NCBI RefSeq assembly: GCF_025717045.1
Contig: NZ_JAOVZN010000005.1
Coordinates: 124,001-188,000 of the forward strand
Direction of reading: 5' to 3'
DNA: 64,000 bases
DNA from: Flavobacterium sp. SH_e
Lineage (GTDB): Bacteria; Bacteroidota; Bacteroidia; Flavobacteriales; Flavobacteriaceae
The number at the start of each line of letters is the position of its first letter. Position 1 is the stretch's first letter. A program made the translations under genes and the position numbers. Below are positions 1 to 64,000 of this stretch, in pieces. The notes under the pieces are model-generated. The model was not told the origin of the DNA, did not search any database, and worked only from the letters and a program-made list of their open reading frames with translations.

Positions 1-7
1 ACATAAC

Positions 8-448
8 TTATGCTCTTATTTGATTAATATGATGTTCTAAATGTTCAACATAATCAGTCATTAAAAACCTTAAATCTATTTCAGATTCGTCGGTCAAAAT
101 GATTTTATAATTTAAAGCTTTTTCATCCACAGATTTCATTAATCTAACTATTTGTTTATTTATTGTATACCAAAGCTGAGTCAGTTCCTTAATGTCTATT
201 TTCTGATATTGATTTATATTTACTAAATCTATTTGATTATACGGTCTGTGACGATATGGTTTTTCTGAATAGTTAATCTCTGTAAAACGAACAAGATTAT
301 GAATTGCAGAATCTACCAAATGCCCTAAAATCTCTTTTTTAGACCATTTTCCAAATTTTTTTTCTTCCAAAACTTCATTCTGTATTGTTGGAATATAATT
401 GACATTTTCGTCCAATAACTCTTCAAATTTAAGAATAGCCGTTTGCAT
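8..448 (-). CDS. DinB-like superfamily protein
   Basis: A 146-residue protein resembling the DinB/YfiT four-helix-bundle superfamily, whose members often bind a divalent metal through three histidines. Visible support is an N-terminal helix with a W-S-K-K-E-I-L-G-H-L-x-D-S motif near residues 35-47, a second His shortly after it (S-A-I-H-N), and a C-terminal H-L-E-H-H motif near residue 137. The spacing of these histidines fits the superfamily metal site. The specific reaction is unknown; some relatives are thiol-dependent transferases. It lies 11 bp downstream of the nucleoside phosphorylase gene on the same strand, so cotranscription is likely. Family assignment is from motif pattern only. 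Confidence 0.75.
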   Translation of the reverse strand: MQTAILKFEELLDENVNYIPTIQNEVLEEKKFGKWSKKEILGHLVDSAIHNLVRFTEINYSEKPYRHRPYNQIDLVNINQYQKIDIKELTQLWYTINKQIVRLMKSVDEKALNYKIILTDESEIDLRFLMTDYVEHLEHHINQIRA

Positions 449-459
449 AAAGTATCTAA

Positions 460-1329
460 TTAATTACCTGCTAATTTATTCAATGTATAAGCAATTAATT
501 CATCAACAGCTTTATATGGATCTTCACTGAAAGTTCCGCTTGCACGATTGGCAATAATAGCATTTAATGATAATGCATTATGACCTAAAAGAGCCGATAG
601 TCCATAAATCGCTGCTGTTTCCATTTCTAAATTAGTAATTTTAGTTTCATTAAAGCTAAAATTATCCATTTTATTATTCAATTCTTCATCTTGAATATTC
701 AAACGCAAAACTCTTCCTTGAGGGCCATAGAATCCGCCCGCAGTTGCAGTGATTCCTTTGAAAATTCTATCTGATTCAATTATTTTTTCTAATTTATCAG
801 AACATTGCGTTACATAAGGTTTCCCTTTTTTGGGATCCCAATTGGTATGTTTTACAAACGCATCTTCAATTTCTGTGATAGAAACATCATCAATTAGATA
901 GGAGCGAAGCATATTATCTAATCCTAAACCAAATTTTGACATCACAAAACTATCAACAGGAATATCTGCTTGTAAAGAACCCGAAGTTCCAATTCTGATA
1001 ATATTCAAAGAAGTTAATTCTTTTTTTGGCTGACGCGTTTTTAAATCGATATTTACTAAAGCATCTAATTCATTAAGGACAATATCAATATTATCAGGTC
1101 CAATTCCTGTAGAAACGACAGAAATCCTTTTGCCTTTGTAAATACCTGTTTGGGTTTTAAATTCTCTTTTTTGAGTAGAATATTCGATAGAATCGAAAAA
1201 TTGAGTGATTTTTTCTACTCTGTTTTGGTCACCAACAAAAATAATGTCGTGTGCTATATGTTCAGGACGAAGGTTTAAGTGGTAAACACTTCCATCTGGG
1301 TTAAGTATTAATTCTGATGATTGAATCAT
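460..1329 (-). CDS. Nucleoside phosphorylase (uridine phosphorylase-like)
   Basis: A 289-residue protein of the PNP/UDP phosphorylase family, which cleaves nucleosides with phosphate to a free base and ribose-1-phosphate for salvage in the cytoplasm. Supporting motifs are F-V-G-D-x-x-R near residue 31, V-S-T-G-I-G-P-D-N near residue 73 (phosphate-binding glycine loop), I-R-I-G-T-S-G-S-L near residue 111, and L-E-M-E-T-A-A-I-Y near residue 234, the nucleoside-binding Met-Glu motif. Length is slightly above the usual 250 or so. Substrate (uridine or purine nucleosides) cannot be fixed from sequence alone. It precedes the DinB-like gene on the same strand. Confidence 0.88.
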   Translation of the reverse strand: MIQSSELILNPDGSVYHLNLRPEHIAHDIIFVGDQNRVEKITQFFDSIEYSTQKREFKTQTGIYKGKRISVVSTGIGPDNIDIVLNELDALVNIDLKTRQPKKELTSLNIIRIGTSGSLQADIPVDSFVMSKFGLGLDNMLRSYLIDDVSITEIEDAFVKHTNWDPKKGKPYVTQCSDKLEKIIESDRIFKGITATAGGFYGPQGRVLRLNIQDEELNNKMDNFSFNETKITNLEMETAAIYGLSALLGHNALSLNAIIANRASGTFSEDPYKAVDELIAYTLNKLAGN

Positions 1330-1345
1330 TTTTTTAAGTTTCTAA

Positions 1346-1362
1346 GGTTCTGAGATGCTAAG
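1346..1362. repeat. 17-nt dispersed word, copy 1
   Basis: The word ggttctgagatgctaag is identical to 58180-58196. Both copies lie in short AT-rich gaps between minus-strand genes, just upstream of a start codon, and are surrounded by similar variants such as tctaaggttc. Confidence 0.6.
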
Positions 1363-1377
1363 GTTCTACGTTTTTTT

Positions 1378-1426
1378 GTTTCATGTTTCAAGTTATTGGG
1401 CAACTTGAAACTTTAAACCTGAAACT
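1378..1426. repeat. Heptad-built inverted repeat (gtttcaa family), copy 1
   Basis: Intergenic inverted repeat whose left arm is built from gtttca-type heptads and whose right arm is the complement (aacttgaaac, then aaacctgaaac), separated by a short loop. It sits immediately downstream of the SUI1-like gene. Related copies lie at 7928-7950, 11795-11824 with 11915-11933, 25737-25800 and 40022-40084. Confidence 0.75.
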
Positions 1427-1428
1427 AT

Positions 1429-1761
1429 TTAGCCTCCCACACGTTTGGTTTTAAATCCTTTTTCTTTTAAGATTGCCATAATTTTATCTCGATAATCGCC
1501 TTGAATTATAATTGAATCATCTTTAAAAGTTCCGCCAACACTTAATTTGGTTTTGATTTCTTTGGCTAAGATTTTAAAATCTTCGTCAGAACCTTCATAA
1601 CCTTCAATAATTGTGGTTGCTTTTCCTTTTCGTTTTTCAAATTTACAGATCATAGGCTCTTTTTGAACGTAAAGGACATGTTCTTGTTCTTCAACTTGTT
1701 CTGGCTCATTTGATTCAACATGCTCCGGAAATAAATTCTTTAATTGATCTTTTAAGTCCAT
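1429..1761 (-). CDS. SUI1/YciH-like translation initiation factor
   Basis: A 110-residue protein of the SUI1/eIF1 family (bacterial YciH type), small RNA-binding proteins thought to affect start-codon selection fidelity. The first 40 residues are acidic and low complexity. The conserved core follows: a basic strand with K-R-K-G-K-A-T-T-I near residue 43, the L-A-K-E-I-K-T-K-L-S-V-G-G-T helix-strand near residues 65-78, D-x-I-I-I-Q-G-D-Y near 82, and a terminal K-G-F-K-T-K-R-V-G-G, which is diagnostic. Flanking gaps contain repeats rather than genes. Role in this organism is inferred from the family. Confidence 0.9.
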   Translation of the reverse strand: MDLKDQLKNLFPEHVESNEPEQVEEQEHVLYVQKEPMICKFEKRKGKATTIIEGYEGSDEDFKILAKEIKTKLSVGGTFKDDSIIIQGDYRDKIMAILKEKGFKTKRVGG

Positions 1762-1802
1762 AAAACTATTTTAAATTCTAAATATAGTGAGTTTTTAAAA
1801 AT

Positions 1803-1852
1803 TAAATTCCAAATCCCAAAAAAATAGTTTTGGAATTTGGAATTTTAAATTA
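1803..1852. repeat. Inverted repeat of attccaaa words
   Basis: The left arm (attaaattccaaatccc) and right arm (ggaatttggaattttaaatt) form an imperfect hairpin between the SUI1-like and oxygenase genes. Similar attccaaa words recur in gaps near 7741, 33541 and 39395. Confidence 0.55.
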
Positions 1853-1868
1853 TTGAAGATTGAAAAGG

Positions 1869-2819
1869 TTATTTTTTGATTAAACCAAGTTCTACCAAAC
1901 GCTCATATAAAAACTCGCCAGCAGAAATATCTTCGTATTTTTTAGGATTTTCTTCGTCAATACAATTTTCTAAACAATCCAAGCGCATATCGCTTACTGG
2001 ATGCATGAAAAAAGGAATTGAATAACGAGAAGTTCCCCATAATTCTCTTGGTGGATTTACCACTTGATGAATTGTAGATTTTAATTTATTGTTAGTATGT
2101 CTAGATAACATATCACCAACATTAATTACTAATTCATCATCTTCAGCAATCGCATCAATCCATTCGCCATTATGATTCTGAACTTGCAATCCTTTACCTT
2201 GAGCTCCCATTAATAAAGTGATTAAATTGATATCACCGTGAGCTGCTGCACGTATTGCGTTTTCTGGCTCAGAAGTAATTGGAGGGTAGTGGATTGGTCT
2301 TAAAATTGAGTTTCCTTCTTTTGCATAATTGTCAAAATAAAACTCATCTAATCCTAAATGTAAAGCTAAAGCTCTTAAAACATAAACTCCCGTTTTTTCT
2401 AGTTTTTGATACGCATCTTTACCAACAGCATTAAAACGAGGTAATTCGGTAACTTCAACATTTTCTGGGTATTCTGAAGCCCATCTTGAATCTGCGTCAA
2501 CGTATTGACCAAAATGCCAAAATTCTTTTAAATCTCCTTCTTTACGTCCTTTAGCATGTTCTTTTCCAAAAGAAACATAACCTCTTTGTCCGCCAATTCC
2601 AGGAATTTCATATTTATGCTTAGTTTCTATTGGCAAGGAGAAGAATTTTCTAATTTCTCCATAAAGTTCGTCAACCAATTGATCATCAAGAAAATGACCT
2701 TTTAAAGCTACGAAGCCAATGTTTTCAAATGCACTGCCGATTTCATTTACAAATTTTTGTTTACGTTTCGGGTCGTCCGAAAGGAAATCACGTAAGTCTA
2801 CACTAGGAATGTTTTGCAT
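1869..2819 (-). CDS. 2-oxoglutarate/Fe(II) oxygenase, isopenicillin N synthase family
   Basis: A 316-residue non-haem iron oxygenase of the isopenicillin N synthase-like family. An N-terminal DIOX_N-type segment starts with P-S-V-D-L-R-D-F near residue 5 and includes F-x-x-I-G-F near residue 34. The double-stranded beta-helix core carries the iron triad: H-G-D near residue 194, and the distal His in S-T-I-H-Q-V near residue 252. R-Y-S-I-P-F-F near residue 266 supplies the Arg-x-Ser that binds 2-oxoglutarate. The substrate cannot be deduced. It is divergent from the E1 dehydrogenase gene. Its 5' leader contains a small hairpin at 2845-2865 downstream of a -7 box at 2873-2880. Confidence 0.88.
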   Translation of the reverse strand: MQNIPSVDLRDFLSDDPKRKQKFVNEIGSAFENIGFVALKGHFLDDQLVDELYGEIRKFFSLPIETKHKYEIPGIGGQRGYVSFGKEHAKGRKEGDLKEFWHFGQYVDADSRWASEYPENVEVTELPRFNAVGKDAYQKLEKTGVYVLRALALHLGLDEFYFDNYAKEGNSILRPIHYPPITSEPENAIRAAAHGDINLITLLMGAQGKGLQVQNHNGEWIDAIAEDDELVINVGDMLSRHTNNKLKSTIHQVVNPPRELWGTSRYSIPFFMHPVSDMRLDCLENCIDEENPKKYEDISAGEFLYERLVELGLIKK

Positions 2820-2844
2820 ACTTTACATTTTTTATTTAAAGAAC

Positions 2845-2865
2845 AAAGGTGTCATAAGCACCTTT
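2845..2865 (-). other. Hairpin in the 5' leader of the oxygenase gene
   Basis: Seven-bp perfect stem (aaaggtg / caccttt) with a 7-nt loop, located between the proposed -7 box and the start codon, so it would lie in the 5' untranslated RNA. Possible operator or RNA structure; function unknown. Confidence 0.4.
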
Positions 2866-2872
2866 TCGCTAA

Positions 2873-2880
2873 CAAAGGTA
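2873..2880 (-). promoter_or_regulatory. Bacteroidetes -7 box for the oxygenase gene
   Basis: Reads TACCTTTG on the minus strand, matching TAnnTTTG, 53 bp before the start codon. No convincing -33 element seen. Confidence 0.5.
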
Positions 2881-2976
2881 GATAATATTTTAGAAAATAA
2901 TCTCAAGCGCAACCCTTAAAAGCAGATTTCTGATTAAAATTTTAATTCAGAATCCAATAAAATTGCTGTAAATTGT

Positions 2977-2984
2977 TATATTTG
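2977..2984 (+). promoter_or_regulatory. Bacteroidetes -7 box for the E1 dehydrogenase gene
   Basis: TATATTTG, a match to TAnnTTTG, 25 bp upstream of the ATG at 3010. No -33 match at the usual spacing. Confidence 0.5.
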
Positions 2985-3009
2985 AAACACCAAAAAAAGA
3001 AAAAAATAC

Positions 3010-4986
3010 ATGATTTTTTACCGACAAAACCTTACAAATACTGAGTTATTAGATTTATATAAAAAAATATTAAAACCTAGATTGATCGAAGAAAAGATGC
3101 TGATCTTAATTCGACAAGGAAAAGTTTCTAAATGGTTTTCTGGAATAGGTCAAGAAGCAATCGCTGTTGGAGTTACAGCTGTTTTAGACCAGTCAGAATA
3201 TATTCTTCCAATGCACCGAAATCTTGGTGTTTTTACAACAAGAGAAATTCCGCTTCATCGTTTGTTCTCGCAATGGCAAGGAAAAGCAAATGGTTTTACA
3301 AAAGGTCGTGACAGAAGTTTCCACTTTGGAACACAAGAATATAATATTATAGGAATGATTTCGCATTTGGGTCCGCAATTAGGAATTGCTGACGGAATTG
3401 CTCTTGCGAATAAACTTCAAGACAATAAAAAAATCACAGCAGTTTTTACTGGAGAAGGCGCAACAAGTGAAGGAGATTTTCACGAAGCTTTGAATATTGC
3501 AGCGGTTTGGAAATTGCCTGTAATGTTTGTCATTGAAAATAATGGCTACGGACTTTCGACGCCAACTAACGAACAATATGCTTGCGAAAACCTTGCAGAT
3601 AAAGGAATTGGTTACGGAATTGAAAGCTGGATTATTGACGGAAATAATATTGTTGAAGTTTACAATAAATTATCTCAGCTAAAGAAAGAAATGCAGGAGA
3701 ATCCGCGTCCTATTTTGTTAGAATTTAAGACTTTCAGAATGCGCGGACATGAAGAAGCAAGTGGCACAAAATATGTTCCTCAGTATTTAATGGATCAATG
3801 GGAACTAAGAGATCCTGTTACAAATTATAGAAAATATTTGGTTGAAAACGGAATTCTAACCACGGAACAAGACGAGCAATTTCATGCTGAAATAAAACAA
3901 GAAATTGATGAAAATTGGGCAATGGCAAATGCAGAACCTGAGATCGAACCAACTTACAGTGGAGAATTAGATGATGTTTATAAACCATTTCAATATGAAG
4001 AATATACACATAATTCTGACACAAAAAATATTCGATTTATAGATGCTATTCGTAACGGATTAGAGCAATCTATGTGGCGTCATAGAAATTTAGTAATTAT
4101 GGGGCAAGATATCGCTGAATATGGCGGAGCCTTTAAAATTACGGATGGTTTTGTTGATGCTTTTGGAAAAGACAGAATACGTAATACGCCAATTTGCGAA
4201 AGTGCTGTTATTTCGACTGGAATGGGATTATCAATCAATGGCTATAAAGCAATTGTAGAAATGCAATTTGCTGATTTCGTTTCAACAGGTTTTAACCCAA
4301 TTGTAAATTTATTGGCTAAATCTCATTACCGTTGGGGCGAAAATGCCGATGTTGTTGTTCGTATGCCTTGCGGCGGAGGAACTCAGGCTGGACCATTTCA
4401 TTCTCAGACAAATGAAGCTTGGTTCACTAAAACACCAGGTTTAAAAGTAGTTTATCCAGCATTTCCTTATGATGCAAAAGGATTATTGAATACTGCTGTA
4501 AATGATCCAAATCCGGTTTTGTTTTTCGAGCATAAATTATTATACAGAAGTATTTATCAAGATGTTCCAACTGATTACTACACAATTCCGTTTGGAAAAG
4601 CGGCTTTGCTAAAAGAAGGTTCTAAAGTAACAATTATTGCTTTTGGCGCACCAGTTCACTGGGCTTTAGACACTTTAGCAAAACACCCAGAAATCGATGC
4701 TGATTTAATAGATTTAAGAACGTTGCAACCTTTAGATACTGAAACTATCTTCGCTTCGGTTAAGAAAACAGGAAAAGCAATAATCTATCAGGAAGACACA
4801 ATGTTTGGTGGAATTGCAAGTGATATTTCTGCTTTAATTATGGAAAATTGTTTCAAATATCTTGATGCTCCAGTAAAACGTGTAGCAAGTTTAGATTCTC
4901 CAATTCCTTTTACAAAAGCGCTTGAAGATCAGTTTTTACCTAGAGATAGATTTGAGGAAGTTTTAAAGGAGTTATTAGAATATTAA
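3010..4986 (+). CDS. Fused alpha/beta E1 of a branched-chain 2-oxoacid dehydrogenase
   Basis: A 658-residue thiamine-diphosphate enzyme that decarboxylates 2-oxoacids and passes the acyl group to an E2 lipoyl domain, probably the branched-chain complex that makes precursors of iso-branched fatty acids. The alpha half (about 1-330) has the ThDP motif G-E-G-A-T-S-E-G near residue 147 ending in I-E-N-N near 176, and R-M-R-G-H-E around 243. The beta half (about 339-658) begins N-I-R-F-I-D-A-I and contains M-G-Q-D-I-A-E-Y-G-G, C-E-S-A and P-C-G-G-G-T-Q-A-G-P-F-H-S-Q. Both halves are normally separate polypeptides; the fusion is common in Bacteroidetes. GEG replaces the usual GDG of the ThDP motif. 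Neither E2 nor E3 is nearby. Confidence 0.93.
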   Translation: MIFYRQNLTNTELLDLYKKILKPRLIEEKMLILIRQGKVSKWFSGIGQEAIAVGVTAVLDQSEYILPMHRNLGVFTTREIPLHRLFSQWQGKANGFTKGRDRSFHFGTQEYNIIGMISHLGPQLGIADGIALANKLQDNKKITAVFTGEGATSEGDFHEALNIAAVWKLPVMFVIENNGYGLSTPTNEQYACENLADKGIGYGIESWIIDGNNIVEVYNKLSQLKKEMQENPRPILLEFKTFRMRGHEEASGTKYVPQYLMDQWELRDPVTNYRKYLVENGILTTEQDEQFHAEIKQEIDENWAMANAEPEIEPTYSGELDDVYKPFQYEEYTHNSDTKNIRFIDAIRNGLEQSMWRHRNLVIMGQDIAEYGGAFKITDGFVDAFGKDRIRNTPICESAVISTGMGLSINGYKAIVEMQFADFVSTGFNPIVNLLAKSHYRWGENADVVVRMPCGGGTQAGPFHSQTNEAWFTKTPGLKVVYPAFPYDAKGLLNTAVNDPNPVLFFEHKLLYRSIYQDVPTDYYTIPFGKAALLKEGSKVTIIAFGAPVHWALDTLAKHPEIDADLIDLRTLQPLDTETIFASVKKTGKAIIYQEDTMFGGIASDISALIMENCFKYLDAPVKRVASLDSPIPFTKALEDQFLPRDRFEEVLKELLEY

Positions 4987-5000
4987 AACATAAGAACTTA

Positions 5001-5143
5001 AACACATAGAAACATAGAATTTAGAATCTAAAAAGGCGTTTCACTTATTTAAACACATCTCGAAGCTTCGGGACTTATGTGTGAGAAACCAGTTTCTTTC
5101 TAATTCTCTTTTAAAAAACAGCAATCCTATGTTTCTATGTGTT
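5001..5143. repeat. Long inverted repeat with 17-bp perfect ends
   Basis: Left end aacacatagaaacatag (5001-5017) is exactly complementary to ctatgtttctatgtgtt (5127-5143). The interior holds a further palindromic core (cgaagcttcg, 5071-5080) and more acatag-like words. It fills the gap between two convergent genes and could form a large hairpin. Confidence 0.7.
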
Positions 5144-5151
5144 AAAATATT

Positions 5152-6123
5152 TTAGATTACCACAACTAAACGTTTCCCATTTGGAACTTCTGCGTTCCAC
5201 ATTTTTTCAATATTTGAAATTTTCACTGTTTCAATATTTACTTTTAATATATTTTTAGAAGCCAAAAGAAACATTTCAGGAAGTATTTCAGAAAACAACA
5301 ATTTCACTTCTTCTTTTGTCCAGCTTCCTAATCCTGACCCAGACAACTGAAGATCAACGCTTCGTAAAATCTGAGCTGATAACTGAATAGTATCTCCAGA
5401 CATGGAACCAATATTTACAAAACGTGTTTTGGGAGTAAAATTTCCATTTCCTTTTAAAACTGAAAGAATAATTTCTGCAGAATGTCCCCATAAATAATCA
5501 ATTACAATATCAATTGGAGTCTTTAGATGATTTTCTTTTAATTGAGAAAAAAATAATTCATCACTTTGCTTTAGAGAAATAATTTCGTCAGCACCTAATT
5601 CTAATAGGCTTTCAAGAGTTTTTTCATTTCTTCCTGTAACGATTATTTTCTTAGCTCCATAATACTTAGCGATTTGAACTGCCAATTGGCCCGTAAAACC
5701 AGTCGCTCCATTGATTAAAACCGTTTCGCTTGGTTTTATGCCAGCTCTAAAACGAAGTGCCATTGCCGAACCTGCGACAGCGTTTGGCATTGCAGCAGCT
5801 GTTGCATCATCAATTCCGTCTGGCAAAACCACCATTCTGTTTTTCTCCACTAAAGCTTTCTCGGCGATTGTTCCCGAGATTCCGCGCGCATAAACTCTTG
5901 TTCCATCTTCTAAAACACCAATTCCGTCGCTTCCTACGACAAAACCGTTTTGATTTTCTTTTTCTGAAGAATAATGTTCTCCGCTTGCAATTCCTTTATC
6001 CAGATTTGTAATGGCTACGGCTTTTACCGAAACTAAAATTTCATTTTCATTGGATGCAATTGGTTCTGGAAATTCTGCATATTTTGGCGATTCGCCTTTT
6101 TTGTAAACTACTGCTGCTTTCAT
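5152..6123 (-). CDS. Zinc-independent MDR-family oxidoreductase (quinone reductase-like)
   Basis: A 323-residue medium-chain dehydrogenase/reductase. The N-terminal GroES-like domain (about 1-120) contains V-V-G-S-D-G-I-G near residue 61 and lacks the zinc cysteines. The Rossmann domain carries N-G-A-T-G-F-T-G-Q-L-A-V-Q near residue 139 and V-T-G-R near 161, typical of NADPH binding. Such proteins reduce quinones or enals; the substrate is not deducible. It lies 102 bp downstream of a Crp/Fnr regulator gene on the same strand but has its own -7 box (6144-6151) and an upstream palindrome (6173-6188), suggesting direct control by the neighbouring regulator. Confidence 0.87.
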   Translation of the reverse strand: MKAAVVYKKGESPKYAEFPEPIASNENEILVSVKAVAITNLDKGIASGEHYSSEKENQNGFVVGSDGIGVLEDGTRVYARGISGTIAEKALVEKNRMVVLPDGIDDATAAAMPNAVAGSAMALRFRAGIKPSETVLINGATGFTGQLAVQIAKYYGAKKIIVTGRNEKTLESLLELGADEIISLKQSDELFFSQLKENHLKTPIDIVIDYLWGHSAEIILSVLKGNGNFTPKTRFVNIGSMSGDTIQLSAQILRSVDLQLSGSGLGSWTKEEVKLLFSEILPEMFLLASKNILKVNIETVKISNIEKMWNAEVPNGKRLVVVI

Positions 6124-6143
6124 AATTATTAAATTTTATGAAG

Positions 6144-6151
6144 CAAAATTA
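6144..6151 (-). promoter_or_regulatory. -7 box for the MDR oxidoreductase gene
   Basis: TAATTTTG on the minus strand matches TAnnTTTG and lies 20 bp before the start codon. The -33 region is overlapped by sequence leading to the palindrome at 6173-6188. Confidence 0.55.
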
Positions 6152-6172
6152 TAAAGCCGTTTACAGGCAGAC

Positions 6173-6188
6173 GATAACATTTGTTATC
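6173..6188. promoter_or_regulatory. Perfect 6-4-6 palindrome, candidate Crp/Fnr operator
   Basis: gataacatttgttatc is a perfect inverted repeat with a 4-bp spacer, the usual Crp/Fnr architecture. Its centre lies about 43 bp upstream of the transcription start inferred from the -7 box at 6144-6151, a class II activator position. A Crp/Fnr gene ends 38 bp further upstream. Confidence 0.55.
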
Positions 6189-6225
6189 AAATTTTTATTA
6201 AACCATATAAGTTATATAAGCTAAT

Positions 6226-6819
6226 TTAATTTGGCTTGTCAACTATTTTTTTATTTACTAATTTGCTTTTTATTCTGCTTAAATGTACAGTAGTTATTCC
6301 TAAATAAGAAGCAATATAATGTTGAGGAACACGCATTATGATTTGAGGCCTTTCTTTAATTAAGTTAGTATAACGCTCTACTGGGGAATCTTTTATGAAC
6401 GAAACAAAATATTTCATATAATCGAAAGTACGCTCAAAAAGCTTATTAATGAGACTATCCCTCAATTCTGGAATTTCTTTGATTTCTTCGAGAATTTTAT
6501 CTAGATCATTTTTATGAATCCACCACAAAACTGAAGGCTCAATTGTTTCTATATTTGTCGGGCTCGGAAGTTTCTTCATAAAACTTTCGATAGAAGCAAC
6601 GCTCTGATTTTCAAAAAAGAATTGCGTAGTGAGATCTTTTCCGTTGTTATTAAACCAAACCCTTATACAGCCTTTTTCAATTATAAAAAGCTTTTTTGAA
6701 ATTTCACCTTCTTCCAAAAGAATAGTTTTAGTAGGAACTTCAATTCGATTAAAATAACCGACGTATTCGTTCCATTTTTCTTCTGTTATAGGAAATCTAT
6801 CTCTAAATTGATCAAACAT
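6226..6819 (-). CDS. Crp/Fnr-family transcriptional regulator
   Basis: A 197-residue regulator. The cyclic-nucleotide-binding-fold domain spans about residues 10-125, with K-T-I-L-L-E-E-G near 32 and K-K-L-F-I-I-E-K-G-C-I-R near 42. A C-terminal helix-turn-helix follows, with V-P-Q-H-Y-I-A-S-Y-L-G-I-T-T near residue 163 and S-R-I-K in the recognition helix. There are no Fnr-type cysteines for an Fe-S cluster and no full cAMP phosphate cassette, so the effector is unknown. It is preceded by a 133-residue hypothetical gene with a 9-bp gap and followed by the MDR oxidoreductase, which is the likely target. Confidence 0.9.
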   Translation of the reverse strand: MFDQFRDRFPITEEKWNEYVGYFNRIEVPTKTILLEEGEISKKLFIIEKGCIRVWFNNNGKDLTTQFFFENQSVASIESFMKKLPSPTNIETIEPSVLWWIHKNDLDKILEEIKEIPELRDSLINKLFERTFDYMKYFVSFIKDSPVERYTNLIKERPQIIMRVPQHYIASYLGITTVHLSRIKSKLVNKKIVDKPN

Positions 6820-6828
6820 TTTTCTGAC

Positions 6829-7230
6829 CTAATTAGACTCAAATTCAAAAAGTTGCACTTGACTTTTCAATCTTTCAATTAATAAATTCATCATACGTTT
6901 ATTTAAATTAGATGAATTTTGAATATAAGTATCATATTCGTCAAGCGTAAAAAGTCCCATTACGATTCCTTTTAGGGAATTTCGGAACTTAATATCTTTC
7001 TGAATTGAATTTTCAATAGTTTGCAGTTTCTTCTCAACCGAATAAGAATAAAAATCACGCTTGTTTTTATTTACATAATTAATAAAAACTGCAATAAATA
7101 AATCGTTTTGAAGTTTTAAAATTGGCCTGATTGTTTGGTTTTGAAACAACTCATCTGCTGAAGATTGAGCACTTACTGTTCCTAAAGTTTCGCCTCTGAA
7201 TTCTTTTAAAAAAGTGTCTCTATCTTCCAT
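6829..7230 (-). CDS. Conserved hypothetical, 133 residues
   Basis: I do not recognise this family. The product is soluble, predicted mostly helical, with no signal peptide or membrane segment. It starts with an acidic-basic N-terminus (D-R-D-T-F-L-K-E-F) and ends in a long amphipathic helix (R-M-M-N-L-L-I-E-R-L-K). It sits 9 bp upstream of the Crp/Fnr gene on the same strand, so the two are probably cotranscribed. Codon use matches neighbours, and the tight spacing supports a real gene. Confidence 0.6.
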   Translation of the reverse strand: MEDRDTFLKEFRGETLGTVSAQSSADELFQNQTIRPILKLQNDLFIAVFINYVNKNKRDFYSYSVEKKLQTIENSIQKDIKFRNSLKGIVMGLFTLDEYDTYIQNSSNLNKRMMNLLIERLKSQVQLFEFESN

Positions 7231-7286
7231 GGGGTTTTGTTTTTAGTTTTCTTTAAAGTTAACTAAATATTCCAACAGTAAAAACC

Positions 7287-7294
7287 TATTTTTG
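7287..7294 (+). promoter_or_regulatory. -7 box for the lipoprotein gene
   Basis: TATTTTTG matches TAnnTTTG, 19 bp before the ATG at 7314. No clear -33 element. Confidence 0.45.
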
Positions 7295-7313
7295 TTTTTA
7301 TAAAAAATAAATT

Positions 7314-7736
7314 ATGCGCTTTTTTCTATTTCTCTGCTTATTATTGGTTTCTTGTAATTCTAAAGAAGACAAAGAAAAATACAACCGTGCTTTGTATCGT
7401 GCTGTAAATAATAAAGATACAGCTGTTTTAGATATACACATAAACGACAAGCGCTTTTACGGGCGCTATGAAATTTCGCATTATGGAACTGGAAAAGATT
7501 CTGGCGATGTAAGAGGGAATTTAAGAGGCGACACGCTTCGCGGAGATTACCACTATATTTCTTTTGGCGGCGCGTGGAAAAGAGTTCCTTTAGCACTTTT
7601 AAAGAAAGACAATAAACTTTATTTAGGAAAAGGAGTAATTGGAACTTATTTTAATCTTCCGTGTTATGTTCCAGAAGTTCCTATTGAATATCAAAATCCT
7701 GAGTTTCTTTTTGAGAAAATAGAGGAGAGGCAATAA
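7314..7736 (+). CDS. Small putative lipoprotein
   Basis: A 140-residue exported protein. The first 15 residues form a hydrophobic signal ending in the lipobox L-L-V-S-C, with Cys15 as the predicted lipidated residue, followed by N-S-K-E-D-K. The mature part has alternating strand-like segments and glycine-rich turns (Y-G-T-G-K-D-S-G-D-V-R-G-N-L-R-G-D), reminiscent of a small beta-barrel, but I recognise no family. Function unknown. It is divergent from the 133-residue hypothetical gene and followed by a large inverted-repeat element. Confidence 0.7.
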   Translation: MRFFLFLCLLLVSCNSKEDKEKYNRALYRAVNNKDTAVLDIHINDKRFYGRYEISHYGTGKDSGDVRGNLRGDTLRGDYHYISFGGAWKRVPLALLKKDNKLYLGKGVIGTYFNLPCYVPEVPIEYQNPEFLFEKIEERQ

Positions 7737-7779
7737 AAATTCCAAAATTTAAATTCCAAATTCCAAATTGAAATGGCTT

Positions 7780-7915
7780 GTGTATTTTACCGCAAAGCAC
7801 GCAAGGTTTTTTTATAAGTTAGACTTACTAAAAACGCAAAGTTCGCAAAGCTTTGTCTAAAAAACTTTGCGAACTTTGCGTAAAACCTTTGCGAACTTTG
7901 CGGTAAAAATACACG
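7780..7915. repeat. Nested inverted repeat built of cgcaaagtt words
   Basis: Outer arms gtgtattttaccgcaaag and ctttgcggtaaaaatacac are near-complementary. Nested inside are acgcaaagttcgcaaag and ctttgcgaactttgcgt around a loop. The arms are 9-bp tandem words (cgcaaagtt), so the whole element can fold into a long hairpin. It lies between the convergent lipoprotein and MscS genes. Confidence 0.75.
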
Positions 7916-7927
7916 CAATCTATTTCA

Positions 7928-7950
7928 ACTTGAAACCTGAAACTTGAAAC
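7928..7950. repeat. gtttcaa-heptad repeat, half copy
   Basis: aacttgaaacctgaaact followed by tgaaac: only one arm of the heptad family seen at 1378 and 25737, directly downstream of the MscS gene stop. Confidence 0.6.
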
Positions 7951-7955
7951 AAAAA

Positions 7956-9203
7956 TTAACTCAACGTAGAAGGCAATTCAAAAATTTCAAGATCAAAATA
8001 TCTTACTGATGCCATCACATGATCGAAAATATCGGCCATGATATATTCATAGTTTGCCCAACGTTTATCGCTCGAAAAAACATAAATTTCCAACGGAACT
8101 CCATGTGCTGTAGATTGTAATTGTCTGCAAATGATATGCATATTTTTGTTTAATCCAGGATGATCGGTTAAATATTGAATAATGTATTTTCTAAATAAAC
8201 CTAAATTTGTCATGTTTCGGCCATTTAGCGAAAGCGTTTTGTCGATTCCTCTAAGATCGTTGTATTTATCAATTTCCGCTTGACGGCTATCAATATAAGA
8301 TGTTATCAGCTGTACTTTTTTCAGTTGATGCAAATCTTCATCATTCAAAAAACGAATTGTGCTGCTTTTTATTAAAATGTGTCTTTTAATGCGGCGTCCT
8401 TCCGATTTTTGCATACCACGCCAGTTCTGAAAAGAATCTGAACTTAAAGCGTAAGTTGGAATTGTAGTAATCGTATTGTCGAAATTTCGAACTTTTACGG
8501 TTGTCAAATTAATTTCAATTACATCTCCATCAGCACCAAATTTGTCCATTGTAATCCAGTCGCCAATGCGAACCATGTCGTTTATCGCAACCTGAACACT
8601 CGAAACAAATCCAAGAATTGTATCCCTAAAAATCAAGATAATTATCGCTGAAAGTGTTCCTAAAATGGTTAACAATTCGCCTTTTTTAATTCCGAATAAA
8701 GTCGAAATAATCATAGCAACTCCGAAAATCCAAAGGACAATCATAATAACCTGAACAAAACTGTCAATTGGTTTGTCGCTGTATTCTGGCTTTTGCTTTA
8801 AATAATCGCGTAACGAATTAAAAACCGTTCTAACGATCCATAATCCAAGCAATACTATATAAATGCCTACAATTTTTCCGAAGATTGATTCCCAATATTC
8901 ATACCGATCTAAAATAACGGGAACTGCTTTATAAATAAAGAAAAACGGAATTAGATAAGCTGTATATCTAGTGGTTTTATTCTGAATTAAATAATCATCA
9001 AATTTTGTTTTGGTACGCTGAGCAAAAATAGCTGTCAGAGTAACTAAAACGAATTTGGCTGCGTAATAAATAACGTAAGCCAATGCTATTAAAATAGCAA
9101 TATTAAAGATTAAACTGGTATAAGACGCAACATTACGGCTCATTCCCCAATCTCTAAAAATAGGATATAAAAAATTAAATATTTTCTCCAAAAGCTTATG
9201 CAT
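7956..9203 (-). CDS. MscS-family mechanosensitive channel
   Basis: A 415-residue membrane channel that releases solutes on hypoosmotic shock. About five hydrophobic segments lie in the first 200 residues (near 25-60, 75-95, 105-125, 145-170, 175-195). The pore-lining region and MscS beta domain follow, with G-F-V-S-S-V-Q-V-A-I-N-D-M-V-R-I-G-D-W near residue 200, then G-D-V-I-E-I-N-L-T-T-V-K-V-R-N-F-D, both diagnostic. Size and layout resemble the YbdG subgroup. The start overlaps the preceding DUF3817 gene by 8 bp, implying translational coupling. Confidence 0.92.
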   Translation of the reverse strand: MHKLLEKIFNFLYPIFRDWGMSRNVASYTSLIFNIAILIALAYVIYYAAKFVLVTLTAIFAQRTKTKFDDYLIQNKTTRYTAYLIPFFFIYKAVPVILDRYEYWESIFGKIVGIYIVLLGLWIVRTVFNSLRDYLKQKPEYSDKPIDSFVQVIMIVLWIFGVAMIISTLFGIKKGELLTILGTLSAIIILIFRDTILGFVSSVQVAINDMVRIGDWITMDKFGADGDVIEINLTTVKVRNFDNTITTIPTYALSSDSFQNWRGMQKSEGRRIKRHILIKSSTIRFLNDEDLHQLKKVQLITSYIDSRQAEIDKYNDLRGIDKTLSLNGRNMTNLGLFRKYIIQYLTDHPGLNKNMHIICRQLQSTAHGVPLEIYVFSSDKRWANYEYIMADIFDHVMASVRYFDLEIFELPSTLS

Positions 9204-9489
9204 TTGCTTTAGTTTCTAAATATTTTTTCTCTATATAAAAAGTACCAAACGGAATAAGTGAAGCAACCAAAATGATTCCGAATGTTTTTAAATCCCAATT
9301 CATAGATTTTTTCAATAAAAACGCTAAAAGAATATATCCGATAAATAAAACACCGTGTGTCATTCCTAACGGACGTAATAAGGTATGGTAAAGTTCAGGA
9401 TTATTGTTTTTGATAATCAACATATTAGCAAATAATACTAAATAAGAGATTCCTTCTAAAATGGCAGTAACTTTGAAAATCTTGAGCAT
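9196..9489 (-). CDS. DUF3817 small integral membrane protein
   Basis: A 97-residue membrane protein with three hydrophobic helices (about 10-27, 45-62 and 70-85). The N-terminal L-E-G-I-S-Y-L-V-L-F and central P-L-G-M-T-H-G-V-L-F-I-G-Y motifs are characteristic of DUF3817 proteins. Function unknown. It overlaps the MscS gene start by 8 bp, so the two form an operon, and its role may relate to the envelope or osmotic response. Confidence 0.85.
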   Translation of the reverse strand: MLKIFKVTAILEGISYLVLFANMLIIKNNNPELYHTLLRPLGMTHGVLFIGYILLAFLLKKSMNWDLKTFGIILVASLIPFGTFYIEKKYLETKANA

Positions 9490-9566
9490 ATTGGTACTTT
9501 TTAAGTTTTATGCGGCAAAATTAAGTAATATCGTTGGTTTTTCGGATATTTATAAAGAAAGTAATT

Positions 9567-9574
9567 TACTTTTG
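9567..9574 (+). promoter_or_regulatory. -7 box for the DUF6155-like gene
   Basis: TACTTTTG matches TAnnTTTG, 18 bp upstream of the ATG at 9593. Confidence 0.45.
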
Positions 9575-9592
9575 TAACCTTAAGTTTTGAGA

Positions 9593-10126
9593 ATGAGTAA
9601 AAGAGATTTAAAAAAATATTTAGGCGAATTAACCAAAGAGCAATTAGAAGAACAATTGATAGAATTGTACGAGAAATTTGCTCCCGTAAAAGTCTATTAT
9701 GACTTTGTTTTTAACCCAAAAGAAGACAAATTACTTCAGGATGCAAAAGTCAAAATCTCACATGAATATTTCCCTATTAAAAAACCTGGAGCAAAATGGC
9801 GCCCAAAAGCCAAAATGCGAAGATCGGTTGCGCAAAAACTTATAAAGCATTTTATGATGCTGGGAGTAGATCCTTATATAGTGGCAGATATTATGCTTTA
9901 TAATATTGAGATCGCTCAAACTTATTCTTCTCAAAATTTTATTAAACAGGATTTATTCTATAAAAGTATCTTTAATTCTTTCGAACAAGCTGTTAATTTT
10001 ATCATTGCAAATGGCATTTTTAATGATTTTAAATTACGTATTAACGCAATTTACGAGGAAATTTTACAGCAAAAATGGAAAAATAAGTACGATTTTGAGG
10101 TGATTTTGGACAAAATTGACTACTAA
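9593..10126 (+). CDS. DUF6155-like protein
   Basis: A 177-residue cytoplasmic protein beginning M-S-K-R-D-L-K-K-Y-L. A TTG start six bases earlier is possible, but the ATG at 9593 is the better choice. The N-terminal region has K-E-Q-L-E-E-Q-L-I-E-L-Y and F-N-P-K-E-D-K-L-L motifs, and the rest is helical and lysine-rich. I recall this arrangement from the DUF6155 family, found mainly in Bacteroidetes and Firmicutes and without known function. It is monocistronic, divergent from the DUF3817-MscS pair. Confidence 0.7.
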   Translation: MSKRDLKKYLGELTKEQLEEQLIELYEKFAPVKVYYDFVFNPKEDKLLQDAKVKISHEYFPIKKPGAKWRPKAKMRRSVAQKLIKHFMMLGVDPYIVADIMLYNIEIAQTYSSQNFIKQDLFYKSIFNSFEQAVNFIIANGIFNDFKLRINAIYEEILQQKWKNKYDFEVILDKIDY

Positions 10127-10207
10127 AAGGCTTTCTCATAAAAAATCTTTATTTAAAAAAAACATTTATTTTAGGTTAAAATAAGATGAATAACTGTTTT
10201 TTAGATG

Positions 10208-10215
10208 TATTTTTG
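10208..10215 (+). promoter_or_regulatory. -7 box for the DEAH helicase gene
   Basis: TATTTTTG matches TAnnTTTG, 20 bp upstream of the ATG at 10236. Confidence 0.45.
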
Positions 10216-10235
10216 CAAAAATCCAAAAATAAACA

Positions 10236-11774
10236 ATGTCTCAAAACACTTTAGAAATACAAAGAGAAGAGAAGAAAGAACTGTATGCATACCAAAAAGG
10301 CGATATTGACGCTATTTTTGACCGTTTAGACAATGCTCCTCCTAAACACCACTTATTGTATCAGCTTCCAACTGGAGGAGGAAAAACAGTAATATTTTCT
10401 GAAATCGTTCGCCGCTATTTATCTCATAATGATAAAAAAGTGGTTGTTTTAACGCACCGTATCGAACTTTGTAAACAAACTTCAAAAATGTTAACTGGTT
10501 TTGGCGTTACAAACAAAATAATCAATAGTAAAGTAAAAGAATTGCCAGATCAAAATGATTTTTCATGTTTTGTGGCAATGGTTGAAACTTTAAAAAACCG
10601 TATTAATGATGAAAAACTTCATTTAGATAATATTGGTTTGGTTATTATTGATGAGGCACATTACAACTCATTTAGAAAACTATTAAACTCATTTAAAAAT
10701 GCTTTTATTCTTGGGGTAACAGCAACGCCTTTGAGTTCTAATATAAAATTACCAATGCACCAAAGCTACCATGAACTTATTGTGGGAGATACTATTGGTT
10801 CATTAATCGATAAAGGATTTTTGGCTAGAGCAACAACTTATAGCTACGATGTTGGTTTAACTTCATTAAAAGTGGGTATCAATGGAGATTATACGGTAAA
10901 ATCATCTGATGATTTGTATACCAATACTTTGATGCAGGAAAAGTTGCTTCATGCGTATACAGAACGTTCGCTAGGAAAGAAAACTTTGATTTTCAATAAC
11001 GGTATCCATACTTCTTTATATGTATATGAAACTTTTAGAGAAGCAGGTTACGATATCAGACACTTAGACAATACAAGTAGTTCTGAAGAGCGTAAAGACA
11101 TTTTACAATGGTTTAAAAAGACTCCAGACGCAATTTTGACTTCTGTCGGAATCTTGACAACTGGTTTTGATGAGCCAACTGTAGAAACTATTATTTTGAA
11201 CAGAGCAACAAAATCGTTGACTTTATATTTCCAAATGATTGGCCGTGGTTCTCGTAAATTACCTGGAAAAGATGAATTTACAGTTATCGATTTAGGAAAT
11301 AATGCCGCTCGTTTTGGTTTATGGAGCGATCCTGTAAACTGGCAGCACATTTTTAAATCACCTGAATTTTATTTGGAGAATTTACGTGATGATCATGAAA
11401 TTGAGATGTTCTTTAAATACAGCATGCCGCCGGAATTACGCGCGAAATTCAGTAAAACGGCCGATGTAAGTTTTGACGTTGATGAAGAGCACAAATTAAT
11501 CATTAAACAAAATCTTCGTTCTAAAGTAGTTTTAGATAAATCTCTAGATCAGCATGCGGGAATGTGCGTAGATAATACAGAAACACTTCAGGAAGCAAAA
11601 ATGCTTGCTAAAGAATTAGAAGATGATATTGAAGATCGTATCAAACGTTATTCTAAATGTTTGAGTCAATGCAGTAAAAACTACCGTGAATGGCTGGTTG
11701 ACGATTACAAACAAAGATTGACTTTATTAATTGGTAAAAAGTATCGTGAGAAAATCATGAACGAACCCGATTGA
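10236..11774 (+). CDS. SF2 DEAD/DEAH-box helicase (SSL2-like)
   Basis: A 512-residue superfamily 2 helicase. Walker A is L-P-T-G-G-G-K-T-V near residue 44, motif II is I-I-D-E-A-H near 128, motif III G-V-T-A-T-P-L-S near 153. The C-terminal helicase domain has T-G-F-D-E-P-T near residue 309 and motif VI Q-M-I-G-R-G-S-R near 330. A roughly 150-residue C-terminal extension with a Cys-containing helical region (C-L-S-Q-C-S-K-N) follows. The compact organisation resembles COG1061 helicases of DNA repair rather than RNA helicases. Specific role unknown. A terminator-like hairpin lies downstream at 11851-11893. Confidence 0.9.
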   Translation: MSQNTLEIQREEKKELYAYQKGDIDAIFDRLDNAPPKHHLLYQLPTGGGKTVIFSEIVRRYLSHNDKKVVVLTHRIELCKQTSKMLTGFGVTNKIINSKVKELPDQNDFSCFVAMVETLKNRINDEKLHLDNIGLVIIDEAHYNSFRKLLNSFKNAFILGVTATPLSSNIKLPMHQSYHELIVGDTIGSLIDKGFLARATTYSYDVGLTSLKVGINGDYTVKSSDDLYTNTLMQEKLLHAYTERSLGKKTLIFNNGIHTSLYVYETFREAGYDIRHLDNTSSSEERKDILQWFKKTPDAILTSVGILTTGFDEPTVETIILNRATKSLTLYFQMIGRGSRKLPGKDEFTVIDLGNNAARFGLWSDPVNWQHIFKSPEFYLENLRDDHEIEMFFKYSMPPELRAKFSKTADVSFDVDEEHKLIIKQNLRSKVVLDKSLDQHAGMCVDNTETLQEAKMLAKELEDDIEDRIKRYSKCLSQCSKNYREWLVDDYKQRLTLLIGKKYREKIMNEPD

Positions 11775-11794
11775 TTTGTGAGTTAAAAAAGTTT

Positions 11795-11933
11795 AAAGTT
11801 TCAGGTTTCATATTTCAAGTTGTTGGAATCTAAAATATTATCAATTTACAAAAGGAGAAATAGCATTTCAAAGCAAATGTGATTTCTCCTTTCAACTTAT
11901 TAAGTTTTTGGTGTAACTTGAAACCTGAAACTT
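11795..11933. repeat. gtttcaa-heptad arms flanking a hairpin
   Basis: Left arm aaagtttcaggtttcatatt (11795-11814) plus tcaagttgtt, and right arm aacttgaaacctgaaactt (11915-11933), are complementary and enclose the hairpin at 11851-11893. This is a large composite of two repeat families in one gap. Confidence 0.65.
11851..11893. terminator. Terminator-like hairpin after the DEAH helicase gene
   Basis: aaaaggagaaat pairs with atttctccttt, and the stem can extend through gcattt / aaatgt. It also shares 17 identical nt (11878-11894) with the mobile-like repeat at 33681-33697, so it may be a truncated copy of that element acting as a terminator. Confidence 0.6.
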
Positions 11934-11981
11934 AACCCGAGGCAGAATGCCGAACGGGCGAAGCAAACAAAATTAAAGAAC

Positions 11982-13316
11982 ATGTCTAAACCATTCTCAA
12001 CATTAGGAATTTCGGCTCCAATTTTAAAAGCTTTAAGCGAATTAAATATTGTTGAACCAACAGAAATTCAGCAAAAAACAATTCCGTTATTTTTGAGCGA
12101 AACTCACGATATTGTTGGTTTAGCCAAAACTGGAACAGGAAAAACCGCTGCTTTCGGATTGCCATTATTACAATTAGTTAATTCAGAAGCAACTGCTGTG
12201 CAAGCTGTAATTTTAGTTCCCACAAGAGAGTTGGGACAACAGATTGTTAGAAATCTAGAGGCTTTTGCAAAATATATTCCTAGTATATCAATTGCTTCAA
12301 TTTGTGGGGGAACTCCAATAAAACCTCAAATTGAAAGATTAAAAGAAGGCGCTCAGATTGTTGTAGCTACACCAGGACGTTTAATCGATTTGATTCAGCG
12401 TAAAGCAATTGATTTAAAAACTACAGAATATCTAGTTTTAGATGAAGCAGACGAAATGATTGCTATTTTAAAAGAAGGTTTAGACGAAATTGTTGCAGAA
12501 CTTCCTAAAAAACGACGCACATTATTATTTTCAGCAACACTTCCAGGCGCAATCAAACAGTTAATTCAGAACTATTTGAATAAAAATGTCGTTCAAATAA
12601 GTGCTAACATGGAAACGGTTGGTAACGAAGGAATTGATCACGAATATATTGTTGTAGATCCGATTGAAAAATTGGAAGTTTTAATGCATTTCTTAAATTC
12701 AAGAGAAGGCGAAAGAGGAATTATTTTCTGTAAAACAAAAGCTGCGGTTAATAAATTGGCTAAAAATCTGGCTATCAATAAATTTTCTTCTGGAGCGCTT
12801 CACGGAAGTTTAACACAAGGAATTCGTGATCGAATTATGGAACAGTTTCGTGAAGGACATATCAATATTTTAGTGGCAACCGATTTGGCTGCTAGAGGAA
12901 TTGATGTAAAAGAAATCTCGTATGTCATTAATTATCACTTACCTGATACATACGAAAACTACGTTCACAGAAGCGGAAGAACGGCAAGGGCAGGAGCAAA
13001 AGGACTTTCTTTAACTGTTTTACAGCAAGAAGAAGTTTTTGAAATTGCTGATTTCGAAAGAGAATTAGGAATTAAATTTTCTGAATTCAAAAAACCATCA
13101 GCGGCAAGTCTTGAAGAAAATAATATGCTTTTATGGGCAAAACAGATCTTCAAAACAAAACCTAACTACGAGCTTTCTAGCGATTTAAAAACGAGAGTAA
13201 AAACTGTTTTTCATCATTTAACCAAAGAGGAACTAATCGAGAAATTAATGGCAAGTTATGTCCTACAGAACAAAATCGATATAGTTGATAAAACAGTTAA
13301 AAAAATCAAAAAGTAA
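11982..13316 (+). CDS. DEAD-box ATP-dependent RNA helicase
   Basis: A 444-residue DEAD-box protein that remodels RNA, for example in ribosome assembly or cold adaptation. All motifs are present in order: Q-motif region P-T-E-I-Q-Q near residue 28, motif I A-K-T-G-T-G-K-T near 49, Ia P-T-R-E-L-G-Q near 81, T-P-G-R-L, motif II D-E-A-D near 161, motif III S-A-T near 187, A-T-D-L-A-A-R-G-I-D-V near 302, and motif VI H-R-S-G-R-T-A-R-A-G near 334. A short basic C-terminal tail (K-T-V-K-K-I-K-K) may bind RNA. It could be a DbpA or CsdA relative, but the dedicated C-terminal domain is not obvious. Confidence 0.93.
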   Translation: MSKPFSTLGISAPILKALSELNIVEPTEIQQKTIPLFLSETHDIVGLAKTGTGKTAAFGLPLLQLVNSEATAVQAVILVPTRELGQQIVRNLEAFAKYIPSISIASICGGTPIKPQIERLKEGAQIVVATPGRLIDLIQRKAIDLKTTEYLVLDEADEMIAILKEGLDEIVAELPKKRRTLLFSATLPGAIKQLIQNYLNKNVVQISANMETVGNEGIDHEYIVVDPIEKLEVLMHFLNSREGERGIIFCKTKAAVNKLAKNLAINKFSSGALHGSLTQGIRDRIMEQFREGHINILVATDLAARGIDVKEISYVINYHLPDTYENYVHRSGRTARAGAKGLSLTVLQQEEVFEIADFERELGIKFSEFKKPSAASLEENNMLLWAKQIFKTKPNYELSSDLKTRVKTVFHHLTKEELIEKLMASYVLQNKIDIVDKTVKKIKK

Positions 13317-13326
13317 ATAATATGAC

Positions 13327-13358
13327 TTTTGTCATTGTATATTAAAGTTGTACTTTTA
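13327..13358 (+). promoter_or_regulatory. Promoter of the type II NADH dehydrogenase gene
   Basis: TTTTG (13327-13331), a 19-bp spacer, then TACTTTTA (13351-13358): a good Bacteroidetes -33/-7 pair with one mismatch in the -7 box, 38 bp before the ATG at 13397. Confidence 0.6.
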
Positions 13359-13396
13359 TAAGGAAATATTCTATAATCCTATTAATTACAACATAT

Positions 13397-14662
13397 ATGA
13401 AAATAGTCATTATTGGAGGTGGATTTGCGGGAATCAATCTAGCAAAAGAGCTCGTAAATCAGCCTCAAATACAAGTAACTCTTGTAGACAAAAATAATTA
13501 TAACTTTTTCCCACCACTTATATATCAAGTTGCTACGGCATTTTTAGAACCTTCGAGCATTAGTTATCCTTTTAGAAAATTTTTCGCAGGTAAAAAGAAT
13601 CTTAGTTTTCGTTTAGGCGAATTATTATCTGTTTCTCCTGCAGAAAAAAAGATTACACTAAGCAACGGAGAGTTAGAATACGACTACTTAGTTTTTGCTA
13701 CCGGAGCAGAGACGAGTTATTTTGGCATGGAGAACGTAATGAAAAATGCAATTCCGATGAAAACCTTAAATGATGCCATCGTAATGCGTAATACATTGCT
13801 TAAAAACTTAGAAAAAGCTGCCATTTGTAAGGATATGCGAAAAAGACGTAAATTACTTACAATCGTAGTAGCAGGAGGGGGGCCAACAGGAGTAGAGGTT
13901 TCTGGTATGTTTGCTGAAATGCGCAAAAATATACTTTTAAAAGAATACCCTGAATTAGATACATCTGCAAGTAATGTCTATTTAGTTGATGGTGGTGATG
14001 CCTTATTAGCACCAATGAGTAAAGAATCGCAAAAAGATACTTTAGAAGCTTTGACTAAACTAGGTGTTGTTGTAAAACTAAATACCAAAGTTGTAGATTA
14101 CGTTGATGATACAGTAATGTTTGAAAACGGTGAAACTATCAAAACAAGAAATTTAATTTGGGCAGCTGGAGTTTCAGCTAAAATTTTCGATGGAATTCCA
14201 AAAGAAAGTTACGGTCGTGGCCGACGTATGGCAACAGACGAATTCAACAAAGTAAACGGTGTAGATCATATTTATGCAATTGGAGATACTGCAATTACAG
14301 CCGGAGATAAAAATTTCCCTGACGGACATCCTCAGGTTGCACAAGTTGCAATTCAGCAAGGATTAAACCTCGCTAAGAACTTTAAAGCAATGATAGCAAA
14401 TAAACCGCTTAAACCTTTCGCTTACAATGATAAAGGTTCTATGGCAATTATTGGGAAAGCAAAAGCCGTTGTAGATTTACCAAGTCCAAAATGGCATTTT
14501 AAAGGTTTTTTTGCATGGATCATCTGGTTGTTTATCCACTTGATTTCTTTGATTACATATAGAAACAGATTAAATACATTTTGGAACTGGATGGTAGCTT
14601 ATTTCGCAAAAGATCAGTCACTTAGAATGATTATTAGACCAGATAAGAAAACTCAGAATTAA
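13397..14662 (+). CDS. ndh: Type II NADH:quinone oxidoreductase
   Basis: A 421-residue FAD enzyme that oxidises NADH and reduces quinone at the inner membrane without pumping protons. The first Rossmann motif I-I-G-G-G-F-A-G-I-N-L is at residues 4-14 (FAD). The second, V-A-G-G-G-P-T-G-V-E-V-S-G near residue 157, binds NADH. Y-A-I-G-D-T near residue 293 contacts FAD. The C-terminal 60 residues are hydrophobic and aromatic (G-F-F-A-W-I-I-W-L-F-I-H-L), fitting the membrane anchor of NDH-2. Length is normal. It has its own promoter and no operon partner. Confidence 0.92.
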   Translation: MKIVIIGGGFAGINLAKELVNQPQIQVTLVDKNNYNFFPPLIYQVATAFLEPSSISYPFRKFFAGKKNLSFRLGELLSVSPAEKKITLSNGELEYDYLVFATGAETSYFGMENVMKNAIPMKTLNDAIVMRNTLLKNLEKAAICKDMRKRRKLLTIVVAGGGPTGVEVSGMFAEMRKNILLKEYPELDTSASNVYLVDGGDALLAPMSKESQKDTLEALTKLGVVVKLNTKVVDYVDDTVMFENGETIKTRNLIWAAGVSAKIFDGIPKESYGRGRRMATDEFNKVNGVDHIYAIGDTAITAGDKNFPDGHPQVAQVAIQQGLNLAKNFKAMIANKPLKPFAYNDKGSMAIIGKAKAVVDLPSPKWHFKGFFAWIIWLFIHLISLITYRNRLNTFWNWMVAYFAKDQSLRMIIRPDKKTQN

Positions 14663-14697
14663 AATTTAAAAATTCCAATTTCTTGAAATTTATACAT

Positions 14698-14738
14698 AAA
14701 AAGCCGAAATCATTTAGATTTCGGCTTTCTTTTTTTAA
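14698..14738. terminator. Rho-independent terminator after ndh
   Basis: aaaaagccgaaat / atttcggcttt stem with a short loop, followed by a T-run. Located between convergent genes, so it may act in both directions. Confidence 0.85.
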
Positions 14739-14783
14739 TTTGGGATTCAATATTGGAATTTTAATCAATTGAAATTTAACTAT

Positions 14784-15056
14784 TTATTCAGCAGTAGTTG
14801 GGTCAATTATTCCTGTTACTTGATTAACTGAATTAGCTGGAAAACCTCCTAATTTAGCGTGTTCATAAACCATTTCCTCATTTGGCGCTATATAAATGCA
14901 ATAAAGTTTATCGTTTGTAATATAGCTATTTACCCACTGAATTTGTGTTCCTAGTTGACTGAGTACACCACAGGAAGCCTGTGAAATACTTTTTAATTGA
15001 TCAGATGTAAGTTTACCAGCATTTGGGATTTCTCTTTCAATAACATACTTCGGCAT
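14784..15056 (-). CDS. DUF4242 domain protein
   Basis: A 90-residue protein of the DUF4242 family (SCO4226-like small alpha-beta proteins, some of which bind nickel). It begins M-P-K-Y-V-I-E-R-E-I-P-N-A-G, the family's usual opening. Later it has V-N-S-Y-I-T-N-D-K-L-Y-C-I-Y-I-A near residue 50 and H-A-K-L-G-G-F-P-A-N, also typical. An upstream in-frame ATG at 15131 would add 25 poorly conserved basic residues; I chose the inner start because it matches the family. Function unknown. Confidence 0.8.
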   Translation of the reverse strand: MPKYVIEREIPNAGKLTSDQLKSISQASCGVLSQLGTQIQWVNSYITNDKLYCIYIAPNEEMVYEHAKLGGFPANSVNQVTGIIDPTTAE

Positions 15057-15211
15057 AATATTTCGAAATTTATTCCTACTCATGTGGCTTTTCGGTTTCG
15101 CCCCGTTTTTCAAATGGTATCTGGATTCCATTCCATTTCATGCTATATAAAATTAATGAAATAAAATTGCAAAAGCAATCAGTAAATTGATTTTTAAATA
15201 CTTACAAACTA

Positions 15212-16441
15212 TTAATGCCCAGATGTGAAATTATCTTCTGAAGATAATTCTACCTTTTGCTTGATAAAACGCTTACCAATATTTAAAACTATAAAGGCAA
15301 TAATTGTAGTAACTGTCATAATGAAAACCATTGGAGCTACAGAATCCTTTACAAAAATTCCAACAGCAAAGGAAGCCAAAGATCCTAAACCTAATTGAAT
15401 AGCGCCCATTAAAGCTGAAGCGCTTCCTGCATTTTTTGCAAATGGAGCCATCGTAAGTCCAGCTGTATTTGGATTTGAAATTCCTAAACAGCCTAAAAAC
15501 ACAAAAAGAATTGCTATAGTTTCATACAATCCTAAAAGGTTGTTTAAAGAAAGTACAAGAAAGACAATGCTAACAACAGATTGCAAAATTAATGCAGCAA
15601 AAATCATCTGTTCACTCGAAAATCTCTTCAATAAAACCGAATTTAACTGACTCGAACCAATAAAACTAACAGACATAAAAGCAAAAATCCAACCATACGT
15701 TTTAGCATCAACATGGTAAATATCCATAAAAATTATAGGTGAGGCCGCTACATAAGTAAATAATCCAGAAAATGCAATTGCTCCTGTGAAGGCATAAGTA
15801 TAAAATTGCGGTTCTTTAAGAACTTTCAAAAAGTTAGAAATAATAGGTTTTGGCTTTAAAGATATAGAAGTATCAGGTTTATAACTGTTTGGTAAACCAA
15901 TTTGAGAAGCCAATAAAACAGCAATTCCCATGCACATTAAAATAAGAAATACCGTGTGCCAACCATAATCTTCTGTAACATAACCGCCAATTGTAGGCGC
16001 CAGCATTGGCGAAAGCCCAAGCACAAGCATCAGAAGAGAAAATACTTTCGGAATGTCTTTTACCGGAAATAAATCACGAACCATGGCCACAGAAGCAACT
16101 GTAGCAGCACAACTTCCTATGGCTTGAATAAAACGAAGCAGTATAAAAGCATCAATATCAGAGACATAAACACATCCTAACGAAGCTAAAATATAAACTA
16201 GAAGTCCCATAAATAATGGTTTTTTACGCCCGAAACGGTCTAATAAAGGCCCATAAAGCAACTGTCCAGCAGAAATTCCTATGAAATAACTGGATAAACT
16301 CATAGAAACTTTAGCAACAGACGTATTTAAATCTTTTGCAATTCCTGAGAAACCAGGCAGATACATATCTATTGAGAAAGGACCGAGAGCGGTTAAAGAA
16401 CCCAAAATTAGGATAAGCTGAATATATTTTTTTGTTGTCAT
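15212..16441 (-). CDS. Bcr/CflA-family drug efflux MFS transporter
   Basis: A 409-residue major facilitator with about 12 hydrophobic helices. The N-terminus contains L-G-P-F-S-I-D-M-Y-L-P near residue 20, a hallmark of the Bcr/CflA branch, and G-P-L-L-D-R-F-G-R-K-K-P near residue 64, the loop 2-3 MFS signature. L-S-P-M-L-A-P-T-I-G-G-Y near residue 143 is motif C of drug:H+ antiporters. It is expected to export small drugs or metabolites across the inner membrane; the substrate is unknown. A -7 box (TACCTTTG) lies at 16471-16478. Confidence 0.9.
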   Translation of the reverse strand: MTTKKYIQLILILGSLTALGPFSIDMYLPGFSGIAKDLNTSVAKVSMSLSSYFIGISAGQLLYGPLLDRFGRKKPLFMGLLVYILASLGCVYVSDIDAFILLRFIQAIGSCAATVASVAMVRDLFPVKDIPKVFSLLMLVLGLSPMLAPTIGGYVTEDYGWHTVFLILMCMGIAVLLASQIGLPNSYKPDTSISLKPKPIISNFLKVLKEPQFYTYAFTGAIAFSGLFTYVAASPIIFMDIYHVDAKTYGWIFAFMSVSFIGSSQLNSVLLKRFSSEQMIFAALILQSVVSIVFLVLSLNNLLGLYETIAILFVFLGCLGISNPNTAGLTMAPFAKNAGSASALMGAIQLGLGSLASFAVGIFVKDSVAPMVFIMTVTTIIAFIVLNIGKRFIKQKVELSSEDNFTSGH

Positions 16442-16470
16442 TTTCTTAAAAAAAGGCTTATAATTTTTTG

Positions 16471-16478
16471 CAAAGGTA
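16471..16478 (-). promoter_or_regulatory. -7 box for the Bcr/CflA transporter gene
   Basis: TACCTTTG on the minus strand, a match to TAnnTTTG, 29 bp before the start codon. Confidence 0.5.
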
Positions 16479-16586
16479 AAGATTTCATACCTTGTTATAG
16501 AACTTGAAGAAGTTTATAACAATAAATTAAAGTAATCGCGAAAATTATTTATCGCAACTATCTATTAATCTTTAAATTAAGAAACT

Positions 16587-17003
16587 ATGAAAAAGTACCT
16601 TTTGTTATTAGCAGTTTTATGCACATCAATTTCATTTGCTCAAACCATTACATCAAAACAAGAAGAAGCTAGTGTTGAGCAATATGAGCTTTTAAAAAAA
16701 GTAAATCAATATTATCCAGACATTTCATTAAGCAAATCGGTTACTAATTTTTACGCAGACGGTAAAATTATTGATTCTCAGCAAGATTTTGATTTAAGAG
16801 GAACCAAATTTTCAAGCTATAAACTAGGAATCGAACCAGGAAACAAAAAAGTAAAATTTGATTATACTTCTAATGAAGCTGGTCACGTTTATGGTGACGT
16901 TACGATTTTTAACGGAAATGCTTTGCGAACAACTTTTAATGAAAAAACAAATCAAATTGATGTATCGTTGAACGGAAAATCAGTTTATTTGAAAAAGCTA
17001 TAA
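16587..17003 (+). CDS. Secreted hypothetical protein
   Basis: A 138-residue exported protein with a classical signal peptide (M-K-K-Y-L-L-L-L-A-V-L) and a predicted cleavage after S-F-A-Q near residue 19. The mature part is rich in Lys, Asn and Ser, with strand-like segments (N-K-K-V-K-F-D-Y-T). I do not recognise a family. A terminator follows at 17016-17048. It is one of several small secreted proteins in this stretch, together with 17089-17472 and 20796-21188. Confidence 0.7.
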   Translation: MKKYLLLLAVLCTSISFAQTITSKQEEASVEQYELLKKVNQYYPDISLSKSVTNFYADGKIIDSQQDFDLRGTKFSSYKLGIEPGNKKVKFDYTSNEAGHVYGDVTIFNGNALRTTFNEKTNQIDVSLNGKSVYLKKL

Positions 17004-17015
17004 TTTTTTAGAGAT

Positions 17016-17048
17016 TAAAAAGGCATCATAGATTTATGATGCTTTTTT
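17016..17048 (+). terminator. Rho-independent terminator
   Basis: aaaaaggcatcata / tatgatgctttttt hairpin directly after the secreted-protein gene, with a T-run on the plus strand. Confidence 0.85.
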
Positions 17049-17088
17049 AATTTATATTTGATTCAAATTTTTAATGAAACGATTCACA

Positions 17089-17472
17089 ATGAAAAAATTT
17101 CTTTTTATCGCATTTTTGATTACTTTGAAATCATATTCACAGCAAAATAGATTTTCTGGAACTTGGGGAAATGAAAAATGCAAAGACTGTAAAAAAGAAT
17201 TTATTTTCACGATAACAATAGCGCAGTCAAATTCTAAGATTTTTGGAACTGCTGAAGTTACAAGCGATCATAAAGAACTAAATTCAGGAATTTTAGAAGT
17301 TACCGGAGATGTTTATCCGCTTGGAGATAAAGCTCAAATTAAATTGAAAGATAAAGACGGAACAAAATCTAGCGCAGTTTTATTTGTAAACGATGGGGTA
17401 ATTCAGTTTACAAAAAACGGAGGAGGCGATGTTGTACCAAAAGAGATGATTTTGAAAAAATTATACGAATAA
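17089..17472 (+). CDS. Secreted hypothetical protein with CxxC
   Basis: A 127-residue exported protein. The ATG at 17089 gives a typical signal peptide (M-K-K-F-L-F-I-A-F-L) ending K-S-Y-S-Q near residue 18; an ATG 15 bases earlier would add five residues. The mature protein starts with G-T-W-G-N-E-K-C-K-D-C-K-K, a Cys-x-x-Cys pair that could form a disulfide or bind metal. The rest is beta-rich and lysine-rich. It resembles small flavobacterial lipocalin-like secreted proteins, but I cannot assign a family. Confidence 0.65.
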   Translation: MKKFLFIAFLITLKSYSQQNRFSGTWGNEKCKDCKKEFIFTITIAQSNSKIFGTAEVTSDHKELNSGILEVTGDVYPLGDKAQIKLKDKDGTKSSAVLFVNDGVIQFTKNGGGDVVPKEMILKKLYE

Positions 17473-17502
17473 CTCCGTTTTTAGAGTTATCTCATTTTTG
17501 AC

Positions 17503-17995
<493 letters not shown>

Positions 17996-18126
17996 TTTCA
18001 AGTCTTATTACCATTATCTTTTAACATTTCTTTAAAATAATTAGTTTCTGCTAAAGATACTTTCATTGTAAGACTTTATTTTACTATTTTTACATTCGAT
18101 ACTTTAAAAAATAAATTATCACATAT

Positions 18127-20040
18127 ATGAATACAGTCGCTGAGCATATTGCAGATTTTTTAAAAGAATACAAACCATTTGATAATTTAACTTTCCAGGA
18201 ATTATCGGATATTGCTACGAATATTCGTGTAATCAATTTAGAAAAACATGCGGTATTATTTCAAAATAACGATCCGCTTCACGAAAGCTTTTATGTTGTA
18301 GCTTCTGGTGTTATCAATCTTACAACCATTGCAGACGCTGAAGAAACCATTATAAATAAATGTCATGAAGGAGATATTTTTGGCTTACGTCCGTTTTTTG
18401 CCAAAAATAACTATATGATGACTGCTAAAGCACGTGAAGAAAGCATTATTTATGCTATTCCAATTGCTGTTTTTAGACCTTTTGTTGCCAATAATTCAGA
18501 TGTTTTAAACTTTTTATTAGAAAGTTTTGCAGTGAATTCGCGCCATACAAAAGACAGCATGAATTCTAATGGGAAATTGATTTCTGATGCCGATTATCTT
18601 GATCAGCAGACAGAAATGCAATACATTCAGTCACTTAACTATAATAATTCTCCATTAACAACTCAGGCTGGTTCTATCATAAAAGATGTCGCAATTTTGA
18701 TGACAGATTCTATGCTTGACAATATTATAATCTGCGAAAAAAATCATCCAATTGGTATTGTTACCAATGCCGATTTATCGTCTAAAATTGCCACTGGCCG
18801 CTATCCTATTACAGAAACAATTGACAAAATCATGTCGTCTCCAGTTGTTACTGTTCTTGAAAATGTTTCTTTGGCAGAAGCTCAATTGTTAATGCTTAAA
18901 CACAATGTTACACATTTATGTGTTACAAAAGACGGCACAAGCAAATCTGTTGTAAAAGGTATTATTTCTGAGCACGATCTTATTGTTGCTCAAGCTAGTA
19001 ACCCTGGCGTCTTAATTAAAGAGATTAAGCGTTCGCAGTTACCAAAAGACTTAAAACAAATTCGTGATCGTCTTTCTGATTTGATCCAGAATTCGATTCA
19101 AAAAAATATTCCAATTTCTCACGTTAGTAATATTGCGAGTGAAATTAACTTAGCAATTATAAAAAGGGCAGTTGAATTATCAATTTTAGATTTAGGCTCC
19201 CCTCCTGCACGTTTTGCTTGGTTAAGCATTGGAAGTCAAGGGCGTAAGGAGCAACTTTTGCTTACTGATCAAGACAGTATTTTGATTTTTGAAGATGTTA
19301 CTCCTGAAAAATATAGAGAAGTAAAAGATTATTTCTTAAGATTGGCAAAAAGAACAACTTCTATTTTAGAAAAAGTTGGTTATGACTATTGCCCAAACGG
19401 ACATATGGGAAGCAATATGCTTTGGTGCAAATCATTGAGTGACTGGACAAAACAATACAATAGCTGGATGAATACTCCAGGTGAAAATAGTAATGATTTG
19501 AGCAGTATTTTCTTTGATTATGAAATTGTATTTGGCGAAGCTAAAATTGAAGAAGCTATAGAAAATGTGATTTTCAAGAATGCTGTCAACAATACTTTAT
19601 TCTTTGACTTTTTAGGAAATGATGCTTTAAAGAAAAATTCTCCATTAAGTTTCTTCAAGAAATTTATAACAGAAGAAGACGGTCCGCACAAAGAGAAATT
19701 TGACATCAAAACTCGTGCATTGATGCCATTAATTGATGGCGCTCGTTTATTGATATTAAATGCAAATATAAAAGGAATTCAAAATACATACTTAAGATTC
19801 AAGCAATTAGCTATAACAGATTCTAAAAATGCTGAAATTTATTTAAGCTGTGCAGAGGCTTTTTTAACACTTTCAAAATTTAGAACTGTTGAAGGATTAA
19901 AAAATGACGACTCTGGCCAATATATTAACTTAAGAGAAATGTCAAAATCTGACAAAGAGAAATTAAAAAATGCGTTAGCCCCAATGAAAGACCTGGAGGA
20001 ACTGATTAAGAGTAAATTTCAATTGACACAATTCTCATAA
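18127..20040 (+). CDS. cNMP-binding/CBS/DUF294 nucleotidyltransferase-like protein
   Basis: A 637-residue multidomain signalling protein. A cyclic-nucleotide-binding fold spans about 10-140 (G-D-I-F-G-L-R-P-F-F near residue 80). A CBS pair follows at about 180-300 (V-T-N-A-D-L-S-S-K near 214 and I-S-E-H-D-L-I-V-A near 280). Next is the DUF294 nucleotidyltransferase-like domain with G-S-Q-G-R-K-E-Q near residue 368 and T-D-Q-D-S, the GlnD/GlnE-type metal motif, then the DUF294 C-terminal helical domain. Such proteins are thought to sense nucleotides and modify a partner. It is followed after 2 bp by a DnaQ-fold gene, with acetyl-CoA synthetase nearby. Confidence 0.9.
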   Translation: MNTVAEHIADFLKEYKPFDNLTFQELSDIATNIRVINLEKHAVLFQNNDPLHESFYVVASGVINLTTIADAEETIINKCHEGDIFGLRPFFAKNNYMMTAKAREESIIYAIPIAVFRPFVANNSDVLNFLLESFAVNSRHTKDSMNSNGKLISDADYLDQQTEMQYIQSLNYNNSPLTTQAGSIIKDVAILMTDSMLDNIIICEKNHPIGIVTNADLSSKIATGRYPITETIDKIMSSPVVTVLENVSLAEAQLLMLKHNVTHLCVTKDGTSKSVVKGIISEHDLIVAQASNPGVLIKEIKRSQLPKDLKQIRDRLSDLIQNSIQKNIPISHVSNIASEINLAIIKRAVELSILDLGSPPARFAWLSIGSQGRKEQLLLTDQDSILIFEDVTPEKYREVKDYFLRLAKRTTSILEKVGYDYCPNGHMGSNMLWCKSLSDWTKQYNSWMNTPGENSNDLSSIFFDYEIVFGEAKIEEAIENVIFKNAVNNTLFFDFLGNDALKKNSPLSFFKKFITEEDGPHKEKFDIKTRALMPLIDGARLLILNANIKGIQNTYLRFKQLAITDSKNAEIYLSCAEAFLTLSKFRTVEGLKNDDSGQYINLREMSKSDKEKLKNALAPMKDLEELIKSKFQLTQFS

Positions 20041-20042
20041 AT

Positions 20043-20639
20043 ATGCTAGACTGGCTAAAAAATATCAACAAAGACTATCCAGATTTTTGGAAAGACTATT
20101 TAACTAAATTCGAAACTAAACCTAATAAGTTTGTTGTTTTATCAGCAGAAACTTCTGGGCTTAATCCGGATAAAGATGTTATATTATCTTTGGGTGCATT
20201 TTCTGTAATTGATGACAGTATTGTAATAAAAGAAAATTTTGAAACCGTTTTACTACAATATAAATACCTTCAAGATAACGGACTTTCAAATGAATTTATC
20301 ATTGAGAGTAAAATGATGAAAATGCCTGAACCTGACGCACTTGAAGCTTTTGTTAATTTTATTGGAAACTCAATTTTAGTTGGACATCACATCAATTTTG
20401 ATATTGAAATGCTGAACGCAGCCTTGGAACGCTTAGATTGTGGACGACTAAAAAATGAAGCTTTAGATGTTGATGTAATGTATAGAAAACTTACAGACAT
20501 AAATGACAAGCAGTTTTCTCTAGATGATTTGTGCGAAATTTATAAAATTCCGAAAAGTGATCGAAACTCTTCTTCTGAAGATGCATACAAAATCGGACTT
20601 TTATTTTTAAAATTAAAATCTAGATTAGGAATCAAGTAA
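20043..20639 (+). CDS. DnaQ/PolC-like 3'-5' exonuclease fold, probably inactive
   Basis: A 198-residue RNase H-fold protein of the DnaQ exonuclease family. Exo I should read D-x-E-T but here reads L-S-A-E-T-S-G-L near residue 33, so the first catalytic Asp is Ser. Exo II is present as G-H-H-I-N-F-D near residue 114. Exo III should be H-x-A-x-x-D-A but reads N-S-S-S-E-D-A near residue 181, losing the general-base His. Two of the five key residues are therefore missing. The gene starts 2 bp after the DUF294 protein, so they are coupled. It may act as a binding or regulatory partner rather than a nuclease. Confidence 0.85.
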   Translation: MLDWLKNINKDYPDFWKDYLTKFETKPNKFVVLSAETSGLNPDKDVILSLGAFSVIDDSIVIKENFETVLLQYKYLQDNGLSNEFIIESKMMKMPEPDALEAFVNFIGNSILVGHHINFDIEMLNAALERLDCGRLKNEALDVDVMYRKLTDINDKQFSLDDLCEIYKIPKSDRNSSSEDAYKIGLLFLKLKSRLGIK

Positions 20640-20675
20640 AAATTTTGAAATGTAAAAATTCCAATTTTTGAGATA

Positions 20676-20714
20676 AAAAAATACCTCCTATTGATTTAAG
20701 AGGTATTTTTTTTT
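20676..20714 (+). terminator. Rho-independent terminator after the DUF294-exonuclease operon
   Basis: aaaaaaatacctc / gaggtattttttttt hairpin with a long T-run. Confidence 0.85.
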
Positions 20715-20795
20715 AATGGAAATTTACAAACTCAATTATCTTTCAAATTAAGTAAAATTGTAATTTTATGGTCAAATATTTATAAGATGCGAACC

Positions 20796-21188
20796 ATGAA
20801 AAATTTATTATTTCTATTGCTGTTTCTGTTTTCAGCACCAGCAATTTTTGCACAAAATCAAGATCTTTCGTCTAAACGTATTCTGGGAAATTGGTATTCC
20901 AATACAAACCGAAATACAAAATGGGTTTTTACTCAAGACGGAAAAGTTTACAATTACAACAATAACCAAATGAAAGTAATGTATAAATATACCGTTTCAC
21001 ACAGCTGTCAAAATTACTCAGATGATACTGCTGAATTTGTAACTTTACGTGATAAAGATGGTAATGAGTTTTGTTTTAAAATAAATGGAATTAATGAAAA
21101 CAAAAATGGAATTTTATCACTTACTAATTTAAGTAACATGCAGCCTCTTGTTTTTGTGAACGAGGAAAAATCAAAAATTGCTCAATAA
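20796..21188 (+). CDS. Secreted hypothetical protein
   Basis: A 130-residue exported protein. The ATG at 20796 gives a signal peptide (M-K-N-L-L-F-L-L-L-F) with cleavage likely after A-I-F-A-Q near residue 20. The mature part begins R-I-L-G-N-W-Y-S-N-T near residue 28, a G-x-W motif typical of lipocalin-like small beta-barrels, with W-V-F-T-Q-D-G-K-V-Y following. Two cysteines (S-C-Q-N-Y and F-C-F-K) could form a disulfide. The family is not certain. It ends facing acs, with a shared hairpin at 21207-21240. Confidence 0.68.
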   Translation: MKNLLFLLLFLFSAPAIFAQNQDLSSKRILGNWYSNTNRNTKWVFTQDGKVYNYNNNQMKVMYKYTVSHSCQNYSDDTAEFVTLRDKDGNEFCFKINGINENKNGILSLTNLSNMQPLVFVNEEKSKIAQ

Positions 21189-21206
21189 TTCCAATTAGTA
21201 TTAAAT

Positions 21207-21240
21207 AAAAAAATGCCTCTTTTATTAAGAGGCATTTTCT
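21207..21240. terminator. Bidirectional Rho-independent terminator
   Basis: aaaaaaatgcctctt / aagaggcatttt hairpin between convergent genes, with A- and T-runs on either side. Confidence 0.85.
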
Positions 21241-21254
21241 ATTTATGTTTAAAA

Positions 21255-23165
21255 TTAAGCTATTCTGTCTTTCATAATTTGCTCTACAACTTCTGGATTC
21301 AATAAAGTTGTTGTATCTCCAAAATTAGAGAAATCTCCTTCTGCAATTTTACGTAAAATTCTACGCATAATTTTTCCTGAACGAGTTTTTGGCAAACCAG
21401 AAACGAATTGGATTTTATCTAATTTCGCGATTGGTCCAATGTGATCTGCAATATATTGATTGATCTCTTTAGTTAAGTTCTCTTTATTTCTAACTTCACC
21501 TGTTTCTTTTAGAATAACAAAACCATATAATGCATTTCCTTTAATATCATGTGGGAATCCAACAATCGCAGATTCTGCTACAGCAGGGTGCTCGTTGATT
21601 GCGTCTTCAATTGGTGCTGTTCCTAAATTATGTCCAGAAACAATTACAACATCATCAACTCTACCTGTAATTCTGTAGTATCCAACTTCGTCTCTTAAAG
21701 CTCCATCACCTGTAAAATATTTTCCTGGGAAAGCAGAGAAATAAGTTTCTTTGTAACGATCGTGATTACCCCAAATAGTTCTAGCAATTCCAGGCCAAGG
21801 AAATTTAACACATAAACTTCCAACTACTTGATTTCCTTCAATTTCATTACGTTTTTCATCCATTAAAACTGGCTGAATTCCTGGTAATGGTAATGTTGCA
21901 TAAGTTGGTTTTGTTGGCGTAACAAAAGCAATTGGAGAAATCATGATTCCACCAGTTTCAGTTTGCCACCAAGTATCCACAACTGGACATCTCTTATCTC
22001 CCACGTGGTCATTAAACCAGTGCCAAGCTTCTTCGTTAATTGGTTCTCCAACAGATCCAATAACTTTAAGTGATTTAAGAGGATATTTTTGAATATAATC
22101 TAAACTTTCTTTTGCTAACGAACGGATTGCTGTTGGCGCAGTATAGAATTGTGTGATTTTATGTTTTTCGATAATATCCCAAAAACGGCTAAAATCTGGA
22201 TAAGAAGGAACTCCTTCGAAAATTACGGTTGTAGCACCATTCAATAATGGCCCGTATAATATATAAGAGTGACCTGTGATCCAACCAATGTCTGCAGTAC
22301 ACCAGAAAATATCATTGTCTTCGTAATTGAAAACATTTTTAAAAGTATAAGCAGTATAAACCATGTAACCTGCCGTCGTATGAACCATTCCTTTTGGCTT
22401 TCCTGTTGATCCTGAAGTATATAAAATAAACAAAGGATCTTCGGCATCCATAATTTCGGCAACGCTATTATCTAAAGCTGCATCTAATAATGGCTGTAAC
22501 CAAATATCACGGCCTTCTTTCATTTTAACATCTGTATTAGTTCTTTTTGCAACTAAAACTTTAGTTACAGAAGGGCAAGTATCTAGAGCTTCATCTACAA
22601 TTCCTTTTAAATCAATTGTTTTATTGCCTCTATAACCTCCATCAGATGTAATTACCATTTTACATTCGCAATCATTGATTCTGGCAGAAACTGCAGAAGC
22701 AGAAAATCCAGCAAAAACAACAGAGTGAATCGCTCCAATTCTAGCACAAGCTAAAACAGAAACTGCTAATTCTGGAATCATTGGTAAGTAAATACAAACT
22801 CTATCTCCTTTACGAACACCTTGCTCGCGAAGAACGTTTGCCATTTTTGAAACTCTCTCGTATAATTCATTATACGTAATATGTAAAGCTTCTTCAGAAG
22901 GATCATTCGGCTCAAAAATAATCGCCGTTTTTTCTCCTCTTTTGCTTAAATGTCTATCAATACAATTTTTGGTAATGTTAACTTTAGCATCTGTAAACCA
23001 TTTTACTTCAGCTTCAGCCATATTAAAATCAACTACTTTTTCCCATTGTTGGTACCATGTAAAATTTTCTTCAGCTATTTTTCCCCAAAATTTTCTTGGC
23101 TCTCTTATTGACTTATTATAATGTTTAAAATATTGTTCTAAATTTTCAATTTTGTAATAGCTCAT
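21255..23165 (-). CDS. acs: Acetyl-CoA synthetase
   Basis: A 636-residue AMP-forming ligase that activates acetate to acetyl-CoA through acetyl-AMP. Key motifs are Y-T-S-G-S-T-G-K-P-K-G near residue 249 (P-loop-like), D-T-W-W-Q-T-E-T-G-G near 398, Y-x-T-G-D around 486, and R-S-G-K-I-M-R-R near residue 592, where the Lys is the conserved catalytic and acetylation-regulated residue. The length is normal for Acs. It stands alone on the minus strand and faces the DUF294-exonuclease pair, a linkage also found around acs in proteobacteria, suggesting control of acetate use. Confidence 0.96.
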   Translation of the reverse strand: MSYYKIENLEQYFKHYNKSIREPRKFWGKIAEENFTWYQQWEKVVDFNMAEAEVKWFTDAKVNITKNCIDRHLSKRGEKTAIIFEPNDPSEEALHITYNELYERVSKMANVLREQGVRKGDRVCIYLPMIPELAVSVLACARIGAIHSVVFAGFSASAVSARINDCECKMVITSDGGYRGNKTIDLKGIVDEALDTCPSVTKVLVAKRTNTDVKMKEGRDIWLQPLLDAALDNSVAEIMDAEDPLFILYTSGSTGKPKGMVHTTAGYMVYTAYTFKNVFNYEDNDIFWCTADIGWITGHSYILYGPLLNGATTVIFEGVPSYPDFSRFWDIIEKHKITQFYTAPTAIRSLAKESLDYIQKYPLKSLKVIGSVGEPINEEAWHWFNDHVGDKRCPVVDTWWQTETGGIMISPIAFVTPTKPTYATLPLPGIQPVLMDEKRNEIEGNQVVGSLCVKFPWPGIARTIWGNHDRYKETYFSAFPGKYFTGDGALRDEVGYYRITGRVDDVVIVSGHNLGTAPIEDAINEHPAVAESAIVGFPHDIKGNALYGFVILKETGEVRNKENLTKEINQYIADHIGPIAKLDKIQFVSGLPKTRSGKIMRRILRKIAEGDFSNFGDTTTLLNPEVVEQIMKDRIA

Positions 23166-23326
23166 CGTTTGTTGAATTTTTTTATAAATGTATTAAATCT
23201 GAACGTATTCGTGAAATAATTTAATTCATAAATTTTACCAAATAAAAACATTTATTTAATAAAATATGATAATTATTTGTGTTTGTTTTAAAATTTTAAT
23301 TTTTAAAGCAATTTAGAAAGGGCAAA

Positions 23327-23362
23327 AAAGGCATAATAAATAGATATTATGCCTTTTTTAAT
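23327..23362 (-). terminator. Rho-independent terminator upstream of acs
   Basis: On the minus strand aaaaaaggcataat pairs with attatgccttttttg, followed by more T. It would end transcripts coming from the ilvC side, or a small RNA from the structured gap at 23466-23663. Confidence 0.8.
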
Positions 23363-23465
23363 TTAACAAATTTCAATAACAATTAATTTTGTCAACTGCA
23401 CTGCGAGTTTTTCTCTATTTTGAAAATAGCAGCATCATTATTAATTAACATAGAAATTTCAACAA

Positions 23466-23543
23466 GTATATTTTTTAAGTAAAAATATACCCCAATTTTA
23501 GGGATTAGCCTCACTTAACTTACTCTCACTGGAAGTTAAGTGA
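23466..23543. ncRNA. Structured intergenic segment, candidate small RNA or 3' UTR
   Basis: Within the 499-bp gap between ilvC and acs, three hairpins follow one another: gtatattttt / aaaaatatac (23466-23490), ccc / ggg around 23491-23503, and the 11-bp perfect stem tcacttaactt / aagttaagtga (23511-23543). A terminator lies further along at 23327-23362 on the minus strand. No reading frame of note. I cannot identify a promoter, so this may be a 3' UTR of the ilv operon instead of an independent RNA. Confidence 0.35.
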
Positions 23544-23622
23544 ATGCAATATGCATCTATATCTATTATCTTAATAAGTGCTTACTAATTCAAAATATTA
23601 CAAATCATTGATACAGTGCAAA

Positions 23623-23647
23623 TCCCGCAAAATCGAATTCTGCGGGA
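23623..23647 (-). terminator. Hairpin downstream of ilvC
   Basis: tcccgca / tgcggga stem with an 11-nt loop, about 18 bp after the ilvC stop. There is no strong U-run after it on the minus strand, so it may be a 3'-end stabiliser or weak terminator. Confidence 0.45.
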
Positions 23648-23664
23648 ATTCCCAATTTTTTTAA

Positions 23665-25134
23665 TTATCCAATTTTTTTCATTGCTGTCATAGACTCTCT
23701 CAACCAAGCTCCTACTTCTTCAATAGGATGTTGACGAATTTCTCTGTTTACAGCGATAAGTACTGCATTGTCTACTCCGTTTGAAGTTGAAAATGGTTTA
23801 CCAATTATGTTAGTTTCAACTTTTTTCATGAATTCAGTCAATAATGGCTTACAAGCATGATCAAATAAGTAACATCCGTACTCAGCAGTATCAGAAATTA
23901 CACGGTTCATTTCGAATAATTTCTTTCTTGCGATTGTGTTTGCAATTAATGGCAATTCGTGTAATGACTCGTAGTAAGCTGATTCTTCGATGATTCCAGC
24001 TTCAGTCATTGTTTCAAAAGCTAACTCAACACCAGCTTTTACCATTGCAATCATTAATACTCCATTATCAAAATATTCTTGCTCTGAGATTGGAGCTTCT
24101 TGTGGAGCTGTTTTTTCGAAGTTAGTTTCTCCTGTTGCAGCTCTCCATTTCAATAAGTTAACATCATCATTAGCCCAGTCGATCATCATAGTTCTAGAAA
24201 ATTCTCCAGAAATGATATCGTCTTGGTGTTTTTGGAATAATGGACGCATAATGTCTTTTAATTCTTCAGCCAATTCGTAAGCTTCAATTTTTGAAGGATT
24301 GTTTAAACGATCCATCATATTTGTAATACCACCGTGTTTTAAAGCCTCAGTGATAGTTTCCCATCCGTATTGGATTAATTTAGAAGCGTAAGCAGCATCG
24401 ATTCCTTTTTCAACCATTTTATCGAAACATAAAATTGATCCTGTTTGCAATAATCCACAAAGAATAGTTTGCTCACCCATTAAATCTGATTTTACTTCAG
24501 CTACGAAAGATGATCTTAAAACTCCCGCTCTGTGTCCACCAGTTGCTACAGCGTAAGCTTTTGCTTGATCTAAACCAAATCCGTTTGGATCATTTTCTGG
24601 GTGAACTGCAATAAGAGTTGGAACTCCAAATCCTCTTTTGTACTCTTCACGCACCTCAGAACCTGGACATTTAGGAGCACACATAATAACAGTGATATCT
24701 TTACGAATCTGCATTCCTTCTTCTACGATGTTGAATCCGTGAGAATAAGACAAAGTAGAACCTTGTTTCATTAATGGCATAATAGCAGTTACCACAGCAG
24801 TGTGCTGTTTGTCTGGTGTAAGGTTACAAACTAAGTCTGCAGTTGGAATCAATTCTTCGTAAGTTCCTACTTTGAAACCATTTTCAGTTGCATTTTTATA
24901 AGAAGCTCTTTTTTCTGCAATTGCATCTGCACGCAATGCATAAGAAATGTCTAAACCAGAATCTCTCATGTTTAAACCTTGATTCAAACCTTGTGCTCCA
25001 CAACCAACAATTACAACTTTTTTTCCAGCCAATGCTGCAATTCCGTCTGCAAATTCTGATTGCTCCATAAATTCGCAAACTCCTAATTGTTCTAATTGTA
25101 ATCTAAGTGGTAATGTATTGAAATAATTTGCCAT
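23665..25134 (-). CDS. ilvC: Ketol-acid reductoisomerase
   Basis: A 489-residue class II (long, E. coli-like) KARI that converts acetohydroxyacids to dihydroxyacids using NADPH and Mg2+. The Rossmann motif [13 protein letters not shown] near residue 36 and the following S-Y-A-L-R bind [14 protein letters not shown] near residue 217 supplies a Mg ligand, and duplicated C-terminal knotted domains fill residues 210-489. It is the last gene of the ilvD-ilvB-ilvN-ilvC run, and 60 bp separate it from ilvN. Confidence 0.96.
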
Positions 25135-25194
25135 TTTTGTTTTAATATTTAATGAAATGAAATTTTAATATTGATTTTATATAACTAAGATTTA

Positions 25195-25716
25195 TTATTT
25201 AAAGGTTTCTAATAATGCAGAAATCTCCATTTTTTGTTTAGAAACTGATATTCTTCCAGAACGTACAAACTGCATAATTCCGTATGGTTTGAACTTTTGG
25301 TATAATTCTTCAATTTCAGAACGTCTTCCTGATTTTGAAATCACAAAGAAATCACGAGAAACCGTTACAATTGTAGACTGGCTTTCTTTGATAATATTCT
25401 GAATTTGTTTCTCGTCAAACAACAAACTTGAAGCGATTTTAAACAAAGCATTTTCTAAGAAAATAGTCTCTTCATCTGTGTGATAAAATGCTTTTATAAC
25501 TTCAATTTGTTTTTCAATCTGGCCTACAATATTCTGAACCCATTTTTCCGTAGTATTTACTACAATGATAAATCTTGAAACATTCTCTATTTCTGATTCT
25601 GAAACATTTAGACTTAATATATTAATGTGGCGCTTTAAGAATATCCCCGATATTCTATTCAACAATCCTACATTATTTTCTGAATATACCGATATGGTAA
25701 ATGTTTTATCTTCCAT
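25195..25716 (-). CDS. ilvN: Acetolactate synthase small (regulatory) subunit
   Basis: A 173-residue regulatory subunit of acetohydroxyacid synthase, giving valine feedback inhibition. The ATG at 25716 yields M-E-D-K-T-F-T-I-S-V-Y, the normal ACT opening; an ATG 27 bases earlier would add nine lysine/asparagine-rich residues. The ACT domain (about 1-75) has N-V-G-L-L-N-R-I-S-G-I-F near residue 15, where valine binds. The C-terminal ACT-like domain spans about 85-165. It is separated from ilvB by an 89-bp gap that holds a heptad inverted repeat. Confidence 0.9.
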   Translation of the reverse strand: MEDKTFTISVYSENNVGLLNRISGIFLKRHINILSLNVSESEIENVSRFIIVVNTTEKWVQNIVGQIEKQIEVIKAFYHTDEETIFLENALFKIASSLLFDEKQIQNIIKESQSTIVTVSRDFFVISKSGRRSEIEELYQKFKPYGIMQFVRSGRISVSKQKMEISALLETFK

Positions 25717-25736
25717 GTTGTTTTTTAGTTTATTTT

Positions 25737-25800
25737 GTTTCAAGTTTCAGGTTTCAAGTTCTGTTGAGAACGTGAAACTTGAAACTTGAAACCTGAAACT
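25737..25800. repeat. gtttcaa-heptad inverted repeat inside the ilv operon
   Basis: gtttcaa-gtttcag-gtttcaa-gtt is a clean tandem of 7-bp words; after a 12-nt loop the complement follows with one additional heptad. The element fills the gap between ilvB and ilvN, so the operon mRNA would carry a stem of about 24 bp here. Confidence 0.85.
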
Positions 25801-25805
25801 TTTTC

Positions 25806-27494
25806 TTAACTTAATCTAATTTCTGACACACAAGCTCCCGTTGGAATCATTGGGAAAACGTTGTTTTCTTTTTCGACTACAACTTCCAAGAAGTATGAAT
25901 CTTTTGAAGCCAGCATCTCAGCGACCGCTGCATCTAAATCTTCACGTTGTGTAACTTTTTTAGATTTGATATGGTATCCTTCTGCAATTGCAATGAAATT
26001 TGGATTAATCATTTTTGTTGAAGCATATCTGTTATCAAAGAATAATTCTTGCCATTGACGAACCATTCCTAAGAATTCGTTGTTTAAAATGACAATCTTC
26101 ACTGGAACCTGAGTTTGGAAAATAGTTCCAAGTTCCTGAATTGTCATTTGGAAGCCTCCATCACCAATAATCGCCACTACTTCACGTTCTGGTTTTCCCA
26201 TTTTTGCTCCAATTGCAGCAGGCAATGCAAATCCCATGGTTCCTAAACCTCCTGAAGTAATGTTACTTTTTGTCGAATTGAATTTAGCATAACGGCAAGC
26301 AAACATTTGGTGCTGACCAACATCTGAAACGATAATTGCATCTCCTTTTGAATGTTTGTTAATCATTTCAATAGTTTCTCCCATCGAAATTCCTTTGCCG
26401 TTTGTTGGGTTTAATTCTTCTTTAATTACTGAATCGTATTCAACTTTGCTTAACTCTTTAAATTCATTATGCCAAGCATCGTGAGATTTTGCATCTAATA
26501 ATGGCAATAAAGCAGCTAAAGATTCTTTTACATCTCCTAAAACAGCAATTTCTGTTTTAACGTTTTTATCAATCTCAGCAGGATCAATTTCGAAGTGAAC
26601 TACTTTTGCCTGTTTTGCATAAGTGCTTAATTTGCCCGTAACACGGTCGTCAAAACGCATTCCGAAAGCAATTAAAACATCACATTCGTTTGTTAGTAAA
26701 TTTGGCGCATAATTTCCGTGCATTCCAAGCATACCAACGTTCAAAGGATGATCTGTTGGTAAAGCTGATAATCCTAGAATCGTCCAAGCTGCAGGAATTC
26801 CAGCTTTTTCTACTACTGCTTTAAACTCAGCTTCTGCCTGACCTAAGATAATTCCCTGACCGAAAACAATAAGCGGTTTTTTTGCACTATTGATTAAAGC
26901 TGCAGCTTCGGCAACTTTATCTAAATTTAATTTTGGAACTGGAACATAACTTCTAATTCCTGTGCATTTTTCATAACTAAATTCGAACTCGTCAAATTGA
27001 GCATTTTTAGTAATATCAACCAATACAGGCCCCGGACGACCAGAACGAGCAATGTAAAATGCTTTTGCTATAATTTCAGGAATTTGAGAAGCTTCAGTTA
27101 CCTGAAAGTTCCATTTTGTTACCGGAGTTGAAATTCCGATAATATCAGTTTCCTGAAATGCATCAGATCCTAATAAATGTCTTCCAACTTGCCCAGTAAT
27201 ACATACTAATGGAGTTGAATCGATTTGAGCATCTGCAATACCAGTTACTAAATTTGTAGCACCTGGTCCAGAAGTAGCAATTGCTACACCTACTTTTCCT
27301 GTAGCTCTCGCATAACCTTGAGCTGCATGCGTTGCACCTTGTTCGTGACGTACTAAAACGTGGTGTAACTGATCTTGAAATTTATATAATTCGTCATAAA
27401 CTGGCATTATAGCTCCACCTGGATAACCATAAATTAAATCTACTCCCTCTGCTAATAAACATCTTATAACGGCTTCTGCCCCTGATATTTTCAT
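25806..27494 (-). CDS. ilvB: Acetolactate synthase large (catalytic) subunit
   Basis: A 562-residue ThDP- and FAD-dependent enzyme condensing pyruvate with pyruvate or 2-oxobutyrate. The catalytic Glu is in R-H-E-Q-G-A-T-H-A-A near residue 48. P-G-A-T-N-L-V-T-G-I near 79 and F-G-M-R-F-D-D-R-V near 277 contact FAD. The ThDP motif I-I-G-D-G-G-F-Q-M-T near residue 438 ends in L-N-N-E-F. Length is typical. It lies 58 bp downstream of ilvD and upstream of its regulatory subunit ilvN. Confidence 0.96.
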   Translation of the reverse strand: MKISGAEAVIRCLLAEGVDLIYGYPGGAIMPVYDELYKFQDQLHHVLVRHEQGATHAAQGYARATGKVGVAIATSGPGATNLVTGIADAQIDSTPLVCITGQVGRHLLGSDAFQETDIIGISTPVTKWNFQVTEASQIPEIIAKAFYIARSGRPGPVLVDITKNAQFDEFEFSYEKCTGIRSYVPVPKLNLDKVAEAAALINSAKKPLIVFGQGIILGQAEAEFKAVVEKAGIPAAWTILGLSALPTDHPLNVGMLGMHGNYAPNLLTNECDVLIAFGMRFDDRVTGKLSTYAKQAKVVHFEIDPAEIDKNVKTEIAVLGDVKESLAALLPLLDAKSHDAWHNEFKELSKVEYDSVIKEELNPTNGKGISMGETIEMINKHSKGDAIIVSDVGQHQMFACRYAKFNSTKSNITSGGLGTMGFALPAAIGAKMGKPEREVVAIIGDGGFQMTIQELGTIFQTQVPVKIVILNNEFLGMVRQWQELFFDNRYASTKMINPNFIAIAEGYHIKSKKVTQREDLDAAVAEMLASKDSYFLEVVVEKENNVFPMIPTGACVSEIRLS

Positions 27495-27552
27495 AGTATA
27501 TTGTTTTTATCAATTTCAATGTTGCTGAAATTGATTTTTGATTTTTTTATAA

Positions 27553-29226
27553 TTAATTATCGGTAACACATCCTGTTGATGCACTCGAAACCGATTTAGC
27601 GTATTTAAGTAAAACCCCTCTGTCAACTTTTAAAGCTGGCTGAACCCAAGCCGCTTTTCTTGCTGCAAATTCTTCGTCAGATATCTTCAGGTCGATTGTA
27701 TTTTTCACAGCATCGATAGCAATTAAATCTCCATCTTTTACTAGTGCAATACCACCACCGTCATATGCCTCTGGTGTAACGTGACCTACCACGAAACCGT
27801 GCGAACCGCCCGAGAATCTACCGTCTGTGATTAGTGCACAACTGCTTCCTAATCCAGCTCCAATAATAGCAGATGTAGGCTTCAGCATTTCAGGCATCCC
27901 CGGACCACCTTTTGGCCCACAACCCCTAATGACGACTACATTGCCTGGTTTAATTTTTCCGGCTTGAAGACCTGGAATTACTTCAAATTCACCTTCAAAT
28001 ACAACAGCTGGCCCTTCGAAATATTCTCCCTCTTTACCGCTGATTTTTGCTACAGCACCTTCAGAAGCAAGATTTCCGTATAAAACTTGGATATTTCCTG
28101 TTGGTTTTAATGCTTTTTGAATTTCATGAATTACTTCTTGTCCGTCTTGTAAATCTGGAGTTGAAGCTAAATTTTCAGCCACTGTTTTTCCAGTTACTGT
28201 TAAACAGTCTCCGTGAATCAGTCCAACTTTCAATAAGTATTTCATAACTGCAGGAATACCTCCAACTTCGTGAATATCTTCCATCATGTACTTACCACTT
28301 GGCTTCATGTCTGCCAATACTGGTGTTCTATCGTTAATTGCTTGGAAATCATCTAAAGTAATTGTGATTCCAACTGAGTGAGCCATTGCAATTAAGTGCA
28401 TAACAGCATTTGTAGAACCACCTAAAACAGCTACAATTGTGATAGCATTTTCGAAAGCCTTACGAGTCATAATGTCTCTTGGCTTAATATCTTTTTCTAA
28501 TAATATTTTGATTGCTTTTCCAGCTTCCAAACATTCGTCTCTTTTTTCTTGGCTTAAAGCAGGGTTAGAAGAACTATAAGGCAAACTCATTCCTAATGCT
28601 TCAATAGCAGAAGACATTGTATTTGCAGTGTACATACCACCACAAGCACCTGCTCCTGGGCAAGCGTTTTGAATAACCCCTTTAAAATCTTCTGGAGTAA
28701 TTTCTCCTTTTACTTTTTTCCCTAAAGCTTCAAAAGCAGAAACGATATTTAAAGATTCACCTTTCCATTTTCCAGAGTGAATAGAACCACCGTAAATCAT
28801 CATTGATGGACGGTTCAATCTTCCCATTGCGATTAATGCACCAGGCATATTTTTATCACAACCAGGAATTGCAATAATACTATCGTACCATTGTGCTCCT
28901 GCAACAGTTTCAATAGAATCTGCAATTACATCACGAGAAACCAGTGAGTAACGCATACCTTCAGTTCCGTTAGAAATACCGTCACTGACACCAATGGTAT
29001 TAAAAATAAGTCCGACAAGATCTGCATCCCAGACACCTTTTTTAACATCTTGTGCTAAATCATTCAGGTGCATGTTGCAAGTGTTACCATCGTAACCCAT
29101 GCTCACAATACCAACTTGTGCTTTTTTTAAATCTTCCTCAGTTAAACCAATTCCATACAACATCGCTTGCGCCGCAGGCTGTGTTTGATCTTGTGTGATG
29201 GTCTTGCTGTACTTATTTAATTCCAT
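27553..29226 (-). CDS. ilvD: Dihydroxy-acid dehydratase
   Basis: A 557-residue iron-sulfur dehydratase producing the 2-oxoacid precursors of valine and isoleucine. Cluster ligands are visible in [10 protein letters not shown] near residue 121 and [11 protein letters not shown] near residue 189. The C-terminal domain has T-D-G-R-F-S-G-G near 465 and ends in the family's typical cysteine-bearing tail (S-A-S-T-G-C-V-T-D). It is the first gene after the attenuator at 29257-29388 and leads the ilvD-B-N-C unit. Confidence 0.96.
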
Positions 29227-29256
29227 TATAGTTTTATTTTTTTTTTAATTTTTTGT

Positions 29257-29290
29257 TCAAAAAAAAACCTTCCAAATATTTGGAAGGTTT
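29257..29290 (-). terminator. ilv attenuator terminator
   Basis: aaaccttccaaa / tttggaaggttt, a stem of about 11 bp with a tight AU-rich loop. On the minus strand it is followed by about nine T residues. It lies 23 bp after the leader-peptide stop and 30 bp before ilvD. Confidence 0.9.
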
Positions 29291-29313
29291 GTAATATAGT
29301 CTTTCAATTATAT

Positions 29314-29388
29314 TTATAACATTCCCGATGCAGATGTGTGAATCACATTGATAACAACGACAGAAGTAATAATAATTGAGATTTGCAT
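29314..29388 (-). CDS. ilv operon leader peptide (Ile/Val-rich)
   Basis: A 24-residue open frame that the six-frame search limit would miss. After M-Q-I-S it has three consecutive ATT Ile codons, T-S, then GTC-GTT-GTT Val codons, ATC Ile, Asn, Val, Ile, and ends H-T-S-A-S-G-M-L. Eleven of 24 residues are the branched-chain amino acids Ile or Val, plus one Leu. An aaagg sequence directly precedes the ATG and a -7 box lies 19 bp upstream. The stop is followed by a terminator, then ilvD. This is the arrangement of ribosome-mediated attenuation. Scarcity of charged Ile/Val tRNA should stall the ribosome and prevent termination. I could not resolve a convincing antiterminator. Confidence 0.85.
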   Translation of the reverse strand: MQISIIITSVVVINVIHTSASGML

Positions 29389-29407
29389 CCTTTGTTTTTT
29401 AGTGTTA

Positions 29408-29415
29408 CAAAAGTA
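29408..29415 (-). promoter_or_regulatory. -7 box of the ilv leader transcript
   Basis: TACTTTTG on the minus strand, matching TAnnTTTG, 19 bp upstream of the leader-peptide ATG. No strong -33 element is visible. Confidence 0.6.
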
Positions 29416-29497
29416 AATAAACTTAAGGAACTAAAAAAATAAAATCTCAACATTTCAAAGACTTCTTGTTATTATCTTCACATTTTAACAAAAAAGA

Positions 29498-30616
29498 TTA
29501 AACAATTGTTGATTGTCCAATACTTACATTGTCATTATTAAAATACAGCAAATCATCTTTGCTGAAAATAAAATTAGAAACGAACTCTCCTACTTCGTTT
29601 GTTCCGAATTTTGAATCTGGTTTCAAATCAACAGTAACTACTTTGTATTCAATTGCTTTTTCTACCGCTTTATAAATTACATGAGCTTCTTTTGTTAATC
29701 CAAAATGCTCTAATAAAAGTGCAGCAGCTAAAATTGAAGCAATCGGATTGGCAATGTTTTTTCCTTTTGCCTGCGGATATGATCCGTGAATTGGTTCAAA
29801 CAAGGCGCTTTTTTCTCCTAAAGATACCGATGGCAACAAACCAATAGAACCCGTAATTACACTAGCTTCATCAGATAAAATATCTCCAAACAAGTTCTCT
29901 GTTAAAATCACATCAAATTGTTTCGGATTTAAGATTAACTGCATGGCCGCGTTATCTACAAATAAGAAATCAAGCTTAACATCTGAATACTCTTCGCTCA
30001 CTTTCTGAACTACTTTTCTCCACAGTCTAGAAGTTTCCAAAACATTAGCTTTATCTACTAATGTTAGTTTTTTACGTCTTTTTTGTGCCGATTGAAAAGC
30101 TAAATGTGCAATTCTAGTGATTTCTTCTTCTGAATATTCACATAAATCTGAAGCATGTGTTCCTTCTTCATTAAGTGTTTTGGTTCCAAAATAAGCTCCA
30201 CCAGTTAATTCTCTAAAAATGGTAAAATCAGCTCCTTCAATAATTTCTCTTTTTAAAGGAGAAGATTCTATTAAGGCTTTATAAGGTTTTATAGGACGGA
30301 TATTAGCAAATAATCCTAATTCTTTTCGCAATTTCAGCAATCCTTGCTCTGGACGAACTTTTGCACTTGGGTTATTATCGTATTTAGGATCTCCAATTGC
30401 ACCAAGCAAAACTGCATCTGTATTCAAACACAGATTTAAAGTTTGCTCTGGTAAAGGGTTTCCTGTTTTATCGATAGCAACCGCTCCCATCAGCGCTTCT
30501 TCAAAAACAAATTCATGATTATACACTTCGCCAATGGCGTACAAAGCCTTTTTAGCCTGTAATATTACTTCAGGTCCAATTCCATCTCCTGGTAAAACTG
30601 CAATTTTTAAATTCAT
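29498..30616 (-). CDS. leuB: 3-isopropylmalate dehydrogenase
   Basis: A 372-residue NAD-dependent oxidative decarboxylase acting third in leucine synthesis. Motifs: L-P-G-D-G-I-G-P-E-V near residue 8, R-P-E-Q-G-L-L-K-L-R-K-E-L-G-L-F-A-N near 88, D-K-A-N-V-L-E-T-S-R-L-W near 192, and the Mg/substrate site V-D-N-A-A-M-Q-L near 220, then N-L-F-G-D-I-L-S-D-E near 243. H-G-S-Y-P-Q-A-K-G near 278 is part of the NAD site. It lies 51 bp downstream of leuA. LeuC and LeuD are not in the window. Confidence 0.95.
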   Translation of the reverse strand: MNLKIAVLPGDGIGPEVILQAKKALYAIGEVYNHEFVFEEALMGAVAIDKTGNPLPEQTLNLCLNTDAVLLGAIGDPKYDNNPSAKVRPEQGLLKLRKELGLFANIRPIKPYKALIESSPLKREIIEGADFTIFRELTGGAYFGTKTLNEEGTHASDLCEYSEEEITRIAHLAFQSAQKRRKKLTLVDKANVLETSRLWRKVVQKVSEEYSDVKLDFLFVDNAAMQLILNPKQFDVILTENLFGDILSDEASVITGSIGLLPSVSLGEKSALFEPIHGSYPQAKGKNIANPIASILAAALLLEHFGLTKEAHVIYKAVEKAIEYKVVTVDLKPDSKFGTNEVGEFVSNFIFSKDDLLYFNNDNVSIGQSTIV

Positions 30617-30667
30617 AATCTCTCGCTCTTTATGTCTTTAAATCCTTATTGTTCCTATTTTTATTTT

Positions 30668-31855
<1,188 letters not shown>

Positions 31856-31869
31856 TCACATCTTGATAA

Positions 31870-31877
31870 CAAATATA
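31870..31877 (-). promoter_or_regulatory. -7 box of leuA
   Basis: TATATTTG on the minus strand, a match to TAnnTTTG, 29 bp before the ATG. Just upstream, gtact-atcgc-agtac (31882-31896) forms a small inverted repeat in the -33 to -10 spacer and could be an operator. Confidence 0.5.
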
Positions 31878-31989
31878 TATTGTACTATCGCAGTACGAAA
31901 TTCATTTTAATGAAATTATACTGTTCATAAAACGTTTTATACCCTATTAACTAATTTATTATCAATAAGTTACATTATTATTTTTTACA

Positions 31990-33534
31990 ATGGCTAACCA
32001 TCAAAAAGATTTCTTATTTGTTCTAATAAAATCACTTTCGAAATCAGAAAAAAGACAGTTTAAAATTTTTGCAAGCCGATTAGAAACGAGTTCAAACACA
32101 AAATTTATCGAGTTATTCAATATTCTAGATAAATCAGAAGTTTACGATGAAAAACTCATTCTAAAGAGCGGTGTTATCCAAAAAGTACAGTTATCTAACT
32201 TAAAATCATACTTATACAAGCAAATTCTAGTCAGTATAAGGCTAAATATTCCTAGCCAGAATATTCGTTACCAGCTTCGCGAACAAATGGATTTTGCCGT
32301 TATTCTTTATAATAAAGGACTTTATAAGCAGAGTTTAAAAATTTTAGATAAGACAAAACAGCAAGCTTTAGAGAATGACGAAAAATATATGGCGTATGAA
32401 ATTGTTGAATTCGAAAAACTAATCGAATCTCAATATATTACACGAAGTATTCAAGGTCGTGCTGACGAATTGGTAATTCAAGCTAAAGAATTAAACTACC
32501 GAAATACGATTTCAAGCAAATTATCCAATTTATCGCTTCAACTATACGGAATCATGTTGAAAACAGGTTACGTAAAGAATGATCAGGAATATAAATATAT
32601 AGACGATTACTTTAATAGACATATTTCAAAACTAGACGAAAGCAAATTTGGCTTTCGCGAAAAATATTGGTTCTACAACGCTAATTTGTGGCGAAGCTTT
32701 TTAGTTCAGGATTTCTTAGCAAGCTATAAATATGCCTATAAATGGGTTCAGCTTTTTTATGATAATCCAAACATGATTTATCTAAATCCAGTGTTTTTCT
32801 TAAAAGGAAATCATTATTTCTTAGAATCGCTTTATATGCTTAAATATACATCGAACTTCAAGAAATATTTGAATCTTTTAGAAGAAACTATTGCTGATCC
32901 AAAATTCCCTGTAAACGATAATATTGCGTCTTTATCATTTCTGTACGTTTATAATAATAAATTAAACCTACATATTTTAGAAGGCACTTTTGCGGAAAGC
33001 GAATACTTAATTCCTGAGATTTTAGAAAAATTAAAACTGCATAGCGAACATTTAGATGAACATCACGAAATGTTATTCTTCTATAAGTTTGCTTCTATTT
33101 ATTTTGGAAATGAAAAATATAATGAATGCATTAATTATTTAGATAAAATCATTAACAATAAGAATTTAACAATGCGCGAAGATTTAATGTGTTTTGCGAG
33201 ATTATTGTCTTTAATTGCACATTATGAACTTGGGAAAGATTATTACTTAGAAAACCATCTAAAAAGCACGTATAAGTTTTTATTGAAAATGAATGACTTG
33301 CATGAAGTTCAAAAGGAAATCATTAAATTCTTAAGAAACTTAAATAATTTTTATCCTGCTGACATCAAGAAAGAATTCAAAAAAATGCATACACGTTTTG
33401 TTGAACTTGAAAAGAACACTTACGAAAAAAGAGCTTTCTTATATTTAGATATCATTTCGTGGCTTGAAAGCAAAATTGAAAATAGAAAAATTGCTGATAT
33501 TATTAGGGAGAAAGCGAAATTGAATAATCGATAG
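31990..33534 (+). CDS. Conserved hypothetical, TPR-like helical protein
   Basis: A 514-residue protein without signal peptide, mostly helical throughout, with many Tyr, Lys and Leu and repeating helix pairs (for example L-Y-N-K-G-L-Y-K-Q-S-L-K near residue 110 and K-Y-N-E-C-I-N-Y-L-D-K near residue 375) that resemble tetratricopeptide repeats. The N-terminus (D-F-L-F-V-L-I-K-S-L-S-K-S-E-K-R-Q-F) looks conserved in Bacteroidetes. Function unknown; a scaffold role is possible. It is divergent from leuA and followed by a terminator. Confidence 0.7.
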   Translation: MANHQKDFLFVLIKSLSKSEKRQFKIFASRLETSSNTKFIELFNILDKSEVYDEKLILKSGVIQKVQLSNLKSYLYKQILVSIRLNIPSQNIRYQLREQMDFAVILYNKGLYKQSLKILDKTKQQALENDEKYMAYEIVEFEKLIESQYITRSIQGRADELVIQAKELNYRNTISSKLSNLSLQLYGIMLKTGYVKNDQEYKYIDDYFNRHISKLDESKFGFREKYWFYNANLWRSFLVQDFLASYKYAYKWVQLFYDNPNMIYLNPVFFLKGNHYFLESLYMLKYTSNFKKYLNLLEETIADPKFPVNDNIASLSFLYVYNNKLNLHILEGTFAESEYLIPEILEKLKLHSEHLDEHHEMLFFYKFASIYFGNEKYNECINYLDKIINNKNLTMREDLMCFARLLSLIAHYELGKDYYLENHLKSTYKFLLKMNDLHEVQKEIIKFLRNLNNFYPADIKKEFKKMHTRFVELEKNTYEKRAFLYLDIISWLESKIENRKIADIIREKAKLNNR

Positions 33535-33574
33535 TTTTTTTAAATTCCAATAAAGAAATTCCAAATTCTAATAA

Positions 33575-33608
33575 AAAAAGCTGAAAACAATAGTTTTCAG
33601 CTTTTTTT
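33575..33608 (+). terminator. Rho-independent terminator
   Basis: aaaaaagctgaaaac / gttttcagctttttttg hairpin after the TPR-like gene. Confidence 0.85.
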
Positions 33609-33713
33609 GTCATTTCGACGGAGGAGAAATCACACTCGAAACTCGATAAAGATTGGAGGCTTTCTGTGCGGAAATACTGGTGTGATTTCTCCTTTCAGTC
33701 GAAATGACAAAAA
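33604..33713. repeat. MITE-like inverted repeat (gtcatttcg family), copy 1
   Basis: The terminal arms tttttgtcatttcgac and gtcgaaatgacaaaaa are exact 16-bp complements, and ggagaaatcacac / gtgtgatttctcc pairs further in. Length 110 bp. A second copy lies at 36938-37044, and a 17-nt fragment is shared with 11878-11894. No coding capacity, so any movement would need a helper transposase. Confidence 0.85.
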
Positions 33714-33728
33714 CTTTACCTAAACAAC

Positions 33729-33762
33729 AAACCCGACAGATTTTAAAAATCTGTCGGGTTTT
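33729..33762. terminator. Rho-independent terminator of the M1 peptidase gene
   Basis: acccgacagattttt-type stem: cccgacagatttt pairs with aaaatctgtcggg. A/T-runs on both sides make it plausible for either strand; the M1 peptidase ends 20 bp away. Confidence 0.75.
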
Positions 33763-33781
33763 GTTTTAGAATTTTAAAAAC

Positions 33782-35437
33782 TTATTCCACAATATTTGAA
33801 GTTGTAACATAGAAATTTTTATCAACTTCCAATTTTCTATCTTCGTTCTCAGTTTTAACCGATTGCCAATCTGTTGTTGGTTTTAACCAAGTTTCTATTC
33901 CGTTAATTTTCACTTTTATAGGCATATCAAACTTAGAAACACAATTGGTCCAATGATATCCTAAAGTTCCATTTTTAAACATATACTCAAAAACCGGAAC
34001 TTTTGTTGTTGTTAAATATTGCGCATATACTCTGTTAAAGTTAACTCCTGACTGTTCATTGATATAATCTTCAATTTGTTTCGAAGTAACTGTTTGATGA
34101 TAAAAAGTCTTATTTAAACCTCTCAAAATCGATTTCCATTTCGCATCGTCATTCACAATCTGGCGAATTGTATGCAACATATTAGCTCCTTTCGGATACA
34201 TATCTCCAGAACCTTCATTGTTCACGTCATAATGCCCAATAATCGGTTTATCGTTTTCAATATTATTTCTGCATCCAATTACATATTCAGCCGCCGCTTC
34301 TTTACCATAATAATACTCAATAAAAAGGCTTTCAGAATAATTAGTGAAACTCTCATGAATCCACATATCAGCGATGTCTTTGTATGTGATGTTATTAGCA
34401 AACCATTCGTGCCCTGATTCATGGATAATGATAAAATCAAATTTTAATCCCCATCCAGTTCCACTAAGATCTTTTCCTAAATAACCTTGCTTATACTGAT
34501 TCCCATAAGTCACAGAACTTTGGTGCTCCATTCCTAAATAAGGCACTTCAACCAACTTGTAACTGTCTTCGTAAAAAGGATAAGGTCCAAACCAGTTTTC
34601 AAAAGCTTTCAGCATCTTTGGAGCATCTTTAAAATGTTCTTTGGCCAAATCCAGATTGTCTTTTAAAACATAATAACTGCAATCTAAGTTTCCTTTTTCT
34701 CCTTTAAAAACCTCAGTAAAGTTTACATAATCACCAATATTAATATTTACACCATAATTATTGATGGGGTTTGAAACATACCAATTAAATGTTTTTGTGC
34801 CGTCTTTTTCCTTTTTTACGCTTTTCAATCTTCCATTAGAAACTTCTGTCAAATCGCCAGGAACATTCACGCTGATTAGCATATTCTCTACTTCATCATA
34901 CATATGATCTTTACACGGCCACCAAACACTTGCACCTAAACCCTGACAAGATGTAGCAATAAAATCTTTTCCGTTTTTATCTTTTTTCCAAGAAAAACCA
35001 CCGTCCCATGGTGCTCTAACCGCTTCTTTCGGTTTTCCTTCATAAAAAATTACGATTTCTTTCGTATCTCCTACTTTTTGTTTTTCATTTAAAGTGATAA
35101 AAAAAGCATTTCCATCTCTTTCAAACTTCAACTCTTTCCCGTTTTGAGTTACTTTAGTGATGTTCATCGGTTGTTGCAAATCAATCTGCATCCTGTTGTT
35201 TTCTGTTAAAACAGTATAACGAACTGTGTTAGTACCCGAAATAAATTTATCAGATGGCTTTACTTTCACATCCAAATGATAGTATTTTAAATCCCACCAA
35301 GCTCTTTCTTTTGTAATACTGCCTCGCAATGTATCCTGATGCGTAAAAACAGTTTCTGACTTGTTTAAAAGTCCTTGTGCATTTGCAGTGAAACCAACCA
35401 AAAAGGCAATAAAAACGCCACTAAAGTATTTTTTCAT
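33782..35437 (-). CDS. M1-family metallopeptidase, exported
   Basis: A 551-residue zinc aminopeptidase-like protein with an N-terminal signal peptide (K-K-Y-F-S-G-V-F-I-A-F-L-V-G-F, cleavage near T-A-N-A-Q at residue 21). The N-terminal beta domain contains W-D-L-K-Y-Y-H-L-D-V near residue 48. The catalytic motif H-E-S-G-H-E-W near residue 340 matches HExxH, with the third zinc ligand Glu in H-E-S-F-T-N-Y about 19 residues on. G-M-E-H-Q-S-S near residue 303 corresponds to the GxMEN substrate loop. It probably degrades peptides in the periplasm or outside. A -7 box is at 35487-35494. Confidence 0.92.
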   Translation of the reverse strand: MKKYFSGVFIAFLVGFTANAQGLLNKSETVFTHQDTLRGSITKERAWWDLKYYHLDVKVKPSDKFISGTNTVRYTVLTENNRMQIDLQQPMNITKVTQNGKELKFERDGNAFFITLNEKQKVGDTKEIVIFYEGKPKEAVRAPWDGGFSWKKDKNGKDFIATSCQGLGASVWWPCKDHMYDEVENMLISVNVPGDLTEVSNGRLKSVKKEKDGTKTFNWYVSNPINNYGVNINIGDYVNFTEVFKGEKGNLDCSYYVLKDNLDLAKEHFKDAPKMLKAFENWFGPYPFYEDSYKLVEVPYLGMEHQSSVTYGNQYKQGYLGKDLSGTGWGLKFDFIIIHESGHEWFANNITYKDIADMWIHESFTNYSESLFIEYYYGKEAAAEYVIGCRNNIENDKPIIGHYDVNNEGSGDMYPKGANMLHTIRQIVNDDAKWKSILRGLNKTFYHQTVTSKQIEDYINEQSGVNFNRVYAQYLTTTKVPVFEYMFKNGTLGYHWTNCVSKFDMPIKVKINGIETWLKPTTDWQSVKTENEDRKLEVDKNFYVTTSNIVE

Positions 35438-35486
35438 TATTTAAAAATTTGTATGAAATAAAGGAATTAAATCAGTTTATTTTTAA

Positions 35487-35494
35487 CAAATGTA
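35487..35494 (-). promoter_or_regulatory. -7 box of the M1 peptidase gene
   Basis: TACATTTG on the minus strand, matching TAnnTTTG, 49 bp before the start codon. Confidence 0.45.
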
Positions 35495-35604
35495 AACATT
35501 CAGATCAAGAAATTTAAAAATTTATGATCTTGATGATAAAAAAACACCCTTAGTTTTGATTAATCTTCTCTATTTTAGTGGTTTCAAAATATTAGAATTT
35601 AAAT

Positions 35605-36303
35605 ATGAGATTTGACACCATACTTTCGTCTTTGGTCGTAATAATAACAGCAGCTGTTAATTCGCAAAATATTCCCATTCCAAAAACAAAGAGCAAAATA
35701 ATCATTGATGGCGATTTATCTGATTGGAAAACTCCATTTTTAGGGCCTTTTGTAATTCATGATTCAGAAAAAAAAGCGACACAAAATACTTTTGTTTCAC
35801 TTTTGTGGGATAAAAAAAATCTCTACTTAGCTTATAAATGCACAGATTCTAATATTATTGGAAAGACACAAGACAAAGATTCTCAAATTTTTTACACCGA
35901 TGATTTGGTTGAAATTTTTCTGGATCCAGATGGAGACAGCCATAATTATATTGAAGTTGGAGTAAACGCATTTTCTACAAATTATGATTTGCTTTTAAAA
36001 TGTATTTCGCCAGAATGCGGAGGATGGAATACTTCGATGGATTTTGATATTAAAGGTATGGAATCTGTAAGCAAAATAAATTCTGATGGCTATACAGTAG
36101 AAATCAAAATCCCTTTTTCTAGCCTCAAAAAAATTGAAAATGGCGGATTTAAAAAGCCAAAAATTGGAACAAAATGGAGAGGAAACACTTTTAGAATTGA
36201 TTACGGTAACACAATTGAATACACTGCCTTACAACCATATAAGAGTTTAAAATTTGGTTTTCATCAACCAGCAGAATTTGCTGTTTTTGAGTTTGCAGAA
36301 TAG
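35605..36303 (+). CDS. Secreted CBM9-like carbohydrate-binding protein
   Basis: A 232-residue exported protein with a signal peptide of about 20 residues. The mature protein fits the carbohydrate-binding family 9-like fold: I-I-I-D-G-D-L-S-D-W near residue 32, L-L-W-D-K-K-N-L-Y-L-A-Y near residue 66, Y-T-D-D-L-V-E-I-F-L-D-P-D-G-D near residue 93, and N-Y-I-E-V-G-V-N near 113. These D-D-x-x-E and aromatic motifs are typical. It carries no catalytic domain. Its 3' end overlaps the convergent hypothetical gene by 40 bp. A role in polysaccharide binding is inferred. Confidence 0.82.
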   Translation: MRFDTILSSLVVIITAAVNSQNIPIPKTKSKIIIDGDLSDWKTPFLGPFVIHDSEKKATQNTFVSLLWDKKNLYLAYKCTDSNIIGKTQDKDSQIFYTDDLVEIFLDPDGDSHNYIEVGVNAFSTNYDLLLKCISPECGGWNTSMDFDIKGMESVSKINSDGYTVEIKIPFSSLKKIENGGFKKPKIGTKWRGNTFRIDYGNTIEYTALQPYKSLKFGFHQPAEFAVFEFAE

Positions 36304-36905
36304 TTTTTAAAGAACTGAAATTGTAGAAATTCAATAACTTTAAAATACTCAGCATTATCAACTAAATAACCAAATGATGAATTAGTAATTTTCATCTCAT
36401 AAATTTCAAAAATGGATTTATTTCTAACAAAATAGATATTTGCATAAAACCTGTTATTAAAATCTCCACAACATTTGTACGTCTCTAAAAACATACAAAT
36501 CCCCTTCTTTAAAGCTGTTGGGTTTGAAAAATCTTTCGGAAGAAATATATCTATAAAAGAATTATTATCTACATAAAGTTCTCCTGTACTGTCATTAATT
36601 GGATAATAATTGCCATTTGGCAGTTTTTCTAAAAACAAAATTAATCTCTGCCCTGTTTTTAACTCTTTTATTCTAGGATCACAAATCCACTCCTTCCAAA
36701 TAGCTACATTAATTTTTGAGCTTGATTTTCCCTTTACGAATTCGTTTATCGTAAATTGATATTCATTTTCGGACACTTTAGAGATTTTTCCGTCAACTAT
36801 CAAAACAGCTTTAGAAATGACAATAGAATAAGGCATGACATTCTTCTTAAAGCCATAGTTTAAAGTCGGAACTAAGAATAAAAGCATGTATACAACTAAT
36901 CGCAT
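36264..36905 (-). CDS. Secreted hypothetical protein
   Basis: A 213-residue exported protein. I chose the ATG at 36905, which yields the signal peptide M-R-L-V-V-Y-M-L-L-F-L-V-P-T; the longer open frame reaching 37043 reads through the repeat element at 36938-37044 and its N-terminal R-N-R-T-R-N is repeat-derived. The mature protein has V-D-G-K-I-S-K-V near residue 38, W-I-C-D-P-R-I-K near residue 70, L-K-T-G-Q-R-L-I-L-F-L and two central cysteines (C-C-G-D-F). Family unknown. The 3' end overlaps the CBM9-like gene by 40 bp in the opposite direction. Confidence 0.62.
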   Translation of the reverse strand: MRLVVYMLLFLVPTLNYGFKKNVMPYSIVISKAVLIVDGKISKVSENEYQFTINEFVKGKSSSKINVAIWKEWICDPRIKELKTGQRLILFLEKLPNGNYYPINDSTGELYVDNNSFIDIFLPKDFSNPTALKKGICMFLETYKCCGDFNNRFYANIYFVRNKSIFEIYEMKITNSSFGYLVDNAEYFKVIEFLQFQFFKNYSANSKTANSAG

Positions 36906-36937
36906 AGCAATATTATTTAGTACTAAAATAATATATC

Positions 36938-37044
36938 TTTTTGTCATTTCGACCGAAGGGAGAAATCGCACTCGTAAATCGACAAAGACTGAAGATATTC
37001 TTTGTGAATTTCTAGTGCGATTTCTCGTTCCTCGAAATGACAAG
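36938..37044. repeat. MITE-like inverted repeat (gtcatttcg family), copy 2
   Basis: Same terminal arms as 33604-33713 (gtcatttcgac at the left, cgaaatgacaag at the right) plus gggagaaatcgcact / agtgcgatttctcg inside. It lies between hisIE and the secreted hypothetical gene, and supplies the false N-terminal extension of the latter. Confidence 0.85.
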
Positions 37045-37050
37045 TTTGTG

Positions 37051-37647
37051 TTATTTCTGGCGTTTCTTCAAAACTTCAATAACATCATTCAATTGAAAAC
37101 CTTTAGCTTGTAATAAAATCAAATAATGAAAAAGTAAATCAGCGCTTTCGCTAAGAAATAAATCATCATTATCATCTTTTGCTTCTATAACTACTTCTAC
37201 AGCTTCTTCTCCTACTTTTTGAGCTATTTTATTGATTCCTTTTTCGAATAAAGAAGCCACATAACTCTGTTCAGAATCAGCATTTTCTCTACGGGTTTTA
37301 ATTGTATTTTCTAATTGTGAAATAAAACCATAATTCGCATCATTTGGTTCTTGCCAACAGGTATCTGCTCCTGTATGACATGTTGGCCCGACAGGTTTTG
37401 CCTGAATTAAAAGCGTATCGCCATCACAGTCATTTTTAATGCTTACCAGATTCAAAAAGTTGCCACTCTCCTCGCCTTTTGTCCAAAGTCTTTGTTTGGA
37501 ACGACTAAAGAAAGTCACCTTTTGCGTTTCTATTGTTTTTTGAAGCGATTCTTCGTTCATATAACCCAGCATCAGAACATTTTTTGTTTCTGAATCTTGA
37601 ATTATAGCCGGAATTAATCCGTGTGCGCTTTTTATATCTACCGTCAT
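37051..37647 (-). CDS. hisI: Bifunctional phosphoribosyl-AMP cyclohydrolase / phosphoribosyl-ATP pyrophosphatase
   Basis: A 198-residue fused HisIE catalysing the second and third steps of histidine synthesis. The cyclohydrolase half (about 1-105) has G-Y-M-N-E-E-S near residue 28, F-F-S-R-S-K-Q-R-L-W-T-K-G-E near residue 46, D-C-D-G-D-T near 73 and C-H-T-G-x-x-x-C-W near 92, with zinc cysteines and Mg aspartates. The pyrophosphatase half (about 112-198) has Q-K-V-G-E-E-A-V-E-V near 149. It is the last his gene of the operon. Confidence 0.95.
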   Translation of the reverse strand: MTVDIKSAHGLIPAIIQDSETKNVLMLGYMNEESLQKTIETQKVTFFSRSKQRLWTKGEESGNFLNLVSIKNDCDGDTLLIQAKPVGPTCHTGADTCWQEPNDANYGFISQLENTIKTRRENADSEQSYVASLFEKGINKIAQKVGEEAVEVVIEAKDDNDDLFLSESADLLFHYLILLQAKGFQLNDVIEVLKKRQK

Positions 37648-37745
37648 AATTATTTTAGATTTTAGAATTTAGATATTAGATTGTTTAATTCTGAATTCTT
37701 TTATTTTTAGATTAAATCTTGCTTCTTTCTTCTTGACTCTATTTC
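37648..37745. repeat. AT-rich gap of attttaga words (hisF-hisI)
   Basis: Tandem attttagat / tttagaat words near the left end and weak complements (cctaaagtctaac) near the right. The pairing is much poorer than in neighbouring his gaps. Confidence 0.4.
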
Positions 37746-38501
37746 CTAAAGTCTAACTTCTATATTATTATTTCTTAGTTCTTGTTTCAAAGCTTTGATT
37801 TCGATTTCTTTAAAGTGAAAAACACTTGCTGCCAAAGCCGCGTCTGCTTTTCCTTCTTTAAACGAATCTACAAAATGCTGTATGTTTCCAGCTCCTCCCG
37901 AAGCAATAATCGGAATATTTACCAATTCTGAAAGTTTAGCCAAAGCTTCGTTTGCAAAACCGTTTTTGGTTCCGTCATTGTCCATCGAAGTGAATAAAAT
38001 TTCGCCTGCCCCGCGTTCTGCCACTTCAACAGCCCAATCGAATAGATTTAATTCAGTTGGCACTTTTCCACCAACTAAATGCACAATCCACTGTCCGTCA
38101 ATTTGTTTCGCATCGATTGCAACAACAACACATTGACTTCCGAATTTCTGAGCCAAATCATTAATCAATTGCGGATTTTTTACTGCCGACGAATTAATCG
38201 AAACTTTATCAGCTCCATTATTTAGCAGAATATCAACATCTTCAACAGATGAAATTCCACCTCCAACTGTAAACGGAATATTAATTTTTTCTGCCACGCT
38301 ACGTACCATATTTACAAGCGTTTTACGTCTTTCTTCAGTTGCAGAAATGTCCAGAAAAACCAATTCGTCTGCGCCTTCAGCCGAGTAAATCTCAGCCAAT
38401 TCTACAGGATCTCCCGCATCGCGCAAATCAACGAAATTAACACCTTTTACAGTTCTTCCGTTTTTTATATCTAAGCAAGGTATTATTCTTTTTGCTAACA
38501 T
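37746..38501 (-). CDS. hisF: Imidazole glycerol phosphate synthase, cyclase subunit
   Basis: A 251-residue TIM-barrel subunit that uses ammonia from HisH to make imidazole glycerol phosphate and AICAR. Motifs: [15 protein letters not shown] near residue 6 with catalytic Asp11, L-V-F-L-D-I-S-A-T near 47, V-G-G-G-I near 81, D-K-V-S-I-N-S-S-A near 99 and I-A-S-G-G-A-G near residue 199, where the first phosphate-binding loop lies. The second catalytic Asp is in [10 protein letters not shown] near 129. Complete. Confidence 0.96.
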
Positions 38502-38510
38502 TTATCTAAT

Positions 38511-38598
38511 GTATTAATTAGAGAATTAGTCAATTAGATAATTACTTCACATACTTTGTAAATTATCTAATTATCAAATTTTCTCATTTTCTAATTAT
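38511..38598. repeat. Inverted repeat of caattaga words (hisA-hisF gap)
   Basis: attagagaattagtcaatta at the left and its approximate complement (aattatctaattatcaaatt, then ttctaatta) at the right can form a long AT hairpin. The same family appears at 60550-60658. Confidence 0.65.
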
Positions 38599-39309
38599 AA
38601 AATCCTCAAGTTGTTTCAAAGTAATTCTTCCCTCGTAAATCGCTTTTCCGATGATTGTTCCTTCACAACCTAATTCAGCTAATTTTGGTAATTCATCGAA
38701 AGTTGAAATTCCTCCTGAAGCGATTAATTTGATTCCTTTTGCTTCCGCTAAAATTTTGGCATACAAATCAAAACTCGGGCCTTGAAGCATTCCGTCTTTT
38801 GCAATATCCGTGCAAATAACATAATCAATTCCTTTTGATTGATAATCTTGTATAAACGGAACTAAATCTTCATTTGATTCTTCTAACCATCCAGAAACCG
38901 CAATTTTTTCATCTTTTGCATCAGCGCCTAAAATGATTTTTTCTGAACCATATTCTGAAATCCATTTTTCGAAAATGGCTCTGTTTTTGACCGCAATACT
39001 TCCGCCTGTAATTTGGTTTGCACCGCTTTCAAAAGCAATCCTCAAATCATCATCCGATTTTAATCCTCCTCCAAAATCAATTTTTAAGCTTGTTTGTGTT
39101 GCAATTTGTTCTAGTATCTTATAATTGACAATTTTACTTGATTTTGCTCCATCAAGATCCACTAAATGCAGATATTCAATTCCGTGTGCTTCAAATGATT
39201 TCGCCACTTCAAGCGGGTTCTCATTATAAATTATTTTGGTATCATAATCACCTTTGGATAAACGAACGCATTTTCCTTCAATGATATCTATGGCTGGTAT
39301 TATTCTCAT
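38584..39309 (-). CDS. hisA: ProFAR isomerase
   Basis: A 241-residue TIM-barrel isomerase opening the ribose of ProFAR in histidine synthesis. Conserved features: [15 protein letters not shown] near residue 3 (catalytic Asp8), L-H-L-V-D-L-D-G-A near 47, F-G-G-G-L near 78, [10 protein letters not shown] near residue 161 (second catalytic Asp), and I-A-S-G-G-I near 194 for phosphate. It sits between hisH and hisF. Its stop codon lies inside the right half of the repeat in the downstream gap. Confidence 0.96.
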
Positions 39310-39412
39310 TTGATTTTAGATTGTAGATTAACGATTTTAGATTCTAAAAATTGAAATTGATATTTTGATTGTTATTGATTTTTGATATTTCAAATTGGAA
39401 TTTGGGATTTTA
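39310..39412. repeat. AT-rich gap of gattttaga and ttggaattt words (hisH-hisA)
   Basis: Direct repeats of gattttagatt near the left and ttggaatttgggattt near the right. Little pairing is visible; listed because each his gap carries its own repeat type. Confidence 0.4.
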
Positions 39413-40003
39413 TTAATTGGAATTTAACTTTAAAAAGTTTCCAAGTATTTTTTCTCCAACATCCCCACTTTTTTCTGGGTGAAACTGAGTTCCGTAAAAA
39501 TTATCCTTTTGTAAAGCCGATGCATATTCTACATCATAATTTGTTGTAGCAACAGCATATTCGCAATCTGGCGCGTAAAAACTATGAACCAGATACATGA
39601 ATTCATTTTCAGAAATACCCTTGAACAAATCGGTCTTTAAATCATAAATCTGATTCCATCCCATTTGTGGCACTTTTACATTGTTTGAAAATTTCAAAAC
39701 ATCAACATCAAAAATCCCTAAACCTTTTGTATTTCCTTCTTCTGTTTTGTTGCACATCAATTGCATTCCTAGACAAATTCCTAAAACGGGTTGCTTCAAT
39801 TCAGGAATCAAGCTGTCTAAACCACTTTCACGAAGTTTACTCATAGCCGAACTCGCCTCGCCCACGCCAGGAAAAATAACTTTATCAGCCGATTTAATTT
39901 CCTCTGGATTATTACTCAAAACAGCCTTAAAACCCAATCTTTCAATAGCAAACATAATGCTCTGAATATTTCCTGCTCCGTAATTTATAATTACTATTTT
40001 CAT
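39413..40003 (-). CDS. hisH: Imidazole glycerol phosphate synthase, glutaminase subunit
   Basis: A 196-residue class I glutamine amidotransferase supplying ammonia to HisF. It begins K-I-V-I-I-N-Y-G-A-G-N-I-Q-S, the family opening. The oxyanion region P-G-V-G-E-A near 46, nucleophile L-G-I-C-L-G-M-Q near residue 76 (Cys), and catalytic pair F-H-P-E near residue 176 complete the Cys-His-Glu triad. It is in operon order between hisB and hisA. Confidence 0.96.
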   Translation of the reverse strand: MKIVIINYGAGNIQSIMFAIERLGFKAVLSNNPEEIKSADKVIFPGVGEASSAMSKLRESGLDSLIPELKQPVLGICLGMQLMCNKTEEGNTKGLGIFDVDVLKFSNNVKVPQMGWNQIYDLKTDLFKGISENEFMYLVHSFYAPDCEYAVATTNYDVEYASALQKDNFYGTQFHPEKSGDVGEKILGNFLKLNSN

Positions 40004-40021
40004 TTGTTTTTTGTTTGTTTT

Positions 40022-40084
40022 GTTTCAGGTTTCAAGTTTCAAGTTACTCAACAAAACGTGAAACCTGAAACTTGAAACTGAAAC
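40022..40084. repeat. gtttcaa-heptad inverted repeat inside the his operon (hisB-hisH gap)
   Basis: gtttcag-gtttcaa-gtttcaa-gtt, a loop (actcaacaaaac), then gtgaaac-ctgaaac-ttgaaac. It is the same family as in the ilvB-ilvN gap (25737-25800), with the central heptad order changed. Confidence 0.85.
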
Positions 40085-40090
40085 AAATTT

Positions 40091-41227
40091 TTAAAGCATT
40101 CCTTTCGTCGAAGGCAAAATCATTTTTTCAGTATCTCTTTTTACGGCTACTTTTATTGCTTTCGCGAAAGCTTTGAAGATTGCTTCAATTTTGTGATGCT
40201 CGTTAATTCCTTCTGCTTTTATATTTAAGTTGGCTTTTGCGCCGTCCGTAAATGATTTGAAGAAATGATAAAACATTTCTGTTGGCATTTTTCCAACCAT
40301 TTCACGTTTGAATTCAGTTTCCCAAATCAGCCAGTTTCTTCCACCAAAATCAATTGCAGCTTGCGCTAAACAATCATCCATGGGAAGGCAGAATCCGTAG
40401 CGCTCGATTCCTAGTTTATTTCCTAACGCTTTCGCGAAAACTTCTCCTAAAGCAATAGCCGTATCTTCAATTGTATGATGCTCATCAACTTCTAAATCAC
40501 CTTTTACAAGTATTTCTAAGTCCATCTGACCGTGACGTGAGATTTGGTCTAACATGTGATCAAAAAAAGCAATTCCGGTGTCGATTTTGCTTTTTCCTGT
40601 TCCGTCAAGATTTAGATTGATGTAAATATCTGTTTCGTTTGTTTTTCTTGTGATTGATGCTGAACGCGCTTCTAGTTTTAAAAACTCATAGATTTTCTTC
40701 CAATCCATTGTTTGTAAAACGATTGTTTCGCTCAATTCTTCACGTTTTGCCGAAATTTCATTGTTTCCTGCTCCGTCTGTATCGTTCATAAAAATGGCTT
40801 TAGCTCCTAAGTTTTTAGCCAATTCTACATCTGTTAAACGATCGCCTAAAACAAAAGAATTTTCTAAATCATATTCTGGATTATTCAAATATTTAGTCAG
40901 CATTCCAGTTCTTGGTTTGCGTGTTGGCGCATTTTCTTCTGGAAAAGTTCTATCTATAAAAATTTCGTCAAAAACAACTCCTTCGTTTTCAAAGGCTTTT
41001 AGAATAAAATTCTGCGTTGGCCAAAACGTATTTTCAGGAAAACTGTCTGTTCCCAGTCCGTCCTGATTAGTTACCATTGCTAATTCGTAATCCAATTCGT
41101 TGGCAATTTTAGCCAAATATTGAAAGGCTTTCGGATAAAATTCCAGCTTCTCCAAACTGTCTAATTGGTAATTTTCTGGTTCTAAAACAATCGTTCCGTC
41201 ACGATCGATAAAAAGTACTTTTTTCAT
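40091..41227 (-). CDS. hisB: Bifunctional histidinol-phosphatase / imidazoleglycerol-phosphate dehydratase
   Basis: A 378-residue fused enzyme. The N-terminal HAD phosphatase (about 1-165) starts L-F-I-D-R-D-G-T-I near residue 5 with the catalytic Asp pair, and has V-L-G-D-R-L-T-D-V near residue 141. The dehydratase (about 185-378) has R-K-T-N-E-T-D-I near 195, F-F-D-H-M-L-D-Q near 223, D-E-H-H-T-I-E-D near residue 251 and H-H-K-I-E-A-I-F-K near 346, providing the two metal-binding HHxxE motifs. It catalyses two non-consecutive steps. Confidence 0.96.
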
Positions 41228-41240
41228 GTTTTATAGTTTG

Positions 41241-41273
41241 AGACCTAACAGGTTTTAAAAACCTGTTAGGTCT
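41241..41273. repeat. Perfect hairpin in the hisC-hisB gap
   Basis: agacctaacaggtttt and its complement aaaacctgttaggtct are separated by a single base in a 33-bp palindrome. There is no U-run, so it is not a normal terminator. It resembles the cccgacagatttt hairpin at 33729 in design. Confidence 0.75.
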
Positions 41274-41281
41274 GTCATAGT

Positions 41282-42328
41282 TTATAACAATTTCAATTCT
41301 CTAATTACAACCGCGTTTTCTTCTTTTGTTCCAATTGTAAAACGAAGACAGTTTTCGCATAAAGGTTGTGTAGTTCTATTACGAATAACGATTCCTTTTT
41401 CGATTAACTGATCGTATCTTTTATTCGCGTCATCCACTTTTGCTAAAATAAAATTGGCTTCTGTTGGATAAACTTTTTCGACAAAACTCACTTCAAGCAA
41501 TACTTTAAGTAATTCTTCTCTTTGTTCAATAATAGAAGCTATTTCTTGTTTTATTTTATCAGAATCTTTTAGTCGCTCAATTGCTCTTTGCTGTGTTAAT
41601 TCGTTTACGTTATAAGGCGGTTTGATTTTATTTAAAATTGAAATTACAGCTTCAGATGCATAACAAACTCCTAAACGAATTCCAGCCAAACCATAAGCTT
41701 TAGAAAGTGTTTGTGTAATAACTAAATTTGGATACCCATCAATTTCTGCCAGCCAACTTTCTTTATCTGAAAAATCAATATAAGCTTCATCAATTACAAC
41801 TAAACCTTTAAAATTCTGAAGTAATTTTACCACGCTTTCATCTGAAAATGAATTTCCAGTTGGATTATTTGGCGAACATAAAAAGATGATTTTTGTATTC
41901 TCGTCAACCGCTTCTAGAATCTTTTCAACTTGTGGCTGAAAATCTATCGATAGGAGGATTTCCCTATTTTGTACCGCATTAATATTCGCTAAAACACCGT
42001 ACATTCCGTATGTTGGTGGAAGCGAAATAATATTGTCTTTATTAGGTTCGCAGAAAGCTCTGAAAAGTAAATCTAAAACTTCATCACTTCCGTTTCCTAG
42101 CAAAATCTGATTTTGTTTTACTAAATTATTCTTAGCCAAAATAGCTTTAACCGAATTCTGTTGCGGATCTGGATAACGATTCACTCCATTTTGAAACGGA
42201 TTTTCATTGGCATCCAAAAAAATCATATCTGCTGTATCAAAATCTTCAAACTCATCTCTTGCAGAAGAATATGGCTTTAAAGATTTCACGTTTTCACGTG
42301 TTATAGTATTTATATCGAAAGTATTCAT
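41282..42328 (-). CDS. hisC: Histidinol-phosphate aminotransferase
   Basis: A 348-residue PLP-dependent class I/II aminotransferase converting imidazole acetol phosphate to histidinol phosphate. L-D-A-N-E-N-P near residue 38 opens the core; G-N-G-S-D-E-V near 79 binds PLP phosphate; S-P-N-N-P-T-G-N near residue 151, V-I-D-E-A-Y-I-D-F near 175 (Asp to the pyridine nitrogen), and T-L-S-K-A-Y-G-L-A-G-I-R near residue 206 with the Schiff-base Lys. R-F-T-I-G near 333 binds substrate carboxylate. Complete and in operon order. Confidence 0.96.
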   Translation of the reverse strand: MNTFDINTITRENVKSLKPYSSARDEFEDFDTADMIFLDANENPFQNGVNRYPDPQQNSVKAILAKNNLVKQNQILLGNGSDEVLDLLFRAFCEPNKDNIISLPPTYGMYGVLANINAVQNREILLSIDFQPQVEKILEAVDENTKIIFLCSPNNPTGNSFSDESVVKLLQNFKGLVVIDEAYIDFSDKESWLAEIDGYPNLVITQTLSKAYGLAGIRLGVCYASEAVISILNKIKPPYNVNELTQQRAIERLKDSDKIKQEIASIIEQREELLKVLLEVSFVEKVYPTEANFILAKVDDANKRYDQLIEKGIVIRNRTTQPLCENCLRFTIGTKEENAVVIRELKLL

Positions 42329-42342
42329 TGTCTTATTTTTTA

Positions 42343-42428
42343 CAATATAGAAAATAGAGTAAAGAGAATAGATTTGTCATTCTAACAAATAAAATTTCTA
42401 TATTCTTTGTTCTATATTCTTTTCTCTT
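42343..42428. repeat. Inverted repeat of atagaa words (hisD-hisC gap)
   Basis: aatatagaaaatagagtaa and following aagagaataga at the left, with ttctatattctttgttctat and ctttctct-like words at the right. An imperfect hairpin different in sequence from other his gaps. Confidence 0.55.
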
Positions 42429-42432
42429 AAAT

Positions 42433-43716
42433 TTATTCTAAACTCTTCAATCTCAAAGTCACAGCATTTTTATGCGCCTGCAAACCTTCAGCTTCAGCCA
42501 TTTTTTCAATGGCGCATCCTATGTTCAAAATTCCAGTTTTTGTGATTTTTTGAAATGTCATAGATTTCATAAAACTATCCAAATTTACACCACTGTAATT
42601 TTTAGCATAACCATTTGTTGGTAATGTATGATTGGTTCCTGAAGCGTAATCTCCAGCACTTTCTGGTGTATAATTTCCAATAAAAACAGAACCCGCGTTT
42701 ACGATTCCGTTACAGTAGAAATCATCATATTCTGAACAGATTATAAAGTGCTCTGGCCCATATTCATTGATTAAATCCAAAGCAATCTGATCGTTTTCAA
42801 CATAAATTAATTTTGAATTTTCGATTGCTTTCTCTGCGATTGCTTTTCTTGGAAGCACTTCTAATTGTGACTGAACTTCTTTTTCAACTTCATCAATTAG
42901 TTTTTTTGAAGTCGAAACCAAAATCACCTGACTATCTGTTCCGTGTTCTGCTTGAGATAATAAATCTGAAGCAACAAAAGCTGGAACTGCTGTATCATCA
43001 GCCACAATTAATAATTCTGAAGGTCCTGCAGGCATATCTATTGCAACTCCAAATTGTGTTGCCAATTGTTTTGCTACTGTTACAAACTGATTTCCAGGTC
43101 CGAAAATTTTATATACTTTAGGAATTGATTGCGTTCCGAAAGTCATTCCAGCAATCGCTTGAATTCCGCCTACTTTTAGAATTTTAGTTACACCACATAA
43201 ATTTGCTGCATATAAAATTGCGGGATTAATTTTTCCTTTTTTATCTGGAGGAGAACATAATACAACTTCTTTACTGCCCGCAATTTCAGCTGGAACTGCC
43301 AACATTAAAACAGTAGAAAATAAAGGAGCTGTTCCTCCCGGAATGTATAATCCAATTTTCTGAATTGGTCTTTTTTCCTGCCAGCAATTCACTCCTTCAA
43401 TTGTTTCAACTTCAACTCTGTCTGTTTTTTGAGCGTTGTGGAACTTATAAATATTGTTTTTTGCTAATTCAATAGCTTCTTTTAATTCACTTGGAATCAA
43501 ACTAATCGCTTCATTGATCTCCTCTTGAGAAACTTGATAATTACCTAATGAAATTCCGTCAAAAATAGAAGTATATTTAGCTACAGCTTCATCTCCTTTT
43601 CTTTGAACTTCTTTGAAGATTTCTTTTACCGTAACTTCAATATCGTCAACAGTTTGAGTCGGTCTTTTTAATATTTCTGACCAGGTTTCTGGTTTTGGAT
43701 TGTCTATTTTATTCAT
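42433..43716 (-). CDS. hisD: Histidinol dehydrogenase
   Basis: A 427-residue zinc and NAD enzyme performing the last two oxidations to histidine. Signature elements: G-L-Y-I-P-G-G-T-A-P-L near residue 122, K-V-G-G-I-Q-A-I-A near 183, D-M-P-A-G-P-S-E-L near residue 226, S-Q-A-E-H-G-T-D-S-Q near 252 (zinc Gln and His), and G-P-E-H-F near residue 320 with catalytic Glu-His; S-A-G-D-Y-A-S-G-T-N-H-T-L-P-T-N-G near 353 holds another zinc Asp. Length is normal. It follows hisG. Confidence 0.96.
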   Translation of the reverse strand: MNKIDNPKPETWSEILKRPTQTVDDIEVTVKEIFKEVQRKGDEAVAKYTSIFDGISLGNYQVSQEEINEAISLIPSELKEAIELAKNNIYKFHNAQKTDRVEVETIEGVNCWQEKRPIQKIGLYIPGGTAPLFSTVLMLAVPAEIAGSKEVVLCSPPDKKGKINPAILYAANLCGVTKILKVGGIQAIAGMTFGTQSIPKVYKIFGPGNQFVTVAKQLATQFGVAIDMPAGPSELLIVADDTAVPAFVASDLLSQAEHGTDSQVILVSTSKKLIDEVEKEVQSQLEVLPRKAIAEKAIENSKLIYVENDQIALDLINEYGPEHFIICSEYDDFYCNGIVNAGSVFIGNYTPESAGDYASGTNHTLPTNGYAKNYSGVNLDSFMKSMTFQKITKTGILNIGCAIEKMAEAEGLQAHKNAVTLRLKSLE

Positions 43717-43726
43717 TATTTTTTTC

Positions 43727-43810
43727 GCTTTAAGCTTTAAGCTCTAGGCTATAAGCTAATTAACTTTGTATTTTTTTTAGGCATAAAGCTTAAGGCTTAC
43801 TGCCTAAAGC
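43727..43810. repeat. Inverted repeat of ttaagct words (hisG-hisD gap)
   Basis: gctttaagctttaagctcta then ggctataagct at the left; aggcataaagcttaaggctt and actgcctaaagc at the right. Heptad-like taagctt words form imperfect arms around an AT loop. Confidence 0.65.
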
Positions 43811-43820
43811 AGGCGAAGTC

Positions 43821-44678
43821 CTAAAGAACCATTTTTTCAATTGGGCAAACAAGAATTCCCTCTGCTCCTACTTCTTTCAATTGATCGATTACGTCCCAAA
43901 AAGTATCTTTATCAATCACAGAGTGAACACTGCTCCAACCTTCTTGTGCCAACGGAAGAACCGTTAAACTTCTCAAAACTGGAAGAATTTTTCCAACAGC
44001 TTCGATTTTATCATTTGGAACGTTCATTAGAATATATTTTGAATTTCTAGCTCTTAAAACTGCTTGAATTCTGAATTTTAAAGTATCAATGTGTTTTTGG
44101 ATTTCTGGAGAAACTTTTGGAGAAACTGCTAAAACAGCTTCACTTTTCAAAATAACTTCAACCTCTTTTAAGTTGTTTTTGAATAAGGTGCTTCCGCTTG
44201 AAACAATATCTACAATCGCATCTGCAAGACCAATATTTGGAGCAATTTCAACAGAACCAGAAATTTGGTGAATGTCGACAGTTAAACCAAATTTACTGAA
44301 ATATTCGTTAACAGTGTTTGGATATGAAGTTGCAACACGAAGATTGGCTAAATCTTGAACTGAATTGTATTCGAATGTTTTAGGGACAGCTACAGAAACT
44401 TTACATTTTGAGAATCCCAATTTTTGAACTACTTCAATTCCTTTTCCTTTTTCTACCAAAAGATTGTCGCCAACGATTGCTAAGTCTACAACTCCATCAA
44501 TTAGATATTGCGGAATATCAGAATTTCTCAAGTATAAAACTTCAAGAGGAAAATTTGAAGCTTCAGCTTTTAATTGGTCGATTCCATTGTTGATTGAAAT
44601 ACCGCAGTCTTTTAGAATTTGAATGCTGTCTTCGTTTAAACGACCAGATTTTTGAATTGCAATTTTTAAAGTACTCAT
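43821..44678 (-). CDS. hisG: ATP phosphoribosyltransferase, long form
   Basis: A 285-residue enzyme committing ATP and PRPP to histidine synthesis. The first two domains (about 1-205) carry I-Q-K-S-G-R-L near residue 8, V-D-L-A-I-V-G-D-N near 66, and V-D-I-V-S-S-G-S-T-L near residue 165, the PRPP phosphate loop. The C-terminal domain (about 215-285) is the ACT-like regulatory domain of long-form HisG, so histidine feedback inhibition is likely and no HisZ is needed. First structural gene of the operon, preceded by the his leader and attenuator. Confidence 0.96.
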   Translation of the reverse strand: MSTLKIAIQKSGRLNEDSIQILKDCGISINNGIDQLKAEASNFPLEVLYLRNSDIPQYLIDGVVDLAIVGDNLLVEKGKGIEVVQKLGFSKCKVSVAVPKTFEYNSVQDLANLRVATSYPNTVNEYFSKFGLTVDIHQISGSVEIAPNIGLADAIVDIVSSGSTLFKNNLKEVEVILKSEAVLAVSPKVSPEIQKHIDTLKFRIQAVLRARNSKYILMNVPNDKIEAVGKILPVLRSLTVLPLAQEGWSSVHSVIDKDTFWDVIDQLKEVGAEGILVCPIEKMVL

Positions 44679-44730
44679 TTTTTAGTTGTTTGTTTGGATT
44701 AATAGTTTGAGTACAAAGAGAGTTAGAATT

Positions 44731-44764
44731 AAAAAACCCGTTTGATGTACTCAAACGGGTTTTA
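44731..44764 (-). terminator. his attenuator terminator
   Basis: On the minus strand aaacccgtttga pairs with tcaaacgggttt around a 5-nt loop, followed by a T-run. It lies between the his leader peptide and hisG. Confidence 0.92.
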
Positions 44765-44790
44765 AAATATGATGATTTACATGCATACCA

Positions 44791-44850
44791 TTAACACATC
44801 GCTTGAGAGCAATAATGTAAATGATGATGATGTAATTGAATTGAAATCAT
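44791..44850 (-). CDS. hisL: his operon leader peptide (HHHH)
   Basis: A 19-residue frame too short for the usual search. It reads M-I-S-I-Q-L, then four consecutive CAT His codons, L, another CAT His, Y-C-S-Q-A-M-C and a TAA stop. Five of 19 codons are His. It lies 35 bp downstream of a -7 box and 26 bp before the terminator at 44731-44764. On the RNA, CUCAAGCG within the S-Q-A codons (44800-44807) can pair with CGUUUGAG (44750-44757), one half of the terminator stem. This is the expected antiterminator: a ribosome stalled at His codons leaves it free, while one at the stop codon covers it. Confidence 0.9.
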   Translation of the reverse strand: MISIQLHHHHLHYCSQAMC

Positions 44851-44885
44851 GATTTGTTTTGTTTTTTACTTCTTTGATTCGGTTG

Positions 44886-44917
44886 CAAATATACTAGATA
44901 AAATAATTAAAAAGCAA
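44886..44917 (-). promoter_or_regulatory. Promoter of the his operon leader
   Basis: -7 box TATATTTG (44886-44893), then 21 bp, then TTG at 44915-44917 as a -33 element, all on the minus strand. The 306-bp gap 44679-44984 is occupied by this promoter, the leader peptide and the attenuator. Confidence 0.65.
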
Positions 44918-44984
44918 TTTTTATTTTAACTTAACGGTAGTTTATTGTTAAAAAATGTTTTAGACAGCATTTTAGTTAATGATT

Positions 44985-46391
44985 TTAAAATTGCTTTAAC
45001 GAATTATTATATTCTTCAAAAACCAGTAATACTTTGGTTCCTTTTCCGATTTCACTTTCAATTTTAAATTTAATTTGAAGCAGATCTGTCATTCTTTTTA
45101 CAATAAATAGACCAAGTCCAGTTCCTTTAATTTCAGAATGATTTAACGAATCTGATCTAAAAAACGGATTCAAAATAGACTCTAAATCTTTCTTTGCAAT
45201 TCCAATTCCTTGATCTGAAATATTGCATATGATTTTATCATTTTCTCTCGATAATGAGATTTTAACTTCACTATCAGGCTTTGAATATTTTATGGCATTT
45301 GAAATTATATTTCGAAGAATCGTTACCGCCAAATAATTATCAGAATAAATATAAAACTCTTCCGGAGAATTTAAAATTACGTTTATTTTTTCTGCTTTAA
45401 TTTTCTCTGCATTTAATTTGAGAACATCTAAAATTACTGCATTTAGATAAACATTTTCTTTAAGAATATTCTGTTTCTGATTCTCAAATCTAGCCATCAT
45501 AAGCAGTTGATCTACGAGAGAATTTAGGTGGTCTACTTCATTAATACAATAGTTTATTTTTTCTTCGTATTCCTTACTATCTCTAGGTTTACGGACAAGT
45601 ACTTCAAGTGTTCCTTTAATAACTGTAAGTGGCGTCCTTAACTCATGCGAAGCATCAGAAGTAAACTGTTTTTCACGTTCAATTGCGTCTTCAATTCGGT
45701 TCAATAAATTGTTGATTGTTTTAGAAAGTGTGAACAATTCGTCTCTTGTTTTTGGCAAAGGAATTCTTGCTTTAAGATTGTCTTTTGTAATGATCTTAGA
45801 GGTTTGAATAATATTATTTATCGGTTTAATACTTCGTCCCGCATAAAATCTCGCAAGAAAAAAAAGAATCAATAGAATGATTGGAAAAGTAATCAGTAAA
45901 GTATCCATCAGATTATCCAAAACCTTTGAAGAATCAGACAATGACATGGCAATAATCAAATAACCCACTTTTTTTGATTTTATTTGAAGTGGAACTTGAA
46001 TCTGACGAATTTTACTACCCAATAATTTACTATCAAAAGGATGAAAAAGCACTTTGCTTTCATGAAAAACAAGTTTTTCATTTTTTAAATTCGGCGATTT
46101 TTCAATAATTTTTTTGTTCAAATCCAAAAACTGAACAAAAATAGGGTTTACATCGACTGAATTGTGTTCTCTTTCCTCCCACTCTTCAGCATCCATAAAA
46201 ACTATAGCGCCTTTTTCTATTCTTAATTCTTTAAAATGATCCTGAACTTCGATGTTTAGATTTTCATCGATATGATTGTAAACTGTCAGTTTTACAATAA
46301 AATAAATAGCTGAAAAGACTGCTAAAACCAACAGCCCAGTTCCTACAATATAATTTAATGCTATTCTATTTCTAAAAGATAATGATGTCAT
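44985..46391 (-). CDS. Sensor histidine kinase
   Basis: A 468-residue membrane histidine kinase. TM1 lies near residues 12-35 and TM2 near 165-190, bounding an extracytoplasmic sensor domain of about 130 residues. HAMP follows, then the HisKA motif S-H-E-L-R-T-P-L-T near residue 250, with the phospho-accepting His. The ATPase domain has N box N-I-I-S-N-A-I-K-Y near 360, G1 D-Q-G-I-G-I-A near 393 and G2 K-G-T-G-L-G-L-F near 420. The start at 46391, 4 bp after the response-regulator stop, is preferred over 46418. The stimulus is unknown. Confidence 0.93.
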   Translation of the reverse strand: MTSLSFRNRIALNYIVGTGLLVLAVFSAIYFIVKLTVYNHIDENLNIEVQDHFKELRIEKGAIVFMDAEEWEEREHNSVDVNPIFVQFLDLNKKIIEKSPNLKNEKLVFHESKVLFHPFDSKLLGSKIRQIQVPLQIKSKKVGYLIIAMSLSDSSKVLDNLMDTLLITFPIILLILFFLARFYAGRSIKPINNIIQTSKIITKDNLKARIPLPKTRDELFTLSKTINNLLNRIEDAIEREKQFTSDASHELRTPLTVIKGTLEVLVRKPRDSKEYEEKINYCINEVDHLNSLVDQLLMMARFENQKQNILKENVYLNAVILDVLKLNAEKIKAEKINVILNSPEEFYIYSDNYLAVTILRNIISNAIKYSKPDSEVKISLSRENDKIICNISDQGIGIAKKDLESILNPFFRSDSLNHSEIKGTGLGLFIVKRMTDLLQIKFKIESEIGKGTKVLLVFEEYNNSLKQF

Positions 46392-46395
46392 TTTA

Positions 46396-47058
46396 TTAAT
46401 CATTGGCGATATATCCAATGCCGCGGATGGTTTTTATGTAATCTTCTTCAATTTTTAGGTTTAGTTTTTTACGAATTGCATTCATAAAAACATCTATAAC
46501 ACCTGTATCATATTCAAAATTGATTTCCCAGACATCTCTCAAAATCTGATTTCTAGTACAAACTTTTCCTTTATTCTGAATCAAATAAGCTAATAACTCA
46601 AACTCTCGCTGCGTTAACGAAATTTCCTCCATACCTTTTAAAACAATATGCTTAGACAAATCCATTGTTATGTTTCCAAGCGTCAAACTCTCTGTTTGCT
46701 TCTTATTTCTAAAGTGCACCTTAATACGCTCAACCAATTCTTCAAAACTGAAAGGCTTTTTGATATAATCGTTTGCGCCAGCTTTCAGACCTTCTATAGT
46801 TTCTTGAACGGTATCTTTTGCTGTCAAAAAAATGATGGGAGTATCTTGATCTTTAATTCTAATGGCTTTACACAAATCAAGTCCGTTGATTTTTGGCAGC
46901 ATCCAATCTAAAAGAATCAAGTCGAATTTCTGCTCTTGAACCAACTCAAAGCCTTTAGAACCATCAGCTGCAGTTGTTATTTGATAACCTTCTTCCTGTA
47001 AACCTTGTTTTAGAAATTGGACAATTCCTATTTCGTCTTCTACTATTAAAATATGCAT
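46396..47058 (-). CDS. OmpR/PhoB-family response regulator
   Basis: A 220-residue regulator. The receiver (about 1-118) has E-D-E near residue 7, phospho-acceptor D in L-L-D-W-M-L-P near residue 51, T near 79 (F-L-T-A-K) and the conserved Lys in Y-I-K-K-P-F near 101. The winged-helix DNA-binding domain (about 125-220) has L-T-Q-R-E-F-E-L-L near 149 and I-R-K-K-L near 192, ending R-G-I-G-Y. Phosphorylated by the adjacent kinase. The 11-bp-phased TTAA array at 47164-47223, upstream of both this gene and the sulfatase gene, is its likely binding region. Confidence 0.95.
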   Translation of the reverse strand: MHILIVEDEIGIVQFLKQGLQEEGYQITTAADGSKGFELVQEQKFDLILLDWMLPKINGLDLCKAIRIKDQDTPIIFLTAKDTVQETIEGLKAGANDYIKKPFSFEELVERIKVHFRNKKQTESLTLGNITMDLSKHIVLKGMEEISLTQREFELLAYLIQNKGKVCTRNQILRDVWEINFEYDTGVIDVFMNAIRKKLNLKIEEDYIKTIRGIGYIAND

Positions 47059-47098
47059 TTATCGTATTTAATTAAGATTCGCATTCGATTTTACAATT

Positions 47099-47106
47099 CA
47101 AAGATA
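47099..47106 (-). promoter_or_regulatory. -7 box of the response-regulator gene
   Basis: TATCTTTG on the minus strand, matching TAnnTTTG, 40 bp before the ATG. Confidence 0.45.
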
Positions 47107-47163
47107 GAGAATTTCACTCTCAGAAATAAGCCTAATTATCAAGAAATGAAGAGAACCAGCATC

Positions 47164-47223
47164 TTAAGCAAACTTTAAGTTAACGTTAAGTAAGGTAAAA
47201 GTTGAACTTAATCTGGCGTTAAT
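47164..47223. promoter_or_regulatory. 11-bp-phased TTAA array, candidate response-regulator operator
   Basis: TTAAG at 47164, 47175 and 47186, AAAAG at 47197, TTAAT at 47208 and 47219: six sites at exactly 11-bp intervals. Direct repeats at 11 bp are the usual binding pattern of PhoB/OmpR-type regulators, which is the family encoded by the divergent gene. The array ends 10 bp before the sulfatase -7 box. Confidence 0.65.
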
Positions 47224-47233
47224 CATTCGAAAG

Positions 47234-47241
47234 TAATTTTG
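47234..47241 (+). promoter_or_regulatory. -7 box of the sulfatase gene
   Basis: TAATTTTG matches TAnnTTTG, 16 bp before the ATG at 47258. Adjacent to the phased TTAA array, which could replace the -33 element. Confidence 0.5.
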
Positions 47242-47257
47242 TATAAAAATAAAACTT

Positions 47258-49396
47258 ATGGATTTTTATAAAAAACTTTCACCTTTTTACACTCTTACAA
47301 TATTCTATTTTATTGTGAGTTTCATACTTAGAATAGTTTTACTGTTTCATCCAATTACACAAAGTTCGTTTACATTTGCTGAAAGCTTGAAAATCTTTTC
47401 ATTAGGTTTAGCATCTGACTTTTTTGTCTTTGTTTTAGCTTCAGTTTTTTTGTGGCTTTATCTTATTTTTATTTCAAATTCTAAATACAACAAACCTTAC
47501 GGATACATTATTTTGGGAGGTTTCGTCGCGCTTTTAATTTATACAGCTTCTGGAAAAAGTGTTTTTGATGAATATGGTGGCGCTTTACCAAGAATTGTTA
47601 TGATTTTTGTTGCTATAAAAACACTTTTATTTTCCCTTTTTCTTTTCTTGCCAAGGCATCGAGATAAAATCAGATTTTGGCTTTTTGCCTTTGTGATTTT
47701 TTTATACGTTTTATTAATTCTTCAAAATGGAATAAGTGAATTTTTCTTCTGGAATGAATTTGGTGTAAAATACAATTTTATTGCTGTCAACTATTTGATT
47801 TACACTAACGAAGTAATTGGAAATATTATGCAGTCTTATCCGGTAGTCCCTATTTTCTCTGCCTTGTTTATTATAACTGGAATTATTACGTTTCTCATTA
47901 TAAAAAAATCAAGAAACTATATTGACGAGATTCCTAGTTTCAATGAAAAATTAAAAATTACAGCTATTTACACCGTTTTATTTGTTTTTTCTTTATTGGC
48001 TGTTCCGAGTTTAGCAAAAACGGAAAACTCTAAAAATGTATTTGTAAATGAATTACAGTCTAATGGTATTTACAAGTTCTATTTGGCTTTTCAGAATAAC
48101 AAATTAGATTATTTTAAATTCTACAAAACCATTCCAAACGAAAAAGCCTTTGCAATATTAAAACAAGAAATACCTACTATTTCAGGAAAAAGCACTTTGC
48201 GTGAAATAAAAGAAGATTCGCTGGAACAACACAAAAATGTGGTTTTAATTACAATTGAAAGCTTAAGTGCTGATTTCATGAAAATGTACGGAAACGAACA
48301 AAATATTACACCTTTTTTAGATAGTCTTGCACAAAAAAGCTTACTCTTTACAAATGTATATGCGGCTGGAAACAGAACTGTGCGTGGTCTAGAAGCAGTT
48401 ACTTTGTGCCTTCCCCCAACTGCTGGAGAAAGTGTTGTAAAAAGAGAAGATAACAAAAATAAATTTTCGACTGGATCTGTTTTTCTTCAAAAAGGTTACA
48501 ATGTAAAATTCATGTATGGGGGTGATGCTTTTTTTGATAACATGCAAGATTTTTATTCTGGAAATGGATATCAAATTATTGATAAATCAAGCTTTGCTGA
48601 AAACGAAGTGACTTTTTCTAATGTATGGGGAGTGTGTGACGAAGATATGTACAATAAAGCGATCAAAATCATGAATCTTGAGGCAAATCAAAACAAGCCT
48701 TTCTTCAACCATATTATGACCGTGAGTAATCACAGACCTTTTACATATCCGAATAATAAAATTGATATTCCTGGAAATATCAAATCTCGCGACGGAGGTG
48801 TAAAATATACCGATTACGCTTTAAGCCAATTCTTTAAGCAAGCTAAAAAACAGCCTTGGTTCAAGAATACAGTTTTTGTAATTATTGCGGATCATTGCGC
48901 TTCGAGCGCGGGAAAAACTGAGCTTCCTGTAGATAAATATAGAATTCCAGCTCTAATTTATATTCCAAATGCGAAGCCTGAAAAATTTAATAAATTGATG
49001 TCTCAAATTGACGTTATGCCAACATTATTTGGATTACTTAATTTTGATTACGAAAGTAAATTCTTTGGCCGTGATGTTTTCAAACCAGATTACCAGCCTA
49101 GAGCTTTTATTGCAACTTATCAGGATTTAGGTTTAATAAAAGATAATGTTTTAACGATTCTTTCTCCAAAACAGCAAATCAAGCAGTTTCAATTAAAACT
49201 TAATGAGAAAGCTGGAATTTCTCCTGAATTTCAAATACATTATGATGAAATTCCGCTGAAAGCTGAAAACAAAAATTTAGCCAATGAAACCATTTCATAC
49301 TATCAGTCAGCTTCTTATGTATTGAAAGAAAAAGAATATCAGTTTAAAGATTTAGCAGCTAAGAATAAAAAACTATATGCCAATGTTCATAATTAA
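47258..49396 (+). CDS. LTA synthase-family membrane sulfatase
   Basis: A 712-residue protein with five or more N-terminal transmembrane helices (about 10-30, 45-72, 80-97, 115-130, 140-160, and another near 200-220), then an extracytoplasmic sulfatase/phosphodiesterase fold. I-E-S-L-S-A-D near residue 334, N-R-T-V-R-G-L-E-A near residue 371 (the Thr nucleophile position), H-I-M-T-V-S-N-H near 489 and I-A-D-H-C-A near residue 545 are the metal-site motifs of the LtaS family. It probably transfers phosphoglycerol or phosphoethanolamine to envelope components. It is divergent from the two-component genes and is a strong candidate target. Confidence 0.9.
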   Translation: MDFYKKLSPFYTLTIFYFIVSFILRIVLLFHPITQSSFTFAESLKIFSLGLASDFFVFVLASVFLWLYLIFISNSKYNKPYGYIILGGFVALLIYTASGKSVFDEYGGALPRIVMIFVAIKTLLFSLFLFLPRHRDKIRFWLFAFVIFLYVLLILQNGISEFFFWNEFGVKYNFIAVNYLIYTNEVIGNIMQSYPVVPIFSALFIITGIITFLIIKKSRNYIDEIPSFNEKLKITAIYTVLFVFSLLAVPSLAKTENSKNVFVNELQSNGIYKFYLAFQNNKLDYFKFYKTIPNEKAFAILKQEIPTISGKSTLREIKEDSLEQHKNVVLITIESLSADFMKMYGNEQNITPFLDSLAQKSLLFTNVYAAGNRTVRGLEAVTLCLPPTAGESVVKREDNKNKFSTGSVFLQKGYNVKFMYGGDAFFDNMQDFYSGNGYQIIDKSSFAENEVTFSNVWGVCDEDMYNKAIKIMNLEANQNKPFFNHIMTVSNHRPFTYPNNKIDIPGNIKSRDGGVKYTDYALSQFFKQAKKQPWFKNTVFVIIADHCASSAGKTELPVDKYRIPALIYIPNAKPEKFNKLMSQIDVMPTLFGLLNFDYESKFFGRDVFKPDYQPRAFIATYQDLGLIKDNVLTILSPKQQIKQFQLKLNEKAGISPEFQIHYDEIPLKAENKNLANETISYYQSASYVLKEKEYQFKDLAAKNKKLYANVHN

Positions 49397-49411
49397 TTGA
49401 TTACAATCATT

Positions 49412-49449
49412 AAAAAAGCCTCAAATCTTTACGATTTGAGGCTTTTTCT
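49412..49449 (+). terminator. Rho-independent terminator after the sulfatase gene
   Basis: aaaaaagcctcaaat / atttgaggcttttt hairpin, with T-run on the plus strand. Confidence 0.85.
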
Positions 49450-49504
49450 AAGATTTCAAAAACTAATTTGAAACATTAAACTTATGCAAACTTGAAACGA
49501 ATTT

Positions 49505-50503
49505 TTAGTCGTTTTGATTTTTCATTCCAAATAAATCTCCTCTTTGAAACAATTTTAAATCGTCTTGTAAAAATTGATAGTTTCTTTGAGTTACTGCCGG
49601 CGCATCTAAATCGCTCAAGTCTGGCTTTCCAGCGTTTATCCAGGCAGTATACCAAAAACTTGCAGTAGCTGCAATCGCCTTTCTCATTTGGCTTTCAACC
49701 ATTCCGTTTAATTGTTCGTGCAGTTTTTTAGCATATTCCTCAGAGAAAACAGCTGTGTTGTATCTAGTTTTCAATACATTCCCTTCTGCATCCATTTTAA
49801 ATACTTTGTCTTGCGGAGTTGCAGTTCTCAATTTTTTATCAATATCCAATAAGGGTTGCGCTAAACTGTGAGTATCATTGATCAAGTCCCAAATTGCTTT
49901 ATGAACGTCCGGATAATACTGCGCCTCAGGAACGTTTAATTTGTAATTTTTAACAAATAATTCAGGTAATCTGCTTTCCCAAAGAGAGTGAATTCCTTTT
50001 TGATCAGTCAATTGTCCATCATGATTTGCAGAAGTGTGCAATGGCATGTGTGCATCACCAACATAATGTCCTAAATCTGCAGAAAGAAATAAGATTTCGG
50101 CTTTATTTTTTTCTTTAAAAGCTTTAGTCAATTTTGCCATCATTTCTTCAAGGTACCAAGGCAAAATTCCATTATCACTTAAGAATTTAGCATCGTATTT
50201 TTGTTTTGCCTCTTCTAAAGTTTTGGGATAAGTATCAGCTGCTCCAAAGTTTTCCATATCAAAATAATGTCTAGGGCCTTCTTCTTTATAATTTAAAGCA
50301 TACTTACGGATATCTGGAACCGAAGCTTCTTGGGTAATAAAATCAATGTGATTATAAAAAAATACCTGTAATTGTTTTGGTAAAGCCATCACAGCAGCTT
50401 TGTTAATACGTTCATGGCCTACATTTCCCCATGATAGCATAATAAAGCCAATAATTAATGCACCGAAAGCGATTAATTTTGGTCTCATTTGGATTTTTTT
50501 CAT
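49505..50503 (-). CDS. Exported zinc-dependent nuclease/phospholipase C (S1/P1-type)
   Basis: A 332-residue exported protein. The start at 50503 is chosen to give a usual signal peptide, followed by W-G-N-V-G-H-E-R-I near residue 26, whose N-terminal Trp and His are the zinc ligands of the S1/P1 nuclease and zinc phospholipase C fold. P-D-I-R near residue 63, P-R-H-Y-F-D near 77, L-G-H-Y-V-G-D-A-H-M-P-L-H near residue 142 and G-I-H-S-L-W-E near 167 supply the remaining His/Asp/Glu ligands. I cannot choose between nucleic acid and phospholipid substrates. Its own promoter is at 50525-50555. Confidence 0.88.
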   Translation of the reverse strand: MKKIQMRPKLIAFGALIIGFIMLSWGNVGHERINKAAVMALPKQLQVFFYNHIDFITQEASVPDIRKYALNYKEEGPRHYFDMENFGAADTYPKTLEEAKQKYDAKFLSDNGILPWYLEEMMAKLTKAFKEKNKAEILFLSADLGHYVGDAHMPLHTSANHDGQLTDQKGIHSLWESRLPELFVKNYKLNVPEAQYYPDVHKAIWDLINDTHSLAQPLLDIDKKLRTATPQDKVFKMDAEGNVLKTRYNTAVFSEEYAKKLHEQLNGMVESQMRKAIAATASFWYTAWINAGKPDLSDLDAPAVTQRNYQFLQDDLKLFQRGDLFGMKNQND

Positions 50504-50524
50504 TTGTTTTTTTATTAGAGGGAG

Positions 50525-50555
50525 CAAATTTAGCTTTAATTAAAGAATACGCAAA
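50525..50555 (-). promoter_or_regulatory. Promoter of the S1/P1-type gene
   Basis: On the minus strand TTTG (50552-50555), a 19-bp spacer and TAAATTTG (50525-50532): a full match to the Bacteroidetes consensus, 21 bp before the ATG. Confidence 0.75.
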
Positions 50556-50645
50556 AAATACTCGAGTAAGATTATACTATTTTAACTTTTTTAGATTTAT
50601 TGCCCTAAAAGCGACAGAATTACATATTAACAATAATTTTCTTTG

Positions 50646-50653
50646 TATGTTTG
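50646..50653 (+). promoter_or_regulatory. -7 box for the 316-residue secreted protein gene
   Basis: TATGTTTG matches TAnnTTTG, 20 bp before the ATG at 50674. Confidence 0.5.
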
Positions 50654-50673
50654 TTTGGTATTAAATCTTAAAT

Positions 50674-51624
50674 ATGCGCCAGAGTTTTCTTATTGTAGCC
50701 ACTTTTTTATCAAGCATTTGTTTTGCACAAGAAACCGAATTAAAACCAAGTAATGTAAACGACACAGTTTTAAATCAAAAAAGAACTTTAAAAATAACTG
50801 ATCCTTTTAAAGCAAAAAAAGTGATGTGGGAGCTATTTCCTGGTACAGAATATGGAAAACGTGATGGCAGTGGTTTTATAAGCTGGATTTGTAAAACCTG
50901 TACTCCAACTGGATATACCGATGTAAACGGTGTCGAAGGCGATCAATTATTTCCCTACACCGAAGGCGTTGCAACAAGACTTCTTGCCAATATTGATTAT
51001 TCAGATTCAAAAGGAAATCAATTTAAAATACTGGCTTTCAACCATTCTGTTCATGATGAAGACGGATTGCAGACAGGACGTTTTTCTGGCGGTTTATTAG
51101 GTTTGGCAAAATTTGCAAAAAATAATAATGTTTGGGAAATGCGATCATTTCAACCTGCTGTTGCTGCATTTGGAGCTTTTGCACAATGCCCAACTCCTAA
51201 ATTGGTCGAAATTGGAGAAGATCAGTTTGCTTTTACACTGCTTCATGTCAATGGTGGTGCGGGAGGTCCTTTCGAAGGCTGGCTTTATTTAGTAGCTGGT
51301 TTTGGTGGCAAATATCAACCTATTCTTGAAGTTGACAATTATCAGCTTACAAATGTTCAAAGCATTAAATGGACTGGTTCTTATACAGTTGTGAATGATA
51401 ACATTAAAAAGCATTTTAGAGATATTATCGTTAAAACAACGGGATCTTTTAATAAAGCATTAAAGGCGCAAGATGAATTTGAAACCAATGTTCCGGAAGA
51501 AATTGCGACAATGGCCAAAACAAAAAAATCATTTAATTTTGAGATTGAAAGACGCTATTCATTCAAAGGAAAATTGTATAAAATGATTGATAAACCAATG
51601 GTGAAATTTTCAAACGTAAAATAG
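50674..51624 (+). CDS. Secreted hypothetical protein
   Basis: A 316-residue exported protein with a signal peptide of 18 residues ending I-C-F-A-Q. I do not recognise a domain. Near residue 72 it has W-I-C-K-T-C-T-P-T-G-Y-T-D-V, a Cys-x-x-Cys pair, and there are many glycine/aromatic segments (H-V-N-G-G-A-G-G-P-F-E-G-W-L-Y near residue 190) suggesting a beta-rich fold. It is divergent from the S1/P1 gene and convergent with YeiH, ending 2 bp from its stop codon. Confidence 0.65.
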   Translation: MRQSFLIVATFLSSICFAQETELKPSNVNDTVLNQKRTLKITDPFKAKKVMWELFPGTEYGKRDGSGFISWICKTCTPTGYTDVNGVEGDQLFPYTEGVATRLLANIDYSDSKGNQFKILAFNHSVHDEDGLQTGRFSGGLLGLAKFAKNNNVWEMRSFQPAVAAFGAFAQCPTPKLVEIGEDQFAFTLLHVNGGAGGPFEGWLYLVAGFGGKYQPILEVDNYQLTNVQSIKWTGSYTVVNDNIKKHFRDIIVKTTGSFNKALKAQDEFETNVPEEIATMAKTKKSFNFEIERRYSFKGKLYKMIDKPMVKFSNVK

Positions 51625-51626
51625 AT

Positions 51627-52604
51627 TTAACTTAAATAAAGGATTGATACTAAAGCCAAAACTGCGATAAAAATCCAAAGAAAAATTCCCTGAAACAAAG
51701 GCTTTACTCCTACCGTTTTTAAAGTCGCAAAATTTAACGTTGCCCCAATTAAAAACAAAGTGATGGTTAAACCGATTTTTGCAATTCCAACAATGTGCGC
51801 TGTAAAAATTGCTGTTGATGAAAAATAAGTATTTATAAGCATTGCAACAATAAACAAACCAATAAAATAAGGAATTTTAATCTTTGTCCCGACGCTTCGG
51901 GATTGTCTTTTAAAGAAAAAAGCAGTCAAGATCGAAATAGGAATAATCCATAAAGCTCTTGCTAATTTTACAGTTGTAGCAACTTGTAGTGCTTCTGCAC
52001 CATATTTGTTTGCTGCGCCAACAACTGAACTTGTGTCATGAATCGCGATTGCACACCAAAGGCCAAAATCTTTTTGAGATAAATCCAATTGATGTCCGAT
52101 AAACGGAAAAACAAATAAGGCAATTGAATTTAATATAAAAATAACCCCTAAAGCAATTGAAGTCTGATTTTCATTTGACTTGATAACTGGCGAAATAGCT
52201 GCGATCGCACTTCCTCCGCAAATAGCTGTTCCACAAGAAATTAGATGAGACGTTTTTCTTTCTGTTTTAAGCCATTTCCCCAACAAAAATCCGAAAATTA
52301 AAGTAGTGAATATTGAAAAAACAGTTAGCAAAAAACCTTCTTTCCCTGCTGAAACTGCACTAGTAGCGTTCATTCCGAATCCTAAACCAACAACCGAAAA
52401 CTGCAATAAAAATGTAATGGCTTTATGATTGAATTCCAAAAATGGATTTCCGAAAAGATTCACAATTAAAACTCCTAATAAAAGCGCAATTGGTGGAGAA
52501 ATAATCGAAAATAAGCACAAAAGAATCACTGCAAGAAAAAGTACTTGCTGTAAGGATTGATTGATTTCAAATAATTGTGCTGTTGTTTCTTGTTTTGTTT
52601 TCAA
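51627..52604 (-). CDS. YeiH-family putative sulfate exporter
   Basis: A 325-residue inner-membrane protein with about ten hydrophobic helices. Diagnostic stretches are G-L-G-F-G-M-N near residue 72, C-G-T-A-I-C-G-G-S-A-I-A-A near residue 127, W-C-A-I-A-I-H-D-T-S-S-V-V-G-A near residue 182, and K-L-A-R-A-L-W-I near 208. This is the UPF0324/YeiH group; transport of sulfate or sulfonate-derived anions is suggested for some members but not proven. It lies 75 bp downstream of a LysR regulator gene on the same strand, the usual partner of yeiH. Confidence 0.9.
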   Translation of the reverse strand: MKTKQETTAQLFEINQSLQQVLFLAVILLCLFSIISPPIALLLGVLIVNLFGNPFLEFNHKAITFLLQFSVVGLGFGMNATSAVSAGKEGFLLTVFSIFTTLIFGFLLGKWLKTERKTSHLISCGTAICGGSAIAAISPVIKSNENQTSIALGVIFILNSIALFVFPFIGHQLDLSQKDFGLWCAIAIHDTSSVVGAANKYGAEALQVATTVKLARALWIIPISILTAFFFKRQSRSVGTKIKIPYFIGLFIVAMLINTYFSSTAIFTAHIVGIAKIGLTITLFLIGATLNFATLKTVGVKPLFQGIFLWIFIAVLALVSILYLS

Positions 52605-52679
52605 AATTATGACAATTGATATTTACTTTGCAAAGTTCTATTGTTTCTATCTAAATTGCCAATCGTAAATTGCAATCGA

Positions 52680-53576
52680 CTATAACTTCAAGTTATAATG
52701 ATTACCTAGATTTTGAATGAATAACTCAGATAAAGAATCTGATTTTCCTTGTAAGGTTATAATGTAAAAATATCTTTCTATAGATAACTTCTCTACATCT
52801 AAAACAATCAATTCATTGTTTTTCAATTCTTTATTTACCGCATGAATAGACATAAAAGCAAAGCAATCTGAGTTCAGCAAATATGATTTTATACTTTCAG
52901 TACTTCCTAACTGCATTTCGATTTGTAGATCGTTAAATTTTAAACCCGCTTTTTTCAAAGCAAATTCTATAACTTCAAGTGTTCCAGATCCGCGTTCACG
53001 CGTTATGAATTTCATTGATTTTAAATCATTTAATGAAATTTCATTTTGTTTTACGAAAGGATTGTTACTGTTGCAAACCAAAACCAATTCATCTTTTAAA
53101 AACGGAATGTATTTTATAGATTGATTTTTAGATTGTCCTTCAACAATCCCGATTTCGATTTCTTTATTGATTAACGCATTTTCGATTTGTTCTGTGTTTC
53201 CATTCAGCAAATTGACTTTTATGTCTTTTTGCTTCTGATGAAAACTAGCCAAAACTGGAGAAATAATATATTGCGAAATAGTTGTACTTGCTCCTAACCT
53301 AAGCAAACCTTGACGTTCATTATTAAACGAACTCATTTCAAAGTCTATTTCTCGGTAAATATCAAAAATACTTTTAGTATATTTAAGAAGAATTTTTCCT
53401 GCTGGGGTTAAAGCAATTTTAGAACCGTTACGTTCAAAGAGCTTGTTCTTATAGGTTTCTTCTAACTCTTGAATGTGTTTAGAAACTGCAGGCTGAGTAA
53501 TATACAATTCTGTTGCCGCTTTAGTAAAATTAAGGCGGAGTGCAACGGTGTAAAAAACTTTTAGCCTGAAATCCAT
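52680..53576 (-). CDS. LysR-family regulator
   Basis: A 298-residue LysR-type regulator. N-terminal helix-turn-helix at about 1-60 includes L-R-L-N-F-T-K-A-A-T-E-L-Y-I-T-Q-P-A-V-S-K-H-I near residues 13-35 (given here with spacing, as the recognised LysR signature), then the linker helix and a periplasmic-binding-type effector domain from about residue 90 to the end. Its closest context is the YeiE/CysB-like group that controls yeiH. Effector unknown. It is on the same strand as YeiH rather than divergent, so autoregulation of a shared transcript is possible. Confidence 0.92.
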   Translation of the reverse strand: MDFRLKVFYTVALRLNFTKAATELYITQPAVSKHIQELEETYKNKLFERNGSKIALTPAGKILLKYTKSIFDIYREIDFEMSSFNNERQGLLRLGASTTISQYIISPVLASFHQKQKDIKVNLLNGNTEQIENALINKEIEIGIVEGQSKNQSIKYIPFLKDELVLVCNSNNPFVKQNEISLNDLKSMKFITRERGSGTLEVIEFALKKAGLKFNDLQIEMQLGSTESIKSYLLNSDCFAFMSIHAVNKELKNNELIVLDVEKLSIERYFYIITLQGKSDSLSELFIQNLGNHYNLKL

Positions 53577-53591
53577 ATTTATTACTGAAAA

Positions 53592-54623
53592 TTATTCAAA
53601 GTATATTTTTGCCGTTTTTGTTTTGTAATTACTCCCAATATAAAGATTTTCTTGTTTGTATTGCTGAATATCTTGATAATAAAAGTTTTCTTCAATTATA
53701 TTAGATTTACAAATACAAAAATTTTGATCTTTATCAACTCCAAATTGTACTGTAGTTGTTTTTCCTTTAGTCGAAATAATATATTGAGATTTAGATAAAA
53801 CTTTAATTTTATTACAATCAATAAGATTTTCTATTTTAGGAATTCCACTTTTTACAAGACTTGCATTTGTTTTATTGAACTTTAAATAATAAAAAGACTC
53901 TATATTTATTGGATTTTTTCCCACCTCAGGTGTAATAAAAATATAATTTGCTGACGAAAAGAAATTGGTATTGTTTCTAAATTTACTGTACTGCGCAAAA
54001 TCGTTTTCATAATCTGGCAGTTCTTTAAATGTATAAGTATTTTTTAAAGTATTTTGAGAATCTACTTTAGAAAAAGAGATATTTTTTGTTTTGTATGAAG
54101 ACTCAAAAAAGTAAACGCTTTTATTTTCTGGACAAAAATAAGAAAAATCCATTTCTTGTTTTATAGGTTCTCCATCTATATAAATGATATTATTTTTAAA
54201 GTCTTTAAAAAACAAAAGTTTTTCAACTTTAACATATTCTGCAACTTTTGTCTTTATGATTTTTTTGTGTGTTTTTAAAGCCAAATCAAAAGCATAATAA
54301 GTTGCGAAATCATCAAAAGTAGATTTGTTTAATATATAAATTGAATCGTTATCTTCTTTAAAATAAGGATTATTATAGATTTTTCCTTCTTCTATTTTTA
54401 TTCTATTCAATACTTTTTTACTGTCTAAATCAATTTTATAAAGAGCATAAAAAGTATTATCCAGATTTAACTTTTCAAAATTTAACACATATAAATTATT
54501 CTCTTTTAAATAGGCTCCTATAATTGTAGACTCGCACTTTTCATCAAATTTTAATTCGATTGCATTTTGTGAGTAAGATTGCAGTATAAAACCAATAAAT
54601 AGGAATATAAATATTTTTTTCAT
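53592..54623 (-). CDS. Secreted hypothetical protein
   Basis: A 343-residue exported protein. The ATG at 54623 gives the signal M-K-K-I-F-I-F-L-F-I-G-F-I-L ending S-Y-S-Q near residue 19; an earlier ATG at 54677 would overlap the upstream gene and precede the signal, so it is rejected. The mature protein is made of many short strands rich in Tyr, Asn, Phe and Lys (F-K-E-D-N-D-S-I-Y-I-L-N and similar), compatible with a beta-propeller, but no family is recognised. It lies 25 bp downstream of the VWA-like gene and is probably in one transcript with it. Confidence 0.6.
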   Translation of the reverse strand: MKKIFIFLFIGFILQSYSQNAIELKFDEKCESTIIGAYLKENNLYVLNFEKLNLDNTFYALYKIDLDSKKVLNRIKIEEGKIYNNPYFKEDNDSIYILNKSTFDDFATYYAFDLALKTHKKIIKTKVAEYVKVEKLLFFKDFKNNIIYIDGEPIKQEMDFSYFCPENKSVYFFESSYKTKNISFSKVDSQNTLKNTYTFKELPDYENDFAQYSKFRNNTNFFSSANYIFITPEVGKNPINIESFYYLKFNKTNASLVKSGIPKIENLIDCNKIKVLSKSQYIISTKGKTTTVQFGVDKDQNFCICKSNIIEENFYYQDIQQYKQENLYIGSNYKTKTAKIYFE

Positions 54624-54648
54624 AAACAGTAAGAAATCAAAATTATAA

Positions 54649-56676
54649 TTACAACAATCCGTTGTATTTTCTAACAAACCATTCGGCAGTCAATAAGGTT
54701 GCAATCAGAATTAAAAGCCAAACCCAATCAATAATTGGAGTTTTACTTGAAACATTTTTCTCGATTGATTTGTATTCTTTGTTCTCCAAAAGTGTATTAA
54801 TCAATTGATCGGATTGATTTTCGAAGAAAGCTTTTCCTCCCGTTTGCTGAGCCAATTGCTGTAATTTAACTACATCTGGATTTACAAATTGCTTTTCGAC
54901 ATCAAAATCTAAAATTTCAAAATGACTTGCGTATGAGGTATTTGAATTTAATTCTTTTACTGTAAAGTTATATTTCCCAGCAGGAAGTCCTTCCAAATTA
55001 GCCGAAAAAGAATTACTTCCTTTTAGCAAATCGTAATTTTTAGTTTGTTTGGTCGCAGCATTTACAACACTAATTGTAAGTCTAGCCTTTTCATCAAACT
55101 CATAATTTTTATTGAAATATTGTGCATTGATGATAATTTCTTCTCCAGAATTATAGAAACTTTCGTGAGTTACTACTAAAGATTTCTTTGAAGCTGATGA
55201 TGCTAAATATTGAATGATTTTATCAATAAAAACATCATACTTTTCAAACGACTGATTGTCAACGTGGCTTTGCAGACGCCATTTCCAACTATTTTCTCCT
55301 AAAAGAAAAGCGGTTCTTTTTCCTTGATTTTCGGCGAATGCCAATAAAGGCGCATTCGTAGAAACGTTTCTGATTTTTGACGAAAGTAAAATAGAAACAT
55401 TCCCATTTGTGCTGATATTTCCGAATGGATTTTGTAAAGGCGGGAAATTTTCAAAACCGATATCATCAATAGCAAAAAGATTAAAATCGGAATGGAATTC
55501 GCTAAGAAAATCTTCTCGCTGATTGCTCATTTTAAAAATCAGATTATTTTGTTGCTGGTTTAAAAAATTGAAATCGGTATTATTTCCTGTTATTATAAAG
55601 GTATTTGTTCCTTTTAATTTACCGTTGTCAAAAATAGCCTTGAAAGCAGTTGTTGGTTGATATAAAACCAAAACAGAGATATCTTGTAAGTCATTAATTT
55701 GGTTTGGCTTAACCAAGATTACTTTACGCTGCGCATTAACCTCTATTGAACGTTTTAAAGCCGCAATATCTGGATGATTTATAGCCGAAACAATGGCAAT
55801 TGTAGACTTTTGATCGATAATTTCTACTGCGAAATTTTTAATATTATTGTAGCTGTTCTTTTCTTTTGCTGAAGATTGAATACTAGCTTTGTAAATCTGC
55901 AATCCTACTTTATCTGCTGGAAGAAGCAGGTTTATAGAAGCTGTTTTTTTAGATGGAGAAAACGAAAGTTTTTCTTTTGCCACTATTTTATTTCCTTGCG
56001 AAATAGTAAATTCTGCATTGGTAGTTTTATCACCAGCATATTGCAGAAAAACTTCAACAGGGAATTTATTTTTATGAAAAGCGTATTTATTTACGTTTAG
56101 CTGATTGATTTTTAAATCGAAAAAAGTGGTTGTATCTCCCACAACCAAAGGATAAACTTTATTGACAGGATCAAAACGATATACATAATCGTTTCCTGTA
56201 GTTTGATTTCCGTCGGTAATTATAACCGTCGGGAAAATTAGGTTTTTATTGATGCTTTTTAGATTTTTAGCAACTTCGTCTAAATTGGTCTGGTTGCCGC
56301 TAAAATCAAATTTATCTGAAGTTTTAAAATCATTGTCAAATTGATACGATTGAATATCAAATTTTTCTTTTAAAGCAGGATGCGAAACCAGTTTCTGATA
56401 TAATTCAACGGCTTTTTGGTCTGATTTTAAAGCCGTTATTGAGCTGGAATTATCAACAACAATTGCCAAAGGCGTTTTGGTAATTTCCAAAGAATTTTTA
56501 GAAATTATAGGATTAATCAATAAAACCAATAATCCGAAAATGGCCATAAAACGTAAAAAAGCCAAAAGTATAATCACATTGGATTTACTTTTGGCTTTGA
56601 AAAAATATTGAAAGTACGATAAACCACCAGCAATTACTAAAGAAAGCAATAATAAAAGAATCGTGTTTGTCGTCAT
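54649..56676 (-). CDS. VWA-like membrane protein
   Basis: A 675-residue membrane protein. Two N-terminal hydrophobic helices (about 3-25 and 33-58) precede a von Willebrand A-like domain with V-V-D-N-S-S-S-I near residue 72, matching the DxSxS metal-ion adhesion site. A long extracytoplasmic beta-rich region follows and a C-terminal helix (I-D-W-V-W-L-L-I-L-I-A-T near residue 648) anchors the protein. BatA/BatB-like architecture is suggested, but no AAA+ MoxR gene lies near. It may organise an envelope complex. Function unproven. Confidence 0.72.
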   Translation of the reverse strand: MTTNTILLLLLSLVIAGGLSYFQYFFKAKSKSNVIILLAFLRFMAIFGLLVLLINPIISKNSLEITKTPLAIVVDNSSSITALKSDQKAVELYQKLVSHPALKEKFDIQSYQFDNDFKTSDKFDFSGNQTNLDEVAKNLKSINKNLIFPTVIITDGNQTTGNDYVYRFDPVNKVYPLVVGDTTTFFDLKINQLNVNKYAFHKNKFPVEVFLQYAGDKTTNAEFTISQGNKIVAKEKLSFSPSKKTASINLLLPADKVGLQIYKASIQSSAKEKNSYNNIKNFAVEIIDQKSTIAIVSAINHPDIAALKRSIEVNAQRKVILVKPNQINDLQDISVLVLYQPTTAFKAIFDNGKLKGTNTFIITGNNTDFNFLNQQQNNLIFKMSNQREDFLSEFHSDFNLFAIDDIGFENFPPLQNPFGNISTNGNVSILLSSKIRNVSTNAPLLAFAENQGKRTAFLLGENSWKWRLQSHVDNQSFEKYDVFIDKIIQYLASSASKKSLVVTHESFYNSGEEIIINAQYFNKNYEFDEKARLTISVVNAATKQTKNYDLLKGSNSFSANLEGLPAGKYNFTVKELNSNTSYASHFEILDFDVEKQFVNPDVVKLQQLAQQTGGKAFFENQSDQLINTLLENKEYKSIEKNVSSKTPIIDWVWLLILIATLLTAEWFVRKYNGLL

Positions 56677-56755
56677 AATTTATTTAGTAATTGGAAGATT
56701 AATAATTCAAAGATTTCAAAACCTTTGAACCTTTGCAACTTAGTACCCCAGTACC

Positions 56756-57502
56756 TTAGGTTAGCATTCCTCCGCAAACATTAAGAACTTGTCCTGTAAT
56801 GTAAGCACTCATATCTGAAGCTAAGAATAAACAAGCATTTGCTACATCTTCTGTAGTTCCTCCGCGTTTCAACGGAATACCTTCTCTCCATCCTTTTACT
56901 ACATCTTCGCTTAATTTTGCAGTCATTTCAGTTTCAATAAAACCTGGCGCGATCGCGTTGCAACGAATGTTACGAGAACCTAATTCAAGAGCTACAGATT
57001 TTGTAAATCCGATTGCGCCAGCTTTAGAAGCTGCATAATTTGTTTGACCTGCGTTTCCAGAAACTCCAACTACTGAACTAATATTAATAATTGAACCTGC
57101 TCTTTGTTTCAAGAAAGTTTTCTGAATCGCTTTAGTCATATTAAAAACCGATTTCAAATTCACATCAATTACTTGGTCAAAATCTGCCTCAGACATACGC
57201 ATTAACAAATTGTCTTTTGTAATTCCAGCATTATTGATTAAGATATCAACAGTTCCAAAATCAGCTAAAACAGCATCAACAAAAGTTTGAGCTTCGTTAA
57301 AATCTGCTGCGTTAGATTGGTATCCTTTAGCTTTTACTCCTAAACTATTCAATTCTGCTTCTAAAGCTTCTGCAGAAGCTGCAGATGAACTGTATGTAAA
57401 AGCAACGTTTGCTCCATGTTTAGCAAAAACTTCAGCAATTCCTTTTCCAATTCCACGGCTTGCACCAGTAATAATTGCAACTTTTCCTTCTAGTAATTTC
57501 AT
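56756..57502 (-). CDS. fabG: 3-oxoacyl-ACP reductase
   Basis: A 248-residue short-chain dehydrogenase that reduces 3-oxoacyl-ACP with NADPH in fatty-acid elongation. The cofactor motif T-G-A-S-R-G-I-G-K-G is near residue 13, N-N-A-G near 89, and catalytic Ser (I-N-I-S-S-V-V-G near 140), Tyr and Lys (N-Y-A-A-S-K-A-G near 155) are all present. P-G-F-I-E-T near residue 186 is the usual FabG substrate-loop motif. It stands alone with a -7 box (TATATTTG at 57533-57540). Confidence 0.92.
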   Translation of the reverse strand: MKLLEGKVAIITGASRGIGKGIAEVFAKHGANVAFTYSSSAASAEALEAELNSLGVKAKGYQSNAADFNEAQTFVDAVLADFGTVDILINNAGITKDNLLMRMSEADFDQVIDVNLKSVFNMTKAIQKTFLKQRAGSIINISSVVGVSGNAGQTNYAASKAGAIGFTKSVALELGSRNIRCNAIAPGFIETEMTAKLSEDVVKGWREGIPLKRGGTTEDVANACLFLASDMSAYITGQVLNVCGGMLT

Positions 57503-57532
57503 ATTAAGGTATTCGTTTTATTTTTTGAGTTA

Positions 57533-57540
57533 CAAATATA
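57533..57540 (-). promoter_or_regulatory. -7 box of fabG
   Basis: TATATTTG on the minus strand, matching TAnnTTTG, 30 bp before the start codon. Confidence 0.5.
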
Positions 57541-57667
57541 GAGTATTTGGGCGTTTAATAAAATTTGTAATCAAAAAATACCTTATAAAATTGTTTATTT
57601 TAAATATGCAATGACTTATAATTTTATAGTTCTAGACAATAGAAAATTTTCATGAAGAAAATTCAAC

Positions 57668-57702
57668 AAAAAAAGCCTTACTATCTCTAGCAAGGCTTTC
57701 TT
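57668..57702 (-). terminator. Rho-independent terminator of the 142-residue hypothetical gene
   Basis: Minus strand aaagcctt / aaggcttt stem with T-run following; 20 bp after the stop codon. Confidence 0.75.
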
Positions 57703-57721
57703 TTATTGGCTATTCTAAGTT

Positions 57722-58150
57722 TTAGAATGCTACATTCCATCTAGGCAATTTTGCATTTTCATCTAAGAAACTCTGTAAAACTTGTCCTTCAACAGCTGTT
57801 GGAATTGCTTTTACATCTGCTGTAAAAGTTTCATACCAAACAACTTCAAGCTCAGAAATATTTTCTAATTTCATTTGTGCTGGCCAAGAATATTTTCTAC
57901 CTGTTTTTGCAAACTGATGTCCGTTTACGATTTTATCATAAAGTCCACCATTTTTACTTTTTAGCGTTCCATCATTTTGAACAGTTCCAGTAGAACCTAC
58001 CATGATCAATTCTTTTACGTCACCTTCAACAGCATATACAACAAAGATACCTGCGCTTCCTTCTGGCGCATTACAAACTTGTTCTAAACTATCTTCAACT
58101 GTAAAAGTAAAACTATTGCTTACTTTAAATTTTTCTAAATCTTTACTCAT
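57722..58150 (-). CDS. Hypothetical protein, possible degenerate GIY-YIG fold
   Basis: A 142-residue soluble protein. From residue 33 the text G-I-F-V-V-Y, then E-L-I-M-V-G-S-T-G-T-V near 52, G-L-Y-D-K-I near 70 and finally V-E-G-Q-V-L-Q-S-F-L with a trailing N near 138 follow the order of the GIY, YIG, Arg, Glu and Asn positions of GIY-YIG nucleases. However the YIG Tyr is Val and the catalytic Arg is not visible, so nuclease activity is doubtful. This is my inference; otherwise the family is unknown. It precedes fabG on the same strand but is separated by a terminator. Confidence 0.6.
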   Translation of the reverse strand: MSKDLEKFKVSNSFTFTVEDSLEQVCNAPEGSAGIFVVYAVEGDVKELIMVGSTGTVQNDGTLKSKNGGLYDKIVNGHQFAKTGRKYSWPAQMKLENISELEVVWYETFTADVKAIPTAVEGQVLQSFLDENAKLPRWNVAF

Positions 58151-58179
58151 CTTTCTATTTTTAGCTTCTAAGATACTGA

Positions 58180-58196
58180 GGTTCTGAGATGCTAAG
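58180..58196. repeat. 17-nt dispersed word, copy 2
   Basis: Identical to 1346-1362 (ggttctgagatgctaag). It lies between sucD and the 142-residue gene. Confidence 0.6.
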
Positions 58197-58228
58197 TTTT
58201 TTTCATTTACGCCTCAGCCTTTAAAATG

Positions 58229-58264
58229 TAAAAAAGTCTCAACTAATAATTGAGACTTTTTTGG
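58229..58264 (-). terminator. Rho-independent terminator of sucD
   Basis: aaaaaagtctcaa / ttgagacttttttg hairpin with runs of A and T either side, 26 bp after the sucD stop. Confidence 0.85.
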
Positions 58265-58289
58265 AATTTATTATTTCGAGACTTGAAGA

Positions 58290-59162
58290 TTATCCAAGTA
58301 CTTCTTTTACTTTTTTACCAATTTCAGCTGGTGAATCAACAACGTGAATTCCGTTGTCTCTCATGATTTGTTTTTTAGCTGCAGCAGTATCGTCAGAACC
58401 TCCAACAATAGCACCTGCGTGCCCCATCGTTCTACCAGCAGGAGCAGTTTCTCCAGCGATAAATCCAATAACTGGTTTACGGTTACCATCAGCTTTTACC
58501 CATCTTGCAGCATCAGCTTCTAATTGACCACCAATTTCACCAATCATAATGATAGCTTCAGTTTCTGGATCATTCATTAATAATTCAACAGCTTCTTTAG
58601 TTGTAGTTCCAATAATTGGATCTCCACCAATACCAATTGCAGTAGTGATACCTAAACCTTGTTTTACAACTTGGTCAGCAGCTTCGTAAGTTAAAGTTCC
58701 AGATTTAGAAACGATACCAACTGTTCCTTTTTTGAAAACGAAACCTGGCATAATACCAACTTTAGCTTCACCTGGAGTAATTACACCTGGGCAGTTTGGT
58801 CCAATTAATCTAGAATTTCTTTCTTTAACATAATTATTTGCTTTAATCATATCTGCTACAGGAATTCCTTCTGTAATAGCAATAATTACTTTAATTCCAG
58901 CATCAGCAGCTTCCATAATTGCATCAGCTGCAAAAGCTGGCGGAACAAAAATGATAGAAGTATCAGCGCCAGCTTGATCTACAGCATCTTTTACTGTATT
59001 AAAAACTGGACGATCTAAATGGCTAGTACCACCTTTTCCTGGAGTAACACCTCCAACAACATTAGTACCGTACTCAATCATTTGAGAAGCGTGGAAAGTT
59101 CCTTCGCTTCCTGTAAATCCCTGAACAATTATTTTGGAATCTTTATTAACTAAAACACTCAT
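58290..59162 (-). CDS. sucD: Succinate-CoA ligase alpha subunit
   Basis: A 290-residue subunit of succinyl-CoA synthetase, making ATP or GTP in the TCA cycle. The CoA-binding Rossmann region has G-F-T-G-S-E-G near residue 16 and G-G-V-T-P-G-K-G-G near 37. G-P-N-C-P-G near residue 121 follows. The phosphohistidine loop M-G-H-A-G-A-I-V near residue 246 carries the active-site His. The beta subunit sucC is not in the window. A -7 box (TATTTTTG) is at 59198-59205. Confidence 0.96.
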
Positions 59163-59197
59163 GATATATATTTTATGTAGTTTTTAAATTTGTGTTG

Positions 59198-59205
59198 CAA
59201 AAATA
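59198..59205 (-). promoter_or_regulatory. -7 box of sucD
   Basis: TATTTTTG on the minus strand, matching TAnnTTTG, 35 bp before the start codon. Confidence 0.5.
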
Positions 59206-59248
59206 AGGTTTTGTAATGTATTTTGCCTCTTTTATTGTCAAAAAAATA

Positions 59249-59611
59249 TTAAGAAAATTGACTCATCTGATAACCTCTGTAAAGTTTATCATCTTTAATC
59301 TGCCAAATTGTTGCAAAATGTGCCAACAACATCTCTTCCCTTGGATTCTCTATTGTTTTTACGAAATGAGAGTAACGTACTGATACTAAATCATCTTCCG
59401 CAAGAATGTGACTAATTCTCACCTTAGAACGAACGTAAGCTCGACTAAGTTCATTAGCCATTTCAACAATAGAATCATAATCCATCTGAATAAAACCTTT
59501 ACTGCTGTTCCATTCAAGCGTAACATCAGGATGCAGATATGTTTTTAAAATTTCGCTATCAATTAAGGCATCTGACTTGTAAAATTTCTGAACAAATTCT
59601 TTAATAGACAT
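59249..59611 (-). CDS. NTF2-like/SnoaL-like small protein
   Basis: A 120-residue single-domain protein of the NTF2-like alpha-beta fold. V-Q-K-F-Y-K-S-D near residue 7, Y-L-H-P-D-V-T-L-E-W near 26, and V-S-V-R-Y-S-H-F-V near residue 72 follow the helix-then-curved-sheet pattern, and W-Q-I-K-D-D-K-L-Y-R-G-Y-Q closes the cone. Function cannot be told; such folds serve as enzymes or binding modules. It begins 1 bp after the stop of the LpxD-like gene, so they are coupled. Confidence 0.8.
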   Translation of the reverse strand: MSIKEFVQKFYKSDALIDSEILKTYLHPDVTLEWNSSKGFIQMDYDSIVEMANELSRAYVRSKVRISHILAEDDLVSVRYSHFVKTIENPREEMLLAHFATIWQIKDDKLYRGYQMSQFS

Positions 59612-59612
59612 A

Positions 59613-60542
59613 TTACTTCAATTTACTTAATATTTCAGGAATCTTCTTGATATTAGCTAATTGCTTTAATTTTTCTCTTGACTCTTCGATTGGAGTACCA
59701 AAATAAGATTTCCCTCCTTCAACTGACTTCGTCACACCCGTTTGTCCCATAACTACCGCTTTTGCTCCAATTGTAATTCCGCTTGTTGTGCCAACTTGTC
59801 CCCACAATGTTACTTCATCTTCAATAATCACACAACCTGCAATACCAGTTTGAGACGCAATTAAGCATTTTTTTCCAATAACAGTATCGTGTCCAACATG
59901 CACTTGGTTATCTAATTTTGTACCTGCACCAATAGTTGTATCTCCCGTAACTCCTTTGTCTATTGTACAAAGTGCACCAATACCAACATTATCTTCAATA
60001 ACTACTCTTCCACCAGAAATCAACTGATCAAAACCTTCAGGGCGTTTTTTATAATAAAAAGCATCTGCTCCTAAAATAGTTCCTGCATGTATAATTACAT
60101 TGTCGCCGATTACAGTATGATCGTAAATTGAAACATTAGAATGGATTAAACAGTTTTTACCAATTTTAACATTGTTACCAACGAAACTATTTGGCTGAAT
60201 TACTGTTCCTTCACCTATCTCTGCTGAAGGCGCAATGGCAACATTAGCAAATTGAAAAGGTTTAAAATGTTTGGTAAGAATATTGAAATCTCTAAATGGA
60301 TCATCAGAAATTAAAAGGGCTTTCCCTTCTGGGCATTCTACTTCTTTGTTTATCAAAACTATAGTAGCAGCCGATTGCAAAGCTTTGTCGTAGTATTTTG
60401 GATGGTCAACAAAGACTATATCACCAGGTTCAACGACATGTATCTCGTTCATACCTAAAACTTGAAAGTCTTTGTCTCCAATAAATTTGCAGTTAAGCAA
60501 ATTTGCAATTTCTTGTAAAGAATGACTCTTTGGAAATTTCAT
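59613..60542 (-). CDS. LpxD-like acyltransferase, second paralogue
   Basis: A 309-residue left-handed beta-helix acyltransferase resembling LpxD. An N-terminal uridine-binding-like domain (about 1-95) contains V-F-V-D-H-P-K-Y-Y near residue 41, then hexapeptide repeats extend from about 108 to 270 (I-G-E-G-T-V-I-Q-P-N-S-F-V-G). The catalytic-type H-V-G-H-D near residue 222 is present. A second LpxD, whose end is at 63631, lies in the same block and is more likely the essential enzyme. This paralogue may add a different acyl group or act on another sugar. It is followed by the NTF2-like gene after 1 bp. Confidence 0.85.
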   Translation of the reverse strand: MKFPKSHSLQEIANLLNCKFIGDKDFQVLGMNEIHVVEPGDIVFVDHPKYYDKALQSAATIVLINKEVECPEGKALLISDDPFRDFNILTKHFKPFQFANVAIAPSAEIGEGTVIQPNSFVGNNVKIGKNCLIHSNVSIYDHTVIGDNVIIHAGTILGADAFYYKKRPEGFDQLISGGRVVIEDNVGIGALCTIDKGVTGDTTIGAGTKLDNQVHVGHDTVIGKKCLIASQTGIAGCVIIEDEVTLWGQVGTTSGITIGAKAVVMGQTGVTKSVEGGKSYFGTPIEESREKLKQLANIKKIPEILSKLK

Positions 60543-60549
60543 ATATTAT

Positions 60550-60658
60550 AATTAGAAAATTTGTCAATTAGAAAATGAGTCAATTAGAATGTGAATATAC
60601 AAAATTATGTCGATTCACAAATTATCTAATTGACTCATTGTCAAATTTATCTTAATTA
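60550..60658. repeat. Inverted repeat of caattaga words (efp-lpxD2 gap)
   Basis: aattagaaaatttgtcaatt then agaaaatgagtcaattag at the left, with attatctaattgactcattg then tcaaatttatcttaatt at the right. The arms pair well. Same family as the hisA-hisF gap (38511-38598). Confidence 0.8.
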
Positions 60659-60663
60659 AAAAA

Positions 60664-61230
60664 CTATTCTTTAACACGCTCCATGTAAGAACCTGAAGCT
60701 GTATCAATTTTAATTTTATCACCTTCGTTGATGAACAACGGCACGTTAATATTAGCACCTGTTTCTACTGTAGCATTTTTTGTTGCGTTTGTAGCAGTGT
60801 TTCCTTTAACTCCTGGCTCAGCGTAAGTAACTTCAAGAATTACAGATGCTGGCATATCTACAGATAATGGCAAATCTGTTTCTGTATTGATTTGAACCAT
60901 TACATTTGTTCCTTCCTTTAACAAATCTGGAGCATCTAAGATGTTTTTATTCAATGAGATTTGCTCGAAAGTTTCAGCATTCATAAAGTGAAATTCATCA
61001 CCTTCTGGATATAAAAATTGGAATGTATGTGTTTCAACACGAATAACGTCAATTTTGTGTCCTGCAGAAAAAGTATTATCTAATACTTTACCTGAAGTTA
61101 AACTTTTTAGTTTTGTTCTTACGAAAGCTGGACCTTTTCCAGGTTTTACGTGAAGAAATTCAATAATTTTATAGATGTCGTGATTAAATTTAATGCACAA
61201 TCCGTTTCTAATATCTGATGTAGATGCCAT
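60664..61230 (-). CDS. efp: Elongation factor P
   Basis: A 188-residue translation factor that relieves ribosome stalling at proline runs. Three beta-barrel domains are recognisable: the KOW-like domain with H-V-K-P-G-K-G-P-A-F near residue 27, where the tip Lys is exposed for the peptidyl-transferase centre, the middle OB domain with Y-P-E-G-D-E-F-H-F-M near 75, and the C-terminal OB domain ending I-D-T-A-S-G-S-Y-M-E-R. Length is standard. It lies between lpxA and the LpxD-like gene; its placement in a lipid A block is common in Bacteroidetes. Confidence 0.96.
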   Translation of the reverse strand: MASTSDIRNGLCIKFNHDIYKIIEFLHVKPGKGPAFVRTKLKSLTSGKVLDNTFSAGHKIDVIRVETHTFQFLYPEGDEFHFMNAETFEQISLNKNILDAPDLLKEGTNVMVQINTETDLPLSVDMPASVILEVTYAEPGVKGNTATNATKNATVETGANINVPLFINEGDKIKIDTASGSYMERVKE

Positions 61231-61332
61231 TTGTTTTTTTATTTTAGATTTTTAGAATGTAGACTTTAGATTCTTAGAAAAGAATTAATCTTCATTTTAT
61301 TTAATATATTTAGTTCAAAACTCGGAAATCTA

Positions 61333-61350
61333 TCCCGATAGCTATCGGGA
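61333..61350. repeat. 18-bp perfect palindrome
   Basis: tcccgatagctatcggga, a self-complementary word between lpxA and efp. Similar cccga..tcggg words are known as dispersed elements in flavobacterial genomes, as far as I recall. No function is evident. Confidence 0.6.
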
Positions 61351-61359
61351 CTAAAATAC

Positions 61360-62145
61360 TTAATAGTTTCCTGAGTAACCTTTCATAATTCCTCGAGAAG
61401 AATTCCTAATAAAATCTAGAATTTCATCTCTTTCAGGAGTTGCTTCCATTTCAGCCTCAATAATGCTTAAGGCTTGAGTTGTATTGTAATTCTTTTGATA
61501 TAAAATTCGGTATATTTCCTGAATTTCTCTAATTTTTTCAGTAGTAAATCCTCTTCTTCTTAAACCAACCGAGTTAATTCCAACATAAGATAAAGGCTCT
61601 TTTGCAGCTTTCGTAAATGGCGGAACGTCTTTTCTAACCAACGAACCTCCAGAAATCATTGCATGATCGCCAATATGGATAAATTGATGAATTGCCGCTA
61701 AACCACCAATTACAGCGTGATTACCAACAACTACGTGACCTGCTAAAGCAACACCATTTACAATGATTGCATTATTTCCAATCTCACAGTCGTGTGCAAT
61801 GTGCGCGTATGCCATTACTAAGCAATTGTTACCAATTACAGTTTGACCAGAAGCAATTGTTCCTCTATTTATAGTTACACATTCTCTAATTGTACAATTA
61901 TCACCGATAATGGCAAGAGAATCTTCACCTCCGAATTTTAAATCTTGTGGCACCGCAGAAATTACAGCTCCTGGAAAAATGTTGCAATTTTTTCCAATTC
62001 GAGCACCTTCCATAATGGTCACGTTTGAACCAATCCAAGTACCATCACCAATAACAACATTATTGTGAATTGTTGTAAATGGCTCTATTACAACATTTTT
62101 AGCGATTTTTGCGCCTGGATGAACATATGCTAATGGTTGATTCAT
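61360..62145 (-). CDS. lpxA: UDP-N-acetylglucosamine O-acyltransferase
   Basis: A 261-residue left-handed beta-helix enzyme that starts lipid A synthesis by acylating UDP-GlcNAc. It opens with A-Y-V-H-P-G-A-K-I near residue 6. Hexapeptide repeats run to about 185, with N-R-G-T near residue 94, M-A-Y-A-H-I-A-H-D-C near residue 112 (catalytic His region) and G-L-A-A-I-H-Q-F near 147. The C-terminal helices have N-S-V-G-L-R-R-R-G-F near residue 191, the LpxA signature. Complete; it is 75 bp after lpxC/fabZ. Confidence 0.95.
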   Translation of the reverse strand: MNQPLAYVHPGAKIAKNVVIEPFTTIHNNVVIGDGTWIGSNVTIMEGARIGKNCNIFPGAVISAVPQDLKFGGEDSLAIIGDNCTIRECVTINRGTIASGQTVIGNNCLVMAYAHIAHDCEIGNNAIIVNGVALAGHVVVGNHAVIGGLAAIHQFIHIGDHAMISGGSLVRKDVPPFTKAAKEPLSYVGINSVGLRRRGFTTEKIREIQEIYRILYQKNYNTTQALSIIEAEMEATPERDEILDFIRNSSRGIMKGYSGNY

Positions 62146-62220
62146 CTGTATGTTTTATATTTTTAATTAAAATATTCTAAGTTTGAAGCAACAAACCTAA
62201 ACAATAAATTTGATAATTTA

Positions 62221-63609
62221 TTATTGTTTTCTTGCTATTTGTGCCATTAATTCTGCTTCAGTAACTAATTTACCATTTGCGTAGGCGTTTGCTTGCATAT
62301 GACAAATTCCTCTTCTGATAGGAGAAATTAACTCACATTTAAAGATTAAAGTATCACCTGGCAATACTTTGTGTTTAAATTTAACATTATCAATTTTCAT
62401 GAAATATGTCAAATAATTTTCAGGATCTGGAACAGTGCTTAACACTAAAATCCCACCTGTTTGTGCCATTGCTTCTACAATTAATACACCTGGCATAACT
62501 GGAGCTTCTGGAAAGTGACCTACAAAGAAATTCTCATTCATAGTAACATTTTTCAATCCTACTACGTGACGATCAGACATTTCGATAATTCTGTCGATCA
62601 ACAAGAATGGAGGTCTGTGAGGAAGCATTGACATAATTTTATGAATATCCATCAATGGTTCTTGATGCAAATCATAAGTAGGAACATGATTTCTCTGCTC
62701 TATTTTGATAATTTTTGCCAATTTCTTTGCAAATTGAGTATTTACAAAGTGCCCTGGTTTATTAGCAATAATTTTTCCTTGAATGCGAACTCCAATAAGA
62801 GATAAATCTCCAATAACATCAAGCAATTTGTGTCTTGCAGCTTCGTTTGGATAATGTAAAGTTAAGTTATCTAAAACTCCATTTGGTTTTACAGAAATTT
62901 CTTCTTTACCAAATGCCTTCTTTAAATTAGCCATTGTAGATTCAGAGATTTCTTTATCTACATAAACAATTGCATTATTTAAATCTCCTCCTTTAATAAG
63001 TCCGTGCTCTAACAATGACTCTAATTCATGTAAGAAACTAAAAGTTCTAGAACTTGCAATTTCTTGTTTAAAATCAGATAAGCTTTTAAGCGTAGCATTT
63101 TGAGTACCTAATACTTTTGTACCAAAATCTACCATAGTTGTTACTTGATATTCATCGCTTGGCATAACAAGAATTTCGCTTCCTGTAGCTTCGTCTGTAA
63201 AAGAGATTACTTCTTTTACTACGTAAACATTACGTTGCGCGTCTTGTTCTTCAATTCCTGCCTTTTCAATCGCTTCAACAAAATATTTTGATGAACCATC
63301 CATAATTGGAAGTTCAGAGGCATTCAATTCAATAATAATGTTATCCAAATCGCAGCCAACTACTGCAGCTAAAACGTGCTCTGGTGTTTGAATTTTTACA
63401 CCTAATTTCTCAAGATTTGTTCCTCTTTGAGTATTAACAACATAATTAGCATCAGCCTCAATGACTGGTTGGCCTTGCAAATCTACTCTTACAAAAGTGA
63501 AACCATTATTAACGGGAGCAGGTTTAAAAGTCATTGTAACTTCTTTTCCAGTATGTAATCCAACTCCTGTTAGTGAAATTTCATTCTTGATGGTCTTCTG
63601 TTTAACCAT
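62221..63609 (-). CDS. lpxC/fabZ: Fused UDP-3-O-acyl-GlcNAc deacetylase / 3-hydroxyacyl-ACP dehydratase
   Basis: A 462-residue fusion joining the committed lipid A step to fatty-acid dehydration. The LpxC half (about 1-305) has G-V-G-L-H-T-G near residue 15 and zinc ligands in Q-T-P-E-H-V-L near residue 73 and H-K-L-L-D-V-I-G-D near 234, and the catalytic His in K-P-G-H-F near 260. The FabZ half (about 315-462) has the active His in L-P-H-R-P-P-F near residue 331 and Glu in V-M-P-G-V-L-I-V-E-A-M near 371. The start at 63609 is preferred because it gives M-V-K-Q-K-T; an ATG nine bases earlier is in frame. The fusion is characteristic of Bacteroidetes. Confidence 0.95.
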   Translation of the reverse strand: MVKQKTIKNEISLTGVGLHTGKEVTMTFKPAPVNNGFTFVRVDLQGQPVIEADANYVVNTQRGTNLEKLGVKIQTPEHVLAAVVGCDLDNIIIELNASELPIMDGSSKYFVEAIEKAGIEEQDAQRNVYVVKEVISFTDEATGSEILVMPSDEYQVTTMVDFGTKVLGTQNATLKSLSDFKQEIASSRTFSFLHELESLLEHGLIKGGDLNNAIVYVDKEISESTMANLKKAFGKEEISVKPNGVLDNLTLHYPNEAARHKLLDVIGDLSLIGVRIQGKIIANKPGHFVNTQFAKKLAKIIKIEQRNHVPTYDLHQEPLMDIHKIMSMLPHRPPFLLIDRIIEMSDRHVVGLKNVTMNENFFVGHFPEAPVMPGVLIVEAMAQTGGILVLSTVPDPENYLTYFMKIDNVKFKHKVLPGDTLIFKCELISPIRRGICHMQANAYANGKLVTEAELMAQIARKQ

Positions 63610-63630
63610 TATTTCCATTTTTTGGGTTTA

Positions 63631-64000
63631 TTATTTGTGTTTCTTTAATTCATCAACTTCTGCAACAATCTTAGGCAGATTTTTGAAGTGTACATATGAT
63701 TTATTGTAATCGCTGTATCCAAGTGCTGGAGAGCCTTGTAATACTTCATCGTCTTTAATGTTTCTTGCAACTCCTGACTGCGCCTGAAGTCTAACATTAT
63801 TCCCTATAATTAAGTGGCCTGCAATTCCAACTTGTCCTCCAATCATACAGTTTTCACCAATTTTAGTAGAACCAGCAACACCGCTTTGAGCAGCAATTAC
63901 AGTATTTTTACCAATTTCAACATTGTGAGCAATCATAATTTGATTGTCTAGCTTAACTCCTCTTCTTATTATAGTAGAACCTAAAGTTGCTCTGTCTATT
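63631..64000 (-). CDS. lpxD: UDP-3-O-acylglucosamine N-acyltransferase (partial, runs off window)
   Basis: C-terminal part of LpxD, whose reading frame continues through the window edge at 64000. The visible part reads [10 protein letters not shown] at its start, then [12 protein letters not shown] with the catalytic His, hexapeptide repeats [12 protein letters not shown] and the family's ending G-S-P-A-L. It lies 21 bp upstream of lpxC/fabZ, so the block order is lpxD-lpxC/fabZ-lpxA-efp. The N-terminal domain is outside the window. Confidence 0.92.

Follow-up and report, generated by a model that had tools for sequence, protein, structure and literature searches.

The closest described system is the his attenuator of Escherichia coli and Salmonella (RF00514), in which a leader peptide with seven histidines in a row lies directly before hisG and is followed by mutually exclusive protector, antiterminator and terminator hairpins. 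The his operon of Flavobacterium sp. SH_e and its relatives shares the His-codon leader, the mutually exclusive pairings and the position directly before hisG, but the leaders here have 3–6 His rather than seven in a row, the antiterminator is only 8 bp long, a Shine-Dalgarno sequence is lacking and the promoter is of the Bacteroidota type, and a conserved helix connects the 5′ arm and loop of the terminator to the region before hisG. Beyond the enteric case, some attenuators were reportedly predicted in Bacteroidetes/Chlorobi by Vitreschak and colleagues (2004). Before their own case in bacilli, Naville and Gautheret (2010) knew of leader-peptide systems only in Proteobacteria and Actinobacteria (PMC2965389); the hisZ and hisS leader peptides of bacilli likewise combine a His-run leader with a terminator outside the Proteobacteria, but differ from the present element in genes, phylum and sequence (PMC2965389).

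A 2021 transcriptome of F. psychrophilum is more directly relevant, reporting strong clues for leader-peptide attenuation ahead of amino-acid operons and naming hisG and pheA among the 5′ elements conserved in Flavobacteriaceae (PMC9723704). The hisG element of F. psychrophilum—structured, upstream of hisG, conserved in Flavobacteriaceae and without an Rfam hit—is almost certainly the same element as the one described here, whereas the main text of the paper gives no peptide, pairings, geometry or class-wide range, and no counterpart of the strand that we call segment 5 (PMC9723704). Because leader-peptide attenuation had already been suggested in that paper, the attenuator mechanism is not new; it is of a known kind, and the additions made here are its class-wide distribution and segment 5, whose helix with the terminator (3:5) in Flavobacteriaceae and their nearest relatives is previously undescribed. 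An earlier note on this DNA had stated that no experimental case was known in Flavobacterium; a literature search found none, nor any experimental test of the attenuator, although the note had missed the suggestion made for F. psychrophilum (PMC9723704).

The window, i.e., the whole stretch of 64,000 nucleotides analysed, holds the complete operon on the minus strand. The elements follow in the order promoter, leader ORF, 12-bp hairpin with U's, and hisG, the leader being separated from hisG by 112 nt with the intrinsic terminator in between:

44678–37051, minus strand: his operon hisG-D-C-B-H-A-F-IE, complete within the window
43821–44678, minus strand: hisG, first gene of the his operon
44917–44915 and 44893–44886, minus strand: promoter, recognised by sequence, with a TTG (−33-like) and TATATTTG (TAnnTTTG −7 box), respectively
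44791–44850, minus strand: ORF of the histidine leader peptide (MISIQLHHHHLHYCSQAMC), 19 codons plus TAA
44799–44812, minus strand: protector hairpin UUGC..GCGA, alternative partner of segment 2, from single-sequence folding and the RNAalifold consensus
44800–44807, minus strand: segment 2, CUCAAGCG, 5′ strand of the antiterminator, by its pairing with segment 3
44750–44757, minus strand: segment 3, CGUUUGAG, common to antiterminator, terminator and helix 3:5
44734–44762, minus strand: intrinsic terminator hairpin (3:4), AAACCCGUUUGA-GUACA-UCAAACGGGUUU, with a U tract to about 44729
44705–44715, minus strand: segment 5, UGUACUCAAAC, with its partner GUUUGAGUACA (44756–44746) in the terminator 5′ arm and loop

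Checked on the minus strand, all coordinates in the earlier note are right to the base, and the sequence agrees with its description of a 19-codon frame with five His between promoter and terminator; what the note missed is the protector pairing, segment 5 downstream of the terminator and the window's second attenuator (ilv). The leader peptide reads M I S I Q L H H H H L H Y C S Q A M C, with His at codons 7–10 and 12, i.e., four consecutive ones and, past a single Leu, a fifth. The Bacteroidota-type promoter recurs, TAnnTTTG being found in the 75 nt before the leader ATG in 44 of 105 genera, as against 6.5 expected in shuffles. The His codons are maintained through exchange of CAT and CAC (404/40), and the run is best read as a codon signal. 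In contrast, the conserved Gln-Ala is best read as a signal in the RNA, since segment 2 persists where the leader frame has been shifted or stops early (G053, G054, G137, G013 and G129).

A His leader lies upstream of hisG in all 79 Flavobacterium loci that have upstream sequence. When a frame with at least three His in seven codons is taken as the definition, the Flavobacteriaceae score 106 of 109 genomes, almost every one representing a genus of its own, where dinucleotide shuffles predict 2.5 and the opposite strand yields 2; for the Bacteroidia the figure is 64 of 74 genomes, compared with 2.8 predicted by shuffling and 6 on the opposite strand. With the stricter definition of a short ORF having at least four His in seven codons, 55 of the 74 Bacteroidia retain it, compared with 0.2 expected from dinucleotide shuffles, and His is the sole strongly enriched residue upstream of hisG, every other amino acid reaching 10/74 at most. 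The His-rich ORF at hisG is not due to chance. The earlier note, which had read the locus correctly, thus understated its distribution: the histidine leader and its predicted competing hairpins are kept across almost the whole class Bacteroidia. Candidate leaders were also seen in 22 of 39 further Bacteroidota upstream regions from outside the class, a count made without a shuffle control and indicative only. Some class-level His leaders have no clear U-tract terminator (L240, L238, L242, L250, L259 (family f41), L220, L205, L221 and L257), and at some of these a hairpin spans the leader stop codon (e.g., TTCCTCCTGATTGGAGGAA and ATCGCCGATAGGCGAT); they possibly use a different, non-terminator mechanism.

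The leader region folds far more stably than its shuffles (z −7.5, 0/200). The earlier note had proposed an alignment as the test of its reading, and 106 of 109 Flavobacteriaceae genomes do conserve the His run jointly with the antiterminator strand and the terminator. Pair counts over an alignment of 65 genera give 98.7% paired and 18 double-change cells for the terminator (3:4), and 96.5% paired and 10 double-change cells, with none in slid controls, for the antiterminator (2:3, CUCAAGCG:CGUUUGAG), so that the 8-bp pairing drawn earlier between 44800–44807 and 44750–44757 is both present and conserved, and the compensatory changes that it was expected to show are found in the terminator and, in small number, in the antiterminator. 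The covariation of 2:3 is based on few changes because segment 2 hardly varies.

Predicted folds describe three states. When segment 3 has emerged and segment 4 has not, the antiterminator, which includes a small nested hairpin, is the predicted fold (−16.6 kcal/mol; consensus −17.9), and otherwise the terminator; with no ribosome, CUUGC:GCGAG, the protector in the RNAalifold consensus, conceals segment 2; and with a ribosome on the stop codon, the terminator alone is left. The 8-bp antiterminator, at −8.9, falls far short of the terminator (−16.4) in stability, which requires a kinetic switch. Other families follow the same logic with quite different sequences, having GGCUUACC...GGUAAGCC terminators and GGUAAGC across or beside the leader stop codon, and in 21 of 41 genomes outside Flavobacteriaceae the complementarity of the terminator 5′ arm to the leader exceeds that of shuffles (p<0.05). 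The antiterminator excludes the terminator and has its 5′ strand inside or beside the leader ORF, as in an attenuator.

The position of segment 2 relative to the leader codons is nearly constant: counted from the first base of the run's final His codon, it starts after 16 nt (10th–90th percentile 15–16), and it ends 3 nt ahead of the leader stop codon in 88 of 102 genera. Given the general knowledge of ribosome footprint size, these spacings would place segment 2 just outside a ribosome stalled at the His run and under a ribosome at the stop codon; they fit the ribosome as the switch. Conservation, covariation and geometry support the earlier reading, and ribosome-mediated histidine attenuation of transcription is very probably the best explanation for the control of the his operon. 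An alternative is that the His-rich ORF is not a sensor and that a T-box, a riboswitch or a DNA-binding repressor regulates the operon; such systems control his genes in Gram-positive bacteria (PMC9413887), but they would account neither for the His-specific codon enrichment nor for the ribosome geometry, and we consider this reading highly improbable. Even with a lax cut-off, the leader strand matched no Rfam T-box or riboswitch, and the Rfam His_leader model (RF00514) gave a sub-threshold match over its whole length (33.1 bits, E 0.00096; gathering cut-off 49 bits).

From the observed sequence, conservation, covariation and geometry we infer stalling, termination and a response to histidine as follows. 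The input would be charged tRNA-His, read by the ribosome translating the leader. With ample histidine, this ribosome would reach the leader stop and cover segment 2, 3:4 would form and RNA polymerase would halt at the U tract. If histidyl-tRNA were scarce, the ribosome would stall at the His run, masking the protector strand and freeing segment 2, which would pair with the emerging segment 3 and let the polymerase read through into hisG. Were no ribosome present, segment 2 would stay in the protector hairpin and the terminator would form. In the read-through mRNA, segment 5, just before hisG, would then be a further possible partner of segment 3.

Segment 5 (UGUACUCAAAC) is the complement of GUUUGAGUACA, which comprises the loop of the terminator and the upper part of its 5′ arm. 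Among 95 genomes with room for it, the 3:5 pairing exceeds 95% of shuffles in 78 and all 200 in 66, and segment 5 pairs better with its own loop than with foreign loops (median 100%, mean 84%). Helix 3:5 is 94.8% paired with 88 double-change cells, the double changes affecting 7 of 11 pairs, and its covariation of 0.418 compares with 0.219 when shuffled and at most 0.083 when slid. On a HisG tree—approximate, being built from short sequences—28 double compensatory changes were inferred, as against 1–3 for slid partners, with 32 losses compared with 74–108 for slid partners. At its 3′ side, segment 5 stops about 16 nt short of the hisG AUG (interquartile range 15–18.5, n=71), and a spacing of 14–16 nt is found again in other families. 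Besides the home family it occurs in no fewer than four others, all with CCCGUYUGAG-type leaders (families f1, f2, f22, f24 and f39, with f21 added by eye); the idea that every his leader of the Bacteroidia has it was rejected, since it is confined to these. Helix 3:5 itself is well supported by these comparisons.

It is improbable that segment 5 was left behind by template-switch (quasi-palindrome) mutagenesis or serves as a DNA operator, rather than acting as a functional RNA strand. Mutation can create inverted copies of hairpins, and segment 5 lies near the terminator; however, a by-product would be expected neither to keep a fixed distance from the AUG nor to persist over about 70 genera amid poorly conserved flanks, with many independent compensatory changes, and a fixed protein site would be hard to reconcile with a loop whose sequence changes. 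As an RNA strand, segment 5 is present only in transcripts extending past the terminator and should not affect termination, which suggests that it adds a post-transcriptional control of hisG.

One such role is precedented by the trp attenuator RNA of Sinorhizobium, rnTrpL, which acts in trans. In Sinorhizobium meliloti it offers the parallel of an attenuator RNA that may have a second, post-transcriptional role (for related work, see PMC7298713), but rnTrpL is a Trp leader with other targets in trans. A terminated leader RNA might here pair through its terminator loop and 5′ arm with segment 5 of a read-through hisG mRNA; the loop belongs to the pairing and varies with segment 5, yet the cis partner is always there at a higher local concentration, and we regard action in trans as unlikely. 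A search of the genome for further targets with the exact segment 5 found no second copy, which would leave hisG as the sole target of this kind.

The fixed distance between segment 5 and the AUG points to translation, and we give an even chance to the reading in which helix 3:5, together with a pairing of segment 5 to the hisG start where present, forms a translational layer gating hisG initiation after the terminator. The strong covariation of 3:5 and the recurring AUG spacing would be in keeping with it, as would the finding that translation initiation in F. johnsoniae is tuned by structure from −20 to +20 (PMC6847099). At the present locus, GUACUCA of segment 5 can pair with AUGAGUAC of the hisG start. 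In genomes whose hisG starts with AUGAG, segment 5 seals the start region by a median of 3.8 kcal/mol, compared with 1.7 in shuffles, the effect being weak elsewhere. As a general explanation this start-codon pairing was rejected: it exceeds chance in 29 of 76 genomes, nearly all with AUGAG, and 3:5 holds well beyond them. In all 79 Flavobacterium, hisG begins ATGAGTAC, with Ser always AGT and the third base of Thr varying, a pattern that suggests selection on the start region as RNA. Against a translational layer, 3:4 surpasses 3:5 in stability (median −16.5 vs −13.8), so 3:5 may be short-lived, and its sign may differ among genomes, 3:5 freeing the AUG in the AUGAG clade and merely crowding the site elsewhere. 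We propose, tentatively and at somewhat less than even odds, that the whole is a dual-level attenuator, in which segment 3 would choose among the antiterminator, the terminator and a downstream strand gating hisG translation.

The his leader is accompanied by others. Within the window, an Ile/Val-rich leader (MQISIIITSVVVINVIHTSASGML, 29388–29314, minus strand) with a terminator at 29289–29266 (minus strand) lies directly before ilvD (29226), and elsewhere in the genome a Phe/Tyr-rich leader (MASNRFYFSNNFYFFFSRSQDCAMVI) lies upstream of pheA and a Trp leader (MRTILNNTWWWNNLRQTS) upstream of trpE; all three have a hairpin and then a T run downstream. From these leaders, attenuation looks like a common strategy in Flavobacterium sp. 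SH_e. The sole RNA family reaching its gathering threshold in the window is an Rfam DUF805 RNA motif (15136–15069, minus strand, 77.8 bits).

Attenuation by a leader ribosome requires close coupling of transcription and translation, which seems little tested in Bacteroidota; with leaders upstream of hisG in 64 of the 74 Bacteroidia genomes sampled and a near-constant ribosome geometry in the home family, coupling becomes directly testable, and the his leader element merits an Rfam family of its own. The additional covarying helix would extend a textbook mechanism by a new part. If the dual-level reading is true, a single ribosome signal would govern read-through as well as initiation at hisG, and this in a lineage whose ribosomes work without Shine-Dalgarno sequences.
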